NCBI GenBank assembly: GCA_900316455.1 | Contig: ONCX01000015.1 | Location: 1-46,709, forward strand | Direction: 5' to 3' | Length of the DNA stretch: 46,709 nucleotides | Origin: an uncultured Eubacteriales bacterium | GTDB lineage: Bacteria; Bacillota; Clostridia; Oscillospirales; Acutalibacteraceae | In this document: positions 1-46,709 of the stretch, one piece after another | Layout: every line of letters starts with the position of its first letter | How positions within the stretch are numbered: position 1 is the first letter of the stretch | The notes under the pieces: generated by a model | Seen by the model: the letters and a program-made list of their open reading frames with translations, nothing else | Database searches by the model: none | Told to the model about the DNA's origin: nothing | Position numbers and translations under genes: made by a program

Positions 1-10
1 CCTCCATAGT

Positions 11-97
11 TGGTGCGGATAACAGGACTTGAACCTGCATGAACTTGCATTCACTAGAACCTGAATCTAGCGCGTCTGCCAATTCCGCCATATCCGC
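11..97 (-). tRNA. tRNA-Leu (anticodon CAG)
   Basis: The minus strand gives an 87-nt tRNA with a 7-bp acceptor stem (GCGGATA with TATCCGC), an encoded CCA end at 11-13, a canonical T loop, and an anticodon arm whose loop shows CAG (complement of 61-63). The long variable arm fits class II tRNA-Leu. It is transcribed away from trmL, with its own promoter at 130-158. Identity is read from the anticodon and the variable arm. Confidence 0.93.
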
Positions 98-129
98 ATG
101 GTAAACCGATAATCCGGTTAGCAAGAATT

Positions 130-158
130 ATATTATCATAACTCACGCGCTTTGTCAA
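130..158 (-). promoter_or_regulatory. Sigma-A-type promoter of tRNA-Leu
   Basis: On the minus strand TTGACA (complement of 153-158) is followed after 17 nt by TAATAT (complement of 130-135). The start would lie about 25 nt upstream of the mature tRNA 5' end. Confidence 0.7.
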
Positions 159-199
159 GCGGTTTTTTGAATTTGTGCAATATTTTTTTATTTTATTTA

Positions 200-228
200 T
201 TGACATTGAAGTGTTTATAATTCATTAT
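200..228 (+). promoter_or_regulatory. Probable promoter of trmL
   Basis: TTGACA at 200-205 and CATTAT at 223-228 are separated by 17 nt, upstream of the trmL ribosome site. The -10 box is only a 4/6 match. It is back to back with the tRNA-Leu promoter. Confidence 0.5.
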
Positions 229-287
229 ATATGTGTATGATTTTTCTGTTGATCTTATGATCTTCTTCAAAGGAGAATATAAATAAT

Positions 288-803
288 ATGCCTGTACTCA
301 ATATAGTGCTTGTCGAACCCGAAATCCCGCAGAACACGGGAAATATTGCCCGAACCTGCGCCGCGACAGGCGCACGGCTTCATCTGGTCGAGCCTATGGG
401 GTTCACGCCGGACGACAAAAAGCTCAAGCGCGCCGGTCTTGATTACTGGAATCTGCTCGATATCACATATTACAGCTCTCTGAGCGATTTCTTTGAAAAA
501 AATACCGACGGCAGCTTCTATTATTTTACAACAAAAGCCCTGCGCGCTCATTCCGATATACAATATCCGGACAACGCTTATCTCGTTTTCGGCAAGGAAA
601 CCGCCGGACTTCCCGAATCTCTGCTGTACGCAAATCCCGAACGCTGCGTCCGCCTGCCAATGCGCGGCGAGGCGCGCAGCCTGAATTTGTCCAACGCCGT
701 TGCGGTGGGAGTCTATGAGGCTCTGCGTCAATGGGGTTATCCGGAGCTTCAGAATCAGGGCAGACTGAGGGAGTACGACTGGAATCAGAGCGTTTCAATG
801 TGA
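288..803 (+). CDS. trmL: tRNA (cytidine/uridine-34 2'-O)-methyltransferase TrmL
   Basis: A 171-residue SPOUT-class methyltransferase, the usual length for TrmL/CspR. The N terminus (LVEPEIPQNTGNIARTC) is the diagnostic first motif; the SAM-binding trefoil knot is seen as YLVFGKETAGLP near residue 100 and VRLPMRGEARSLNLSNAVAV near 125-144. In E. coli the family methylates the wobble ribose of two tRNA-Leu isoacceptors using SAM. The start follows an AAAGGAG site about 12 nt upstream. The divergent neighbour is a tRNA-Leu, but with anticodon CAG, which is not a characterised TrmL substrate, so the adjacency may be chance. Confidence 0.95.
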   Translation: MPVLNIVLVEPEIPQNTGNIARTCAATGARLHLVEPMGFTPDDKKLKRAGLDYWNLLDITYYSSLSDFFEKNTDGSFYYFTTKALRAHSDIQYPDNAYLVFGKETAGLPESLLYANPERCVRLPMRGEARSLNLSNAVAVGVYEALRQWGYPELQNQGRLREYDWNQSVSM

Positions 804-838
804 TATCCATTATTATTTCCGCAAGGGAGGCGCTTTGA

Positions 839-2479
839 TTGAAAAGAATAGCACGTATCGTATTTATAATAATGCTGATGCTGTCCGCAGCCGTTACGTT
901 TGTGTATATCGGCACAATTAAGGGAGATGACCCTGCAAAGCGCGATTCCGTGATTAACGGAAAGACCGACGCGGACGCGGACCGAAAAAAGCTCGTAATA
1001 ACCGGAGGTAATTTAGCACTCCAGACAGGACAGTCACATCAATGCGCCGCTGAATTTGAAAACGGCGAATCCGCGAAGGGCGTTCAGTGGAGCAGCACTG
1101 ACGAGAATATTGCAAAAATCGACGCTGACGGCAGAGTTACCGGAATAAAAGCCGGAAAGGCAGAACTGTGGGCTGTTTTGGGAAGAAATCTGAAGGCGCG
1201 TGTGACGGTATCGGTATATGACGATATACGCGCCGCTGCCCGTAATTCCATAATCTCTCTGGCAGCCGACGGGACGGAGGACTCATTGAAGCTCGTAGAA
1301 TCCTTGACAAGGGAGCTTTCCGAAGCTATGGACGGAGAATCCGTAAATATCGCCAAGGTAATGAAGGCTCTTACTGACTTCAAAAAGCTCGGGGCTTCCG
1401 GTGACGGCGACGCCGGACAGCTATGGGAATCGCTCGGTAAGGCGGCGGACGACGCCGGAATGACATTTGAACCTCAGATCCTGAAGCGTGCGGCTCTTTC
1501 GGCATTCTGTCACGGTGAAAGGGCGTCGTCTGACCTTACGTTATCATTTGCCGGCGACTGCACATTCGCTTACTTCAACGAAAGCGACAGACGTGGCGGG
1601 TTCCCGTCGGTTTACCGCAACTCAGGAAGCGTAACCTATCCTTTCGACCTGACCCGCTGCGTATTCGGCGCGGACGATATCTCCATGATAAATTTCGAGG
1701 GAGCGCTTACGGATTCACGCAGTCATAAGCAGAAGCAGTTTTACTTCCGCGGCGAGCCTTCCTATATCAATATACTCACAGGCTCATCTGTCGAGGCGGT
1801 CACGCTTGAAAACAACCATTCCTTTGATTATTTTGACACGGGCTTTAACGATACAACTGATATCATGCGTGAAGCGGGAATAAAATACAGCACTTACGAC
1901 TATCCCGCGATAACCGACAGCAGCTTCTGCCGTGCGGTTATGCTGTCGCTCAGTATTGTAGGCGTGGGATATACGGATGAATTCCGCGAACATACCGAAT
2001 ACCTTATAAACAGGTATAAGTCAGACGATACTCTTATAGTCGTGAACGTACACTGGGGCAATGAGAACGACGACATTCCGGAAAAGTACCAGATTGAAGC
2101 GGCTCACGCCATGATCGACGCGGGCGCGGATCTTGTAATAGGTCATCACCCGCATGTGCTGCAGGGCATAGAGCTTTACAACGGACATTATATCGTCTAC
2201 AGCCTCGGCAATTTCAGCTTTGGCGGCAATTCTTCCGCTTCAAGCCCGTACACCGTAATATTCCGCGTTTCTTATGAAAGAACCGGTTCCGGCGAGCTTA
2301 AACTAAAAAAAGCTTCAATAGTTCCATGTTTCACAACGTCTTCGGGAAATTCAGTAAACAATTATCAGCCTGTCCCGCTCTTCGGCAGCGACGGAGAGGC
2401 AGCCGTCAAACGTCTGCTAAGACTCAGCTCGCATCTCGGCGGCGGGGTGGAATCGCTGAACTGGAGCATGATCCCTTGA
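839..2479 (+). CDS. Exported CapA-family metallophosphatase-like protein with an Ig-like (BIG2) domain
   Basis: A 546-residue protein beginning with a TTG codon preceded by AAGGGAGG at 824-831. Residues 1-27 form a basic start plus hydrophobic segment (signal peptide or anchor). Residues about 50-130 resemble a bacterial Ig-like BIG2 domain (WSSTDENIAKIDADGRVTG). After a helical linker, residues about 230-480 match the CapA/PgsA poly-gamma-glutamate capsule domain: FAGDCTFAY, INFEGALT, LENNHSFDY, VNVHWGNE, VIGHHPHVLQGIELY and YSLGNFSFGG, which supply the metal-binding Asp, Glu, Asn and His residues. Family members are cell-surface proteins linked to polyglutamate capsule or other envelope polymers; the substrate here is unknown. 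No other capsule genes lie nearby. A terminator follows at once. Confidence 0.85.
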   Translation: MKRIARIVFIIMLMLSAAVTFVYIGTIKGDDPAKRDSVINGKTDADADRKKLVITGGNLALQTGQSHQCAAEFENGESAKGVQWSSTDENIAKIDADGRVTGIKAGKAELWAVLGRNLKARVTVSVYDDIRAAARNSIISLAADGTEDSLKLVESLTRELSEAMDGESVNIAKVMKALTDFKKLGASGDGDAGQLWESLGKAADDAGMTFEPQILKRAALSAFCHGERASSDLTLSFAGDCTFAYFNESDRRGGFPSVYRNSGSVTYPFDLTRCVFGADDISMINFEGALTDSRSHKQKQFYFRGEPSYINILTGSSVEAVTLENNHSFDYFDTGFNDTTDIMREAGIKYSTYDYPAITDSSFCRAVMLSLSIVGVGYTDEFREHTEYLINRYKSDDTLIVVNVHWGNENDDIPEKYQIEAAHAMIDAGADLVIGHHPHVLQGIELYNGHYIVYSLGNFSFGGNSSASSPYTVIFRVSYERTGSGELKLKKASIVPCFTTSSGNSVNNYQPVPLFGSDGEAAVKRLLRLSSHLGGGVESLNWSMIP

Positions 2480-2484
2480 ATCAG

Positions 2485-2531
2485 AACAGACTGGTCTTGT
2501 TAAAAAAAGACGTGATCAGTCTGTTTTTTTT
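2485..2531 (+). terminator. Intrinsic terminator after the CapA-like gene
   Basis: A 12-bp stem (2485-2496 with 2514-2525, one G-U pair) is followed by a run of eight T at 2524-2531. Confidence 0.9.
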
Positions 2532-2544
2532 ATTCTTTTGACAG

Positions 2545-2573
2545 TTGAAAAATCCGCGATATGTTGGTATAAT
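2545..2573 (+). promoter_or_regulatory. Promoter of the RhuM-Fic gene
   Basis: TTGAAA (2545-2550), a 17-nt spacer and TATAAT (2568-2573). A TTGACA at 2538-2543 is too far from the -10 box (24 nt). Transcription would begin near 2580, about 45 nt before the preferred start codon. Confidence 0.75.
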
Positions 2574-2623
2574 CATATCTGTACAATTATACAATCATGA
2601 TTTGGAAGGAAGACAACAGCAAA

Positions 2624-3790
2624 ATGTTTTTTGAAAATGAAGAAACGGAAATCAAAGACGAAACAACCGATATTCTGAGCGATGAGCCTGAAACCGTCGC
2701 CGACGACTCCGACAAGGCTGACGAAACGGCGGAAGATTTTTCTCCGAACGAGGAAAACGAGTCCGTGTCGGAAATCCAGCCGGAAGCGGAATTATTGGAC
2801 GAGCCTGCCGAAAACGAAGAGGATTCTGAATATGATCCCGATGTTGTCGTGGAGGATACGGGCGACTTCAGGAGCGAGATAGTCATATACCAGACGGACG
2901 ACGGCTCGGTTGCTCTGGACGTTCCGCTGGAGAACGAAACAGTATGGCTCACGCAAAAGCAGATGCAGGAGCTTTTTGGCAGGGATATTTCCGGCATTTC
3001 CCGTCACATCTCAAATGTATTCAAGGACGGCGAGGTGGAAAAGGAGGGCAACGTCCATTATGTCCGCTCGGAGCGCACAGGAAAGCCGATAGCTTATTAC
3101 AGTCTGGACGTTATAATTCCCGTCGGCTACCGCGTCAGGTCAAAGCGTGCCGTGGAATTCCGCAAGTGGGCGAGCAAGGTGCTCAAGCAGTACATTCTGA
3201 AGGGCTACGCCGCCAACGAACAGCGCATGAAACAGCTCGGCGAGGTCATCAAGATTATGAAGCGCACCGGAAACGCCCTTGAAGCGCGGCAGATACTCGA
3301 CGTTGTGGAAAGCTTCTCCACCGCTCTCGACCTGCTGGACGACTACGACCACCAGTGCATTCCCAAGCCCAAGGGAAACGAGGCTACCTATGTCCTCTCA
3401 TATGAGGAATGCCGCGAGCTTATCGACGGCATGAAGTTCTCGGCGGACAGCGATCTCTTCGGCAATGAAAAGGACGACAGCTTCAAGGCGAGCATTGCAG
3501 CTATCTATCAGACATTCTTCGGCGAGGACGTCTATCCCTCGCTTGAGGAAAAGGCGGCGAACCTGCTCTATTTCGTCACCAAGAATCACTCGTTCTCGGA
3601 CGGCAACAAGCGTATAGCCGCCGCAGTATTCCTATACTTCCTCGACAAAAACGGTATTCTCTTCAACGACGAGGGCGACAAGATAATCGCTGACTACACT
3701 CTCGTCGCTATCACGCTTATGATCGCGGAATCCCGTGCCGAGGAAAAGGAAGCAATGGTAAGCCTTATCATGAATTTCCTCAATTGGTAA
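2624..3790 (+). CDS. RhuM-family protein with C-terminal Fic/Doc domain and acidic N-terminal extension
   Basis: 388 residues from the ATG at 2624, preceded by GGAAGGA; an in-frame ATG at 2597 has no ribosome site. Residues 1-83 are strongly acidic low-complexity sequence (Asp/Glu, almost no aromatics). Residues about 85-205 match the virulence RhuM domain (VWLTQKQMQELFGRD, VGYRVRSKRAVEFRKWA). Residues about 255-388 form a Fic/Doc fold with the loop HSFSDGNKRIA at 322-332. Canonical Fic AMPylases have GNGR; the Lys here is as in Doc, which phosphorylates EF-Tu, so kinase-like chemistry is possible (inference). RhuM-Fic fusions are known and often annotated as death-on-curing toxins; the acidic leader is unusual. 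No separate antitoxin gene is adjacent. Confidence 0.85.
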   Translation: MFFENEETEIKDETTDILSDEPETVADDSDKADETAEDFSPNEENESVSEIQPEAELLDEPAENEEDSEYDPDVVVEDTGDFRSEIVIYQTDDGSVALDVPLENETVWLTQKQMQELFGRDISGISRHISNVFKDGEVEKEGNVHYVRSERTGKPIAYYSLDVIIPVGYRVRSKRAVEFRKWASKVLKQYILKGYAANEQRMKQLGEVIKIMKRTGNALEARQILDVVESFSTALDLLDDYDHQCIPKPKGNEATYVLSYEECRELIDGMKFSADSDLFGNEKDDSFKASIAAIYQTFFGEDVYPSLEEKAANLLYFVTKNHSFSDGNKRIAAAVFLYFLDKNGILFNDEGDKIIADYTLVAITLMIAESRAEEKEAMVSLIMNFLNW

Positions 3791-3794
3791 CGCC

Positions 3795-4538
3795 GTGAAA
3801 GCCGTGAAAAAGGATAATTCAAGCCGTGCCGGAAAAAACGGCGAATTTCTGGAATGTGAAAGAAAATGGGTCTACTTTTGCCTGATTGCCGCCGCCGGCT
3901 GGTTCGGAGCATACACCTTTCTTTTCCGCGGCGGCGTTTTCTGCAACGCACAGACGGCAAACATAGTGCTTTTTGCGATGGCTGTCGGAAAGGGCGACGT
4001 CAAAGGCGCTCTTTATCTGCTCATTCCCATAAGCGCGTATTTTGCGGGAGCATTCTTTTCGGAATACATGGGCAAATCGGTCAAGCGTCTGCACTTCCTG
4101 CGCTGGGACACAATTCTGGTGGGTGCGGAGACAATCGCCGTGGTAATCATAGGACTGCTTCCAAAAAGCGTGCCGGATCAGGTCTGCCAGATAGCGCTGA
4201 ATTTCATATGCTCCATGCAGTTCAACACCTTCCGGCAGTCGGAGGGCACTCCCTCCGCCACCACATTCGTCACCAATCACATCAGGCAGGTAGGCTCGAA
4301 TCTTGCCGGGTATATCCGCCACAGGGACGCCGTTTCAGCCGGAAAAGTCAGAACGCACGGGGCGATGATCTTCTTCTTTTTCGCCGGAGGAGCAGCCGGA
4401 ACGGTCTGCGGCGGAATAGCGGGTCTGCCGTCGCTCTGCGGCTCGGCGCTGATACTTCTCGCGGTTTTTATCCGCCTTGCCTACGCCGACCGTTCTTACG
4501 AAAGAAATATGCTCGAGCGCGTTCCGAGGGGACACTGA
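3795..4538 (+). CDS. YoaK-family (DUF1275) membrane protein
   Basis: 247 residues read from a GTG at 3795, only 4 nt after the RhuM-Fic stop, so translational coupling is likely; no good ribosome site is seen, making the exact start uncertain. The sequence shows about six hydrophobic segments (AAAGWFGAYTFLFRGG, ANIVLFAMAVGKG, LYLLIPISAYFAGAFFSEY, ETIAVVIIGLLP, MIFFFFAGGAAGTVCGGIAG, ALILLAVFIRLAY) and the DUF1275 features AQTANIVLFA and MQFNTFRQSEG followed by TTFVTNHIRQVG. The function of YoaK/DUF1275 proteins is not established; a small-molecule transport role is often assumed. Confidence is good for the family, none for a substrate. Confidence 0.85.
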   Translation: MKAVKKDNSSRAGKNGEFLECERKWVYFCLIAAAGWFGAYTFLFRGGVFCNAQTANIVLFAMAVGKGDVKGALYLLIPISAYFAGAFFSEYMGKSVKRLHFLRWDTILVGAETIAVVIIGLLPKSVPDQVCQIALNFICSMQFNTFRQSEGTPSATTFVTNHIRQVGSNLAGYIRHRDAVSAGKVRTHGAMIFFFFAGGAAGTVCGGIAGLPSLCGSALILLAVFIRLAYADRSYERNMLERVPRGH

Positions 4539-4561
4539 GTGAAGTAAAGGAGAATGAAACA

Positions 4562-4882
4562 ATGGCTTCGACAAAGGGATATCTTGATTTTGTGCTTGAC
4601 CAGTTGAGCGGACTTGAAGAAATATCCTACCGTCCCATGATGGGGGAATACATTCTTTACTACAGAGGTAAAATATTCGGCGGCATTTACGACGACAGAT
4701 TCCTCGTAAAGAACGTCCGTGCGGCTGAAAGACTTATGCCGGACGCTTCACTTGAGCTTCCGTATGAGGGCGCAAAGGAAATGCGCTCCGTGACGGACAT
4801 AGACGACAGGGAATTGCTGAACCGTCTTGTGACTGAAATGTACGACGAACTGCCGGAACGCAAGAAGGGGAAACGGGCGTAA
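4562..4882 (+). CDS. TfoX N-terminal domain protein
   Basis: 106 residues. The ATG at 4562 follows AAAGGAG about 10 nt upstream; a longer open frame extends upstream but overlaps the DUF1275 gene in another frame and is not coding. The sequence (LDQLSGLEEISYRPMMGEYILYYRGKIFGGIYDDRFLVK, split here only by eye) is the TfoX_N fold: Met-Met-Gly-Glu-Tyr motif near residue 23 and a curved beta sheet. In Gammaproteobacteria TfoX/Sxy controls competence, but stand-alone TfoX_N proteins in Clostridia have no proven role. It probably shares a transcript with the gene upstream. Confidence 0.8.
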   Translation: MASTKGYLDFVLDQLSGLEEISYRPMMGEYILYYRGKIFGGIYDDRFLVKNVRAAERLMPDASLELPYEGAKEMRSVTDIDDRELLNRLVTEMYDELPERKKGKRA

Positions 4883-4946
4883 TATACGAAAAAAATCTCC
4901 GCAAAAACGACGCTTTTAATTCTTGAAAAAGGAGCTGACGAGCAAA

Positions 4947-6827
4947 ATGAGACTTCTCGTAGCTGAGGACGAAAGATCGCTTTCAAAGGCGCTGACCGTC
5001 ATTCTTGAAAAAAACAAATACTCCGTTGACGCGGCATATGACGGAGAGGAGGCGCTCGATTATCTGTCTGTCGGACAATACGACGGGTTGATACTTGACA
5101 TAATGATGCCGAAAATGGACGGCATAACCGTGCTGAAAAAGCTTCGCGCCAAAGGGAACAATATTCCTGTGCTGATGCTCACGGCGAAGTCGGAAATAGA
5201 CGACCGCGTAACGGGTCTTGACTGCGGCGCAAACGATTATCTCACAAAGCCCTTTGACACCAAGGAGCTTCTCGCACGCATACGCGCCATGACAAGGGGA
5301 CGTTCCGGCGCTCAAAGCTCTGTCATGACTATGGGAAACATTTCACTTGACCGCACTACCTATGAATTATCCTCGCCGAGCGGAAGCTTCCGTCTGGCAA
5401 ACAAGGAGTTTCAGGTGATGGAGCTGCTCATGAGCAATCCTAAGCAGCTCATTCCCACTGAGCTTATGATGGAAAAAATATGGGGATTCGACAGCGATTC
5501 CGAAATAAGCGTAGTATGGGCGTACATCTCTTACCTCCGCAAAAAGCTGACCGTCATTGGAGATGGTGGAATGATAAAGAAGCTGCGCCATAAATTCATA
5601 GCCGTATCGGTGCTGTCGGTTTTTCTGGTGCTTCTTGTTATTATGGGCGCCATCAACATTCTGAATTACAGACGTATGGTTGACGACAGCGACAAGGTTC
5701 TGAATGTGCTTGCCGAGAACAACGGCGAATTTCCTAAGCGTGACAGCGGTTTCAAGCACAGGGAAACACGCGGCGACTGGTTCTTCAACGAGCTGTCTTC
5801 CGATAAATCGCCGGAGCTTCCTTATGAATCGAGATATTTCACCGTGCGATTGAGTCCGGAGGGAAGCGTGACCTCGGTGGATACCGGCAGGATCGCCGCA
5901 GTCGATACCGACGCCGCGAGGGAATATGCCGAGGAGCTTTGGGCTGTTCAGGAATGCAGCGGTTTTGTCTCGAATTACAGATATTTAAAAAAGGACGACT
6001 GCGGCGACACGGTGATAATTTTTCTTGACTGCCGCAGCCGAATGGATTCGTTCCGGTCGTTTCTTGTCTACAGCGTGGCAGTTTCGCTGGCGGGAATGAT
6101 AGCCGTTGCGGGACTTGTGGTGCTTCTTTCCAGAATGGTTATGAAGCCCGTGCAGGAGAGCTACGAAAAACAGAAATCCTTTATAACCGACGCTGGTCAC
6201 GAGATAAAAACTCCCCTCACTATAATCGACGCGGACGCGACAATTCTGGAAATGGAATGCGGCGAGGACAACGAGTGGATAAATGATATACGCTCACAGG
6301 TTAGCCGGCTTTCGTCGCTCACAAAGGACCTCATCTATCTTTCGCGCATGGAGGAGGAAAAGCCTCAGGTGCATATGATAGACTTTCCGCTTTCCGACGT
6401 TATCAGCGAAACGGCGCAGTCGTTCCAGTCGCTCGCAAAGGTCAGGCAGAAGGATTTCATTATTGAGGTGGAGCCGATGCTGAGTATTTGCGGCGACGAA
6501 AAGGCTATAACTCAGCTTGTCTCGATACTTCTTGACAACGCCCTCAAATATTCCGACGAGCAGGGAACCATTTCGCTCAAAGCGTACTCAAAGGGCAGAA
6601 ATGTATTTATTGAGGTGTTCAATACAGCCGAGAGCGTGGATACGTCCGAGCTTGGCAGGCTGTTCGACAGATTTTACCGCGCAGACAAATCGAGAAATTC
6701 GCAGACCGGCGGCTACGGTATCGGACTTTCGATAGCAAAGGCTGTTGTTGAAGCGCACAGAGGGAAAATTTCCGCGTCGAGCGCCGACGGAAAATCACTT
6801 ACCGTCACGGCAATTCTGCCGCGGTAA
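4947..6827 (+). CDS. Fused OmpR-type response regulator and sensor histidine kinase
   Basis: 626 residues from the ATG at 4947, preceded by AAGGAG. Residues 1-115 are a receiver domain (acidic pocket VAEDE, phospho-acceptor D51 in LILDIMMP, K101 in YLTKPF). Residues about 125-203 are a winged-helix domain that stops at YISYLRKKLTVIGDGG; the usual C-terminal wing hairpin (family pattern IKxVRGxGY) is absent. Residue 209 is a Met at 5571 with GGAG upstream, and from here the sequence is an entire kinase: TM1 about 217-239, an extracellular loop, TM2 about 373-395, H-box H418 (DAGHEIKTPLT), N-box N531 (LLDNALKYS), F-box and GYGIGLSIAK at 587-596. Two normally separate genes are read as one frame with no stop between them. 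The kinase could also start internally at 5571. Either a real fusion by deletion or an assembly error. Confidence 0.88.
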   Translation: MRLLVAEDERSLSKALTVILEKNKYSVDAAYDGEEALDYLSVGQYDGLILDIMMPKMDGITVLKKLRAKGNNIPVLMLTAKSEIDDRVTGLDCGANDYLTKPFDTKELLARIRAMTRGRSGAQSSVMTMGNISLDRTTYELSSPSGSFRLANKEFQVMELLMSNPKQLIPTELMMEKIWGFDSDSEISVVWAYISYLRKKLTVIGDGGMIKKLRHKFIAVSVLSVFLVLLVIMGAINILNYRRMVDDSDKVLNVLAENNGEFPKRDSGFKHRETRGDWFFNELSSDKSPELPYESRYFTVRLSPEGSVTSVDTGRIAAVDTDAAREYAEELWAVQECSGFVSNYRYLKKDDCGDTVIIFLDCRSRMDSFRSFLVYSVAVSLAGMIAVAGLVVLLSRMVMKPVQESYEKQKSFITDAGHEIKTPLTIIDADATILEMECGEDNEWINDIRSQVSRLSSLTKDLIYLSRMEEEKPQVHMIDFPLSDVISETAQSFQSLAKVRQKDFIIEVEPMLSICGDEKAITQLVSILLDNALKYSDEQGTISLKAYSKGRNVFIEVFNTAESVDTSELGRLFDRFYRADKSRNSQTGGYGIGLSIAKAVVEAHRGKISASSADGKSLTVTAILPR

Positions 6828-6872
6828 ATGAAATTTAAGAGTTACTTCTCATTTACATAAGGAGCGAATGAA

Positions 6873-7562
6873 ATGAGCTGGACGGAAAAATACCGCAAGG
6901 CGTTTGTATTAAGCTATGACGACGGAGTGCGTCAGGACATACGGCTTGTGGAAATGCTCAACAAATACGGGCTAAAATGCACGTTCAATCTGAATTCCGG
7001 ACTGATGGATCCGCCGTATAAGTGGGAAGCAGACGGTGTCGTCATAGAGCGGATGCCGTCCCGGAACCTGCGTGAGCTTTACGCAGGACATGAAATAGCT
7101 TCCCACACTCTCAGTCACCCTGACCTGACACAGCTTGACGACGCGGAAATATACCGCGAGGTCAGCGGCGACGTTTCCGCGCTTGAAAAAATATCCGGAC
7201 ATAAGATAACGGGCTTTGCGTACCCTTTCGGCAGCACTGACACGCGTGTGAAAGCAATTCTGAAAACCTGCGGAATAACAAACGCGAGAGGCGTGCGCTC
7301 CACCCATTCGTTTGAACCGCCCGCGGATATGCTGGACATTTCGCCGACATGCCGTCACAAGGAGGACGAAATATTCGACCTTGCGGATGAATTCATCGGA
7401 ATGAATCCGGAACGCCCGAAAATATTCCTGCTGTGGGGACACAGCTATGAATTCGATATGCAGCGCGGCTGGGAACGCTTCGAGCGGTTCTGCAACCTGA
7501 TATCCGGTCATGACGATATATTTTACGGAACAATGTCACAGATATTCATTGAGGGGAGGTGA
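6873..7562 (+). CDS. Polysaccharide deacetylase (NodB/CE4 family)
   Basis: 229 residues with AAGGAG 9 nt before the ATG. The CE4 motifs are visible: motif 1 LSYDDG (residues about 13-18, the catalytic base and metal Asp), motif 2 HTLSHPDL (about 77-84, metal-binding His pair), motif 3 FAYPFGSTDTRV (about 113) and a terminal motif around LLWGHSYEF. There is no signal peptide, so it is predicted to be cytoplasmic. The family hydrolyses N- or O-acetyl groups on sugars; this compact form resembles the Clostridia group often annotated simply as polysaccharide deacetylase, substrate unknown. It is followed 4 nt later by a 77-residue gene and probably co-transcribed with it. Confidence 0.88.
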   Translation: MSWTEKYRKAFVLSYDDGVRQDIRLVEMLNKYGLKCTFNLNSGLMDPPYKWEADGVVIERMPSRNLRELYAGHEIASHTLSHPDLTQLDDAEIYREVSGDVSALEKISGHKITGFAYPFGSTDTRVKAILKTCGITNARGVRSTHSFEPPADMLDISPTCRHKEDEIFDLADEFIGMNPERPKIFLLWGHSYEFDMQRGWERFERFCNLISGHDDIFYGTMSQIFIEGR

Positions 7563-7566
7563 AATT

Positions 7567-7800
7567 ATGGATATAAACCTTCAGAACGCGATTGAAAAGC
7601 TCAAGGGCGCGGCGGGTACTATCAAAAGCAAGGAGGACGCCATCGAATTCCTTGTCAGAGAAACCAAGCTGCCAAGAGCCGAATGCGAAAAGGCGTTTGA
7701 CGCAATAGCGAAGATGGATTTCAAGGAACTCGCGGGCAAGCTTCCGGCAGGAATTGCCGATAAGATTCCCTCGGACATAACAAAAAAATTCGGATTCTAA
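7567..7800 (+). CDS. Small hypothetical helical protein
   Basis: 77 residues with a strong site (GGGGAGGTG) overlapping the stop of the deacetylase gene, so the start at 7567 is well supported. The sequence is soluble, charged and mainly helical (LQNAIEKLKGAAGTIKS, LPRAECEKAFDAIAKMD) with no cysteines pairs, signal peptide or membrane segment. I do not recognise a family. Its position suggests coupling to the deacetylase. A terminator hairpin lies 33 nt downstream. Confidence 0.75.
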   Translation: MDINLQNAIEKLKGAAGTIKSKEDAIEFLVRETKLPRAECEKAFDAIAKMDFKELAGKLPAGIADKIPSDITKKFGF

Positions 7801-7832
7801 GCGATCATTCGTCAAATTTCGCGCTGTTTTTC

Positions 7833-7885
7833 ATTGCACATGAGTTATCCTTTTATCAAGAGATAGCTTGTGTGCAATTTTTTTT
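7833..7885 (+). terminator. Terminator hairpin between the 77-residue gene and spoIIAA
   Basis: A stem of about 17 bp (7833-7849 with 7862-7878, three G-U pairs) is followed by eight T (7878-7885). It ends only about 24 nt before the spoIIAA start codon, so it either ends the upstream unit with the spoIIA promoter overlapping it, or acts as an attenuator in the spoIIA leader. Confidence 0.8.
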
Positions 7886-7908
7886 GCGCGGAAAGGACTG
7901 CAATATTT

Positions 7909-8211
7909 ATGTCAGTGGTTTTTGAAAAAAAGGACGATGCGCTGGTTGCGCTGCTTTCCGGTGAGATCGATCACCATACGGCAACGGAATTCAGGGAGAG
8001 CATTGACTGTGAATTTGAAATGCTCCGTCCGGCTCTGCTTGTGCTGGATTTCGGCGGGATAGGATTCATGGATTCCTCCGGAATAGGTCTTATCATGGGC
8101 AGATACCGCAAGGCGGCGGAATGCGGCTGCCGCATACGTGTAGTAAACGCGCCGCCCATGATAGAGAGAATGATGAAGCTCGCGGGTCTTGGCAGACTTG
8201 ATGTGTTCTGA
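7909..8211 (+). CDS. spoIIAA: Anti-sigma F factor antagonist SpoIIAA (STAS domain)
   Basis: 100 residues from the ATG at 7909 (GAAAGGA upstream); a longer frame from 7870 runs through the terminator hairpin and is rejected. The STAS fold is clear, with the phosphorylated serine in FMDSSGIGLIMGRYR near residue 56-70, where SpoIIAB phosphorylates and SpoIIE dephosphorylates it. In the unphosphorylated form it releases sigma F from SpoIIAB in the forespore. It heads the spoIIAA-spoIIAB-sigF operon. The 87-nt gap to spoIIAB is larger than the tight spacing usual in this operon. Confidence 0.93.
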   Translation: MSVVFEKKDDALVALLSGEIDHHTATEFRESIDCEFEMLRPALLVLDFGGIGFMDSSGIGLIMGRYRKAAECGCRIRVVNAPPMIERMMKLAGLGRLDVF

Positions 8212-8298
8212 AATAGATAACTTTTTGTATAATTTACAGATAATTTTAATTTAATTAACAGATGATTATTATTTGATGAAAAAGTGAGGATAAAATAA

Positions 8299-8751
8299 AT
8301 GATAAAAGCTAAAGCAAAAAATGAGATGAAGCTGGTAATTCCCAGTAATTCGTCAAACGAGAGCTTTGCCCGCTCCGCCGTCGCCGCGTTCATGGCGCAG
8401 CTGGATCCCACCATAGAGGAAATGACCGACGTAAAAACGGCAATTTCCGAGGCAGTAACCAACTGCATAGTACATGCTTACCGCGACACAATCGGCAACA
8501 TATGGATAGAAGCAAAGATTTACGACGACGGCAGAATATGGATATCCGTAAAGGACAAGGGCTGCGGCATTCCGGACATTGCCAGAGCGCGTGAGCCGCT
8601 TTTCACCACTGGAGGCAGTGAACGCGCCGGACTGGGCTTCGCTGTCATGGAGAGCTTCACTGATAAGCTGCGTGTCCGCTCCGCCGTTGGCAAGGGTACG
8701 ACCGTCACCATGGAAAAGCGCATAGCGCAGAGATACCGTCATGACGGTTGA
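8299..8751 (+). CDS. spoIIAB: Anti-sigma F factor / serine kinase SpoIIAB
   Basis: 150 residues with AAGTGAGG 9 nt before the ATG. A GHKL-type ATPase: N-box AISEAVTNCIVHAY (residues about 48-61), G1 box VKDKGCGIPDI, and G2 box GSERAGLGFAVMESF. It binds and inhibits sigma F and phosphorylates SpoIIAA. Its last 11 nt overlap sigF, showing translational coupling. Motifs and synteny make the call firm. Confidence 0.95.
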   Translation: MIKAKAKNEMKLVIPSNSSNESFARSAVAAFMAQLDPTIEEMTDVKTAISEAVTNCIVHAYRDTIGNIWIEAKIYDDGRIWISVKDKGCGIPDIARAREPLFTTGGSERAGLGFAVMESFTDKLRVRSAVGKGTTVTMEKRIAQRYRHDG

Positions 8752-9400
8752 ACAGAACAGGCTGGTAACCGAGAACTTAGGTCTGGTTCACGCCTGTGCG
8801 CGACGTTACATGGGGCGCGGTATAGACTACGACGACCTCTATCAATCGGGCTGCGAGGGACTTGTCAAGGCTGCGGCGGGATATGACAGCAGCCGGAGCG
8901 TGAGATTCTCAACATACGCGGTTCCGGCGATACTCGGCGAAATACGGCGGCTCTTCCGCGACGGCGGAACGATAAGGGTGTGCCGCAGTCTGCGGGACCT
9001 TGGATTGAAGATACGCAGAGCCGAAGCGGAATTTGCCGGCGCGGAGGGCAGGGATCCCACAGTCGGAGAGCTTGCCGAAAGGTTAGGAGTGGAGCCGGAG
9101 AGCATAGCCGAAGCTATCGACGCTTCCCGACCGGTGCTTTCGCTCACAGCGGAGCGCGACGGCGAGGAATACGAGGAGGACGTTCCCTCCGAATGCTTTG
9201 ACGAAGCTCTTGTCGATCTGGTCGCGCTCAGGGAGACAATTTCAACGCTCGGGGAAACCGACCGCAAAATAATCAGCATGCGGTATTTCGGCGGAAAAAC
9301 CCAGTCATTTGTCGCCAGAACGCTCGGACTGACGCAGGTTCAGGTGTCAAGACGGGAGCGAAGAATAATTAACAGCATAAGGGAAAAGCTTATTATGTGA
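8741..9400 (+). CDS. sigF: RNA polymerase sporulation sigma factor SigF
   Basis: 219 residues, overlapping spoIIAB by 11 nt. Region 2 is seen as NLGLVHACARRYMGRG then YDDLYQSGCEGLVKAA and RFSTYAVPAILGEIRR; region 3 follows (LRDLGLKIRRAEAEF), and region 4 is LGETDRKIISMRYFGGKTQSFVARTLGLTQVQVSRRERR. The position behind spoIIAB separates it from sigma G, sigma B and sigma E. It directs early forespore transcription, which shows that the organism has an endospore pathway. No clear terminator follows. Confidence 0.96.
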   Translation: MTVEQNRLVTENLGLVHACARRYMGRGIDYDDLYQSGCEGLVKAAAGYDSSRSVRFSTYAVPAILGEIRRLFRDGGTIRVCRSLRDLGLKIRRAEAEFAGAEGRDPTVGELAERLGVEPESIAEAIDASRPVLSLTAERDGEEYEEDVPSECFDEALVDLVALRETISTLGETDRKIISMRYFGGKTQSFVARTLGLTQVQVSRRERRIINSIREKLIM

Positions 9401-9501
9401 TAAAAAAAGCGAATTGCAATCGTTTTGTGTATAAATCATGTAGATAAATTGTTAATTATTTGTTTTAACTCGTTTTTCCTTATTTTGGGGACAAAAATCT
9501 A

Positions 9502-9530
9502 TTGCAAATTTTTATTTTATGTAGTATAAT
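9502..9530 (+). promoter_or_regulatory. Strong promoter of the structured leader / XRE gene
   Basis: TTGCAA at 9502-9507, a 17-nt spacer and a perfect TATAAT at 9525-9530. Transcription would start near 9537, giving a leader of about 200 nt. Confidence 0.82.
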
Positions 9531-9536
9531 AATCAT

Positions 9537-9726
9537 GGGTTAGTGATGCGTTCAACGTCACTGAAAAGGGGCAAATACCGCGTATTGTAGCCCCCTCCCT
9601 GCACTCGGAGATCAGTCCTACGGTCTCCGGTGGATCACAGGATTACATAGGATAAAAGCAAAAATCTTATGCGTTGCCGTTTTAGATTAATGATAAAGCG
9701 GCAGTGGGAAAATTCAATTTTTTTTT
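9537..9726 (+). ncRNA. Candidate structured leader RNA or independent small RNA
   Basis: About 190 nt between a strong promoter and the XRE start codon. Five hairpins can be drawn by hand: GTGA...TCAC at 9543-9561; GGGGC...GCCCC at 9568-9594 with an inner 5-bp AATAC/GTATT; CCTG...CAGG at 9598-9641 enclosing CGGAGA/TCTCCG; CATAGGAT/ATCTTATG at 9646-9671; and a 9-bp GCCGTTTTA/TAAAGCGGC at 9676-9702. A run of nine T (9718-9726) comes just before the XRE ribosome site. I could not match it to 6S RNA, SRP RNA, tmRNA, RNase P or a common riboswitch. It fills the 340-nt gap after sigF; the stretch 9401-9501 is AT-rich with nothing else recognised. Confidence 0.45.
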
Positions 9727-9740
9727 CGAGGTGATATGAA

Positions 9741-10007
9741 GTGCCGCGTATAATCAACGGTGAAAAAAACAATATCGTAGGAGAAAATATCCGTATACTC
9801 AGAGTTACACGCAGAATGAGCCAGCAGGATCTAGCGGACAAGCTTGACGAGAAGGGCGTATATGTTTGCAGAGGATCTATTTCCAGAATCGAAGACGGTC
9901 TGCGTACCGTAACCGATATCGAGCTTAAAGGCTTTTCCGAGGTTTTCAATGTTACTGTCAACGATCTGTTTGTTGAGCGTGACGTCTTTGGCGAGCAGGT
10001 AAAATAA
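9741..10007 (+). CDS. XRE-family helix-turn-helix regulator
   Basis: 88 residues from a GTG at 9741 with GAGGTGA 6 nt upstream. The HTH_3/Cro-C1 domain covers about residues 13-75: IRILRVTRRMSQQDLADKLDEKG, then GSISRIEDGLRTVTDIELKGFSEVFNVTVNDLF. It is a single-domain DNA-binding protein; the target is unknown. Autoregulation is common in the family. It sits behind an unusually long structured leader and ends in front of a strong terminator, so it is a one-gene unit. Confidence 0.88.
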   Translation: MPRIINGEKNNIVGENIRILRVTRRMSQQDLADKLDEKGVYVCRGSISRIEDGLRTVTDIELKGFSEVFNVTVNDLFVERDVFGEQVK

Positions 10008-10119
10008 ATTTAAACTTGAAGCTATTTTGGTGATGGAATGGCAAATGGGTTAAGTTTGAATTTTGTGTGATTTAACGTGTAGGATACTTTTGCTGATTCA
10101 TTATAAAAATATGCGGTGC

Positions 10120-10163
10120 AATGCCCGATAACACGGTTTTTTACCGTGTGCCGGGCATTTTTA
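10120..10163 (+). terminator. Intrinsic terminator after the XRE gene
   Basis: An 8-bp arm AATGCCCG (10120-10127) pairs with CGGGCATT (10152-10159), continuing inward through ACACGG/CCGTGT, and is followed by a T-rich tract. It isolates the Y RNA locus from upstream transcription. Confidence 0.92.
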
Positions 10164-10210
10164 TTTTGTGCGGGAATAATTAAGAAAATCTAAAGAATAC
10201 CGTAAAACTA

Positions 10211-10239
10211 TTGAATTGGCAAAAAATATATGATATCAT
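10211..10239 (+). promoter_or_regulatory. Promoter of the Y RNA - rsr locus
   Basis: TTGAAT (10211-10216), 17-nt spacer, TATCAT (10234-10239). The predicted start near 10246 coincides with the first base of the closing stem of Y RNA 1. Confidence 0.8.
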
Positions 10240-10244
10240 AAAGA

Positions 10245-10388
10245 CGATCACATACAGCAGCGCAGAAAGCGGTTACTTCGCCAGTCACGCGAGAGGTGCG
10301 GGTTCGAGTCCCGTCGGTTCGCATGAACCGTAGCTCAATTGGCAGAGCTCTTTTTGTACCGCCTTCGACTATTCTCTGTGTGTGGTCG
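10245..10388 (+). ncRNA. Y RNA 1 (YrlA-like) with circularly permuted tRNA mimic
   Basis: About 144 nt. The ends pair over 12 bp (10246-10257 with 10376-10387, two G-U), then an inner GCGGT/ACCGC stem (10269-10273 with 10358-10362). The 3' strand TTCGACTATT between the stems resembles the conserved UUGACUA of Ro-binding Y RNAs. The head is a tRNA in permuted order: pseudo-anticodon arm 10277-10293 (5 bp, 7-nt loop), AGGT variable region, T arm 10298-10314 with loop TTCGAGT, acceptor stem 10315-10330 closed by a GCAT loop, then TA and a D arm 10333-10348 with loop AATTGGCA. Bacterial YrlA RNAs are known to carry a tRNA-like module; position directly upstream of rsr confirms the call. Confidence 0.9.
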
Positions 10389-10404
10389 CAAATTTCCGAT
10401 AATT

Positions 10405-10494
10405 CCACACAGCAGTGCAGAACGCGGATACTTCGTATTTCATAGATGCAAAAAGAACCGCTTTCGACTATTCTCTGTGTGGTTTTGTTTTTTT
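10405..10494 (+). ncRNA. Y RNA 2, minimal copy without the tRNA module
   Basis: A second Y RNA starting 16 nt after the first. Its 5' part (10409-10435) matches 10254-10280 of copy 1 at 24 of 27 positions, and its 3' part (10457-10481) matches 10358-10382 at 24 of 25. The ends pair perfectly over 8 bp (10405-10412 with 10475-10482), then GCGG/CCGC (10424-10427 with 10458-10461). In place of the tRNA mimic there is a small ATAC-TTC-GTAT hairpin and an A-rich stretch. A T-rich tract (10483-10494) directly after the closing stem can end transcription. No separate promoter is seen, so it is likely cut from a shared transcript. Confidence 0.82.
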
Positions 10495-10514
10495 AAAAAA
10501 AGGAGCTGAGATTT

Positions 10515-11993
10515 ATGGCTAAATTCAACGAGAAAAACACAAAAAAAATTATGAACCGCGGCGGATTCCCCGCTTATGTCATGGGACTCAGGGAACATCT
10601 CGTTACCTCCGTACTCACCACGCTTTTCGGCGAGCCTAAATTCTACGGCTCCACCGACGGAGACATTCTGCGCTTGGCGACTACCTGCGCGAAGATCGAC
10701 CCTGATTTTCTCTGCCGTCTCACCTGCTATGCCCGCAACGAAAATAACCTCCGCTCAGTCAGCCATATTCTGTGCTGCGTGATAGCGCACGAGGCTCACG
10801 AATATACCCGCGTGACGGTACGCAATATAGTCATACGCCCCGACGACATGACCGAGATACTGGCGTGCTATAAGAAAATGTACGGCAAGCCCTTCCCCAA
10901 CGCGCTCAAGCGTGAGCTTGCCAACGTCATTCAGGGTTTTGACGAATATCAGCTCGCCAAGTATGACCGCGGCGGAGAAATCCGGCTCCGCGACGTACTG
11001 AGGATTACCCACCCCGTTCCAAAGGACGCGCAGACAGAAGCGCTGTTCGGAAAGCTGCTCGGCGGCACGCTTGAAACTCCCTACACATGGGAAACCGAGC
11101 TTTCCGCCAAGGGCAACAAAAAGGAGGTCTGGAACGAGCTTATTTCCTCCGGCAAGGTAGGCTACATGGCGCTTCTGCGAAACCTGCGGAACATCATAAG
11201 AAGCGGCGCGGATCTGAAACCGGTTCTGAACGTTCTCTCGGACCCCGAACGCGTAAAGAAAAGCCGTCAGCTTCCGTTCCGCTTCTACAGCGCGTATCTC
11301 ACGCTGCAAAGCCAGAACATAATGTCCGCCGACGTCCACCGCGCTCTTGAAACGGCGATTGAGGCGTCTGTCGCAAATATGGAGATAATACCCGGCAGAA
11401 CGCTTATCGCAATCGACGTATCAGGCTCCATGGGCAGCCGTATTTCAAAAAACAGCGAGGTGAGATGCTGCGACGTGGCTTCGCTCTTAGGCGCGCTTGC
11501 GAGCCGTATCTGCGAGGACGCGGAGGTCTGCTACTTTGACGCGGCGGGTTCATACTCCCCGAACGGCAGAAAGGGATACACCGTAAAACGCTACGGCAAA
11601 TTCGACTCCATTCTCGAAATATGCAGCGGCAGCAGATTCTACGGCGGCGGCACGCAGATGGATCTTCCCATGATCTACGCGCTCGAGGAGGACGGCAGCA
11701 GGGACATAAAGCCGTTCGACCGCGTTATATATTTCAGCGACGACGAATGCAACAGCTACAGCAGAGGTCTTGAACGGACGGTTCAGGGATTGGCTGACAA
11801 ATACCGCGCAGAATACAACAAGGACTTCTGGGTACACGGCGTTGACATGCAGGGCTACGGTTCGCAGCAGTTCTGCGGCAGCCAATTCAACCTGATAGCC
11901 GGCTGGAGCGACAGCGTACTTCCGTTCATCAATCTTGCCGAAAGAGGCATAGGCAGTCTTGTGAGCGAAATTGCGAAATACGAAATAAAATAA
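10515..11993 (+). CDS. rsr: Ro60/Rsr ortholog, TROVE and vWA domain RNA-binding protein
   Basis: 492 residues, AGGAG 10 nt before the ATG. Residues 15-280 form the TROVE HEAT-repeat ring that binds Y RNA on its outer surface and RNA ends in its hole (GGFPAYVMGLREHLVTSVLTT, ARNENNLRSVSHILCCVIAHE). Residues about 295-490 are a von Willebrand A domain with an intact MIDAS: D301-S303-S305 (IDVSGSMGS), T380 (GGGTQMD) and D409 (YFSDDE). Known bacterial Rsr proteins act in rRNA maturation, starvation RNA decay and, with Y RNA as tether, exoribonuclease PNPase. Two Y RNAs sit directly upstream on the same strand, so RNA and protein are probably co-transcribed, with a U tract between them that could limit read-through. 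A terminator follows. Confidence 0.95.
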   Translation: MAKFNEKNTKKIMNRGGFPAYVMGLREHLVTSVLTTLFGEPKFYGSTDGDILRLATTCAKIDPDFLCRLTCYARNENNLRSVSHILCCVIAHEAHEYTRVTVRNIVIRPDDMTEILACYKKMYGKPFPNALKRELANVIQGFDEYQLAKYDRGGEIRLRDVLRITHPVPKDAQTEALFGKLLGGTLETPYTWETELSAKGNKKEVWNELISSGKVGYMALLRNLRNIIRSGADLKPVLNVLSDPERVKKSRQLPFRFYSAYLTLQSQNIMSADVHRALETAIEASVANMEIIPGRTLIAIDVSGSMGSRISKNSEVRCCDVASLLGALASRICEDAEVCYFDAAGSYSPNGRKGYTVKRYGKFDSILEICSGSRFYGGGTQMDLPMIYALEEDGSRDIKPFDRVIYFSDDECNSYSRGLERTVQGLADKYRAEYNKDFWVHGVDMQGYGSQQFCGSQFNLIAGWSDSVLPFINLAERGIGSLVSEIAKYEIK

Positions 11994-12003
11994 TATAAAA
12001 CTG

Positions 12004-12046
12004 CCGGTCTGATTCACGCAACGCCAGAATCAGACCGGTATTTTTT
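12004..12046 (+). terminator. Intrinsic terminator after rsr
   Basis: A perfect 12-bp stem (12004-12015 with 12027-12038) and a run of six T at 12041-12046. Confidence 0.93.
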
Positions 12047-12078
12047 ACACTTTTTTCACAAAAGATAAGGCAATGATG

Positions 12079-12087
12079 TGATATAAT
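12079..12087 (+). promoter_or_regulatory. Extended -10 promoter of sbcDC
   Basis: TG-A-TATAAT at 12079-12087 is a full extended -10 element about 33 nt upstream of the sbcD start. No good -35 box is seen at the proper distance. Confidence 0.55.
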
Positions 12088-12119
12088 TAGGTATAAAATA
12101 AGAAAGAGGAGATGTCCGC

Positions 12120-13268
12120 TTGAAAATTCTTCATACCTCCGACTGGCATCTTGGAAAGATAGTCATGGCGCAGTCAATGCTCGACGATCAGAAATATTTT
12201 ATCAGGAACGCGTTCCTTAATGCGCTCGATGAATACAGACCTGACGTAATTGTGCTGGCAGGGGATATCTTTGATCGCGGAGTCGCTCCGGTTCCGGCTA
12301 TCGCGCTGTTTGAGGAAACGCTCTACAGCGTCGCCGAGAGGGGAATCCCCCTTATAGCGATATCCGGCAATCACGACAGCCCCGAAAGGCTCATTCCCGC
12401 GGCAAGACTTCTGCGCTCCTCCGGAATATACCTCGCCAATTCAATAGGCGACATTGCCGAGCCTGTGGACATAACCGCCTCCGACGGCAGCCGCGCAAGG
12501 TTTTTCTGTCTGCCGTATTTCGACATTTCCACGGCAAAGCGCTTTACCGGAAACGACGAAATCAAAAATATAAATGAAGCTTACAGATTGCTGACAGAAT
12601 ATGCCGCGGATAAGCTTTCGCCCGAATTCCCGAATATTCTCGTAACCCACTGCACGGTTGCCGGCGCGATTACATGCGACAGCGAAAGCGCAATTTCAGT
12701 CGGCGGGGCGCAGCAGGTTTCGTCCGATATCTTCGGGGCTTTTGACCTCGCCTGTTTAGGACACATTCATTCCCCGCAGCGAGCGGGCGGATGTGCGCGC
12801 TACAGCGGTTCTCCGCTCAGATATTCGTTCGACAGGAACGAGCGCGACAAGAAAATGCTGCTTTATGACGTCTCCGATTCTGTGAATGTCACCGAGATTC
12901 CGATATCCCCTCTGCGGGAGATGCGTGTTGTAAAGGGCAGCTTTGAGGAACTTATGGACGTGCCTGACAACTGCACCGACGACTACATATACGCCGTCGT
13001 GGACGACGATCATCTCATATACGAGCCGATGTCGCGGCTCAGAATCAAATATCCCAATCTGCTCTATCTGGAACAGCTCCACCTTACCCGCACAGTGCAA
13101 GCCGCCGGCGACGGCAGCGATACAAGGCGCGGGATAATATCGGATTCCATCAGCGACGAGGAAATATTCATGTCGTTCCTGCGCGACATATGCGGAGTCG
13201 AGCCGACGGAGGACGAGATATCGTTCTTCAGCGAAATTAATAAAAGAACAGGAGACGATGAAAATTGA
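12120..13268 (+). CDS. sbcD: Exonuclease subunit SbcD (Mre11 homologue)
   Basis: 382 residues from a TTG at 12120 with AGAGGAG 8-14 nt upstream. The phosphoesterase motifs are in order: SDWHLGK (residues 7-13), LAGDIFDRG (about 45-53), ISGNHDSPERL (about 80-90), VTHCTVAGA and LGHIHSPQ. These bind two Mn ions and cut DNA ends. The partner sbcC overlaps the end by 4 nt. SbcCD opens hairpins and trims blocked double-strand ends. Length and motif set are normal. Confidence 0.96.
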   Translation: MKILHTSDWHLGKIVMAQSMLDDQKYFIRNAFLNALDEYRPDVIVLAGDIFDRGVAPVPAIALFEETLYSVAERGIPLIAISGNHDSPERLIPAARLLRSSGIYLANSIGDIAEPVDITASDGSRARFFCLPYFDISTAKRFTGNDEIKNINEAYRLLTEYAADKLSPEFPNILVTHCTVAGAITCDSESAISVGGAQQVSSDIFGAFDLACLGHIHSPQRAGGCARYSGSPLRYSFDRNERDKKMLLYDVSDSVNVTEIPISPLREMRVVKGSFEELMDVPDNCTDDYIYAVVDDDHLIYEPMSRLRIKYPNLLYLEQLHLTRTVQAAGDGSDTRRGIISDSISDEEIFMSFLRDICGVEPTEDEISFFSEINKRTGDDEN

Positions 13269-16200
13269 AGCCGGTTTATCTCAGAATGACGGCATTCGCC
13301 TCTTACAGCGGCACAGCCGAGGTTGATTTTACCAAGCTATATGAGGACGGTATATTCCTCATCACCGGCAAGACCGGCGGCGGCAAGACGACGATTCTCG
13401 ACGCGATATGCGCGTCGCTTTACGGCAAGGCGACCGGCAGCGTTCGCGGCGACGACTGGAGACAGCTCAGATGCACCGACGCTCCCGACAGCCGCGACAC
13501 CGAGCTGGAATACGTTTTTTCTGTCGGAAATATAAAATACAGATTCTATCGGCGCTGGCACATGCCGAATTCCAAAAAGGGCGAACGCCGTCTGGACGAC
13601 AAGGAGAATGTCTGTTCCCGCATGACCGCCGGTTCGGACGAATGGGAATGCATATCCACAGGCAGTTCCAAGGCGCTCAGGGAAGCCGCCGAGAGCATAC
13701 TCAGCCTGACTCACGACCAGTTTGTCAAGCTGATAATGCTGCCTCAGGGAGAATTCAGAGAACTGCTTATCGCAAACGACGAAAAAAAGACGGAGATATT
13801 CAAGAAGCTCTTCGATACGGAGCGTTGGGAGATAATTACCGAGCGGATAAAGCAGGAGGCAAAGACGATTGGCGAAAGCTGCGCCGAACAGAGGAATATC
13901 CGCCGTCTTGCGCTTGAACAAGCCAAGTGCGCTTCGCCCGACGAGCTTGAACTCAGGATAAATGAAATTACCGGCTCGCTTGCGTCGCTCGCTGAAAAAG
14001 CGAAGCGGAACGAAATGGAAACAAGGCAAAGCGCGGAGGCTCTTCAGAATGGAGAAACGCTCTCAAAGATATTCATGGAACTGGACGCACGCCGCACCGA
14101 GCTGAAAGAGCTTGATTCCATGACGGAGCAATACGGTAAGCTGAGGGAAAAGCTTGCCCACAGCCGAAGACTGCGCGGCGTTCTCCCTGAATACGGCATG
14201 ATGAACGCGGCAATCAGCGAGTATGAGCGAGCCGGCGCAGCTCTTGAAAAATCCGTAAAGGACAAGTCGGAAGCCGACTCAAGGCTCCTATCGGCAACGG
14301 AAAAATACGCCGGAATTCCGGAGCTTGAAAAACGCGCCGACAGTCTTAAAAGCAAATCCGCCAACCTCGGCGAGCTTGCAAAGGACAGCGCAAAGCACGC
14401 TCAGGCAAAAAGCAGCCTGAAAGAACACACATCTCAGTTAACAGCCGCGCAAAATGATCTTAAAAAGCTGGAAGACGAAAAGAAGAACCTCGAAGAAAGC
14501 ATAAAGAACGGCGAAGAATATCTCCGGCAGTTCATAGAAGCGTCGGAAGCGCTTCCCACAGCCGTTCAGGAATACGAGCAAATAAAAAACGCTCTCTCAA
14601 TTGCGAAGGATTATGAGAAAAAAAGCGCTGCGCTGTCGGAAGTCAAAAAGAAAATTTCCGCCACGGAGACCGAAATAAGCCGCGGGGAAACGGAGCTTGC
14701 CTCACAGAAAAAATCAGTCGAGGTCATGGAACAGGCTATCCGCCGCGATATGGCATATTCGCTCGCCAGCGGACTTGCAGACGGCGCGCCCTGTCCGGTT
14801 TGCGGAGCCATGCACCACCCAAGCCCTGCCCAGCCGTCCGCTTCAACTCCGACGGCGGAGCAGCTCGACACATGCAGGGCGCTTGCCGACCGCACTTCCG
14901 CGGAGCTTGAATCGCTTCGGAAGGAGCATTCCGGACTGATCGCGGAGCAGGGTATTCTTCTTAGGGATATTTCCGCGATATCCGAAAAGGCAGGTACGGA
15001 AAAAATAAAAAGCCCGTCCGCGCTTCAAACGGAAGCGGAAGCGGCTAAGGGCAGAAAAGCGAGGCTTGAAAATCAGGCGAAAAAAGTCGGTCCGGCGAGG
15101 TCAAAAATCGAAGAATACAACCGTAAGCTTAGCGCCAAAAGCGCCGACATAAAAAACGCCGAAACACATATAAACAATCTCTCCATTCAGATAAATACGG
15201 ACAATCAGACACTCGCTCAACTTGACGGACGTCTGCATTCACACAGCATAGCAAGCTTTGAGGAATTGAAAGGCATACTCGGACAGACCGCCGCCGATCT
15301 GAAAAAGACGGAGGGCGAAATAAAAAGAATAACCGACGCCTTCAACAGCGCGAAAAATTCCGCCGACAGTGCCGGAGTTCTGCTGGAGAATGCCCGCGAA
15401 AGCGTAAAACGGGCGGAATACGACCGAAGCGCACGAACCGCCGAATTTACGGCAAGATGCGTACAGCTTGGCATTCCTGAGGACAGCGACTTCAAAAACG
15501 GCATTCTAAGCGAAAAGGACGAATCGGAATTCGAGGGGAAACTGAAGGAATACGACGACAAACTTGAATTCGCCCGCCGGAGAAGCGCGGAGCTTGCCGC
15601 CGAAACCGCGGACAAGGCACGTCCCGACATGGAAGCGCTCAGATCCGCGAACAAATCCGCGCTTGACGCGGGACGCGAAATCGCAAGGCAAAAAGGCGAA
15701 TGCGATTCCATACTCGGCTCGCTGAAAAACTGCCGCGAAACCGTCAAAAAAGCCGACAACGCGCTTGAAACGCTGGAAAGAAAATACGGCACGGCACAGC
15801 GGATATGCAGTCTGCTTTCCAACAAAAACGCCGCCAAAACCTCCATTCACCGGTACGTCATAGGCATAAAGATGGACGAAATCATCATTCAGGCTAACCA
15901 GTATTTAAAAAGGCTTACCAGAGGGCAGTACGCAATGAGGCGCATCGAGGGCGGAGCCGATAAAATCAATCACGCGCTCGACATCGAAATTATAGACGGC
16001 AGCGCGGGCGGCATACGTCCGGTCTCCACGCTTTCCGGCGGAGAGATGTTCCTTGCGTCGCTGGCGCTGGCGTTCGGTCTGTCGGAAACCGTGCAGAGCT
16101 TTGCCGGAGGAATCCACCTCGATTCGCTCTTTATTGACGAGGGCTTCGGGTCGCTGGACAGCGAAACGCTCGACACAGCAATGGAAGCCATCACCCGCGT

Positions 16201-16318
16201 GCGTGACAACAGGCTTTTAGGGATAATCTCACACGTTACCGAGCTTCAGGAGCGCATTCCATGCGGCATAGAGGTCGTAAAGAATCGTGACGGTTCGTCT
16301 TTAAGAATAAGAAAATGA
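13265..16318 (+). CDS. sbcC: Exonuclease subunit SbcC (Rad50-like SMC ATPase)
   Basis: 1017 residues from a TTG that overlaps the sbcD stop (TTGA), so translation is coupled. Walker A GKTGGGKTT at residues 35-43, Q-loop around LPQGEFRELL, a long two-part coiled coil rich in Lys/Glu/Ala, a zinc hook C510-P-V-C513 at its centre, signature LSGGE at 923-927 and Walker B FIDEGFGSLD with D958-E959. The zinc hook joins two SbcC arms. It powers SbcD in repair of hairpins and protein-blocked ends. Length is typical. Confidence 0.97.
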   Translation: MKPVYLRMTAFASYSGTAEVDFTKLYEDGIFLITGKTGGGKTTILDAICASLYGKATGSVRGDDWRQLRCTDAPDSRDTELEYVFSVGNIKYRFYRRWHMPNSKKGERRLDDKENVCSRMTAGSDEWECISTGSSKALREAAESILSLTHDQFVKLIMLPQGEFRELLIANDEKKTEIFKKLFDTERWEIITERIKQEAKTIGESCAEQRNIRRLALEQAKCASPDELELRINEITGSLASLAEKAKRNEMETRQSAEALQNGETLSKIFMELDARRTELKELDSMTEQYGKLREKLAHSRRLRGVLPEYGMMNAAISEYERAGAALEKSVKDKSEADSRLLSATEKYAGIPELEKRADSLKSKSANLGELAKDSAKHAQAKSSLKEHTSQLTAAQNDLKKLEDEKKNLEESIKNGEEYLRQFIEASEALPTAVQEYEQIKNALSIAKDYEKKSAALSEVKKKISATETEISRGETELASQKKSVEVMEQAIRRDMAYSLASGLADGAPCPVCGAMHHPSPAQPSASTPTAEQLDTCRALADRTSAELESLRKEHSGLIAEQGILLRDISAISEKAGTEKIKSPSALQTEAEAAKGRKARLENQAKKVGPARSKIEEYNRKLSAKSADIKNAETHINNLSIQINTDNQTLAQLDGRLHSHSIASFEELKGILGQTAADLKKTEGEIKRITDAFNSAKNSADSAGVLLENARESVKRAEYDRSARTAEFTARCVQLGIPEDSDFKNGILSEKDESEFEGKLKEYDDKLEFARRRSAELAAETADKARPDMEALRSANKSALDAGREIARQKGECDSILGSLKNCRETVKKADNALETLERKYGTAQRICSLLSNKNAAKTSIHRYVIGIKMDEIIIQANQYLKRLTRGQYAMRRIEGGADKINHALDIEIIDGSAGGIRPVSTLSGGEMFLASLALAFGLSETVQSFAGGIHLDSLFIDEGFGSLDSETLDTAMEAITRVRDNRLLGIISHVTELQERIPCGIEVVKNRDGSSLRIRK

Positions 16319-16429
16319 GCATTGAACGTATTCCCGCGTCGAAGCCGCTTCACAATTCCAATACGTCCGGCATATACTGCTAATGAAAGCGCTGTTGCGA
16401 AAAACCGCTTTCTGACAGGAGGTATGAAT

Positions 16430-16780
16430 ATGAATGAAAGCAGACGCGGCAATATCGACATGGGCTGTAAGCCTGTGGCAGTCGATATCGAACGCCTTAC
16501 AAAAAACAATCAGAATTACAGGACAGCTCTCTGGACAGGAGAATATTTGCAGGTGACGCTCATGTGCATTCCCGTCGGCGGCGATATCGGGGCGGAGGTA
16601 CACTGCGACACAGATCAGTTTTTGTGCGTGGAGAGCGGCTGCGCTCTCGCCGTTACAGGTCAATGCAGAAATCAGATGAACTGCAGCCGCAAGGTGACAA
16701 ATTCGGTCTACGCACCGCCGCACCATCCTTTCGGCACAGTGCAACGCACCAAAAAAGACGCTCAGTGCGCCGGAAGATAA
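16430..16780 (+). CDS. Cupin-domain protein with probable internal in-frame deletion
   Basis: 116 residues; the ATG at 16430 has AGGAGG 7 nt upstream (ATG 16424 is too close to it). The first half matches a well-known small Clostridial cupin family (DIERLTKNNQNYRTALWTG, VTLMCIPVGGDIGAEVH, DTDQFLCVESG). Family members then carry a second cupin motif with a PAGTWHN-like histidine before the YAPPHHPxGTVHxTK ending. Here the sequence passes from NCSRKVT straight to NSVYAPPHHPFGTVQRTK, so about 25-30 residues with that metal ligand appear to be missing, while the frame is kept. The comparison is from memory of the family. The product may not fold or bind metal; function unknown in any case. Confidence 0.7.
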   Translation: MNESRRGNIDMGCKPVAVDIERLTKNNQNYRTALWTGEYLQVTLMCIPVGGDIGAEVHCDTDQFLCVESGCALAVTGQCRNQMNCSRKVTNSVYAPPHHPFGTVQRTKKDAQCAGR

Positions 16781-16835
16781 TTCCGTTAAGTGCGCGGATA
16801 TCGTAAAGGAATATCGTCAGTCTTTAACCAACAAA

Positions 16836-16890
16836 AAAACAGCGGTCGGAATCAGACATGCAAATGTCCAAAACAACCGCTGTTTTTATT
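16836..16890. terminator. Bidirectional terminator between the cupin and HAD genes
   Basis: A stem AAACAGCGGT/ACCGCTGTTT encloses a second small hairpin (GACATGCAAATGTC). T-rich tract on the plus side and an A-rich tract on the 5' side allow it to work for both convergent genes. Confidence 0.88.
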
Positions 16891-16918
16891 TTTCTTAAAT
16901 CATGACTTGAAATAATAA

Positions 16919-17986
16919 TTACGCCGCCGGAGCAAGCTCTTCCTCCTGCGCTATCTGCGTCTTTTGAACCCTTTCTCCGTAAATCGTAGTAAATTCGTCC
17001 TTCATCGAAACCGTTTCAAATCCCCACTTTTTGCATTCCTCAGCGAACTTCGCCGCCTTTTCGGTGTCGCCATAATCGCGTTCCGTATCGTCGCAGAGAA
17101 GCATGTATCCCCTGCCGCCGTTGCGGACAGCGTACTCAGCCATCGCAAAATCGCCGGAGCTGTTGCCGAAAGCCAGTAACGGCGGAATCCCGATCTGATT
17201 GACAATGCTCGCAACCTTGCCCATCTTGAGGTTCTTGAATGTCATATCGCCGCCGATGAGTATTTCATCTTCAGCGGTCAGGTTGTAGCTGCGCGCAGCC
17301 TTGTCGCCCTGACCCGTGGCAACAAGCGAAATCGTACTGCCGATAACGCGGTACGGCGGAATCCAGTCGCCGAGAGAATCCTTCCAAAGCTCGCGGAGCA
17401 GGTTTGTTTCCGCGCCGCTGACAATATACACGGCAAAGTCATGCGCCACAAGGTACTTGACAAGCGAAACCATCGGTCTGTAATATCCTTCGCCATATGT
17501 CATTCCCTCAAATCCCACTGCCGGCTCGGACATGAATTTGCGTATATAGCTTCTGTATTCCTCAACCGTGAAGCCCTTGAATGATTCCGTTGTGATCTGA
17601 CCTGTGGATCTTGGAGAATCCGGCTCGGGCTGACCGCTGAGAAGCGCTGTTTCAAGCTCCTGTGCAAATTTCTTATCCTCCGCGGCAGCTTCATAGGTAT
17701 CGTCATGCAGCAGTCTGTGCATCATAAGACACTGATCGAAATATGTCGGGAAAAGCTCGCCGAAAAGCGTTCCGTCCGAATCGAAAACGGCAATCCTCTC
17801 CTCCGGCGGCACATAGCTTGCGGAGTTTTCATCGCATACGGAACTGACAAATTCCATAATTGACTGCATCGCGGGCGAATCGTCAGTCCAGTATGGAATC
17901 CCGTCGTTATCGCCCGAAGCGGGCTTCGCGCAGGCCGTAGTCAGCAGGATTACCGCCGACAACAGCAAAGCTGTAATTTTTTTCAT
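16919..17986 (-). CDS. HAD-superfamily phosphatase-like lipoprotein
   Basis: 355 residues. Residues 1-19 are a lipoprotein signal with lipobox LLTTAC, so it is exported and lipid-anchored. HAD motif I is FDSDGTLFGE (residues about 68-77), motif II VYIVSGAE (about 187-194), and motifs III/IV are around GQGDKAA and FGNSSGDFAM. This resembles the exported haloacid-dehalogenase-like hydrolases that look like phosphoserine phosphatase; the substrate is unknown. AAGGAG lies 9 nt before the ATG. It follows a broken lipoprotein gene on the same strand and ends at a bidirectional terminator. Confidence 0.87.
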   Translation of the reverse strand: MKKITALLLSAVILLTTACAKPASGDNDGIPYWTDDSPAMQSIMEFVSSVCDENSASYVPPEERIAVFDSDGTLFGELFPTYFDQCLMMHRLLHDDTYEAAAEDKKFAQELETALLSGQPEPDSPRSTGQITTESFKGFTVEEYRSYIRKFMSEPAVGFEGMTYGEGYYRPMVSLVKYLVAHDFAVYIVSGAETNLLRELWKDSLGDWIPPYRVIGSTISLVATGQGDKAARSYNLTAEDEILIGGDMTFKNLKMGKVASIVNQIGIPPLLAFGNSSGDFAMAEYAVRNGGRGYMLLCDDTERDYGDTEKAAKFAEECKKWGFETVSMKDEFTTIYGERVQKTQIAQEEELAPAA

Positions 17987-18047
17987 CTTGGTCTGCTCCT
18001 TTGTGATTAGATTAGATACGGTTTTTAATAAACGCTCTCATATCGAC

Positions 18048-18906
18048 TCAGAATGTCACGGTCACATAGCTGTAGCCTTCCTCCGCCGTGAATTCATGCT
18101 CCGCCGCAACGTTGCTGTCAAGACCGACTGTGACCTTGTAGCCCCTGCCCTTTGCGTCCTTCAGCTCGGTATAATCATTCGCAAAGCTCTTGTAGCCATC
18201 GGGCTGCAGCTTAGCGACAATGTTCATAATTGAATTATAGGTAAGTTCAGTGTTCGATTTCCCGTACTCACCGACAATCAGCTCAAATTTGCCCCTGTTC
18301 CCGAACATAGCCGCTGTGATCCTGCCGGAATTGATATAGCCGTTTTTGTATTCGTCAGTAAGCGCATCCGTATATTCCAGCGCTTTTTCATTGACGAACA
18401 TCTTATCAAGCTCTTTCATTTCCCATTTTTTCGCCGCGTAAATCCTGAAATCCAGATTCTCGAAATCCGTAACAAGATATTTGTTCTTCGCGCCGATAAA
18501 ATCAAGACCGGCGATATATCCGTTCATCAGAGTGCTGTTCATGCCGTAATAATCGGCAACCGCGTTCCTGATATTCATAAACACGGCATATCCCGAATAC
18601 TCCTCGCCGTTTGATGGCTTATATGTGATATAATCGCCCTCATGAGTGAATACATACTCGCCGTTTATGCCTTCGTCGCCCTTGGCTTTTATGACAATGC
18701 TTTTGCCGTCAAGCTTCTCACCGAACGTCGTGCCGGTGAATTGGGCTTTCCACTCGGCGTAATCCTCATTTGCCGTCAGCTTTTCATAGTATTCCCTCCA
18801 TGAGAGAATCGCCGCGCAGGAAATACAGGAAGTCGCACGCCGCAAGCGACGTCAGCATCGCACACGCTGCAACCGCCGCTATAACCGCTTTAATTGTTTT
18901 CCTCAT
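18048..18906 (-). pseudogene. Lipoprotein gene split by a frameshift
   Basis: The ATG at 18906 follows AGGAG and opens a clean lipoprotein signal: MRKTIKAVIAAVAACAML, then TSLAAC as the lipobox. That frame stops at 18784-18786 after 40 codons. The body of the protein lies in another frame from about 18805 to 18048 and runs about 250 residues (WREYYEKLTANEDYAEWK at its beginning, ending SYVTVTF). The signal and body therefore need one frameshift, close to 18,785-18,830. The body has no family I recognise; it is soluble, acidic and rich in Tyr. Either a decayed gene or a sequencing/assembly indel. It shares the strand with the HAD lipoprotein and is probably in the same unit. Confidence 0.75.
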
Positions 18907-18990
18907 ATATCACCATCTCCTAAAATAATTATTTGCGCCTATGATTATAATACCACAATTGCAACGAAAATCAAGTATTTTTTATAAAAA

Positions 18991-19019
18991 TTGACAATAC
19001 CGATTTTCAATGATATTAT
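18991..19019 (+). promoter_or_regulatory. Promoter of the SDR epimerase gene
   Basis: TTGACA (18991-18996), 17-nt spacer, TATTAT (19014-19019). Start expected near 19026, giving a very short leader. Confidence 0.82.
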
Positions 19020-19048
19020 ATTATCTGATGGAAAGGAGCCTGATAATT

Positions 19049-19954
19049 ATGAAAATGAAAATTCTCATCACCGGAGGAACAACGTTCGTCAGCAGATACG
19101 CCGCGGAATACTTCACCGCAAACGGCGGCGACGTGACCGTGCTGAACCGCGGCAGCAGGAAGCAGGCTGACGGCGTGACTCATATATGCCGCGACCGCAC
19201 GCGGCTTGGCGATATCCTGCGCGGAATGCGCTTCGATGTGATTCTGGACGTCACAGCCTATACCGAGGAACACGTCAGGACGCTGATTGAATCCGGCGTT
19301 TGCTTTGACGAATATATTTTCATAAGCTCCAGCGCGGTCTATCCCGAAACCAATCCCCAGCCGTTCACCGAGGAGCAGGAATGCGGCAGAAATTCAATAT
19401 GGGGCGATTACGGCACGAACAAGCTCGCCGCCGAGCGTTATCTTAGAGAGCGGGCGCCGCAGGCTTATATACTCCGTCCGCCTTATTTTTACGGGATACA
19501 CGAGAACATCTACCGCGAGGGCTTTGTCTTCGACTGCGCCATGCGGGACAGACCCTTCTTCATTCCTGGCGACGGCGGCATGAAGCTGCAGTTCTTCAAC
19601 GTCCGCGACCTCTGCCGCTTTATCGGGATAATTCTCGAAAAACGCCCCGAAAACCGCGTATTCAACGTAGGCAACAGCGAAGCAGTCACCGTAAGGGAAT
19701 GGGCGGAGCTTTGCTATTACGCCGCCGGAAAGAAGCCGCGCTTCATCGGCGTTGACAAGGCGGTTCCCCAGCGGAATTACTTCCCGTTTCACGATTACGA
19801 ATACATGCTCGACGTAAGCCGACAGTCCGGACTTATGCCCGACACAGTGCCTCTGGCGCAGGGCTTGAAAGAGGAATTCGCGTGGTACAGGGAAAATCCC
19901 GACAGCGTTTATTTCAAAAAGCCGTATATGGAATATATCGACAGCAATCTTTAA
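19049..19954 (+). CDS. NAD-dependent epimerase/dehydratase (extended SDR family)
   Basis: 301 residues from the ATG at 19049 (AAAGGAG 9 nt upstream); the longer reading from 19010 would start inside the promoter. The Rossmann motif is [16 protein letters not shown] at residues 5-20, in the unusual form TGGTxFVSR found in a group of Clostridial epimerases. An SSSAVYP stretch and a downstream YGTNKLAAE supply the catalytic Tyr and Lys. The likely reaction is epimerisation or reduction of a nucleotide sugar; the exact substrate cannot be read. It is a single-gene unit between a strong promoter and a terminator. Confidence 0.9.
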
Positions 19955-19961
19955 GAATAAA

Positions 19962-20027
19962 AACGCCCGACAGGGACGCGGTATGCTTTCAATGCATACG
20001 CAGCCCTGTCGGGCATTGATTTTTTTA
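19962..20027. terminator. Bidirectional terminator between SDR gene and hppA
   Basis: A long stem GCCCGACAGGG/CCCTGTCGGGC with an inner GTATGC/GCATAC hairpin. Plus side ends in T7 (20021-20027); the minus side ends in TTTTTATT. Confidence 0.93.
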
Positions 20028-20035
20028 TTATTTTA

Positions 20036-22045
20036 TCAGAAGAATCCGCCGCCGAACATCGGAGCAAAGACAAGCGCAACTATTGTCATGAGCTTGATGA
20101 GAATATTGATGGAAGGACCGGCGGTGTCCTTGAAGGGATCGCCTACGGTGTCGCCGACGACAGCTGCCTTGTGGGATTCGCTGCCCTTGCCGTCCTCTCC
20201 GCCGCCTTCGATGAACTTCTTTGCGTTGTCCCACGCGCCGCCGGAATTCGACATGAATATCGCAAGCAGCACGCCTGTCACCAGCGCACCGGCGAGCATT
20301 CCGCCGAGAGCCTCGGTGCCGAGCAGGAATCCGACGACAAGCGGGCAGATTATCGCGATAATGCCCGGAATAAGCATCTGCTTGAGCGCGGCGTGGGTGG
20401 AAATGCTGACGCAGGTCTTGTAATCGGGATTCTGAGTGCCCTCAAGAAGTCCCGGCATTTCGCGGAACTGTCTGCGGACCTCCTCTATCATCTCGTTTGC
20501 AGCCTTGGAAACGCTGTCCATTGTGAGCGACGAGAAGAGGAACGGCAGCATGCCGCCGATGAGCAGACCTACTATAACCTTCGGGTCAAGAATATTGATA
20601 GCGCCGAGAACAGGCTTTGTGGCGTGGGCATAGGATACGAACAGAGCCAGAGCCGTCAGAGCCGCCGAGCCTATGGCAAAGCCCTTGCCGATTGCCGCGG
20701 TGGTATTGCCGACGGAATCAAGGCTGTCGGTTATCTCCCTTACGGATTCGTCAAGACCGCTCATTTCGGCAATGCCTCCGGCGTTGTCGGCTATGGGACC
20801 GTAGGCGTCAACCGCGACAGTGATTCCCGTCGTGGAGAGCATACCGACGGCAGCGAGCGCAATGCCGTAAAGTCCGTTGTAACCGCCTCCGCAGGAACGG
20901 TAAGCCGCAAGCACGCCTATGCCTATCAGGATTATCGGGAAAAGCGTGGACTGCATTCCGACGGCGATACCGCTTATTATCGTTGTAGCGGGACCGGTCT
21001 TGGACTGATCTGCGATCTTGCGGACGAAAAGGAACTGATCCGATGTGTAGATTTCCGTGATTGTGCCGATAAGAAGTCCCACCACAAGACCCGCGATAAC
21101 GGGAATGCAGTATCTCATGCTTCCCATCATCGAACGGCTGAGAAGAATCGAAGCGACTATCACAGCGCCCGAAGCGACATATGTTCCGATATTGAGAGCC
21201 GTCTGTGGATTGCCGCCCTCCTTGCCGCGAACAAAGAAGGTTCCTATGATCGAAGCCATAAGACCCACGGCGGAGAGAATCGCCGGGAAGAGCGCGGCTT
21301 TTGCGCTCATGCCGTTTGTAAGCCCCACTCCTAAAGTTATGGCGGAGATAAGCGAACCGACGTAGCTTTCAAAGAGATCCGCGCCCATTCCCGCGACGTC
21401 GCCGACATTGTCTCCGACGTTGTCCGCGATGACCGCCGGATTTCTCGGATCGTCCTCAGGTATTCCGGCTTCGACCTTGCCTACAAGGTCAGCGCCCACG
21501 TCGGCAGCCTTTGTGTAAATGCCGCCGCCCACACGGGCAAAGAGCGCGATGGACGACGCGCCGAGACTGAATCCGAATAGAATATCGGTATTGCCTGAAA
21601 TGGCGTAGATAAGGCAGACTCCCAAAAGACCCAGACCCGCGACGCACATTCCCATTACGGCGCCTCCGGAGAACGCGACCGAGAGCGCCTTGCTCATACC
21701 GTACTTCTTAGCTGCGTTTGCCGTGCGTACATTCGCCTTGGTGGCGACGGACATTCCGCAGTAGCCCGCAAGGGTGGAGAGAACCGAGCCGCAGAGGAAG
21801 CAGACCGCTGTAAGCCAGTTATTCAGACCTATGCCGATCGCAAGGAACAGCACGGCAACAAAAATAACCAGAATGCGGTACTCCGAGAAGAGAAAAGCCC
21901 TTGCGCCCTCGTTTATGGAGGCGGCTATCCGCTTCATTTTTTCTGTGCCTTCCTCCTGACGCTTGACCCTGAGCGTCAGGAACAGCGCGTAGAGCAGAGC
22001 AAGCGCACCCGCGCCGGCGGAGAGATACATTAATTTTTCCATCAT
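20036..22045 (-). CDS. hppA: K+-stimulated membrane pyrophosphatase (ion pump)
   Basis: 669 residues from the ATG at 22045, which follows AAAGGAAGG; an in-frame ATG at 22060 lies before that site. About 16 hydrophobic helices. The pyrophosphate-binding loops are [22 protein letters not shown] and [21 protein letters not shown] (each shown in part in the protein), and a third [13 protein letters not shown] near the C terminus. The position that decides potassium use reads [10 protein letters not shown], with Ala where K+-independent enzymes have Lys. It hydrolyses cytoplasmic PPi to pump H+ or Na+; which ion cannot be told by eye. It follows dapB on the same strand. Confidence 0.96.
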
Positions 22046-22095
22046 GAACCTTCCTTTCATTATTGAAATTATATATTATAAAAATATATACAGGA

Positions 22096-22854
22096 TCAGG
22101 ACTGCGCTATAAGGTCATTCATATCGTAAAGTCCGGCAGGTCTGCCCTTCATAAACACTGCGGCGTTGACCGCTCCCGCGGCAAACACTCCCTTGGACTG
22201 TGCGCTGTGCGATATGGTCACAACCTCGTCATGTCCGGCGAAGATAACCTCATGCTCGCCGACAATGCTTCCCCCGCGCACGGAATGAATACCTATCTCG
22301 CTGCGCTCGCGCTTTCTGCGGACGCTGTGGCGGTCGTATTCGTAGCGGGATTCATATGGCAGCTCTTCGCTGATGGCTTTAGCTATCATAAGCGCCGTGC
22401 CGCTGGGAGCGTCAATTTTCTGATTGTGATGCTTTTCGACTATCTCAACGTCGAAGCTGCCGCCTAAAACCTGCGCCGCCTTGCGGGAGAGCGCAATGAG
22501 CAGATTTACGCCGAGCGACATATTGCCCGAATGGAAGAGCGCGATTTTTTTTGAAGCCTCGTCTATCTGCGATATCTGAGCCTCGGAATATCCTGTAGTG
22601 CAGAGAACTGCAGGAACATTGTTCTCAACCGCGTAGGCAAGTATCGAATCGAGCGCGCTCGGATGTGAGAAGTCGATAACAACATCCGCCTTCTCGGTGA
22701 CGTCCGAAATACGCTGATACACCTGATAGCCGCGTGAAACCGCCGTATTCACATCAACGCCGGCAACGATGCGGCAGTCGTCGCGTCCGTCGGCTATGGC
22801 AGTGATAGCCGCGCCCATCTTGCCGCCGCAGCCGCAGAGAATTATTTTTGTCAT
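22096..22854 (-). CDS. dapB: 4-hydroxy-tetrahydrodipicolinate reductase DapB
   Basis: 252 residues, AAAGGA upstream of the ATG. N-terminal nucleotide site GCGGKMGAAI (residues 8-17), catalytic His region VEKHHNQKIDAPSGTAL (about 138-154) with the conserved Lys, and VRGGSIVGEHEVIF near the end. It carries out the second committed step from aspartate semialdehyde toward diaminopimelate and lysine, in the cytoplasm; in spore formers the pathway intermediate also feeds dipicolinate. No dapA neighbour is present. Confidence 0.97.
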   Translation of the reverse strand: MTKIILCGCGGKMGAAITAIADGRDDCRIVAGVDVNTAVSRGYQVYQRISDVTEKADVVIDFSHPSALDSILAYAVENNVPAVLCTTGYSEAQISQIDEASKKIALFHSGNMSLGVNLLIALSRKAAQVLGGSFDVEIVEKHHNQKIDAPSGTALMIAKAISEELPYESRYEYDRHSVRRKRERSEIGIHSVRGGSIVGEHEVIFAGHDEVVTISHSAQSKGVFAAGAVNAAVFMKGRPAGLYDMNDLIAQS

Positions 22855-22915
22855 AGAAATTTACGTCCTTTCGTTTTGGAATCCGAATTCTTAAAAAAAT
22901 TTATACGACCCATTG

Positions 22916-23584
22916 TTATACCAAAGGCAGTCTGAAAACGATAGCGAGAACAAACGCCAGCGCCAGACTTATCGCCGTATTCTTCGGGGAGACATAAAGA
23001 ACCACGGCTGCCGCAATAAAAATCAGAGTGTCTGTTGCGCTGATGAAGCCGAAATACAATAATCCCGTGGAAAAGCAGCATGAAGTCATCACCCAGAGGA
23101 TCAGCGTACATAAGACAAGCGAGGGAACCGACTTCCCCTTTGCGTACCAGCAGAGAACGGCGAGCAGCGGTGAAAGAATCGTGAAGCCGTACCATATCAT
23201 CATATAGCTCATTGGGTTGAAGCCCGCGATTATGACCGAGGAAGCATGATAGGCGGCGCACATTCCGGCAAAGAAGAGAAAAACGCGCAACGCGGCATTC
23301 AACGGAGTCTTAGCGTACACGGATATCGCGAGCGCCGCAAACAGCCATACAGGAAATTCAGAAAACACGTTTCCGAGGTCAGTCGCTCCGAGAAGACGCT
23401 GCCACCATACACCATCGTCGATGACCGTAGCGTCCAGCCATTTGGAAAAAACGCCGAGCAGCGTTCCCGCAAGCAGAAATATCCCGCCGTAAAGGGCGTT
23501 CCGCTTAAAATTCCCGTCACACTCCGGCTTGCGTATTTTTTCCAGTGCGGCGGTAATTTTTCCCGTAATACTTTTATAATCCAC
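22916..23584 (-). CDS. Multi-pass membrane protein of unknown function
   Basis: 222 residues from a GTG at 23584. After a basic N-terminal 28 residues it has six or seven hydrophobic segments (ALYGGIFLLAGTLLGVFS, FPVWLFAALAISVYA, ALRVFLFFAGMCAAY, MIWYGFTILSPLLAVLCWYA, LVLCTLILWVMTSCCF, LIFIAAAVVLYVS, AISLALAFVLAIVFRL). Two tryptophans in VWWQRLLGATDLG lie in the first outer loop. I do not recognise a family with certainty. It heads the minus-strand unit that continues into dapB. Confidence 0.78.
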   Translation of the reverse strand: MDYKSITGKITAALEKIRKPECDGNFKRNALYGGIFLLAGTLLGVFSKWLDATVIDDGVWWQRLLGATDLGNVFSEFPVWLFAALAISVYAKTPLNAALRVFLFFAGMCAAYHASSVIIAGFNPMSYMMIWYGFTILSPLLAVLCWYAKGKSVPSLVLCTLILWVMTSCCFSTGLLYFGFISATDTLIFIAAAVVLYVSPKNTAISLALAFVLAIVFRLPLV

Positions 23585-23885
23585 TTATTTCACTTCCCGA
23601 ATACAATTACATTATAACTCAATAACGCTTAAATTGTCAAGCAAAGATTCCCTTTCTTAATGCTTCCGACGCTTTCATGATATTATATTTTCAGTATTTA
23701 TTTGTTAAAAATATTTAACTTTTGATTCCAATATAAACATATTCAATTTCATTACAAAAATCAGGAAATTTAATTATCAAAAATTTACATATCATCGGTT
23801 GACAAATTCCGCTTTTTGGCTCATGATATACATTATATAGGTATGAAAAAACACAGAAAATCAAAAAGAATTGCGGTAATATCAA
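23585..23885. other. Divergent AT-rich intergenic region
   Basis: This 301-nt gap lies between the minus-strand membrane protein and glgB. It holds the clear minus-strand promoter at 23611-23640. On the plus side there is a TTGACA at 23799-23804, but the nearest -10-like boxes (TATACA at 23827) are too far, so the glgB promoter is not resolved. No ORF or strong hairpin was seen. Confidence 0.5.
23611..23640 (-). promoter_or_regulatory. Promoter of the membrane protein - dapB unit
   Basis: Minus strand TTGACA (complement of 23635-23640), 18-nt spacer, TATAAT (complement of 23611-23616). Confidence 0.82.
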
Positions 23886-25805
23886 ATGAGAAATCTTAAA
23901 TACGAATTCACCCGCGTCGGAAGGCGGCTGCTCGACGCGTTCTATTCCGGAAGAGCGCTCGTCGCGCACAATCACTTAGGGGCGCATTTTTCGCTTGAGG
24001 ACGGAATTCAGGGAGTCAGATTCACGGTCTACGCGCCTTACGCCGTAAAAATAGCCGTCGTAGGCGATTTCAACAGTTGGAATGAAAACGCGCATGTTAT
24101 GCGAAAAGTGGATAATTTAGGTATGTATAGCGTATTCGTCCCAGGCGCTGTCAGCGGACAGCTCTACAAGTACCGCGTGTGGCAGGCAGGCGGGGCGGTA
24201 TGCGACAAGGCGGACCCATACGCGCAGATGGGACAGCGCAGACCCTATAATTCCTCGGTCATAATGGAGGTTGACAATTCAGCGTTCACCGACGGCGAAT
24301 GGATGCGCACGCGTTCCCGCTGCTTTGAAAAGCCGCTGAATATATATGAAGTACACCTCGGCGCGTGGTGCAGAAAGCCGGGGTCAAATACCGAGCGCAG
24401 CTGGCACACATACGACGAGATAGCGGAAAGACTCGCCGATTACGCCCTTGCAAACGGCTTCACCCACATCGAATTAATGCCGCTCACCGAACACCCGTTC
24501 GACGGCTCTTGGGGATATCATGTAAGCGGAATGTTCGCGGCGACCTCTCGCTACGGCTCTCCGCAGCAGCTTATAAAAATGATAGACATATGCCACAACA
24601 AGGGCGTGGGCGTGATTCTCGACTTCGTGATGGTGCATTTCGTGCGTGACGGCTTCGGTTTAGGACGCTTCGACGGCACTCCGCTCTATGAATATCCCCT
24701 CGACTTCATGGCGAACAGCGAATGGGATTCCTACAATTACGATTTCTACAAGGGTCATGTGCAGAGCTTTCTGCTCTCGGCGGCATACTTCTGGCTCAAC
24801 ACATATCATATCGACGGACTCCGTATAGACGCTGTGAGCAATATCATATACTGGCAGGGGCAGGCTGAACGCGGTGTCAATCAGGGCGCGGTGGAATTCA
24901 TGCGCCGCTTCAACGACGAGCTTCACGCGGTATTCCCGCAGGTAATGATGATTGCCGAGGATTCCAGCACGTATTACAACGTCACATCACGCTATTCCGA
25001 CCACTGGCACCTCGGCTTCGACTACAAGTGGGACATGGGCTGGATGAACGACACGCTCAAATACTTCGCGATTGACCCGTTCTTCCGGCGCGGAAGCCAC
25101 GAAAAGCTCACCTTTTCCATGGACTACTATAATTCCGAAAATTACCTGCTTCCTTTCTCGCACGACGAATCCTCACACGGCAAGAAGTCGATTCTCGGCA
25201 AGATGTGGGGAGACACAAAGCAGAAATTCGCTCAGTGCCGCGCGCTCTACGTATATATGTTCACTCACCCCGGGAAAAAGCTGAACTTCATGGGCAATGA
25301 ATTCGCACAGCTGGACGAGTGGAAGATTACAGAGGAAATCCACTGGTACGAGCTTCAGAACGAGTACAATTCAAAATTCGCGGCGTTCTTCCGTGAGATG
25401 AGCCAGATATACCGCTGGTACCCGTCGATGTGGGAGATGGATTACAACGGCGTGGGCTTCGAGTGGATAGACCGCACGGACGACTACAACAACATTTTTG
25501 CGTATATAAGGCGCGGCGGCGGTCAGGAAGTCGCCGTAGTGCTGAATCTCTCGACAAATCCGCAGTACAAATACATTCTTGGACTCCCGCATCAGGGAAT
25601 TATCAGAGAAATAATGTGCAGCGACTCGCCCGAATACGGCGGCGACGGACTCACTCACAATCAGCCGCAGGAGATTTCGCCTTATCCGCACGGAACAATG
25701 CCGTGCAGCGTCACCGTCGGCATAGCGCCGCTTTCGGGGCATGTGTTTGTAATCGAAGAACCGGAAGATAAAAAAGAAGAAAATCAGGAGGAAGAAGAGA
25801 ATTAA
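23886..25805 (+). CDS. glgB: 1,4-alpha-glucan branching enzyme GlgB (GH13)
   Basis: 639 residues. An N-terminal CBM48 domain (residues about 30-130, VGDFNSWNENAHVM) precedes the GH13 barrel. Catalytic residues are D315 (GLRIDAVSN), E358 (MMIAEDSS) and D427 (SHDESSHGK), and the region WGYHVSGMFAATSRYG is typical of branching enzymes. It makes alpha-1,6 branches in glycogen. The start ATG at 23886 has only a weak ribosome site. The C terminus ends in an unusual acidic tail (EEPEDKKEENQEEEEN). The patatin gene starts 2 nt after the stop, suggesting coupling. No other glg genes are present here. Confidence 0.95.
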   Translation: MRNLKYEFTRVGRRLLDAFYSGRALVAHNHLGAHFSLEDGIQGVRFTVYAPYAVKIAVVGDFNSWNENAHVMRKVDNLGMYSVFVPGAVSGQLYKYRVWQAGGAVCDKADPYAQMGQRRPYNSSVIMEVDNSAFTDGEWMRTRSRCFEKPLNIYEVHLGAWCRKPGSNTERSWHTYDEIAERLADYALANGFTHIELMPLTEHPFDGSWGYHVSGMFAATSRYGSPQQLIKMIDICHNKGVGVILDFVMVHFVRDGFGLGRFDGTPLYEYPLDFMANSEWDSYNYDFYKGHVQSFLLSAAYFWLNTYHIDGLRIDAVSNIIYWQGQAERGVNQGAVEFMRRFNDELHAVFPQVMMIAEDSSTYYNVTSRYSDHWHLGFDYKWDMGWMNDTLKYFAIDPFFRRGSHEKLTFSMDYYNSENYLLPFSHDESSHGKKSILGKMWGDTKQKFAQCRALYVYMFTHPGKKLNFMGNEFAQLDEWKITEEIHWYELQNEYNSKFAAFFREMSQIYRWYPSMWEMDYNGVGFEWIDRTDDYNNIFAYIRRGGGQEVAVVLNLSTNPQYKYILGLPHQGIIREIMCSDSPEYGGDGLTHNQPQEISPYPHGTMPCSVTVGIAPLSGHVFVIEEPEDKKEENQEEEEN

Positions 25806-25806
25806 C

Positions 25807-26712
25807 ATGGCTCAGGTTTATTCCAGAATAGATGAAATTCCAGCGGGGCAGGCTTCGGAGAGAATTACGGAGGGCTGTCTTGTGCTGGAGGGCGGCGCGT
25901 TTCGCGGCTTATACACGCAAGGCTTTCTTGACGCAATGATGATAAGCGGGCTGAATCTCAGCTGTGTCATAGGCGTATCGGCAGGCGCTTTAGGAGGCAT
26001 GAATTATGTTTCGGGACAGATAGGACGCTCGGCGAGGATAAATCTCACATACAGGCACGACAGCCGATATGTTGGGGCAAGAGCGCTTATCCACAGCCAC
26101 AGCATACTCGACGTGAGCTTTCTCACCGAGGACAGGGGAATAATATCGGAGCCGTTCGACATGGAGAGATTCATAGGCTCCCGGCAGCGTTACATCGCGG
26201 TTGCCACAAACTGTCTGAGCGGGAAGCCGGCGTGCTTTGAAAAGGGCAGGTGCGGAGATTATTTAATGGACGGCGTGCGTGCCTCCGCTACGATGCCGTT
26301 CATTTCGCCCATGGTAATGATAAACGGCACGCCATACCTTGACGGCGGCTGTTCCTGTGCGATTCCATACCGCTGGGCTATGAAGCAGGGGTACAGGAAA
26401 ATCATAGTCATACGCACGCGTGACCCGCAATTCCGCAAGGAGGAGACGAATATCTCTCCCGCGCTCCGCATTTACAGACGCTATCCGCTGCTTGCCGTGA
26501 AGCTGATAGAGAGCAACCGCCGCTATAACCGTCAGTGCGAGGAGATAGAGCTTTTTCACAGGCACGGAAGGCTGTTGCGTCTTGCGCCGTCCAAGCCTGT
26601 AAACGTAGGCAGAGTAGAGCCGGATCTGGAAAAGCTGGGCGAGTTATACTGGTTAGGGTATAATGACTGTGTTGAAGGGCTCGACGAGATAAAAGAATAC
26701 CTTGCACGCTAA
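25807..26712 (+). CDS. Patatin-like phospholipase (RssA/YjjU type)
   Basis: 301 residues with GGAGGAAG upstream, starting 2 nt after the glgB stop. Oxyanion motif GGAFRGLYTQG (residues about 29-39), nucleophile serine in GVSAGALGG (about 56-64), and catalytic Asp in YLDGGCSCAIP (about 179). The length and the C-terminal helical part (YLLAVKLIES-like, GYNDC) match the YjjU/YlbK group of bacterial patatins, which are acyl hydrolases with unknown natural lipid. No signal peptide, so cytoplasmic. Coupling to glgB is odd and not explained by function. Confidence 0.9.
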   Translation: MAQVYSRIDEIPAGQASERITEGCLVLEGGAFRGLYTQGFLDAMMISGLNLSCVIGVSAGALGGMNYVSGQIGRSARINLTYRHDSRYVGARALIHSHSILDVSFLTEDRGIISEPFDMERFIGSRQRYIAVATNCLSGKPACFEKGRCGDYLMDGVRASATMPFISPMVMINGTPYLDGGCSCAIPYRWAMKQGYRKIIVIRTRDPQFRKEETNISPALRIYRRYPLLAVKLIESNRRYNRQCEEIELFHRHGRLLRLAPSKPVNVGRVEPDLEKLGELYWLGYNDCVEGLDEIKEYLAR

Positions 26713-27065
26713 ATAAAGCGCGAAGCACCCAACAAGCGAGCGAATGCGAGCGTGGGAGTCCAGGGGGAACTTGTTCCTCCTGGCAGGGGTCTGGGGGCAG
26801 CGCCACCAGCGGGGGGTGGGGCAGCGCCACACAAGCGAGGCGAAGCCGAGCGAGCGAAACCAGCCAAAAAATACAACGGGGTCAGGCGAATGCAGACGGG
26901 ACTCCCGATTCTCGCGCCAAATGTGCAACGGGGTCAGGCGAATGCAGACGGGACTCCCGATTCTCGCATCAAGCCCGTTTTAAGACGCAGCGCCCAACAA
27001 GCGAGCGTTTTTTCTATTTTTCTATTTTTCTATTTTCTAAAACTTTCATCAAATGGGGTTGAAAA
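26713..27065. repeat. GC-rich intergenic repeat region
   Basis: A 353-nt gap filled with repeats, richer in G+C than the flanks. A near-perfect hairpin lies at 26760-26783 (11-bp arms). A 13-nt GGGGCAGCGCCAC sequence occurs at 26794-26806 and 26818-26830. A 42-nt unit occurs at 26874-26915 and again at 26926-26967 without a mismatch. A 15-mer (CCCAACAAGCGAGCG) flanks the block at 26728-26742 and 26993-27007. An 8-nt CTATTTTT repeat (27014-27037) follows. It looks like a dispersed intergenic element of the kind common in gut Clostridia; no transposase or ORF is credible. Confidence 0.8.
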
Positions 27066-27935
27066 ATGTCGTCACTGTCGGATATAGGTACAATTAAAGC
27101 TATAATGCAAAGGCACGGCTTCTCATTTTCAAAGGGTTTGGGACAGAATTTTCTTGTGAATCCCTCGGTATGCCCCAGAATGGCTGAAATGGGCGGAGCA
27201 AACGCCGATTCAGGCGTGCTGGAAATAGGTCCCGGTATTGGCGTGCTGACCGCCGAGCTTGCCAGGCGCGCAAAAAAAGTCGTCGCAATCGAGCTTGACG
27301 ACAGACTCATTCCTGTGCTGGACGAAACGCTCGCCGGATTCTCCAACGTGAATGTAATTCATGGCGACGCGCTCCGTCTCGACCTCGCCGGAATTATAAA
27401 TGACAATTTCGCGGACTGCCGGAACGTAGCCGTCTGTGCAAATCTTCCGTATTATATAACGTCTCCGATTATTATGGCTCTTCTTGAAAGCAGGCTGCCT
27501 GTAAGCTCCGTCACCGTCATGGTGCAGAAGGAAGCCGCCGACCGCATATGCGCTCCCGTCGGCAGCCGTGAAAGCGGAGCGCTCACCGTCGCAATAAATT
27601 ATTATTCCCAGCCGCGTATGCTCTTCCGCGTAAGCCCGGGCAGCTTCATGCCGCCGCCAAAGGTCACGTCGGCTGTAATTCGCATGGATATCCTGCCCGA
27701 ACCCGAATACGACGTAGGCGACGAAGAAATATTCTTCGCCATGATAAAGGCGGGATTTTCCCAGCGCCGCAAAACGCTCGCCAATTCGCTCACGTCAGGC
27801 GGCTTTCTTTCAAAGGAACAGGCGGCAACGGCTTTGGCTGACGCGGATATTCCTCCGAATTCGCGCATTGAATCTCTGAGTATGGATAAGCTCGCGGAAC
27901 TCTCCGTGGCAATACAAAAATTATGTAAAAATTAA
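27066..27935 (+). CDS. rsmA: 16S rRNA (adenine1518/1519-N6)-dimethyltransferase RsmA
   Basis: 289 residues, the usual KsgA length. SAM motif LEIGPGIGVLTAELA (residues about 52-66), GLGQNFLVN at the N terminus, acidic VAIELDDRL, the catalytic NLPYYITSPI (about 123-132) and the C-terminal domain FSQRRKTLANSL. It dimethylates two adjacent adenines near the 3' end of 16S rRNA during 30S assembly. The ribosome site is weak (GGGGTTG), and the region upstream is a repeat block with an 8-nt simple repeat. Confidence 0.96.
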   Translation: MSSLSDIGTIKAIMQRHGFSFSKGLGQNFLVNPSVCPRMAEMGGANADSGVLEIGPGIGVLTAELARRAKKVVAIELDDRLIPVLDETLAGFSNVNVIHGDALRLDLAGIINDNFADCRNVAVCANLPYYITSPIIMALLESRLPVSSVTVMVQKEAADRICAPVGSRESGALTVAINYYSQPRMLFRVSPGSFMPPPKVTSAVIRMDILPEPEYDVGDEEIFFAMIKAGFSQRRKTLANSLTSGGFLSKEQAATALADADIPPNSRIESLSMDKLAELSVAIQKLCKN

Positions 27936-28029
27936 TTGTAGAATTTTTAAAATATACTGTACAATTTTTGAAATGTGTTGTATAATGAAAGCTGTACAGC
28001 AATCGGATTTTGTGGAGAGGAGCTTTACT

Positions 28030-28887
28030 GTGAACAATGACTTCAAAAAATCGTCCTATGTATTAACTATAATATTTTTTTTCATAGGTATTGCCGCTTT
28101 GGTAGGCGTTTCGGCGGGAAAGTATTTTCAATTTGACGAAATAGTGGTTACTGTCAGCCAGATAGTGTCGCTGCTGGCGTTTTTCATAATATTCATCAAT
28201 TGCATTTACGCCAAGAGCAGGTACAACAACGCGTGCGTAAGATTTGCCGAATACATCATCAACAACCGCCGCAAGGAGTCAGAGAGAAAGTTCGCCGAGG
28301 CTGAACGTATGCAGGAAGTAGAGAACACCGTGCGCGCCGAAGCCCAGCGCGACCGCGAAAAGGCAGTTACAGCCGCTCTTCAGCAGGGTCGCAGCGAGGG
28401 CGCGATGGGCGCGAGGCAGTCCGTACCGGCGCAGCAGGGATTTCCCGTGCCTATGCCAACGCCTGTCCAGTTTCAGCAGCCGGCGCCGTTTCCACAGACC
28501 GCTCAGGTACAGCCACAGCGGTCGGCTCAACAGTTCGCGCCAGCGCCCATGCAGAATTCCGTTCCCGTTCCTGTACAGAGTTCCGCGCCTGCGCAGCAGA
28601 GATTGCCTCAGAGAGTCGCCGCACCGCAGCGTGAGCCGGCAGCGGCTCCAAACGAAGAGGTTCTTTATAATGAATACGGAGAGCCGGTCATGATGCGCCG
28701 CCGCGTGCGAAAGACAGCTTCCTCGCCTGACGGCGAAATGCTTTACGACAAGGACGGCAATCCCGTTGTGCGACGTACTCAGGGATTATGGGAGCCGCTC
28801 GAACAGCGTCACGAGATAGTATTTAAATTTGAAACAGCCCCGGGAATGAGCGTTTCGCAGCCGAACGGACGTGACGGCAGCCGATGA
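28030..28887 (+). CDS. Two-TM membrane protein with coiled coil and Pro/Gln-rich tail
   Basis: 285 residues from a GTG at 28030 with AGGAG 7 nt upstream; an upstream ATG at 27973 overlaps the likely promoter (TATAAT 27981-27986). Two membrane segments near residues 10-30 and 40-60 (VLTIIFFFIGIAALVGV, IVSLLAFFIIFINCIY), then a charged helix (RRKESERKFAEAERMQEVE), a disordered stretch rich in Pro, Gln and Ala (about 120-215), and a tail with two copies of a short motif: EVLYNEYGEPVMMRR and EMLYDKDGNPVVRR. No known family. Its stop overlaps the thioesterase start (ATGA). Confidence 0.78.
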   Translation: MNNDFKKSSYVLTIIFFFIGIAALVGVSAGKYFQFDEIVVTVSQIVSLLAFFIIFINCIYAKSRYNNACVRFAEYIINNRRKESERKFAEAERMQEVENTVRAEAQRDREKAVTAALQQGRSEGAMGARQSVPAQQGFPVPMPTPVQFQQPAPFPQTAQVQPQRSAQQFAPAPMQNSVPVPVQSSAPAQQRLPQRVAAPQREPAAAPNEEVLYNEYGEPVMMRRRVRKTASSPDGEMLYDKDGNPVVRRTQGLWEPLEQRHEIVFKFETAPGMSVSQPNGRDGSR

Positions 28888-29312
28888 ACAAAGCAATCAA
28901 TCCCTACCGTCACACGGCGCAGTATTACGAAACCGACCGCATGGGTATCATTCACCATTCCAATTACATACGCTGGATGGAGGAAGCCCGCATTGACTTC
29001 CTGCGTCAGCTTGACATCCGCTACAGCGACCTTGAGGCAAGCGGACTTGTTTCGCCGATATTCGAGGTCAGATGCCAGTACAGGCGAATGGTAAAATTTG
29101 AGGATATTGTCGCAATCGAGGTCAGTATATTAAAATACACGGGAACCAGACTTACTCTTTCCTACCGTATGACAAACGAAACCTCCGGTGAGCTTTGCTC
29201 TGAGGGGGAAACGACAAGCTGCTTCATGAATTCCGGCGGCAGGCTGATTTCTCTCAAAAAGGATTATCCACAGCTTCATGAATTATTTGAAAAGCTTGCG
29301 GAAAATCAATAA
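28884..29312 (+). CDS. Acyl-CoA thioesterase, 4HBT hotdog fold (YbgC/FadM-like)
   Basis: 142 residues overlapping the upstream gene by 4 nt. The YbgC-type active site is YETDRMGIIHHSNYIRWMEEARIDFL near residues 15-40, with the Asp and His-His-Ser-Asn-Tyr loop. It hydrolyses acyl-CoA or acyl-ACP thioesters; the chain length preferred is not readable. Normal length. A terminator follows 52 nt after the stop. Confidence 0.9.
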   Translation: MNKAINPYRHTAQYYETDRMGIIHHSNYIRWMEEARIDFLRQLDIRYSDLEASGLVSPIFEVRCQYRRMVKFEDIVAIEVSILKYTGTRLTLSYRMTNETSGELCSEGETTSCFMNSGGRLISLKKDYPQLHELFEKLAENQ

Positions 29313-29363
29313 ATAATTACGTTCCGCCGTCAGGAGGATAATGAAAAATTTGTAAGAAACATT

Positions 29364-29404
29364 ACAACCAGAGATCCGATAGATCGGGTCTCTGGTTGTT
29401 TTTT
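29364..29404 (+). terminator. Intrinsic terminator after the thioesterase gene
   Basis: ACAACCAGAGA (29364-29374) pairs with TCTCTGGTTGT, with an inner hairpin, followed by T-rich 29398-29404. Confidence 0.92.
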
Positions 29405-29410
29405 CACGAG

Positions 29411-29478
29411 TAAAATAAAAAACGCGCCCTATATTTCCGATAATGTTTTTATGATTCTTTGTCGGAAATATAGAGCGC
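29411..29478 (-). terminator. Terminator of the acidic-repeat gene
   Basis: A 17-nt arm at 29424-29440 pairs with 29462-29478 (one mismatch); read on the minus strand it is followed by GTTTTTTATTTT (complement of 29411-29423). Confidence 0.85.
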
Positions 29479-29526
29479 ATATCAGAAAAAATCTAATGGA
29501 GAAAAATTAATGATAACTATTGAGAA

Positions 29527-30900
29527 TTATTTATCTGACGGAGATGCGGTATTTTCAGATGATTTGGCTTTATCAGAAGAAAAATCAAACGGAAGCCACG
29601 AGAAATCAAGATTTTCGGTGTTGATGTAATCCGGATTCTGGCTTTCAATACGGTAAGTTACATCGGAATAAGAACCGGTTTCCGCCATCTTGCTGTAACA
29701 AGCGTAAAGAGCTATTCCGTCCTCGGAATTATACACATACACCTCGCTGCCTTTCTTGGGAGCCGGTACGCATTTTTCCACTAATGCTGTGTACGCAGTT
29801 ATAAAAGCATTGTCACTGCTCTTAATGCCGTCAGATAATCCCGACATTACATTTCCAAGGAGCAATATGCACGTTACGCTTGGCTTAACCTGATCGTTTA
29901 CGGACGGATCATATGTAATATCCATGGAAACTATCTTGCCCAGACGTATGTCGGCTTTAATATTAAGCATATTGTTGAATTTTGATATTGTATTTCCACG
30001 CTTGAGAGCGGCTATGTCTTCCTCGCTCAATGAACATTCCTCATCGCTCATGGAAACAGGATCCGCGCCCAACATTGCTCCGAGAGCAAATTGATTCGTA
30101 TTGCAGGCATTGAAGCGGTCAGAAAACGATGCTACAGTTACTCCGATATCTCTCTTTACTGTCAATCCCATCCATACTGCTCCAACTATTAAGCCTATGG
30201 TGACAAAACACGTCACAAGCATGGTTATTAACGCTGCTTTGCCCGAAACAATTGTTTTAGGACGCGGCGAATCGTCGTAATCCAGATAATCGTCTTCATC
30301 GACTTCTTCAACCGTCTCGTCTTCATCGACTTCTTCAACCGTCTCGTCTTCATCAGCTTCTTCAACCGTCTCGGCTTCTTCGGCTTCTTTAACCGTCTCA
30401 GCTTCTTCGGCTTCTTCTACCGTCTCGGCTTCTTCGGCTTCTTTAACCGTCTCAGCTTCTTCGGCTTCTTCAACCGTCTCGGCTTCATCAGCTTCTTCAA
30501 CCGTCTCGGCTTCTTCGGCTTCTTCTACCGTCTCAGCTTCTTCGGCTTCTTCAACCGTCTCAGCTTCTTCGGCTTCTTCTACCGTCTCGGCTTCTTCGGC
30601 TTCTTCTACCGTCTCGGCTTCTTCGGTTTCTTCAACCGTCTCAGCTTCTTCGGCTTCTTCTACCGTCTCGGCTTCTTCGGCTTCTTCTACCGTCTCAGCT
30701 TCTTCGGCTTCTTCAACCGTCTCAGCTTCTTCGGCTTCTTCTACCGCTTTGTTCTCTACGTTCTCTTGCGTTTCGTCAGAAGTATAATTTGCTTCTGATG
30801 CTTCCGTTTCATCGGATGACATATCGAAATTGTCAAATGCCTCTACAGCCTCATCATTATCTTCGGCGTCAGTGTTTAAATCCTTTTTAAAATCGGACAT
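29527..30900 (-). CDS. Membrane-anchored protein with about 17 acidic nonapeptide repeats
   Basis: 457 residues from the ATG at 30900 (AAAGGAG upstream; the ATG at 30921 precedes that site). Residues about 50-210 are tandem copies of VEEAEEAET with variants VEETEEAET, VEEADEAET, VKEAEEAET and VEEVDEDET, encoded by a 27-nt repeat at about 30291-30745. One membrane helix follows (ALITMLVTCFVTIGLIVGAV), then a folded domain of about 190 residues outside the membrane (if the acidic part is inside) that I do not recognise (NACNTNQFALGAMLGADP). The highly negative tail would be cytoplasmic. No signal peptide. It stands between two terminator-bearing units. Confidence 0.82.
   Translation of the reverse strand: MSDFKKDLNTDAEDNDEAVEAFDNFDMSSDETEASEANYTSDETQENVENKAVEEAEEAETVEEAEEAETVEEAEEAETVEEAEEAETVEETEEAETVEEAEEAETVEEAEEAETVEEAEEAETVEEAEEAETVEEADEAETVEEAEEAETVKEAEEAETVEEAEEAETVKEAEEAETVEEADEDETVEEVDEDETVEEVDEDDYLDYDDSPRPKTIVSGKAALITMLVTCFVTIGLIVGAVWMGLTVKRDIGVTVASFSDRFNACNTNQFALGAMLGADPVSMSDEECSLSEEDIAALKRGNTISKFNNMLNIKADIRLGKIVSMDITYDPSVNDQVKPSVTCILLLGNVMSGLSDGIKSSDNAFITAYTALVEKCVPAPKKGSEVYVYNSEDGIALYACYSKMAETGSYSDVTYRIESQNPDYINTENLDFSWLPFDFSSDKAKSSENTASPSDK
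30291..30745 (-). repeat. 27-bp tandem coding repeat
   Basis: About 17 copies of a 27-nt unit inside the preceding gene, encoding VEEAEEAET. Copies differ by a few substitutions, mostly at CAG/CGG-type third positions, with no frame-breaking change. Confidence 0.9.
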
Positions 30901-31007
30901 TTTGGTTTTTTCTCCTTTCACTGTATGAATAAATTCTTATCGCCTATCTATTTTGACACAACTTAATCAAAAAAACAAGTGTTTCATTTAATTTAATTAA
31001 TAATTTT

Positions 31008-31577
31008 TTATGCGTCGCGGAAGAATTCACGTGCGTCATACATATATTTTATCCCTGAGAATACGGTCGCACCGACAGCAGTGTAAAGCATAATGTATGA
31101 CAATATCATGAGCCAATGACCCGCAAAGGACGGAATAAAGCTGAATTCACCGCAGGCTTTGCCGCAGAATACTCCCACAAGAGCAATCATCTGAGTCACG
31201 GTCTTGATTTTACCCCATATATTAGCCGCGATGACCTTGCCCTTGTCCGCAGCAATCATGCGCATAGATGTGACAAGAAATTCACGAAAAAGAATCACTA
31301 CTACTACCCACGCTCCGCATATATTCTCCTGCACAAAGCATATCAGCGTGGACATTATAAGCATTTTATCCGCGACAGGATCCATCAGCTTTCCAAAGTC
31401 GGTAACAAGATTGTACTTTCGTGCGATCCTGCCGTCCAGCATGTCGGTCAGCGAGGCGGCGCCGAAACAAAGACCTCCGATGAGCCAGCGAAAGGGTATT
31501 CCGTCGGCAAGAAGGAACACCATTACCACGGGTATAAACAGCACTCGCAGCAGCGTAAGTTTATTCGGAAGATTCAT
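31008..31577 (-). CDS. pgsA: CDP-diacylglycerol-glycerol-3-phosphate 3-phosphatidyltransferase
   Basis: 189 residues. The CDP-alcohol phosphatidyltransferase signature is DMLDGRIARKYNLVTDFGKLMDPVADK at residues about 44-70 (key residues D, D-G, A-R, G, D, D). Several membrane helices surround it. It makes phosphatidylglycerol phosphate, the first step toward PG and cardiolipin. It follows rimO by 31 nt on the minus strand; rimO-pgsA is a common pair in Firmicutes. Confidence 0.94.
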   Translation of the reverse strand: MNLPNKLTLLRVLFIPVVMVFLLADGIPFRWLIGGLCFGAASLTDMLDGRIARKYNLVTDFGKLMDPVADKMLIMSTLICFVQENICGAWVVVVILFREFLVTSMRMIAADKGKVIAANIWGKIKTVTQMIALVGVFCGKACGEFSFIPSFAGHWLMILSYIMLYTAVGATVFSGIKYMYDAREFFRDA

Positions 31578-31608
31578 ACATCATTCCCCTTAAAATATTT
31601 TATACGAG

Positions 31609-32937
31609 TTATATGAGCCGTCCGACCAGATCACAGTCCATAAAATCAGTTATCTCAACGGTTACAAATTCACCCGCACGGAGCTTTCTGCCGTCCGTAT
31701 CAAAAAATATCTTGCCGTCTATTTCAGGAGCCTCTCCCTGAGAACGTCCGTAGTAGCATTCCGCCAGTCGGTCAAAGCCTTCGGTCATGACCTCGATTTT
31801 CCTGCCGGTCATACTTTCACTCCACTTGTCAATGACACGCGACTGTTCGTCAATTATAGAAGCCTCGCGCATGGAGGCGGTTTCCGCGTCAACCCTGTCG
31901 GGAAGATCAAAAGCGGGAGTATTCTCTTCTGCCGACCAGATAAAGCAGCCGAGTTTTTCAAACTTTATCTCGCGGACAAAGCTTACAAGATCCTCAAAAT
32001 CTTCCTGCGTTTCACCCGGAAAAGCAACCATAAGCGTTGTTCGCAGCGTTATTCCGGGCACTTTCTCACGTATATGTTCTATTAGGTGTGTGAGCGAATC
32101 CCTGCTTCCCGGACGTCGCATAGCCCTCAGCACATGTTCACTTGAATGCTGAATGGGCATATCTATGTATTTGCAGATTTTAGGTTGAGCAGCGATAATG
32201 TCGAGAAGCTCGTCGGTTATCTTTTCTGGATAGCAATACAGCAGCCTTATCCATTTCAGACCTTCCACCCCGCACAGCCTGACAAGCAGCTCCGGAAGCA
32301 TTCTTTTGCCGTAAATATCCGAGCCGTACTCTGTGGTATCCTGTGCAATAAGCGTAAGCTCCCTCACTCCCTTAGAAGCAAGCTGACTTGCTTCCTCCAC
32401 AAGCTCTTCGATAGGACGGGAACGAAATCTGCCGCGTATCTCAGGTATCGCGCAGAACGCGCATTTGTTATTACAGCCGTCGGCTATTCTGAGGTAACTG
32501 TAAAAAGGCAGCGTTGTCCGGACGCGCCTGCCGCACATCTGAAGTTCTTCCTTTTCACCGTAAAGCCCGAATCCTCTTTCCTCTGAAATACGCTCCAATA
32601 TCTCCGCGATTCTGTGATTAGCGCCTATGCCCACTACCGCATCAACTTCAGGCAGTTCCTCCAGAACCGCGTCACGATAGCGTTCCGCCATACAGCCGGT
32701 AACTATCAGGGCTTTGATTCTTCCCTCCTTTTTGAGTGAGGCAAGCTCCAGTATCTCCTCGATAGCTTCTGATTTTGCGCTTTCTATGAAGCCGCAGGTA
32801 TTGACTATGGCAACATCTGCCATAGCGGCGTCCTCAACCAGATCATACCCCGCGTCTGCAAGACGACCGAGCATAAGCTCCGCATCCACCTGATTTTTCG
32901 GACAGCCCAGACTGACCATTCCAACTCTGACGGACAT
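31609..32937 (-). CDS. rimO: Ribosomal protein S12 methylthiotransferase RimO
   Basis: 442 residues with AAAGGAG upstream of the ATG. UPF0004 domain with three cysteines (SLGCPKN, NTCGFI, TGCMAERY), radical-SAM motif CNNKCAFCAIP near residue 152, and a C-terminal TRAM domain. It uses two [4Fe-4S] clusters and SAM to methylthiolate the conserved aspartate of S12. The AT-rich 257 nt upstream (32938-33194) hold no recognised element. Confidence 0.96.
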   Translation of the reverse strand: MSVRVGMVSLGCPKNQVDAELMLGRLADAGYDLVEDAAMADVAIVNTCGFIESAKSEAIEEILELASLKKEGRIKALIVTGCMAERYRDAVLEELPEVDAVVGIGANHRIAEILERISEERGFGLYGEKEELQMCGRRVRTTLPFYSYLRIADGCNNKCAFCAIPEIRGRFRSRPIEELVEEASQLASKGVRELTLIAQDTTEYGSDIYGKRMLPELLVRLCGVEGLKWIRLLYCYPEKITDELLDIIAAQPKICKYIDMPIQHSSEHVLRAMRRPGSRDSLTHLIEHIREKVPGITLRTTLMVAFPGETQEDFEDLVSFVREIKFEKLGCFIWSAEENTPAFDLPDRVDAETASMREASIIDEQSRVIDKWSESMTGRKIEVMTEGFDRLAECYYGRSQGEAPEIDGKIFFDTDGRKLRAGEFVTVEITDFMDCDLVGRLI

Positions 32938-33194
32938 TTTATAAATTATCTCCTTTAACGCTTAGATAACGCGAATATATTATTATTAAATTATTATATC
33001 ATATACTTACGTTTTTTTATAGATGTTTTTTGTATTTTTTTATATTTTGACCTTTATTTTTGGATATTCATTTCCATAGGTTGACAGTGAAAAATGATAG
33101 AAACCGCAATAGGACATGTTTTTTTATTAAATAAAAAATTATTGCTTACCAAATATATAATATATTTCTGATTATCGTATATTAACGAATTTTT

Positions 33195-33920
33195 TTAAAT
33201 AGCGGAAAATACCTTGCCGAGACTTTCGTTGATAACAAGATCCGCCTTGCCGTCGTAGGGAGTCGCGTCGCGGTTTATGAGAATAAGATTTTCCCCGCGG
33301 AAATAATTGATAAGTCCGCTTGCTGGATAAACCGTCAGAGAAGTGCCCGCCACAATGAGCATATCCGCCTGAGAAATTGCGTTGATGGACTGCTCTATAA
33401 CGCGGTTGTCAAGAGATTCCTCATACAGCACAACGTCCGGCTTGATTACGCCGCCGCATTCGCAGTGCGGAATTCCCCTGCTGCCGAATACCTCCTGAGC
33501 GCTGTGGAACTTTCCGCACTTCATGCAGTAATTACGCAGTACGCTGCCGTGAAGCTCCAGAACCCTCTTTGAACCTGCCTTCTGATGAAGACCGTCGATA
33601 TTCTGAGTTACTACCGCGGCGAGCTTGCCACGCTTTTCCAGCTCGGCGAGCTTGTAATGCGTGATATTAGGCTCGTATTTCAGAGAATTCAGCTTGTCGC
33701 GGTAAAAGCGATAAAATTCCTCCGGCATTCTGTCAAAGAAGGTCCGGCTGAGAATCTGCTCGGGAGGATAATCGTACTTTTGATTGTAAAGACCGTCCTT
33801 GCTGCGGAAGTCAGGAATTCCGCTTTCTGTGGAAACGCCAGCTCCTCCGAAAAACACGATGTTCGGACTTTCTTCTACTAATGCCCTGAATTTCAGAATC
33901 TTGGGATTGATTTCTGCCAT
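33195..33920 (-). CDS. NAD-dependent protein deacylase (sirtuin)
   Basis: 241 residues, the typical bacterial CobB length. NAD motif GAGVSTESGIPDFRS (residues 26-40), catalytic TQNIDGLH (about 104-111) followed by LELHGSV, zinc ligands CMKCGKF and HCECGG, and AGTSLTVYPA near 190. Of the class-U/III features, YNQKYDYPPEQ replaces the Tyr-Arg pair of desuccinylases, so it is more likely a deacetylase (inference). It removes acyl groups from protein lysines using NAD. Confidence 0.93.
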   Translation of the reverse strand: MAEINPKILKFRALVEESPNIVFFGGAGVSTESGIPDFRSKDGLYNQKYDYPPEQILSRTFFDRMPEEFYRFYRDKLNSLKYEPNITHYKLAELEKRGKLAAVVTQNIDGLHQKAGSKRVLELHGSVLRNYCMKCGKFHSAQEVFGSRGIPHCECGGVIKPDVVLYEESLDNRVIEQSINAISQADMLIVAGTSLTVYPASGLINYFRGENLILINRDATPYDGKADLVINESLGKVFSAI

Positions 33921-34032
33921 TTGATAAGCACCGCCTTTAAAATAATATGTAGTGTGGTTGCAGAGCGCTTCGCACTGAAATATACGCGCTCGTTTTTTCT
34001 TATTTTATAGAGTGTGGATAATTTTCCAAAGC

Positions 34033-34506
34033 TCAGAATCCTGTGCCAATGTTATCCAGCTCGTATTCGCCGTTGGCGTTAAGCGTGAGATTGCCGCACA
34101 CATATTTTTCTCTGACCCACTGACCATCCTCCTCGCCGTTCGCCGGAAGAAGAGGCGCAACGTCCTTGCCGTCGGGCGCTTTCAGGTCATAGGAAGCCGA
34201 AAAGACAATGTCGGTTTCCACAAAATTATAATTGGAAAACAGTTCGTCATCCTCCGCAATTTCCTCAGCGGTGAATATTTTGATATTTCTGAATTCGCAT
34301 GTCTCCAGATTATCTCCGTAATTCTTCTCAAATTCCTCAAGCAGAAGTTTCTCCACCTGCTGCTCCGCGGTAAGCTGAATTTCCTCTGACGACTCGCCTG
34401 AGGACGCAGCGTTGTCCCTACTGTCTCCGCATGCACAGAGCGAAAGTGCCATGATCGCCGCCATGAATGCCGCTGCCAGTCTGATGAGTGCTTTTGATTT
34501 TTTCAT
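34033..34506 (-). CDS. Small lipoprotein of unknown function
   Basis: 157 residues, AAGGAG before the ATG. Signal with lipobox LSLCAC at residues 21-26, then a Ser/Glu-rich linker and a compact acidic domain of about 110 residues (LTAEQQVEKLLLEEFEKNYG, NFVETDIVFSASYDLK). I recognise no family. It follows argC on the same strand by 28 nt and may share a transcript, although the functions do not obviously connect. Confidence 0.82.
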   Translation of the reverse strand: MKKSKALIRLAAAFMAAIMALSLCACGDSRDNAASSGESSEEIQLTAEQQVEKLLLEEFEKNYGDNLETCEFRNIKIFTAEEIAEDDELFSNYNFVETDIVFSASYDLKAPDGKDVAPLLPANGEEDGQWVREKYVCGNLTLNANGEYELDNIGTGF

Positions 34507-34534
34507 AATTGATTATCTCCTTATCATGATAGAA

Positions 34535-35494
34535 TTATATTTCCAGCCCTTTTGCTTCGTCGCAGCCGAGCATGATATTCAGGCATTGAATCGCTGCGCC
34601 GGAAGCGCCCTTGCCGAGGTTGTCGAACTGAGCCGAAACCACAACGCGCTCGTCATTGCCCGTGACGTAAATTTTCAGACCGTCCCAGCCGGCGAGTGTA
34701 TTTCCTGCGAGCATTCCGCCGTAGAGGTTCGCGCCGTTTGTTTCGTCAACGGCGATGAATTTCTCGCCTTTGTAATAATCCGCGTAGAATTCAGTCAGTT
34801 CCTTTGGATTTTTGCATTGCGAAAAGTAATCGGTATAAAGCGGAACGGAAACGACCATTCCGCTGTAGTAATCGGCGACTATGGGAGAGAAGAGCGGCAG
34901 TCTTTTCAGCCCTGTGACGGCTTTCATTTCCTTTAAGTGCTTGTGCTGCTGGGTGAGAGCGTATTCCCTCGGCGCGTCAAGCTCCAGCTCGCGGAACGTG
35001 GCTGAATACTGCCCTATCATCTTCTTGCCTCCTCCGCTGTAGCCGGTCAGCGAAAAGGCGCTTATCGGGTAATCCTCAGGCAGTATTCCTCCGGCGACAA
35101 GCGGGTAAACAACGGAAATAAAGCCCGTGGCGTGACAGCCCGGAACGGCGACTCTCTTGCCGTCGCGAATGGCATTCCTGTGCGCCGCCGACAATTCGGG
35201 GAATCCGTAAGCCCAGCCGCTTTCCGTGCGGTGCGCGGTGGATGTGTCGATTATACGAACGTTTTCATTCTCAATGAGCGACACGGATTCCCTTGCCGCC
35301 GCGTCGGGAAGGCAGAGGAAGGTAATATCTGAGGAATTGATAAGGCGTGCGCGTTCCTGCGGGTCCTTACGCAGGTCATAATCTATGGACAGCAGCTCAA
35401 CGTCATCGCGCACCTTGAACCGGTCGTAAATTCGCAGTCCGGTGGTTCCCTCGCTGCCGTCTATGAAAATTTTTGTCTTTTTGCTTTCATTCAT
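34535..35494 (-). CDS. argC: N-acetyl-gamma-glutamyl-phosphate reductase (type 2 ArgC)
   Basis: 319 residues. N-terminal IFIDGSEGTTGLRIYDR is the short form typical of type 2 ArgC; catalytic Cys in VPGCHATGF, then SLTGYSGGGKKMIG. It reduces acetylglutamyl phosphate in arginine synthesis, in the cytoplasm. argD lies 2.4 kb upstream on the same strand, separated by DUF2262 and GH13 genes, so the arginine set is interrupted. The ribosome site is weak (AGGAC). Confidence 0.94.
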   Translation of the reverse strand: MNESKKTKIFIDGSEGTTGLRIYDRFKVRDDVELLSIDYDLRKDPQERARLINSSDITFLCLPDAAARESVSLIENENVRIIDTSTAHRTESGWAYGFPELSAAHRNAIRDGKRVAVPGCHATGFISVVYPLVAGGILPEDYPISAFSLTGYSGGGKKMIGQYSATFRELELDAPREYALTQQHKHLKEMKAVTGLKRLPLFSPIVADYYSGMVVSVPLYTDYFSQCKNPKELTEFYADYYKGEKFIAVDETNGANLYGGMLAGNTLAGWDGLKIYVTGNDERVVVSAQFDNLGKGASGAAIQCLNIMLGCDEAKGLEI

Positions 35495-35580
35495 TTATTT
35501 CAAGTCCTGTCTGTATGAATTTTGATAAAGACGCTGCCGCCTGTTCTCAGCAATTGTCAATGACAGAGGCACGTCGCGCT

Positions 35581-36114
35581 TCAGCCCCACAAGGCGCAGG
35601 ATTCTATGCTGCCGGAGATGTTGGCGTGAATGCCGAGACCGTGGTCGGTGAACATATCGTCAAGGTCGTAGTCGAAAAACAGACTGCCGTCTTTGTAGAA
35701 CTGAATAAAATTCATGCTGATGCGGCGCATAAATTCGTCCTTTGAAATGATCTCGCCCTCGTTGTTGCCGTCGCAGTCGCCCCATATTTCAATGGTTCCG
35801 TCCCTTCCGGCAAATTCGTCGGCGGCAAACCGCTTTATTTCCGCGTCCCAGCCGGCGGCGTTTTTGACAAATGCGCGAAGGCTTTGCAGCGAGGCAAAAG
35901 CGGTTTTTTCATCATTGCCGTCGGTTTCCAGATACACCGAAACGCTTATGCCCAGCAATTCAACCTCACCGCAATATGAATTTTTCCTGCCAGAGTCGGT
36001 AAGTATGAATGTTCCGAGCGAATCCTTTATAACAAGCGGTTCCGGATCCGGTTCGTACTTCTTTTTCAGCTTGCCTAATAATAATCCCGAAAAATTGTGG
36101 CTGAATATCGGCAT
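35581..36114 (-). CDS. DUF2262-like protein
   Basis: 177 residues with AGGAGG upstream of the ATG. Ends in a pattern typical of DUF2262: an acidic GTIEIWGDCDGNN, FIQFYKDGSLFFDYDLDD, then HGLGIHANISGSIESCALWG. The first 30 residues include a basic KLKKKYEPDPEPLVIKD stretch. Function unknown for the family. Between GH13 and argC genes on the same strand. Confidence 0.72.
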   Translation of the reverse strand: MPIFSHNFSGLLLGKLKKKYEPDPEPLVIKDSLGTFILTDSGRKNSYCGEVELLGISVSVYLETDGNDEKTAFASLQSLRAFVKNAAGWDAEIKRFAADEFAGRDGTIEIWGDCDGNNEGEIISKDEFMRRISMNFIQFYKDGSLFFDYDLDDMFTDHGLGIHANISGSIESCALWG

Positions 36115-36153
36115 TCCGTCAGCCTCCTTTCATAAGTTCAATCAGAAATGGTA

Positions 36154-37914
36154 TCACCCTCCGATTTCGTAAATCACCGTACTCTGCGGCTTCATAATGC
36201 CGTTGTCATAAAGGCGGCTGAAAAGCACCTTTCCTTGTGCTGTAAACAAAAAATCCTCGCTGCCGCAGTTGAGACATACGGCAATTTTGCTGCCCGCGTT
36301 TTGGTCGCTTCTCAGGTAATGGAGAATTCTCGGATTATTCCCATAATGAATGAATTCCATGGAAATGCCTTTAAGCTGAGGATATTCGCGGCGCAGACGT
36401 ATAAGGCTGCTGACATCGCTGAAAATCTTATCGTATTCGCCGCTGTCTATCCTATTCCAAGGCATACAACTGCGGTTTTCCCATTTTTCCCTGCCCCTCA
36501 GAGCGATCTCCGTGCCGTAATAGATGCAGGGCGTTCCGGGAAGTGTGAAAAGCATTGACAGTTTTTGCAGCAGCAGATCGACGTCGCCTTTGCATTCCTC
36601 GGAAACGCGTATGGTGTCGTGCGTGTCGATGAAGTTGAAAAGCACTTCCGTCACCTGTTCGGGATACATGGCGAGACAGGCGTTGAGCGAATGCATGAAG
36701 TCAACCGATGAAAGTCCGCGCTCCCTGTTAAAGTCATTTACGCAGTCGTAGGCGGGGTAATTCATGACTGAATCGTACTCGTCGCCCTCCAGCCATGGCA
36801 GCGAATCGAGCCATATTTCACCCAGCAGGAAAAGCTCCGGCTTGATGGGCTTGAGCGTGCGCCTCAGCTCCCGCAGGAACGTGTGGGAAACCTCGTCGCC
36901 CACGTCAAACCTGATTCCGTCGATATCCCATTCCCTCACCCATCGTGAACAGATATCGCGGAAATAATTTATCACTTCGGGATTGTTTGTGTTGAGCTTT
37001 GGCATGAGTCCGACAAATGAAAATGTGAAATATCTGCCGTCCGCGGTATCGAAACGCTTCTGGTTGAGGTCGTCGCCGTTGATGAAGAACCAGTCGTAAT
37101 ATTCCGAATCCCTGCCTTTTTGCAGAACGTCCTTCCACGCGAAAAACTCAGTACCGCAGTGATTGAAAACACCGTCGAGCATCACGCGGATTCCGAGAGA
37201 ATGTGCCTGACGGACAAGCTCCTTCAAATCGTCCTCGCTTCCCAGAACACCGTCTATCACGTTGTAATCGAAGGTGTTGTAGCGGTGGTAGCTGTCTGAA
37301 AGGAATATCGGAGTGAAATAAATGCCGTTTATCCCTAATTTATGCAGATAAGGCAGCCGCTCGGTTACGCCCTTAAAGTCGCCGCCGTAGAATTCACCGT
37401 GAATCCCGTGATGCGGAGGCATGAATTTTCCCCATTCCAAATACCTTTTGTCCGGCTCTCCAGCACGGCAGAAGCGGTCGGGCATTATCTGATACCACAC
37501 CGTATCCTTAACCCACTCCGGCGGAGATATTATGTCGGACGGATTCATCCACGGCAGCTTGAAGGCATGCTTCGAGGTATTGTCGGGAATATCTGGGTCG
37601 CAGATTTTGTTGTCGTAGACGAGCAGGCTTTTATCGCCGTCGCTCACTTCAAAATAGTATTGCAGCCGTTTGTATGGCGGTTTTGTCCTGTATTCCCATA
37701 TGAGATGCTCGCTGAGTTCCATGCAAAGAGTCATAGGGTGTTTCGTGCCGTCCCAGCTTTCCTGCCTTCTCAGCCAGTGTATAAAGGGGTCGTCGCAGAT
37801 AATGTACGCCTGTGTGATATCCCTGCCTGTACAAAGACGTATCACAGCCGTGTCGCTGTCGGCGCAATAGCACATGTCGGCGGTGCTTCTGTGTCTGATG
37901 GCGGAAGTATTCAT
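36154..37914 (-). CDS. GH13 alpha-amylase family (neopullulanase/maltogenic amylase type)
   Basis: 586 residues from the ATG at 37914 (GGGTGA 6 nt upstream; ATG 37920 is too close to it). An N-terminal beta domain of about 120 residues, then the GH13 barrel: region I DGVFNHCG, nucleophile D337 in DGIRFDVGDE, acid/base E366 in LLGEIW and D433 in FIDTHDT. No signal peptide, so it degrades maltodextrins inside the cell. Together with GlgB it shows intracellular alpha-glucan metabolism. Located between argD and DUF2262 on the same strand. Confidence 0.92.
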   Translation of the reverse strand: MNTSAIRHRSTADMCYCADSDTAVIRLCTGRDITQAYIICDDPFIHWLRRQESWDGTKHPMTLCMELSEHLIWEYRTKPPYKRLQYYFEVSDGDKSLLVYDNKICDPDIPDNTSKHAFKLPWMNPSDIISPPEWVKDTVWYQIMPDRFCRAGEPDKRYLEWGKFMPPHHGIHGEFYGGDFKGVTERLPYLHKLGINGIYFTPIFLSDSYHRYNTFDYNVIDGVLGSEDDLKELVRQAHSLGIRVMLDGVFNHCGTEFFAWKDVLQKGRDSEYYDWFFINGDDLNQKRFDTADGRYFTFSFVGLMPKLNTNNPEVINYFRDICSRWVREWDIDGIRFDVGDEVSHTFLRELRRTLKPIKPELFLLGEIWLDSLPWLEGDEYDSVMNYPAYDCVNDFNRERGLSSVDFMHSLNACLAMYPEQVTEVLFNFIDTHDTIRVSEECKGDVDLLLQKLSMLFTLPGTPCIYYGTEIALRGREKWENRSCMPWNRIDSGEYDKIFSDVSSLIRLRREYPQLKGISMEFIHYGNNPRILHYLRSDQNAGSKIAVCLNCGSEDFLFTAQGKVLFSRLYDNGIMKPQSTVIYEIGG

Positions 37915-37941
37915 ATCCATTCACCCTTTTCTGTTTTTCAT

Positions 37942-39126
37942 TCAGAATTGCTCACTCAGCACCTCGCGTAGAATTTTCATGCCCGCGTCGATCTGTTCAT
38001 AGGTAATTGTCAACGGAGGCAGGCAGCGCAGCTTTGCCTTGGCGGTCAACACAAGCAGTCCTTTATTCAGAGCGGCTTTCAGCACGTCGCCCGCAGCAAT
38101 TCCGTCAAGCTCCGCTCCAAGCATAAGACCCAGACCGCTGACGCTTTTGACTTTCGGCAGCGAAGTGAGGGATTTTCTGAAATATTCCGCCTTGCGCCGC
38201 AATTCAGCCATGAATTCCGGATCTGACAGACGCTTCAGTACAACCAGTCCGCCTGCGCACACAACGGGATTTCCTCCGAATGTGGAGCCGTGGGTTCCGG
38301 GAGTAAGAACGTCCGCGTATTCTCCCCTTGTCAGACATACGCCTATCGGCAGACCGCCGCCAAGTCCCTTGGCAAGTGTAACAATGTCGGGCTTCACGCC
38401 GAAATGCTCCGCGGCAAGCAGCCTTGCGGTGCGACCCACTCCGGTCTGAACCTCGTCGGATATCGTGGCTAAATCATGCTCCCTTGCTATGGAAAAAATT
38501 TCATCGACAAATGACTGTTCCAGCACATTCACGCCGCCCTCGCCCTGAATGAATTCAAACATAATGGCGCATACGGTTCCGTCGATAGCCTCGCGGAGAG
38601 CGTGAATGTTGTTGGCTTCCACATATCTGAATCCCGGCGTAAACGGGAAGAAGTAATTGTGGAAATGCTCCTGTCCGGTGGCGGAAAGAGTGGTGACCGT
38701 CCTGCCGTGAAATGAATTGACAAGAGTTATAATTGTAGTGCGGTCTTTATCGCCATACTTGTCGAAGGAGCGCTTGCGGGCGATCTTTATCGCGCATTCG
38801 TTAGCCTCCGCGCCGCTGTTGCCGAAGAATAATTTATCGGTTCCGGTCATTTCGGTGAGCTTTTCGGCAAATTCGGCGGCTGTGGAATTGTAGTAATAAT
38901 TTGAAACGTGCTGCATTTTGTGAGCCTGTACGCTTACCGCGTCTGCCCATTCGTTGTCGGCATAGCCGAGTGAATTTGTTCCTATGCCGCTTCCGAAGTC
39001 GATGTATATTTTACCGTCGGCGTCGGTTCCCTGCGCGCCGCCGCCGGATTCAAGCGCAAGTCCGAGCCTGCCATAGCTGCCTATGACGGCGCCGTCGTAT
39101 TTATCTATGATCTCTTTTGAATTCAT
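37942..39126 (-). CDS. argD: Acetylornithine aminotransferase ArgD
   Basis: 394 residues from the ATG at 39126, with GGAG 8 nt upstream; a GTG at 39135 adjoins that site too closely. Class III PLP aminotransferase: SGAEANECAIKIAR, ISDEVQTGVGRTARL with the cofactor Asp, the PLP lysine in VTLAKGLGGGLPIG, and THGSTFGGNPV. It transaminates acetylornithine in arginine synthesis, and possibly the succinyl-DAP step of lysine synthesis. It begins the minus-strand run that ends at argC. Confidence 0.95.
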   Translation of the reverse strand: MNSKEIIDKYDGAVIGSYGRLGLALESGGGAQGTDADGKIYIDFGSGIGTNSLGYADNEWADAVSVQAHKMQHVSNYYYNSTAAEFAEKLTEMTGTDKLFFGNSGAEANECAIKIARKRSFDKYGDKDRTTIITLVNSFHGRTVTTLSATGQEHFHNYFFPFTPGFRYVEANNIHALREAIDGTVCAIMFEFIQGEGGVNVLEQSFVDEIFSIAREHDLATISDEVQTGVGRTARLLAAEHFGVKPDIVTLAKGLGGGLPIGVCLTRGEYADVLTPGTHGSTFGGNPVVCAGGLVVLKRLSDPEFMAELRRKAEYFRKSLTSLPKVKSVSGLGLMLGAELDGIAAGDVLKAALNKGLLVLTAKAKLRCLPPLTITYEQIDAGMKILREVLSEQF

Positions 39127-39169
39127 CTGTCTCACTCCAAAATATTAATTGCGTTATAACATTATATCC

Positions 39170-41341
39170 TTATAATCTTATCACCTTGAGTATGGATACC
39201 GTGGAAAGAAGCAGGAATATAAGCTGCATTATCAGGATCTCCATTGAGTCAATAGCATAAGGACTGATACAGCTTAGTCCCGCTACAAAAATCAGTCCCA
39301 TAGCGAAGCATATCCCCTGTATCGTCACGCTCACGCCCTCGGTGTCCTTTAGCACAACGGCTGCCCTTATCACATCGGAAAGGGCGCGTAGAGTGCCGTC
39401 GGTAACTATAAGCGCACTTTGGGAACGCGTTACCCTGTATGTAACCGAATCGTAAATCCGGCTGCCCTCATTATCCAATATCGAGATGAATCTCGGCGGA
39501 ATGCCGAAGACCGATTTTATGAGATTTATATTTATATTCGCGTCGCAGGTGTAGATCATTATTCCAGTGCCTTCCTCTATGAGCTGAAGCATGGCGTTCC
39601 TTGCGGACATCGCCGCCTTGTATTCCAGCATATACACTCCCATAAGACGGTTGTTGACGGCGACATATAACATCTGGTAGCATTCATTCTTACGCATGGC
39701 TTCAAATTCATCGAGTCTCGCAAGTCCTCCACCCGGAATAAGCACGCGATGGAGCCTCATCATATTTGCGTTTCCGATAAGGACCTTCTTATCCTTGACC
39801 CACGCGGAAATGCCAAGCTCGGTTTCATATGTAATGCTGTCCACACGCTGCCTGAGTCTTGCGTCGTCGCGTATCAGCTCGCCGAATACCTCCGCAAGCG
39901 CGCCTCCCGAACCAAGAAGCACCGAAGCGGCAATCGAAGTAATTTCCTCTATTTCCATATCGTTTATTGCAAAGCTCCTGCGAACACGTATGCTGCCTCT
40001 GGGAAACAGATCGGTAGTATTGATGGCAAAAGCGTCGGTTCCGCCGAATTTATCCACGGCGTTCCAGCCGGTTAAAAGAGCGCCGCTGCGTCTGAGACGT
40101 TTTGAAAGGCGTGCGAGCGGAGCTTCAAGATTGAGCATTCCCGTTATGGGAACGCCTATGACCAGAATCGAGCAAAGCGCTGAAAACGCCACATTGACCG
40201 GATCGCTGTCCGTAAAAATGCCCCTCACCGCCGCGATTGCAGCCGCAACCACGGACGCTATGAGAATAACGGGATAAAGTCCCGACATCATCAATGAGGA
40301 TTTATCCTCACGGCAGGCATTGAAAAAATAATTTGAAAGGTGCTTAGTGCGTACCACATAAGCTATCTTCGCGCTCCTTACGCCGGACGCGTGTCTGAGA
40401 TCGGCGGCTATTGGACTGTCGTCAGCCGACATTACAGCGCTGTATATCCCTCTCTTGGACGTAAAGGCAAAGCCGTGAGAAATCCGCGATGTGTGTATCA
40501 TACGGTTTATGGTGTAAATCAGCAGCGAAACGCATACCGGAGCGGCAAATGTGCCGTATATCGGCTTCTGGGCAATGAAATAAGCCGCAAGCATATAAAT
40601 TATATGCATTATCTCAGCCGACGCCGCAACGGATAATGTAGTCAGCGTGCTGAAGCTTCTTGAAAAAAGACTCCTTATACCCTCTTTCAAATCAGCGAAT
40701 AAAATAATCGAAGCCAGAACAAGTCCTATAAGTGAAATAAGAAGATATACCATCGTGAATCCGTCAGCCGTGCATATTCCAGGCAGATATACGCCTGCAT
40801 TCGGCAGCACATCGACTGTCACGAGAAACGCGGTAATAATGGAAATCTCAAACAAATTGAATTTCAGGCGTTTGCTCATGCTGCTGAGATCGGCGCGGAT
40901 TCTTTCCGCGTCCTTTCTGCTGCGGTATTTGGAAGCCGCAAGTCTTCTGTCGCCGTTGCCGGAAAATCTTCCGCTGTCCACGTAACGATCGGACTTGATG
41001 CGCCTTTCAAGATCGAACAGGTCAATATTGCTCTCGCGGCTGTGAACGCTGCGTTTCTGATTTTTTTTGAGTATTCTGTCGGCGGGATCAAAATCCACAG
41101 GCGAAACGTCCGGAACATATTCCTGAGTTTCACGCGGCAGTCTGTCAGCTATGGAAATATCAAGCTTAACAAAGCGTATCACACCCTTGGTAAGTCTCAG
41201 ATTTCCCTTGCCCTTAGCCACAGGCTGACTGATATTCCACGCGCTCGGAATCGGCATTGCCTCTATGATGTGAGAAATATGATCAGGTTTGGGTTTTCGT
41301 TTTTTTACCCCGATGTGTACGCTGTCGTCGTTATAATTCAA
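39170..41341 (-). CDS. Degenerate P-type ATPase homologue (probable pseudoenzyme)
   Basis: 723 residues from a TTG at 41341 with AGGAGG 9 nt upstream. Residues 1-160 are soluble, basic and low in structure. Membrane segments are near 163-183, 196-216, 233-257, 355-373, 385-403, 672-692 and 700-718. The stretch 395-447 matches the helix-to-P-domain segment of metal P-type ATPases (VIGVPITGMLNLEAPLARLS, then RSGALLTGW), but the DKTGT site reads AINTTDL, with N441 for the essential Asp. Later GNANMM (nucleotide-domain end) is kept, TGDN has become TCDAN, and GDGxND is not found; the A-domain TGE motif is not seen. So ATP-driven transport is unlikely. Co-directional with two low-complexity proteins, but a terminator separates them. 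Confidence 0.78.
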   Translation of the reverse strand: MNYNDDSVHIGVKKRKPKPDHISHIIEAMPIPSAWNISQPVAKGKGNLRLTKGVIRFVKLDISIADRLPRETQEYVPDVSPVDFDPADRILKKNQKRSVHSRESNIDLFDLERRIKSDRYVDSGRFSGNGDRRLAASKYRSRKDAERIRADLSSMSKRLKFNLFEISIITAFLVTVDVLPNAGVYLPGICTADGFTMVYLLISLIGLVLASIILFADLKEGIRSLFSRSFSTLTTLSVAASAEIMHIIYMLAAYFIAQKPIYGTFAAPVCVSLLIYTINRMIHTSRISHGFAFTSKRGIYSAVMSADDSPIAADLRHASGVRSAKIAYVVRTKHLSNYFFNACREDKSSLMMSGLYPVILIASVVAAAIAAVRGIFTDSDPVNVAFSALCSILVIGVPITGMLNLEAPLARLSKRLRRSGALLTGWNAVDKFGGTDAFAINTTDLFPRGSIRVRRSFAINDMEIEEITSIAASVLLGSGGALAEVFGELIRDDARLRQRVDSITYETELGISAWVKDKKVLIGNANMMRLHRVLIPGGGLARLDEFEAMRKNECYQMLYVAVNNRLMGVYMLEYKAAMSARNAMLQLIEEGTGIMIYTCDANININLIKSVFGIPPRFISILDNEGSRIYDSVTYRVTRSQSALIVTDGTLRALSDVIRAAVVLKDTEGVSVTIQGICFAMGLIFVAGLSCISPYAIDSMEILIMQLIFLLLSTVSILKVIRL

Positions 41342-41411
41342 CGGAATTAACCTCCTGATAATACGGATTAATTGTTACGGTAAATATCTCAATTTAAGTA
41401 TCTACAGTACG

Positions 41412-41445
41412 GAAAAACGACATCTTTTTTAAAATGTCGTTTTTC
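41412..41445 (-). terminator. Terminator between the disordered-protein gene and the P-type ATPase homologue
   Basis: An 11-bp stem AAAAACGACAT (41413-41423) / ATGTCGTTTTT (41434-41444), immediately downstream of the minus-strand stop at 41452; T-rich end on both strands. Confidence 0.8.
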
Positions 41446-41451
41446 AAAGCA

Positions 41452-43875
41452 TCACTTTCTCTTTTTAAATCTGCCGCCGGAATTTCCCGCCGCGGAACCG
41501 TTTCCGGATCCAAATGACGAGGTAGAAGACGGGGTGGATATGGATCTGCCTCCGAATCCGAGTCCGAAATCGTCTTCCTCATTGTTGTCTGCCGAATTGT
41601 CCGACTGACCACTGAAATCGTTTACGCCAAAATCCATATCGCCGAGGTCACTGTCAAATCCGTCATTGCCGAGGTCGCTGTCAAATCCGTCATTGCCGAG
41701 GTCGCTGTCAAATCCGACATTGCCGAGGTCGCTGTCAAATCCGTCATTGCCGAGGTCGCTGTCGAATCCGTCACTGCCGAGGTCGCTGTCGAATCCGTCA
41801 CTGTCAAAATCCGTGCTGTCGAAATCCATGCTGCCGAGGTCACTGTCAAATCCGTCGCTGCCAAGTGGATTATTTCCCGAATCACTCTCGAATCCATGTG
41901 TTCCCGAAGCGGATTTCTCCGGTTTCTTTTCATCTGAACCGCCGTTATCCTGCTTATCTGAATTATTGGTGTTTTTATGGAAGTTAAAGTCAAAATTTAC
42001 CAGAGGACTGGGCGTATAACTCGGTTTTTCCGGCGCGGGTTCAGAAATATTCAAAGGCTCAGGAACGGTCTGCGGCGTGTAAACAGGCGCTACCGGCTGA
42101 GTAGTCTGCTGGTTGTATACCGGTGCCGGCTGCTCTGGCGGCGATGGCTGACGGATTGGCTGAGGAAAGTCCTCCTGCTTGCGATATGGCGGCTCATATG
42201 GGGGCTGGGGAATTCCATGAGAGCCGTCTTCCGTGCGGTAACCATCGTTCCTGAAAGCGTTGAATCTTCTTTCATTGCGGTCATCGAAGCTTCTCTCTCT
42301 GCGCTCGTCAAATCTTCTTTCCCTGCGTTCATCGTACCTGTCGTAATACCTGTCGTCGTACCTGTCGTCGTACCTGTCGTGATACCTGTCGTCGTATCTG
42401 TCGTCGTACCTGTCGTCGTATCTGTCGTCGTACCTGTCGTCGTACCTGTCATGATACCTGTCGTCGTATCTGTCGTCGCGCCTGTCATCGCGCCTGTCGT
42501 CGTATCTGTCGTTGTACCTGTCGTTCCGATATCTTCTGTCATCATTGCGGCGGTGTTCATTGAATCTGCGTCCGCCGCGGCGTGAATCACGACGTTCGTC
42601 ACGTTCGTCACGTTCATCGTAGCGGTCGTCATAGCGGCTTTCTCCGCGGTCTTCAGATTTTCTTTCGTAATGCTCCTGCGGCTGCTGATAGGGTGGATAC
42701 GGATACTGCGGCGGATAGGAGGGATACTGACCGTACATCGGCATTGGCATAGGCATTGGCATTGGGTACGGAATGGGTATCGTCTGTATCGGCATATTTG
42801 TGGGTTGATTCTGTCCCGCGTTCGGCATTACAACCGGATATGGCATCATCTGGTTCATTGGAACAATCGGAGCCATTGGAGCCATTGGAGCAGTCATAGG
42901 ATATGACTGGTATACATTGCTATAAGGCACATAATCCTGTGCTGATTTATCGTTATCGCTGTTCATGTAATAGTCATCCTCGTCACGGTTATAATTGCTG
43001 TAATTGCTGTCGTAATTATTATAATTATCATACGGTTCTCTGCCATATGATTTGCTGAAATTATTCTGTGATTCTGACTGTCCTGGAAGCGGGGGAAGTG
43101 GAGGGTCATTTTTATCTTCCGGCTGAGACACAGGCTCCGGAGCGGGTTCCGGTACGGGCGGGGTTTTATTCTGCGCGGCAAACACCGAATCGGGGCGAAG
43201 CTCTGGAAGGTACGATTCCTCATCGGGCAAAACAGCCTTTTTGGGAGTGACCTTGATCGGAACAGGCTTTGCCGGTTCAGGTTTTTCCGGCTCAGGCTGA
43301 ACCTGAATTTCATCCGGTTCAGCAGAGGATTCCGTGTCTTTCTTTTTCCTGAATGATAAAAGCGATTTTGCCGGTTTTGAATGTTCCTCAAAATACCTGT
43401 CGAAATCCTTTGACATATCTTCGTCGCTGCCGTCGTATGAAAGCCCTGAGAGCAGCTCTTTCGCGGAATCGCTGTCAGAATATATTGATTTTTCGGGATA
43501 TACGTCGTCCTCGCTCTCGTTATCGTCAACCGGATCAAAAAGATATGAGAACTCCGATTCAGCGTTCTTGACAGGCGAGTTGTTCATACTGCGGCTGCTT
43601 CGGTCACGAGATCCGGAAACCATAGTCGTCCGTGCCGGATCAAAAATATGCTCCTCAGTAAGAGCTTCGTCATTGTCGTCCAGACGTTCACGCCTGTTGA
43701 AAAAACTTAATTTATGTTTGGGGAGATCGGCTGTTTTCTCGGCATTTTTTTTCTTTGCCTCACGCAATTCCTTGCGGCTGAATTTTTTTGGCTGTTCACC
43801 CCCGTCCATATTGTCGGGGTCTGCTATGTCAGTTTCAAAATCGTCATTATAGTCAAAATCATCTTCAAATCCCAT
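41452..43875 (-). CDS. Large intrinsically disordered protein with several repeat blocks
   Basis: 807 residues with no membrane segment, signal or fold I can recognise. In order: an acidic N terminus (FDYNDDFETDIADPD), a basic helix, a Pro/Glu region (about 190-260), an Asn/Tyr-rich part, a Pro/Met/Tyr stretch (about 325-400), a block of DDRY units (about 411-530) in which Asp, Arg and Tyr alternate, a Pro/Gln region, and about eight copies of FDSDLGNDG near 672-745, ending in a basic RFKKRK. The ATG at 43875 follows AGGAT. Such polyampholyte and Arg/Tyr-rich sequences are associated with phase separation in other proteins; function here unknown. Upstream neighbour is another low-complexity protein. 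Confidence 0.8.
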   Translation of the reverse strand: MGFEDDFDYNDDFETDIADPDNMDGGEQPKKFSRKELREAKKKNAEKTADLPKHKLSFFNRRERLDDNDEALTEEHIFDPARTTMVSGSRDRSSRSMNNSPVKNAESEFSYLFDPVDDNESEDDVYPEKSIYSDSDSAKELLSGLSYDGSDEDMSKDFDRYFEEHSKPAKSLLSFRKKKDTESSAEPDEIQVQPEPEKPEPAKPVPIKVTPKKAVLPDEESYLPELRPDSVFAAQNKTPPVPEPAPEPVSQPEDKNDPPLPPLPGQSESQNNFSKSYGREPYDNYNNYDSNYSNYNRDEDDYYMNSDNDKSAQDYVPYSNVYQSYPMTAPMAPMAPIVPMNQMMPYPVVMPNAGQNQPTNMPIQTIPIPYPMPMPMPMPMYGQYPSYPPQYPYPPYQQPQEHYERKSEDRGESRYDDRYDERDERDERRDSRRGGRRFNEHRRNDDRRYRNDRYNDRYDDRRDDRRDDRYDDRYHDRYDDRYDDRYDDRYDDRYDDRYHDRYDDRYDDRYYDRYDERRERRFDERRERSFDDRNERRFNAFRNDGYRTEDGSHGIPQPPYEPPYRKQEDFPQPIRQPSPPEQPAPVYNQQTTQPVAPVYTPQTVPEPLNISEPAPEKPSYTPSPLVNFDFNFHKNTNNSDKQDNGGSDEKKPEKSASGTHGFESDSGNNPLGSDGFDSDLGSMDFDSTDFDSDGFDSDLGSDGFDSDLGNDGFDSDLGNVGFDSDLGNDGFDSDLGNDGFDSDLGDMDFGVNDFSGQSDNSADNNEEDDFGLGFGGRSISTPSSTSSFGSGNGSAAGNSGGRFKKRK
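41637..41860 (-). repeat. 27-bp coding repeat (FDSDLGNDG)
   Basis: Tandem units of 27 nt, for example at 41643-41750, encode the acidic FDSDLG repeat; copies are near-identical, indicating recent expansion. Confidence 0.85.
42330..42530 (-). repeat. 12-bp coding repeat (DDRY)
   Basis: Repeats of a 12-nt unit, CGTCGTACCTGT on the plus strand, with single-base variants. They encode DDRY with occasional DDRR, HDRY or YDRY. Confidence 0.88.
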
Positions 43876-43964
43876 ATTTATCCTCCGTTTGCTGCAACTG
43901 AATGCGGCGGCAAATTTACATCATAAAATCATAAAATCATCAAAACAATAAAATAATAAAAAAT

Positions 43965-45794
43965 CTATTTGCGCTTATCAGCCCTACGACCTGCCGTCCT
44001 GTCCCCTGTCGGTTCAGGCTTAGGAGTGTAAAATCCGAGCGGACCGAACTGCGGCTTTGGAGGAACATTCCTTTGACCGGCGGACTCTCTGCGTCGCGCC
44101 ACCCTGTTACGGTCGGGCTGCGAAGAATCAGATGGACGTTGTGCGCGACCCTGCGCCTGCGCGGCTTGCATCATACGCTCCTGCTGCCGACGGTATTCTC
44201 TCATCTGACGTTCATATGCGATACGCTGCTGATCGTAGGCGCGACGGCGTTCCTCTTCCATTCGGCGGGCCATTTCCTGTTCAGCCTCACGACGTGCCTT
44301 CTGCTCAAGCCGGATAATCTCCCTGCCGTCAGAAATTCCCTGTTCCGTGACGCGGCGGAGCTGCTCCTGCATGTCTTCCCTCTGGCTTTGACGCTGACGT
44401 TTCCTGTATTCGCCGCCAGGATATCTCCGCTCGCTGCCATAAGGCTTTTCTCTCTGAATATGCGCTCCGGGACGTCCGGTGCGATGGCTCCCGCGGTAAC
44501 GCGACTGCTCCGCCATATCCGCAAGACGGCTCTGCTCCTCGATCCATTGAGCGTAATTGACGTCTTTTGAATTATCGTGTTTGTAACCAGTCTTCCATTC
44601 GTACATAAGCGCGGGATCGGTCAGACCTTCAGGCGCTTCAATATTACCCGGACCGCGAAGGTCGTGATTAATGATATCCCTTAGCCGCTTGTTGCTGATC
44701 TGAACGTAAGGATTATTGAATTCTCCGGACATAATGCTGTCGCTGAGTACGTTCTTTCCAGCGGTGAGCTTGCGGCGTGATCTTTCCATACGGCGGTATC
44801 TGTTGTGCGGGTCGAATTCATCGTCTTCTACGTAATACTCTCTTTCGCCGTTTTTGGAACGGAATCTGCTTGCTTTTTCGGCAGACTTATCCTCATAAAT
44901 TGTATTTACAGTGTGCCGGAGCATATCGGGGCGCGACGGATCATCGTCGTCTATCTCGCTCCATTTGCGGCTGAACCTTCCGAAATACGGAAGCTCCCTC
45001 GAATCCGGAACAAGACCGTCCTGCTCGGGAATGCTTGCTCTCCAGCTTCCCTGTTCGGTCATACTTTCTATATCATATTGATCCTCCGCTGTGTAAAAAT
45101 CCTCTGCCGAGCCGTCGGCGCTGCGGACGTCATATATTCCAAGGCGCTGATATTTCTTTTTTGCACGGCTGTCTACTCCGGATTTGGCGTCCTCTATTTC
45201 ACGCCTTTTGCGTATATCAGCCATGATTGCTTCAGGAGATTCCTTGTTTTCTTCCGGAAGCATTTTTTCAACCTCTGCGCGGCGCTTGTCCACCGGAGTA
45301 TCAAGGCGGTTGTAGGAACGCAGCTTTACCTCGCGCTTTTTTAATTGCGAACCTTCGCCGTCGCCGTAAAGGTACGTAAGATCTTCCGGCAATTCTTCCT
45401 TGATATCGGCGAGCGCGTTGTATTTAAGTCTGTCGAGAGTGATGTTTGAAAGTGTGCTGCCTATGTTGCCCACAGGTCGGTAATTGCCGGTATACGCGTT
45501 GTCATCGAGACGCGACGTGAGTTGATCCGCGTTGATAATATCATTCTGCAAATCAAACGCAAAACGGTTTTCTTTGGGTTTTTCGGAGCTTTTGCCGTTT
45601 TTGTCAAGCTTCAGACCGCGATCGCCGGCAAACATGGCCGGATCCAGCTCAAAGTCCGGTTTGTTGCCTTGCCATGTACCGTTATTCCAACGCTCATGTG
45701 CTTCGTCCATTGTGACGAATGTGGAAAACCGAGCCTCGTCGGATTCACTGTCCACATACGGATTGACAAAAGGCTCTCTGAATTCCTCTGCCAT
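43965..45794 (-). CDS. Charged low-complexity/coiled-coil protein of unknown function
   Basis: 609 residues with GGGGAGG then GGGAG before the ATG. No signal or membrane segment. The N-terminal half is hydrophilic with some order (LDRLKYNALADIKEELPEDL). The C-terminal third (about 450-560) is a Gln/Arg/Glu-rich coiled coil (AEQEMARRMEEERRRAYDQQ, EYRRQQERMMQAAQ), followed by a basic tail ADKRK. I do not recognise a family. It follows rlmB by 36 nt and precedes the 807-residue disordered protein by 89 nt, all on the minus strand, so these three may be one unit. Confidence 0.8.
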   Translation of the reverse strand: MAEEFREPFVNPYVDSESDEARFSTFVTMDEAHERWNNGTWQGNKPDFELDPAMFAGDRGLKLDKNGKSSEKPKENRFAFDLQNDIINADQLTSRLDDNAYTGNYRPVGNIGSTLSNITLDRLKYNALADIKEELPEDLTYLYGDGEGSQLKKREVKLRSYNRLDTPVDKRRAEVEKMLPEENKESPEAIMADIRKRREIEDAKSGVDSRAKKKYQRLGIYDVRSADGSAEDFYTAEDQYDIESMTEQGSWRASIPEQDGLVPDSRELPYFGRFSRKWSEIDDDDPSRPDMLRHTVNTIYEDKSAEKASRFRSKNGEREYYVEDDEFDPHNRYRRMERSRRKLTAGKNVLSDSIMSGEFNNPYVQISNKRLRDIINHDLRGPGNIEAPEGLTDPALMYEWKTGYKHDNSKDVNYAQWIEEQSRLADMAEQSRYRGSHRTGRPGAHIQREKPYGSERRYPGGEYRKRQRQSQREDMQEQLRRVTEQGISDGREIIRLEQKARREAEQEMARRMEEERRRAYDQQRIAYERQMREYRRQQERMMQAAQAQGRAQRPSDSSQPDRNRVARRRESAGQRNVPPKPQFGPLGFYTPKPEPTGDRTAGRRADKRK

Positions 45795-45830
45795 TTCTCC
45801 CTGCCTCCCCTTTGCATCAGGAAATAAACG

Positions 45831-46709
45831 CTAATCGCCAGCCTTGCCGAATGCCTTAATGCCGCAGCGCTGGCGGGTTATCTCGTAAATAACTATAGCG
45901 CAGGCTACCGACGCGTTAAGCGAATTAATGCTTCCACGCATTGGGAGTGAAAGCACGCCGTCACATTTTTCTTTTACAAGGCGGCTTACTCCGCTGTCTT
46001 CTCCTCCGATAACCAGACCTGTTGCGCCTGTGAGGTCGCCCTGACACCACGGCTGCCCATCCATATCGGCGCAGTATATCCACAAACCACGCTTTTTGAG
46101 ATCGTCAATGCAGGCGGAAAGATTCGCCACTCTCGCCACGGGAATATATTCCAGCGCACCGGCGGAAGCCTTGCCGACTGCCCACGTAAGTCCGACCGCA
46201 CGGCGTTTGGGAATAATAACGCCGTGAGCGCCAGCGGCTTCGGCAGTGCGGATAATAGCGCCTAAATTATGCGGATCCTCTATGCCGTCGCAGAGTATTA
46301 CAAACGGCGCTTCGCCGCGGCTCTCGGCAAGAGCAAATATATCGTCGATTTCCGCGTATTCGTGAACAGCCGTCAGAGCCGCGATGCCCTGATGACTGCC
46401 GCCGCACATGGCTTCAAGCTTTGCCGGTGAAACCTCCTTGACGGTGACGTTCAATTCCCGCGCAAGAGCTATTATCTGACCGAACGAACGACCGCTGCTG
46501 TCTGTGGAACGAGCAACAAGCAGCGATTCGACTGGTCTTCCGCTTTTAAGCGCCTCGGTTACGGCGTTGCGTCCGGTAATGATATCGCTGTGTCTGTCAT
46601 GCTTTTCGACGTTTTCCTGATTTGCCGAAAATTCGCCGTCACGCCGCGATTGGGGATCACTTTCGCGGTGCGGGCGATGTTCCCCATTTTTATCCCCGTT
46701 AAACCGGCG
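45831..46709 (-). CDS. rlmB: 23S rRNA (guanosine-2'-O)-methyltransferase RlmB/TrmH family, 5' end outside the window
   Basis: The frame is open to the window edge for 293 codons, so the gene is truncated here; an internal TTG at 46454 is not the start. The substrate-binding domain begins with ITGRNAVTEALKSGRP near 46,580. The SPOUT domain shows DGIEDPHNLGAIIRTAEAAG, GLVIGGEDSGVSRLV and LPMRGSINSLNASVACAIVIYE, typical of RlmB rather than TrmL. It methylates a 23S rRNA guanosine. Upstream of the domain there are at least 45 hydrophilic residues (FNGDKNGEHRPHRESD), an N-terminal extension. Confidence 0.92.
   Translation of the reverse strand, partial: RRFNGDKNGEHRPHRESDPQSRRDGEFSANQENVEKHDRHSDIITGRNAVTEALKSGRPVESLLVARSTDSSGRSFGQIIALARELNVTVKEVSPAKLEAMCGGSHQGIAALTAVHEYAEIDDIFALAESRGEAPFVILCDGIEDPHNLGAIIRTAEAAGAHGVIIPKRRAVGLTWAVGKASAGALEYIPVARVANLSACIDDLKKRGLWIYCADMDGQPWCQGDLTGATGLVIGGEDSGVSRLVKEKCDGVLSLPMRGSINSLNASVACAIVIYEITRQRCGIKAFGKAGD

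Follow-up and report, generated by a model that had tools for sequence, protein, structure and literature searches.

What kind of RNA lies upstream of the Ro60 gene in this genome, and is the additional hairpin in its head an anticodon arm? The window, by which we mean the whole 46,709-nucleotide stretch of DNA from an uncultured Eubacteriales bacterium that was analysed, contains at 10245-10388 of the forward strand an RNA that a sequence-only reading had described as a Y RNA with a complete, circularly permuted tRNA mimic. Our main reading, which we hold with a probability of about 0.78, is that this is a YrlA-type Y RNA upstream of rsr, that its head corresponds to a complete tRNA rotated between the D and anticodon arms, and that its body would bind Rsr while the head, probably L-shaped, would dock effectors.

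The locus and the architecture of its Y RNA

The rsr gene, which encodes a Ro60 orthologue of 492 aa (10515-11993, forward strand; TROVE 2.3e-33, vWA_Ro60 6.9e-9), starts 126 nt 3' of the Y RNA, so that the RNA and the Rsr gene are adjacent. The closest named relative of this Rsr is found in an 'uncultured Ruminococcus' MAG (66%), which makes Bacillota the presumable phylum. Genes for a sigma-70-family factor, a HATPase protein and an HTH protein lie upstream of the locus, and genes for SbcD- and SbcC-like nucleases lie directly 3' of rsr (12120-16318); an SbcD/SbcC-like start is not obvious downstream of rsr in the stretches of eight relatives. RtcB is present in all 18 genomes of the genus and, in the window's genome, on another contig. 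Ahead of the Y RNA, a promoter-like pair, TTGAAT-17-TATCAT with a TG before the second hexamer (10211-10239, forward strand), predicts a start near 10246, in agreement with where the basal stem begins; two such sites were found against 1.4 expected in shuffles, so that the pair counts for little alone. Between the Y RNA and rsr sits a second, short Y RNA (10405-10482, forward strand; type III below), which has the same body and no tRNA module. It folds well over 10405-10484 (z -2.96), is matched at 10410-10484 with 32.7 bits by R1, our covariance model of the window's RNA, and is tied to the longer Y RNA by a 25-nt direct repeat of 96% identity; a T-rich run follows its stem.

The architecture of the longer RNA, in which all features are on the forward strand, can be followed from the outside inwards. 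Its 5' and 3' ends are joined by a stem, as in YrlA, the outer part of which comprises 13 bp in the minimum free energy (MFE) fold (basal stem, 10245-10257 with 10376-10388), and its body is common to the genus. This body consists of the motif CAGCAGYGCAG..GCGGUUAC (10255-10276), which the sub-types of Y RNA in the genus have in common, of a stem pairing GCGGU(U)AC (10269-10276) with GUACCGC (10356-10362), evident by direct reading and in the MFE fold, and of a 3' half, recognized by genus comparison, with GUACCGC and CUUCGACUAUUCU (10356-10375). The head holds, from 5' to 3', an anticodon arm, a variable region, a T arm, an acceptor stem, U8-A9 and a D arm, an order that reads as that of a tRNA rotated at the junction of D arm and anticodon arm. 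The pseudo-anticodon arm UUCGC-CAGUCAC-GCGAG (10277-10293; direct reading and the A1 alignment described below) has five base pairs, the outer one U-G, and a seven-nucleotide loop, CAGUCAC (10282-10288), which is equivalent to positions 32-38 with A33, A37 and C38. It is followed by the 4-nt variable region AGGU, with U48 matching A15 (10294-10297; direct reading), by the T arm GCGGG-UUCGAGU-CCCGU (10298-10314; direct reading, Rfam alignment and A1) and by the 6-bp acceptor CGGUUC/GAACCG, closed by GCAT (10315-10330; direct reading and fold). The dinucleotide UA, equivalent to tRNA positions 8-9 (10331-10332; direct reading), leads into the D arm GCUC-AAUUGGCA-GAGC with A14, A15 and G18G19 (10333-10348; direct reading and Rfam alignment).

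Measured against tRNA, the window's RNA has the tertiary elements A15-U48, U8, A14, G18G19 and the T loop, and, of the rules for a 5-bp/7-nt anticodon arm, it has the arm and A37 and lacks U33. Its acceptor loop, GCAT, is without an encoded CCA, and neither ARAGORN nor Rfam called a native-order tRNA with free 5' and CCA ends at the locus. The anatomy given in the sequence-only reading (stem-closed RNA, arms, GCAT, TA linker, coordinates) agrees base for base with our direct reading, and its helices recur in the MFE fold. Two of its details needed refining. The A33 that it had noted within a 5-bp/7-nt arm is present in the window but local, U33 standing in 13 of 15 A1 rows with the window and genome G206 as exceptions, and the acceptor stem, closed by GCAT as described, has 6 bp where most relatives have 7. 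With its A33, 6-bp acceptor and 4-nt variable region, the window's copy is a slightly degenerate member of its kind. The similarity of its arm to that of tRNA-Asp (CTGTCAC) is a single observation.

Pairing in the fold and across the genus

Taken by itself, the segment 10245-10388 has an MFE of -55.0 kcal/mol (z -2.94, with 3 of 200 shuffles as good), and the MFE fold includes the basal stem, the body stem, the 5-bp/7-nt arm, the T arm, the GCAT-closed acceptor and the D arm, the last being one pair longer (10332 with 10349). When the basal stem is omitted (10257-10380), z becomes 0.11. The z score of -2.94 is therefore owed to the long basal stem, and the head by itself is no more stable than shuffled sequences. 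Ensemble pair probabilities are 0.29-0.52 for the extra arm and 0.64-1.0 for the T arm, the first six acceptor pairs and the D arm. Since single-sequence folding neither proves nor excludes the extra arm, the case for it rests on comparison. ARAGORN, tried on de-permuted sequences as a test of the arm, was rejected: it called 15 of 15, yet shuffling the arm still left 1387 of 1500 called, and it consequently gives the arm no support (controls: random arm, 1230/1500; stem shuffled, 1466/1500; arm deleted, 0/15).

The window's genus comprises 18 genomes, in 17 of which Rsr was found, and 14 of the 18 have full-length R1 matches above 100 bits, which, together with the position beside rsr and the match of the core to Rfam described below, bears out the assignment to YrlA-type Y RNAs made in the sequence-only reading. 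The R1 match in G212 reaches 84.9 bits and has, by eye, a 12-nt loop at the arm's place, G205 has a short Y RNA only, and R1 revealed no clear Y RNA in G204 or G201. The Y RNAs at the rsr loci of the genus stand in arrays and share one body; their heads, which we sorted by eye, fall into four types: type I is a tRNA with the extra arm, type II a tRNA module without it, type III short, and type IV about 200-250 nt long with a head that is not tRNA-like. Type IV RNAs occur in loci L037 (3051-3271, reverse strand), L038 (1226-1439), L039 (1221-1419) and L304 (500-690), and in L037, L038 and L039 they are the Y RNA nearest rsr. Genome G036 has three Y RNAs, including a type I copy, on contig C51 (L003), and its rsr on contig C87 (L039), adjoining the type IV RNA.

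We aligned 15 type I copies of the genus, 14 of them distinct (alignment A1). Over the whole structure and the 14 distinct rows, 95.6% of cells are paired (85.0% in shuffles), 11 pairs have two-sided changes (5.8 shuffled), and the covariation score is 0.307 (0.099 shuffled), a value reached by none of 500 shuffles; with the partners slid, it drops to 0.036-0.114. Two-sided changes affect 6 of 7 acceptor pairs and 3 of 5 T-arm pairs, the D arm being invariant. As for the extra arm, 94.3% of its cells are paired and its innermost pair has seven two-sided changes, occurring as U-A in 6 rows, C-G in 4, A-U in 3 and unpaired in 1; the four outer pairs are invariant or depart by unpaired cells only. 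Because Y RNAs that lack the arm also keep the UUCG of its 5' strand almost unchanged, evidence for the arm comes only from its 3' strand and innermost pair. The loop spacing is 7 nt in 15 of 15 rows, a constancy that is partly a selection effect because the rows were picked as type I look-alikes, whereas the change of the innermost pair is not affected by this picking. Pairing is thus kept in most type I copies, so that the loss of pairing in relatives by which the sequence-only reading would have been refuted did not show, and the extra arm, with its constant 7-nt spacing and covarying innermost pair, is no accident.

Two smaller observations concern the same region. In the window, 10332-10359 reads as the D arm followed by CTTTTTG and scores as intrinsic-terminator-like; of the 14 other A1 rows, 6 have CUAAU at this site and none a five-T run, so that early termination inside the head, if real, would be peculiar to this copy. 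The arm region has one more match in the genome (G000:C54; 89% over 28 nt, E 0.008), which, with neither a T arm nor a body around it, was taken as chance.

The Rfam YrlA model (RF02553), proposed in the sequence-only reading as a check, does match the RNA, at 10292-10351 with 38.3 bits (E 7.2e-7), but covers the T arm, acceptor and D arm only and stays below the gathering score of 69, which is a convention for calling matches rather than a biological feature. In the alignments this model has no anticodon arm and places a closing stem beside the D arm instead, and at locus L082 the extra arm enters as an unmodelled insert; lacking the arm, the model lets curated searches miss the arm-bearing group. 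Across seven named Rsr loci, 1 of 17 matches reaches the gathering score (X. sacchari, 72.1), and a Rhizobium copy from an rsr-rtcB locus reaches 64.1. When 200 family genomes were searched, the model had matches at E <= 0.001 in 26, of which 3 belong to the genus; the loci outside the genus that were read by eye are tandem tRNA genes and were rejected as Y RNAs. The R1 scan of 398 family genomes, run with strict filters so that its figures cover the matches listed, matched 370 genomes and, among the matches listed, exceeded 50 bits only in the genus and in G346, which has Rsr; seven other matched genomes that were checked have none. Outside these, 20 of 22 matched loci overlap two ARAGORN tRNAs and 2 overlap one (again among the matches listed), the two-tRNA overlaps being nearly all Asp-Phe junctions at about 40 bits. 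Since R1 also matches ordinary tRNA junctions, arm order alone is unspecific.

Relatives in bacteria, phages and plasmids

TROVE was found in 10 of 398 phylum genomes and in 38 of 148 genomes in the family of G513. Of 37 Rsr loci outside the genus that were scanned with R1, 33 gave more than 50 bits, the other four being L083 (tRNA genes), L163, L080 and L160. These 33 loci represent 27 distinct RNAs, most of which stem from genomes of a single family and are related to each other, and 24 of the 27 have a closed arm, that is, an innermost Watson-Crick pair with CG behind it (A-U 21, C-G 2, G-C 1). The loops of these 24 are highly uniform at C32 (23), U33 (24), U36 (22), A37 (23) and A38 (24), and vary at position 34 (U 14, G 9, C 1) and position 35 (U 13, C 10, G 1). 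The pseudo-anticodon arm is therefore not peculiar to the window, and it recurs in plasmid and phage relatives.

Among 13 Rsr loci in named records, seven have YrlA-like R1 matches of at least 36.9 bits (L284, L285, L288-L291, L295), and no YrlA-like match above 23 bits was found in L286, L287, L292, L293, L294 and L296; of four further named Rsr loci, L309 is without such a match and L308 has weak ones only. By eye, a 5-bp arm is present in a Rhodococcus plasmid copy (loop CTGTTAA) and in Caulobacter phages CcrPW and CcrColossus and Xanthomonas phage 10KY502B (loop CTTGTAA), while 3-bp stems carry U33 loops in X. sacchari and Methylosinus and a C33 loop in Rhizobium, all in loci with rtcB. 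Armless copies stand in the same named loci (e.g., L284 500-640, L285 850-985, L289 1000-1150), and the Deinococcus gobiensis plasmid copy (L288) has, by eye, a UUCAU-UCGG-AUGA tetraloop hairpin at the arm's place. Searching viral sequences with one Rsr protein gave no match.

Several phage records annotate such RNAs as tRNAs. GenBank tRNA features overlap R1 matches beside Rsr at L285:1307-1374 (Thr, Xanthomonas phage 10KY502B), L306:673-740 (Gln, Caulobacter phage CcrColossus) and L307:1293-1367 (Ser, Brevundimonas phage Gurke), and are probably misannotated Y RNAs; ARAGORN repeats only the Ser call. An anticodon arm would offer a reason why some Y RNAs of this kind are entered as tRNA genes in phage records. 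In crAss-like phage cr112_1, a 142-nt RNA downstream of the TROVE gene (L286:3606-3747) holds a native-order tRNA (Rfam tRNA, 50.2 bits): the acceptor and D arm come first, the T arm and acceptor last, and a Y-body-like hairpin ending in GAGTTACTTC separates the D arm from the T arm. The whole can be read as a YrlA that has been opened at the acceptor end and not at the body. RNAs of this type occur in 24 phage records at 75-100% identity (also L310, L311, L312), and the cr112_1 RNA does not fold clearly better than shuffles (z -1.37). Upstream of Rsr in phage csAssE-Sib (L308:1125-1425), two Y-body-like RNAs with native-order tRNA heads, annotated in GenBank as tRNA-Tyr and tRNA-Lys, lie beside a third copy that reads permuted (all by eye); these folds are no better than shuffles. 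Phage RNAs thus appear to join Y body and tRNA in other circular orders, which suggests that the junction may have moved. Abundant RNAs of Listeria phage CKA15 are proposed as Y RNAs in an excerpt of PMC12282133. In the stretch of its relative P100 searched with R1, there were weak matches at tRNA genes only, and P100 therefore provides no expression support.

Phage contigs were scanned with two patterns. The first, which prescribed the loop CTGTTAA and allowed any closing pair, gave 60 matches: all 42 with T- and D-arm motifs close with a Watson-Crick pair (C-G 13, A-U 10, G-C 10, U-A 9), as do 13 of the other 18, neither set being de-duplicated. The second, with the arm's 3' strand and loop left open, gave at least 120 stretches, and its analysis covers the new loci L180-L283. 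Among the matches listed, it comprises 105 distinct strings, 61 of them with a downstream D-arm motif, and 39 of these 61 form a hairpin with a 7-nt loop and 4 bp or more, against a mean of 4.8 and a maximum of 12 with shuffled inserts. In these 39, again among the matches listed, U33 occurs in 38, A/G37 in 38 and A38 in 36, while positions 34-36 make up 23 different triplets; where there is no D-arm motif, 21 of 44 listed matches have a 7-nt hairpin, 18 of the 21 with U33. Control hairpins of the same shape on the same contigs, with no T arm nearby, have U33 in 44 of 99 and A38 in 19 of 99 (not de-duplicated), and the ARAGORN tRNAs of both scans' contigs have U33 in 790, R37 in 810 and A38 in 599 of 819. 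The idea that the loop mimics tRNA-Asn and its queuosine (CTGTTAA) was dropped in view of the 23 triplets, the prominence of CTGTTAA being partly due to the first pattern, which contained that loop. An enrichment of U36 over real tRNAs was likewise set aside: it is strong only in the biased set (35/51 vs 269/819), and since p is about 0.1 in the clusters from L180 upward (11 of 21), it is not claimed.

We then collected 171 cores (121 viral or plasmid, 50 bacterial) having a Y-type TACTTC, a T arm, a permuted acceptor of at least 5 bp and a D arm; the 169 readable to the end fall into 97 clusters at 85% identity. The 15-48 pair is A-U in 41 clusters, G-C in 52, mixed in none and other in 4, with no association at the control pairs 15-47 and 16-48 and too few cases at 15-46. 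A 7-nt arm is present in 51 of the 97 clusters (U33 in 49), some of which come from the fixed-loop scan, and 46 have no 7-nt hairpin of 4 bp; among clusters from L180 upward, the arm occurs in 21 of 48, with U33 and A38 in all 21. G36 goes with G37 in 7 of 7 arm-bearing clusters, as in 126 of 177 real tRNAs. The claim of a complete, circularly permuted tRNA mimic is hence supported, and better so across relatives (A1 covariation, the 15-48 pair, U33 and A38) than in the window. As for the acceptor end, the acceptor loop of cores with a 7-bp acceptor encodes NCCA at precisely positions 73-76 in 14 of 83 viral or plasmid and 6 of 38 bacterial cases, and at any other offset at most once per core set. 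By clusters this makes 9 of 67 against about 1 expected (Poisson p 1.6e-6), with none at the other offsets 0-9. NCCA-bearing loops occur, for example, in L112, L198, L284 and L003, and some phage copies have 10-31 nt between the CCA and the 5' acceptor strand. The encoded NCCA suggests either that these RNAs descend from tandem tRNA genes or that they are processed at this point.

Interpretation, alternatives and known systems

Arm order, pairing and its covariation, the covariation of positions 15 and 48 and, in arm-bearing relatives, the anticodon-loop rules are read directly from the genomes. Taken together they describe what seems to be a widespread anticodon-armed variant of YrlA beside many copies without the arm. 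In the mechanism that we propose, the ends of the tRNA module would continue into a Ro60-binding body, the acceptor end being closed by the short loop. The body would bind Rsr, and the head, folded into a tRNA-like L shape whose surface the extra arm may complete, would dock an effector such as PNPase and/or tRNA-modifying enzymes. The sequence-only reading had likewise suggested modification by tRNA enzymes, or else a gating of access to Ro60, as possible functions. U33, the combination at 36-37 and A38 are kept while 34-36 drift, and these features therefore point to a reader of the anticodon loop rather than to decoding; the arm may have been kept because such readers act on it. U36-A37 and G36-G37 are determinants of t6A37 and m1G37. 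By these rules, position-37 modification enzymes are the most probable readers, and a decoy role of the arm towards anticodon nucleases is possible.

Could the arm instead be a structural spacer that separates head from body or stacks under the D arm, its anticodon likeness inherited from a tRNA ancestor and unselected? We consider this unlikely, though it has points in its favour: the arm is absent or altered, by eye, in type II copies of the same arrays, L086 and L085 show no 7-nt-loop closure, G212 and the Deinococcus plasmid copy have their 12-nt loop and tetraloop in its place (both by eye), and the window itself has A33. Yet a spacer would need neither the retention of U33, R37 and A38 with drifting 34-36 and a covarying closing pair across distant hosts and phages, nor the company of G36 and G37 in all seven clusters, a habit that real tRNAs mostly share. 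A cryptic permuted tRNA gene, processed by RNase P and by 3' trimming in the acceptor loop to a chargeable RNA, would account for the NCCA at 73-76 in relatives and for the longer spacing behind the CCA in some phage copies, but it is very improbable given that the window has GCAT and most cores likewise lack CCA, that the RNA has a Y RNA body and lies beside rsr, and that positions 34-36 vary without pattern. The matches of R1 to tRNA junctions, 20 of the 22 listed loci overlapping two tRNAs, would at most recommend a chance junction of tandem tRNA genes or a decayed tRNA pair that is not a Y RNA. We regard that idea as refuted by the covariation of the acceptor strands (6 of 7 pairs two-sided), by the conserved Y RNA body and adjacency to rsr, and by the confinement of listed family matches above 50 bits to the genus and the Rsr-bearing G346.

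Building on the reading as an anticodon-armed Y RNA, a wider proposal can be made tentatively: bacteria and phages would share widespread Y RNAs with a complete permuted tRNA, whose anticodon loop is selected by loop-reading enzymes, so that the Ro60 particle displays a decoy or sensor tRNA, for example towards anticodon nucleases in phage infection, and which arose by tandem tRNA duplication, with a CCA remnant in some acceptor loops. That the anticodon-loop rules hold not only in the window's phylum but also on an actinobacterial plasmid and in many phages gives the arm a wider meaning: an arm obeying them widens the possible readers to anticodon-loop enzymes, and position-37 modifications and binding at 33-38 would be expected of such an RNA. 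The idea that YrlA competes with an anticodon nuclease, voiced in an excerpt of PMC7790460, becomes testable in an arm-bearing form, although Salmonella YrlA is reported in the same excerpt not to be a substrate of the anticodon nuclease studied.

Two known systems resemble the RNA in different respects. The permuted tRNA genes of red and green algae and archaea likewise have the 3' part first, a short join at the acceptor end, and U8, 15-48, G18G19 and U33 kept, and the algal ones mature by splicing through a circular intermediate (PMC3978253, in excerpt); the tRNA module of the window's RNA, in contrast, is opened at the D/anticodon junction, where it passes into a Y RNA body. Tandem tRNA junctions share the arm order and differ by having no Y RNA body and no rsr, and acceptor-strand pairing between neighbours is expected to be absent from them.

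The closest comparison is with Y RNAs themselves. Excerpts of PMC8394870 and PMC7790460 state that bacterial Y RNA binds Rsr via its stem and tethers PNPase, and that the YrlA head is modified by tRNA enzymes. By analogy, the mode of the Deinococcus radiodurans Y RNA in RYPER (Rsr-Y RNA-PNPase) would be expected of the window's RNA, the Deinococcus copy at L288 differing by a shorter hairpin without a 7-nt loop at the arm's place. YrlA (RF02553), represented by that of Salmonella Typhimurium (PDB 6CU1), is likewise found beside rsr, with a Ro60-binding body and a permuted T arm-acceptor-D arm head, for which a circular superposition on tRNA is reported in an excerpt of PMC11472068. Y RNAs of this kind bind Rsr and contain D and pseudouridine, traits that the window's RNA may share. 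In the excerpt of PMC8394870 its arms are given as D, T and acceptor only, and the literature searched, available in part, holds no statement on an anticodon arm in YrlA, which primary papers may nevertheless describe. What is known, then, is that YrlA mimics tRNA; what is apparently new, as far as these partial sources go, is the variant that has an additional 5-bp/7-nt anticodon arm in front of the variable region, and that the Rfam model does not include.
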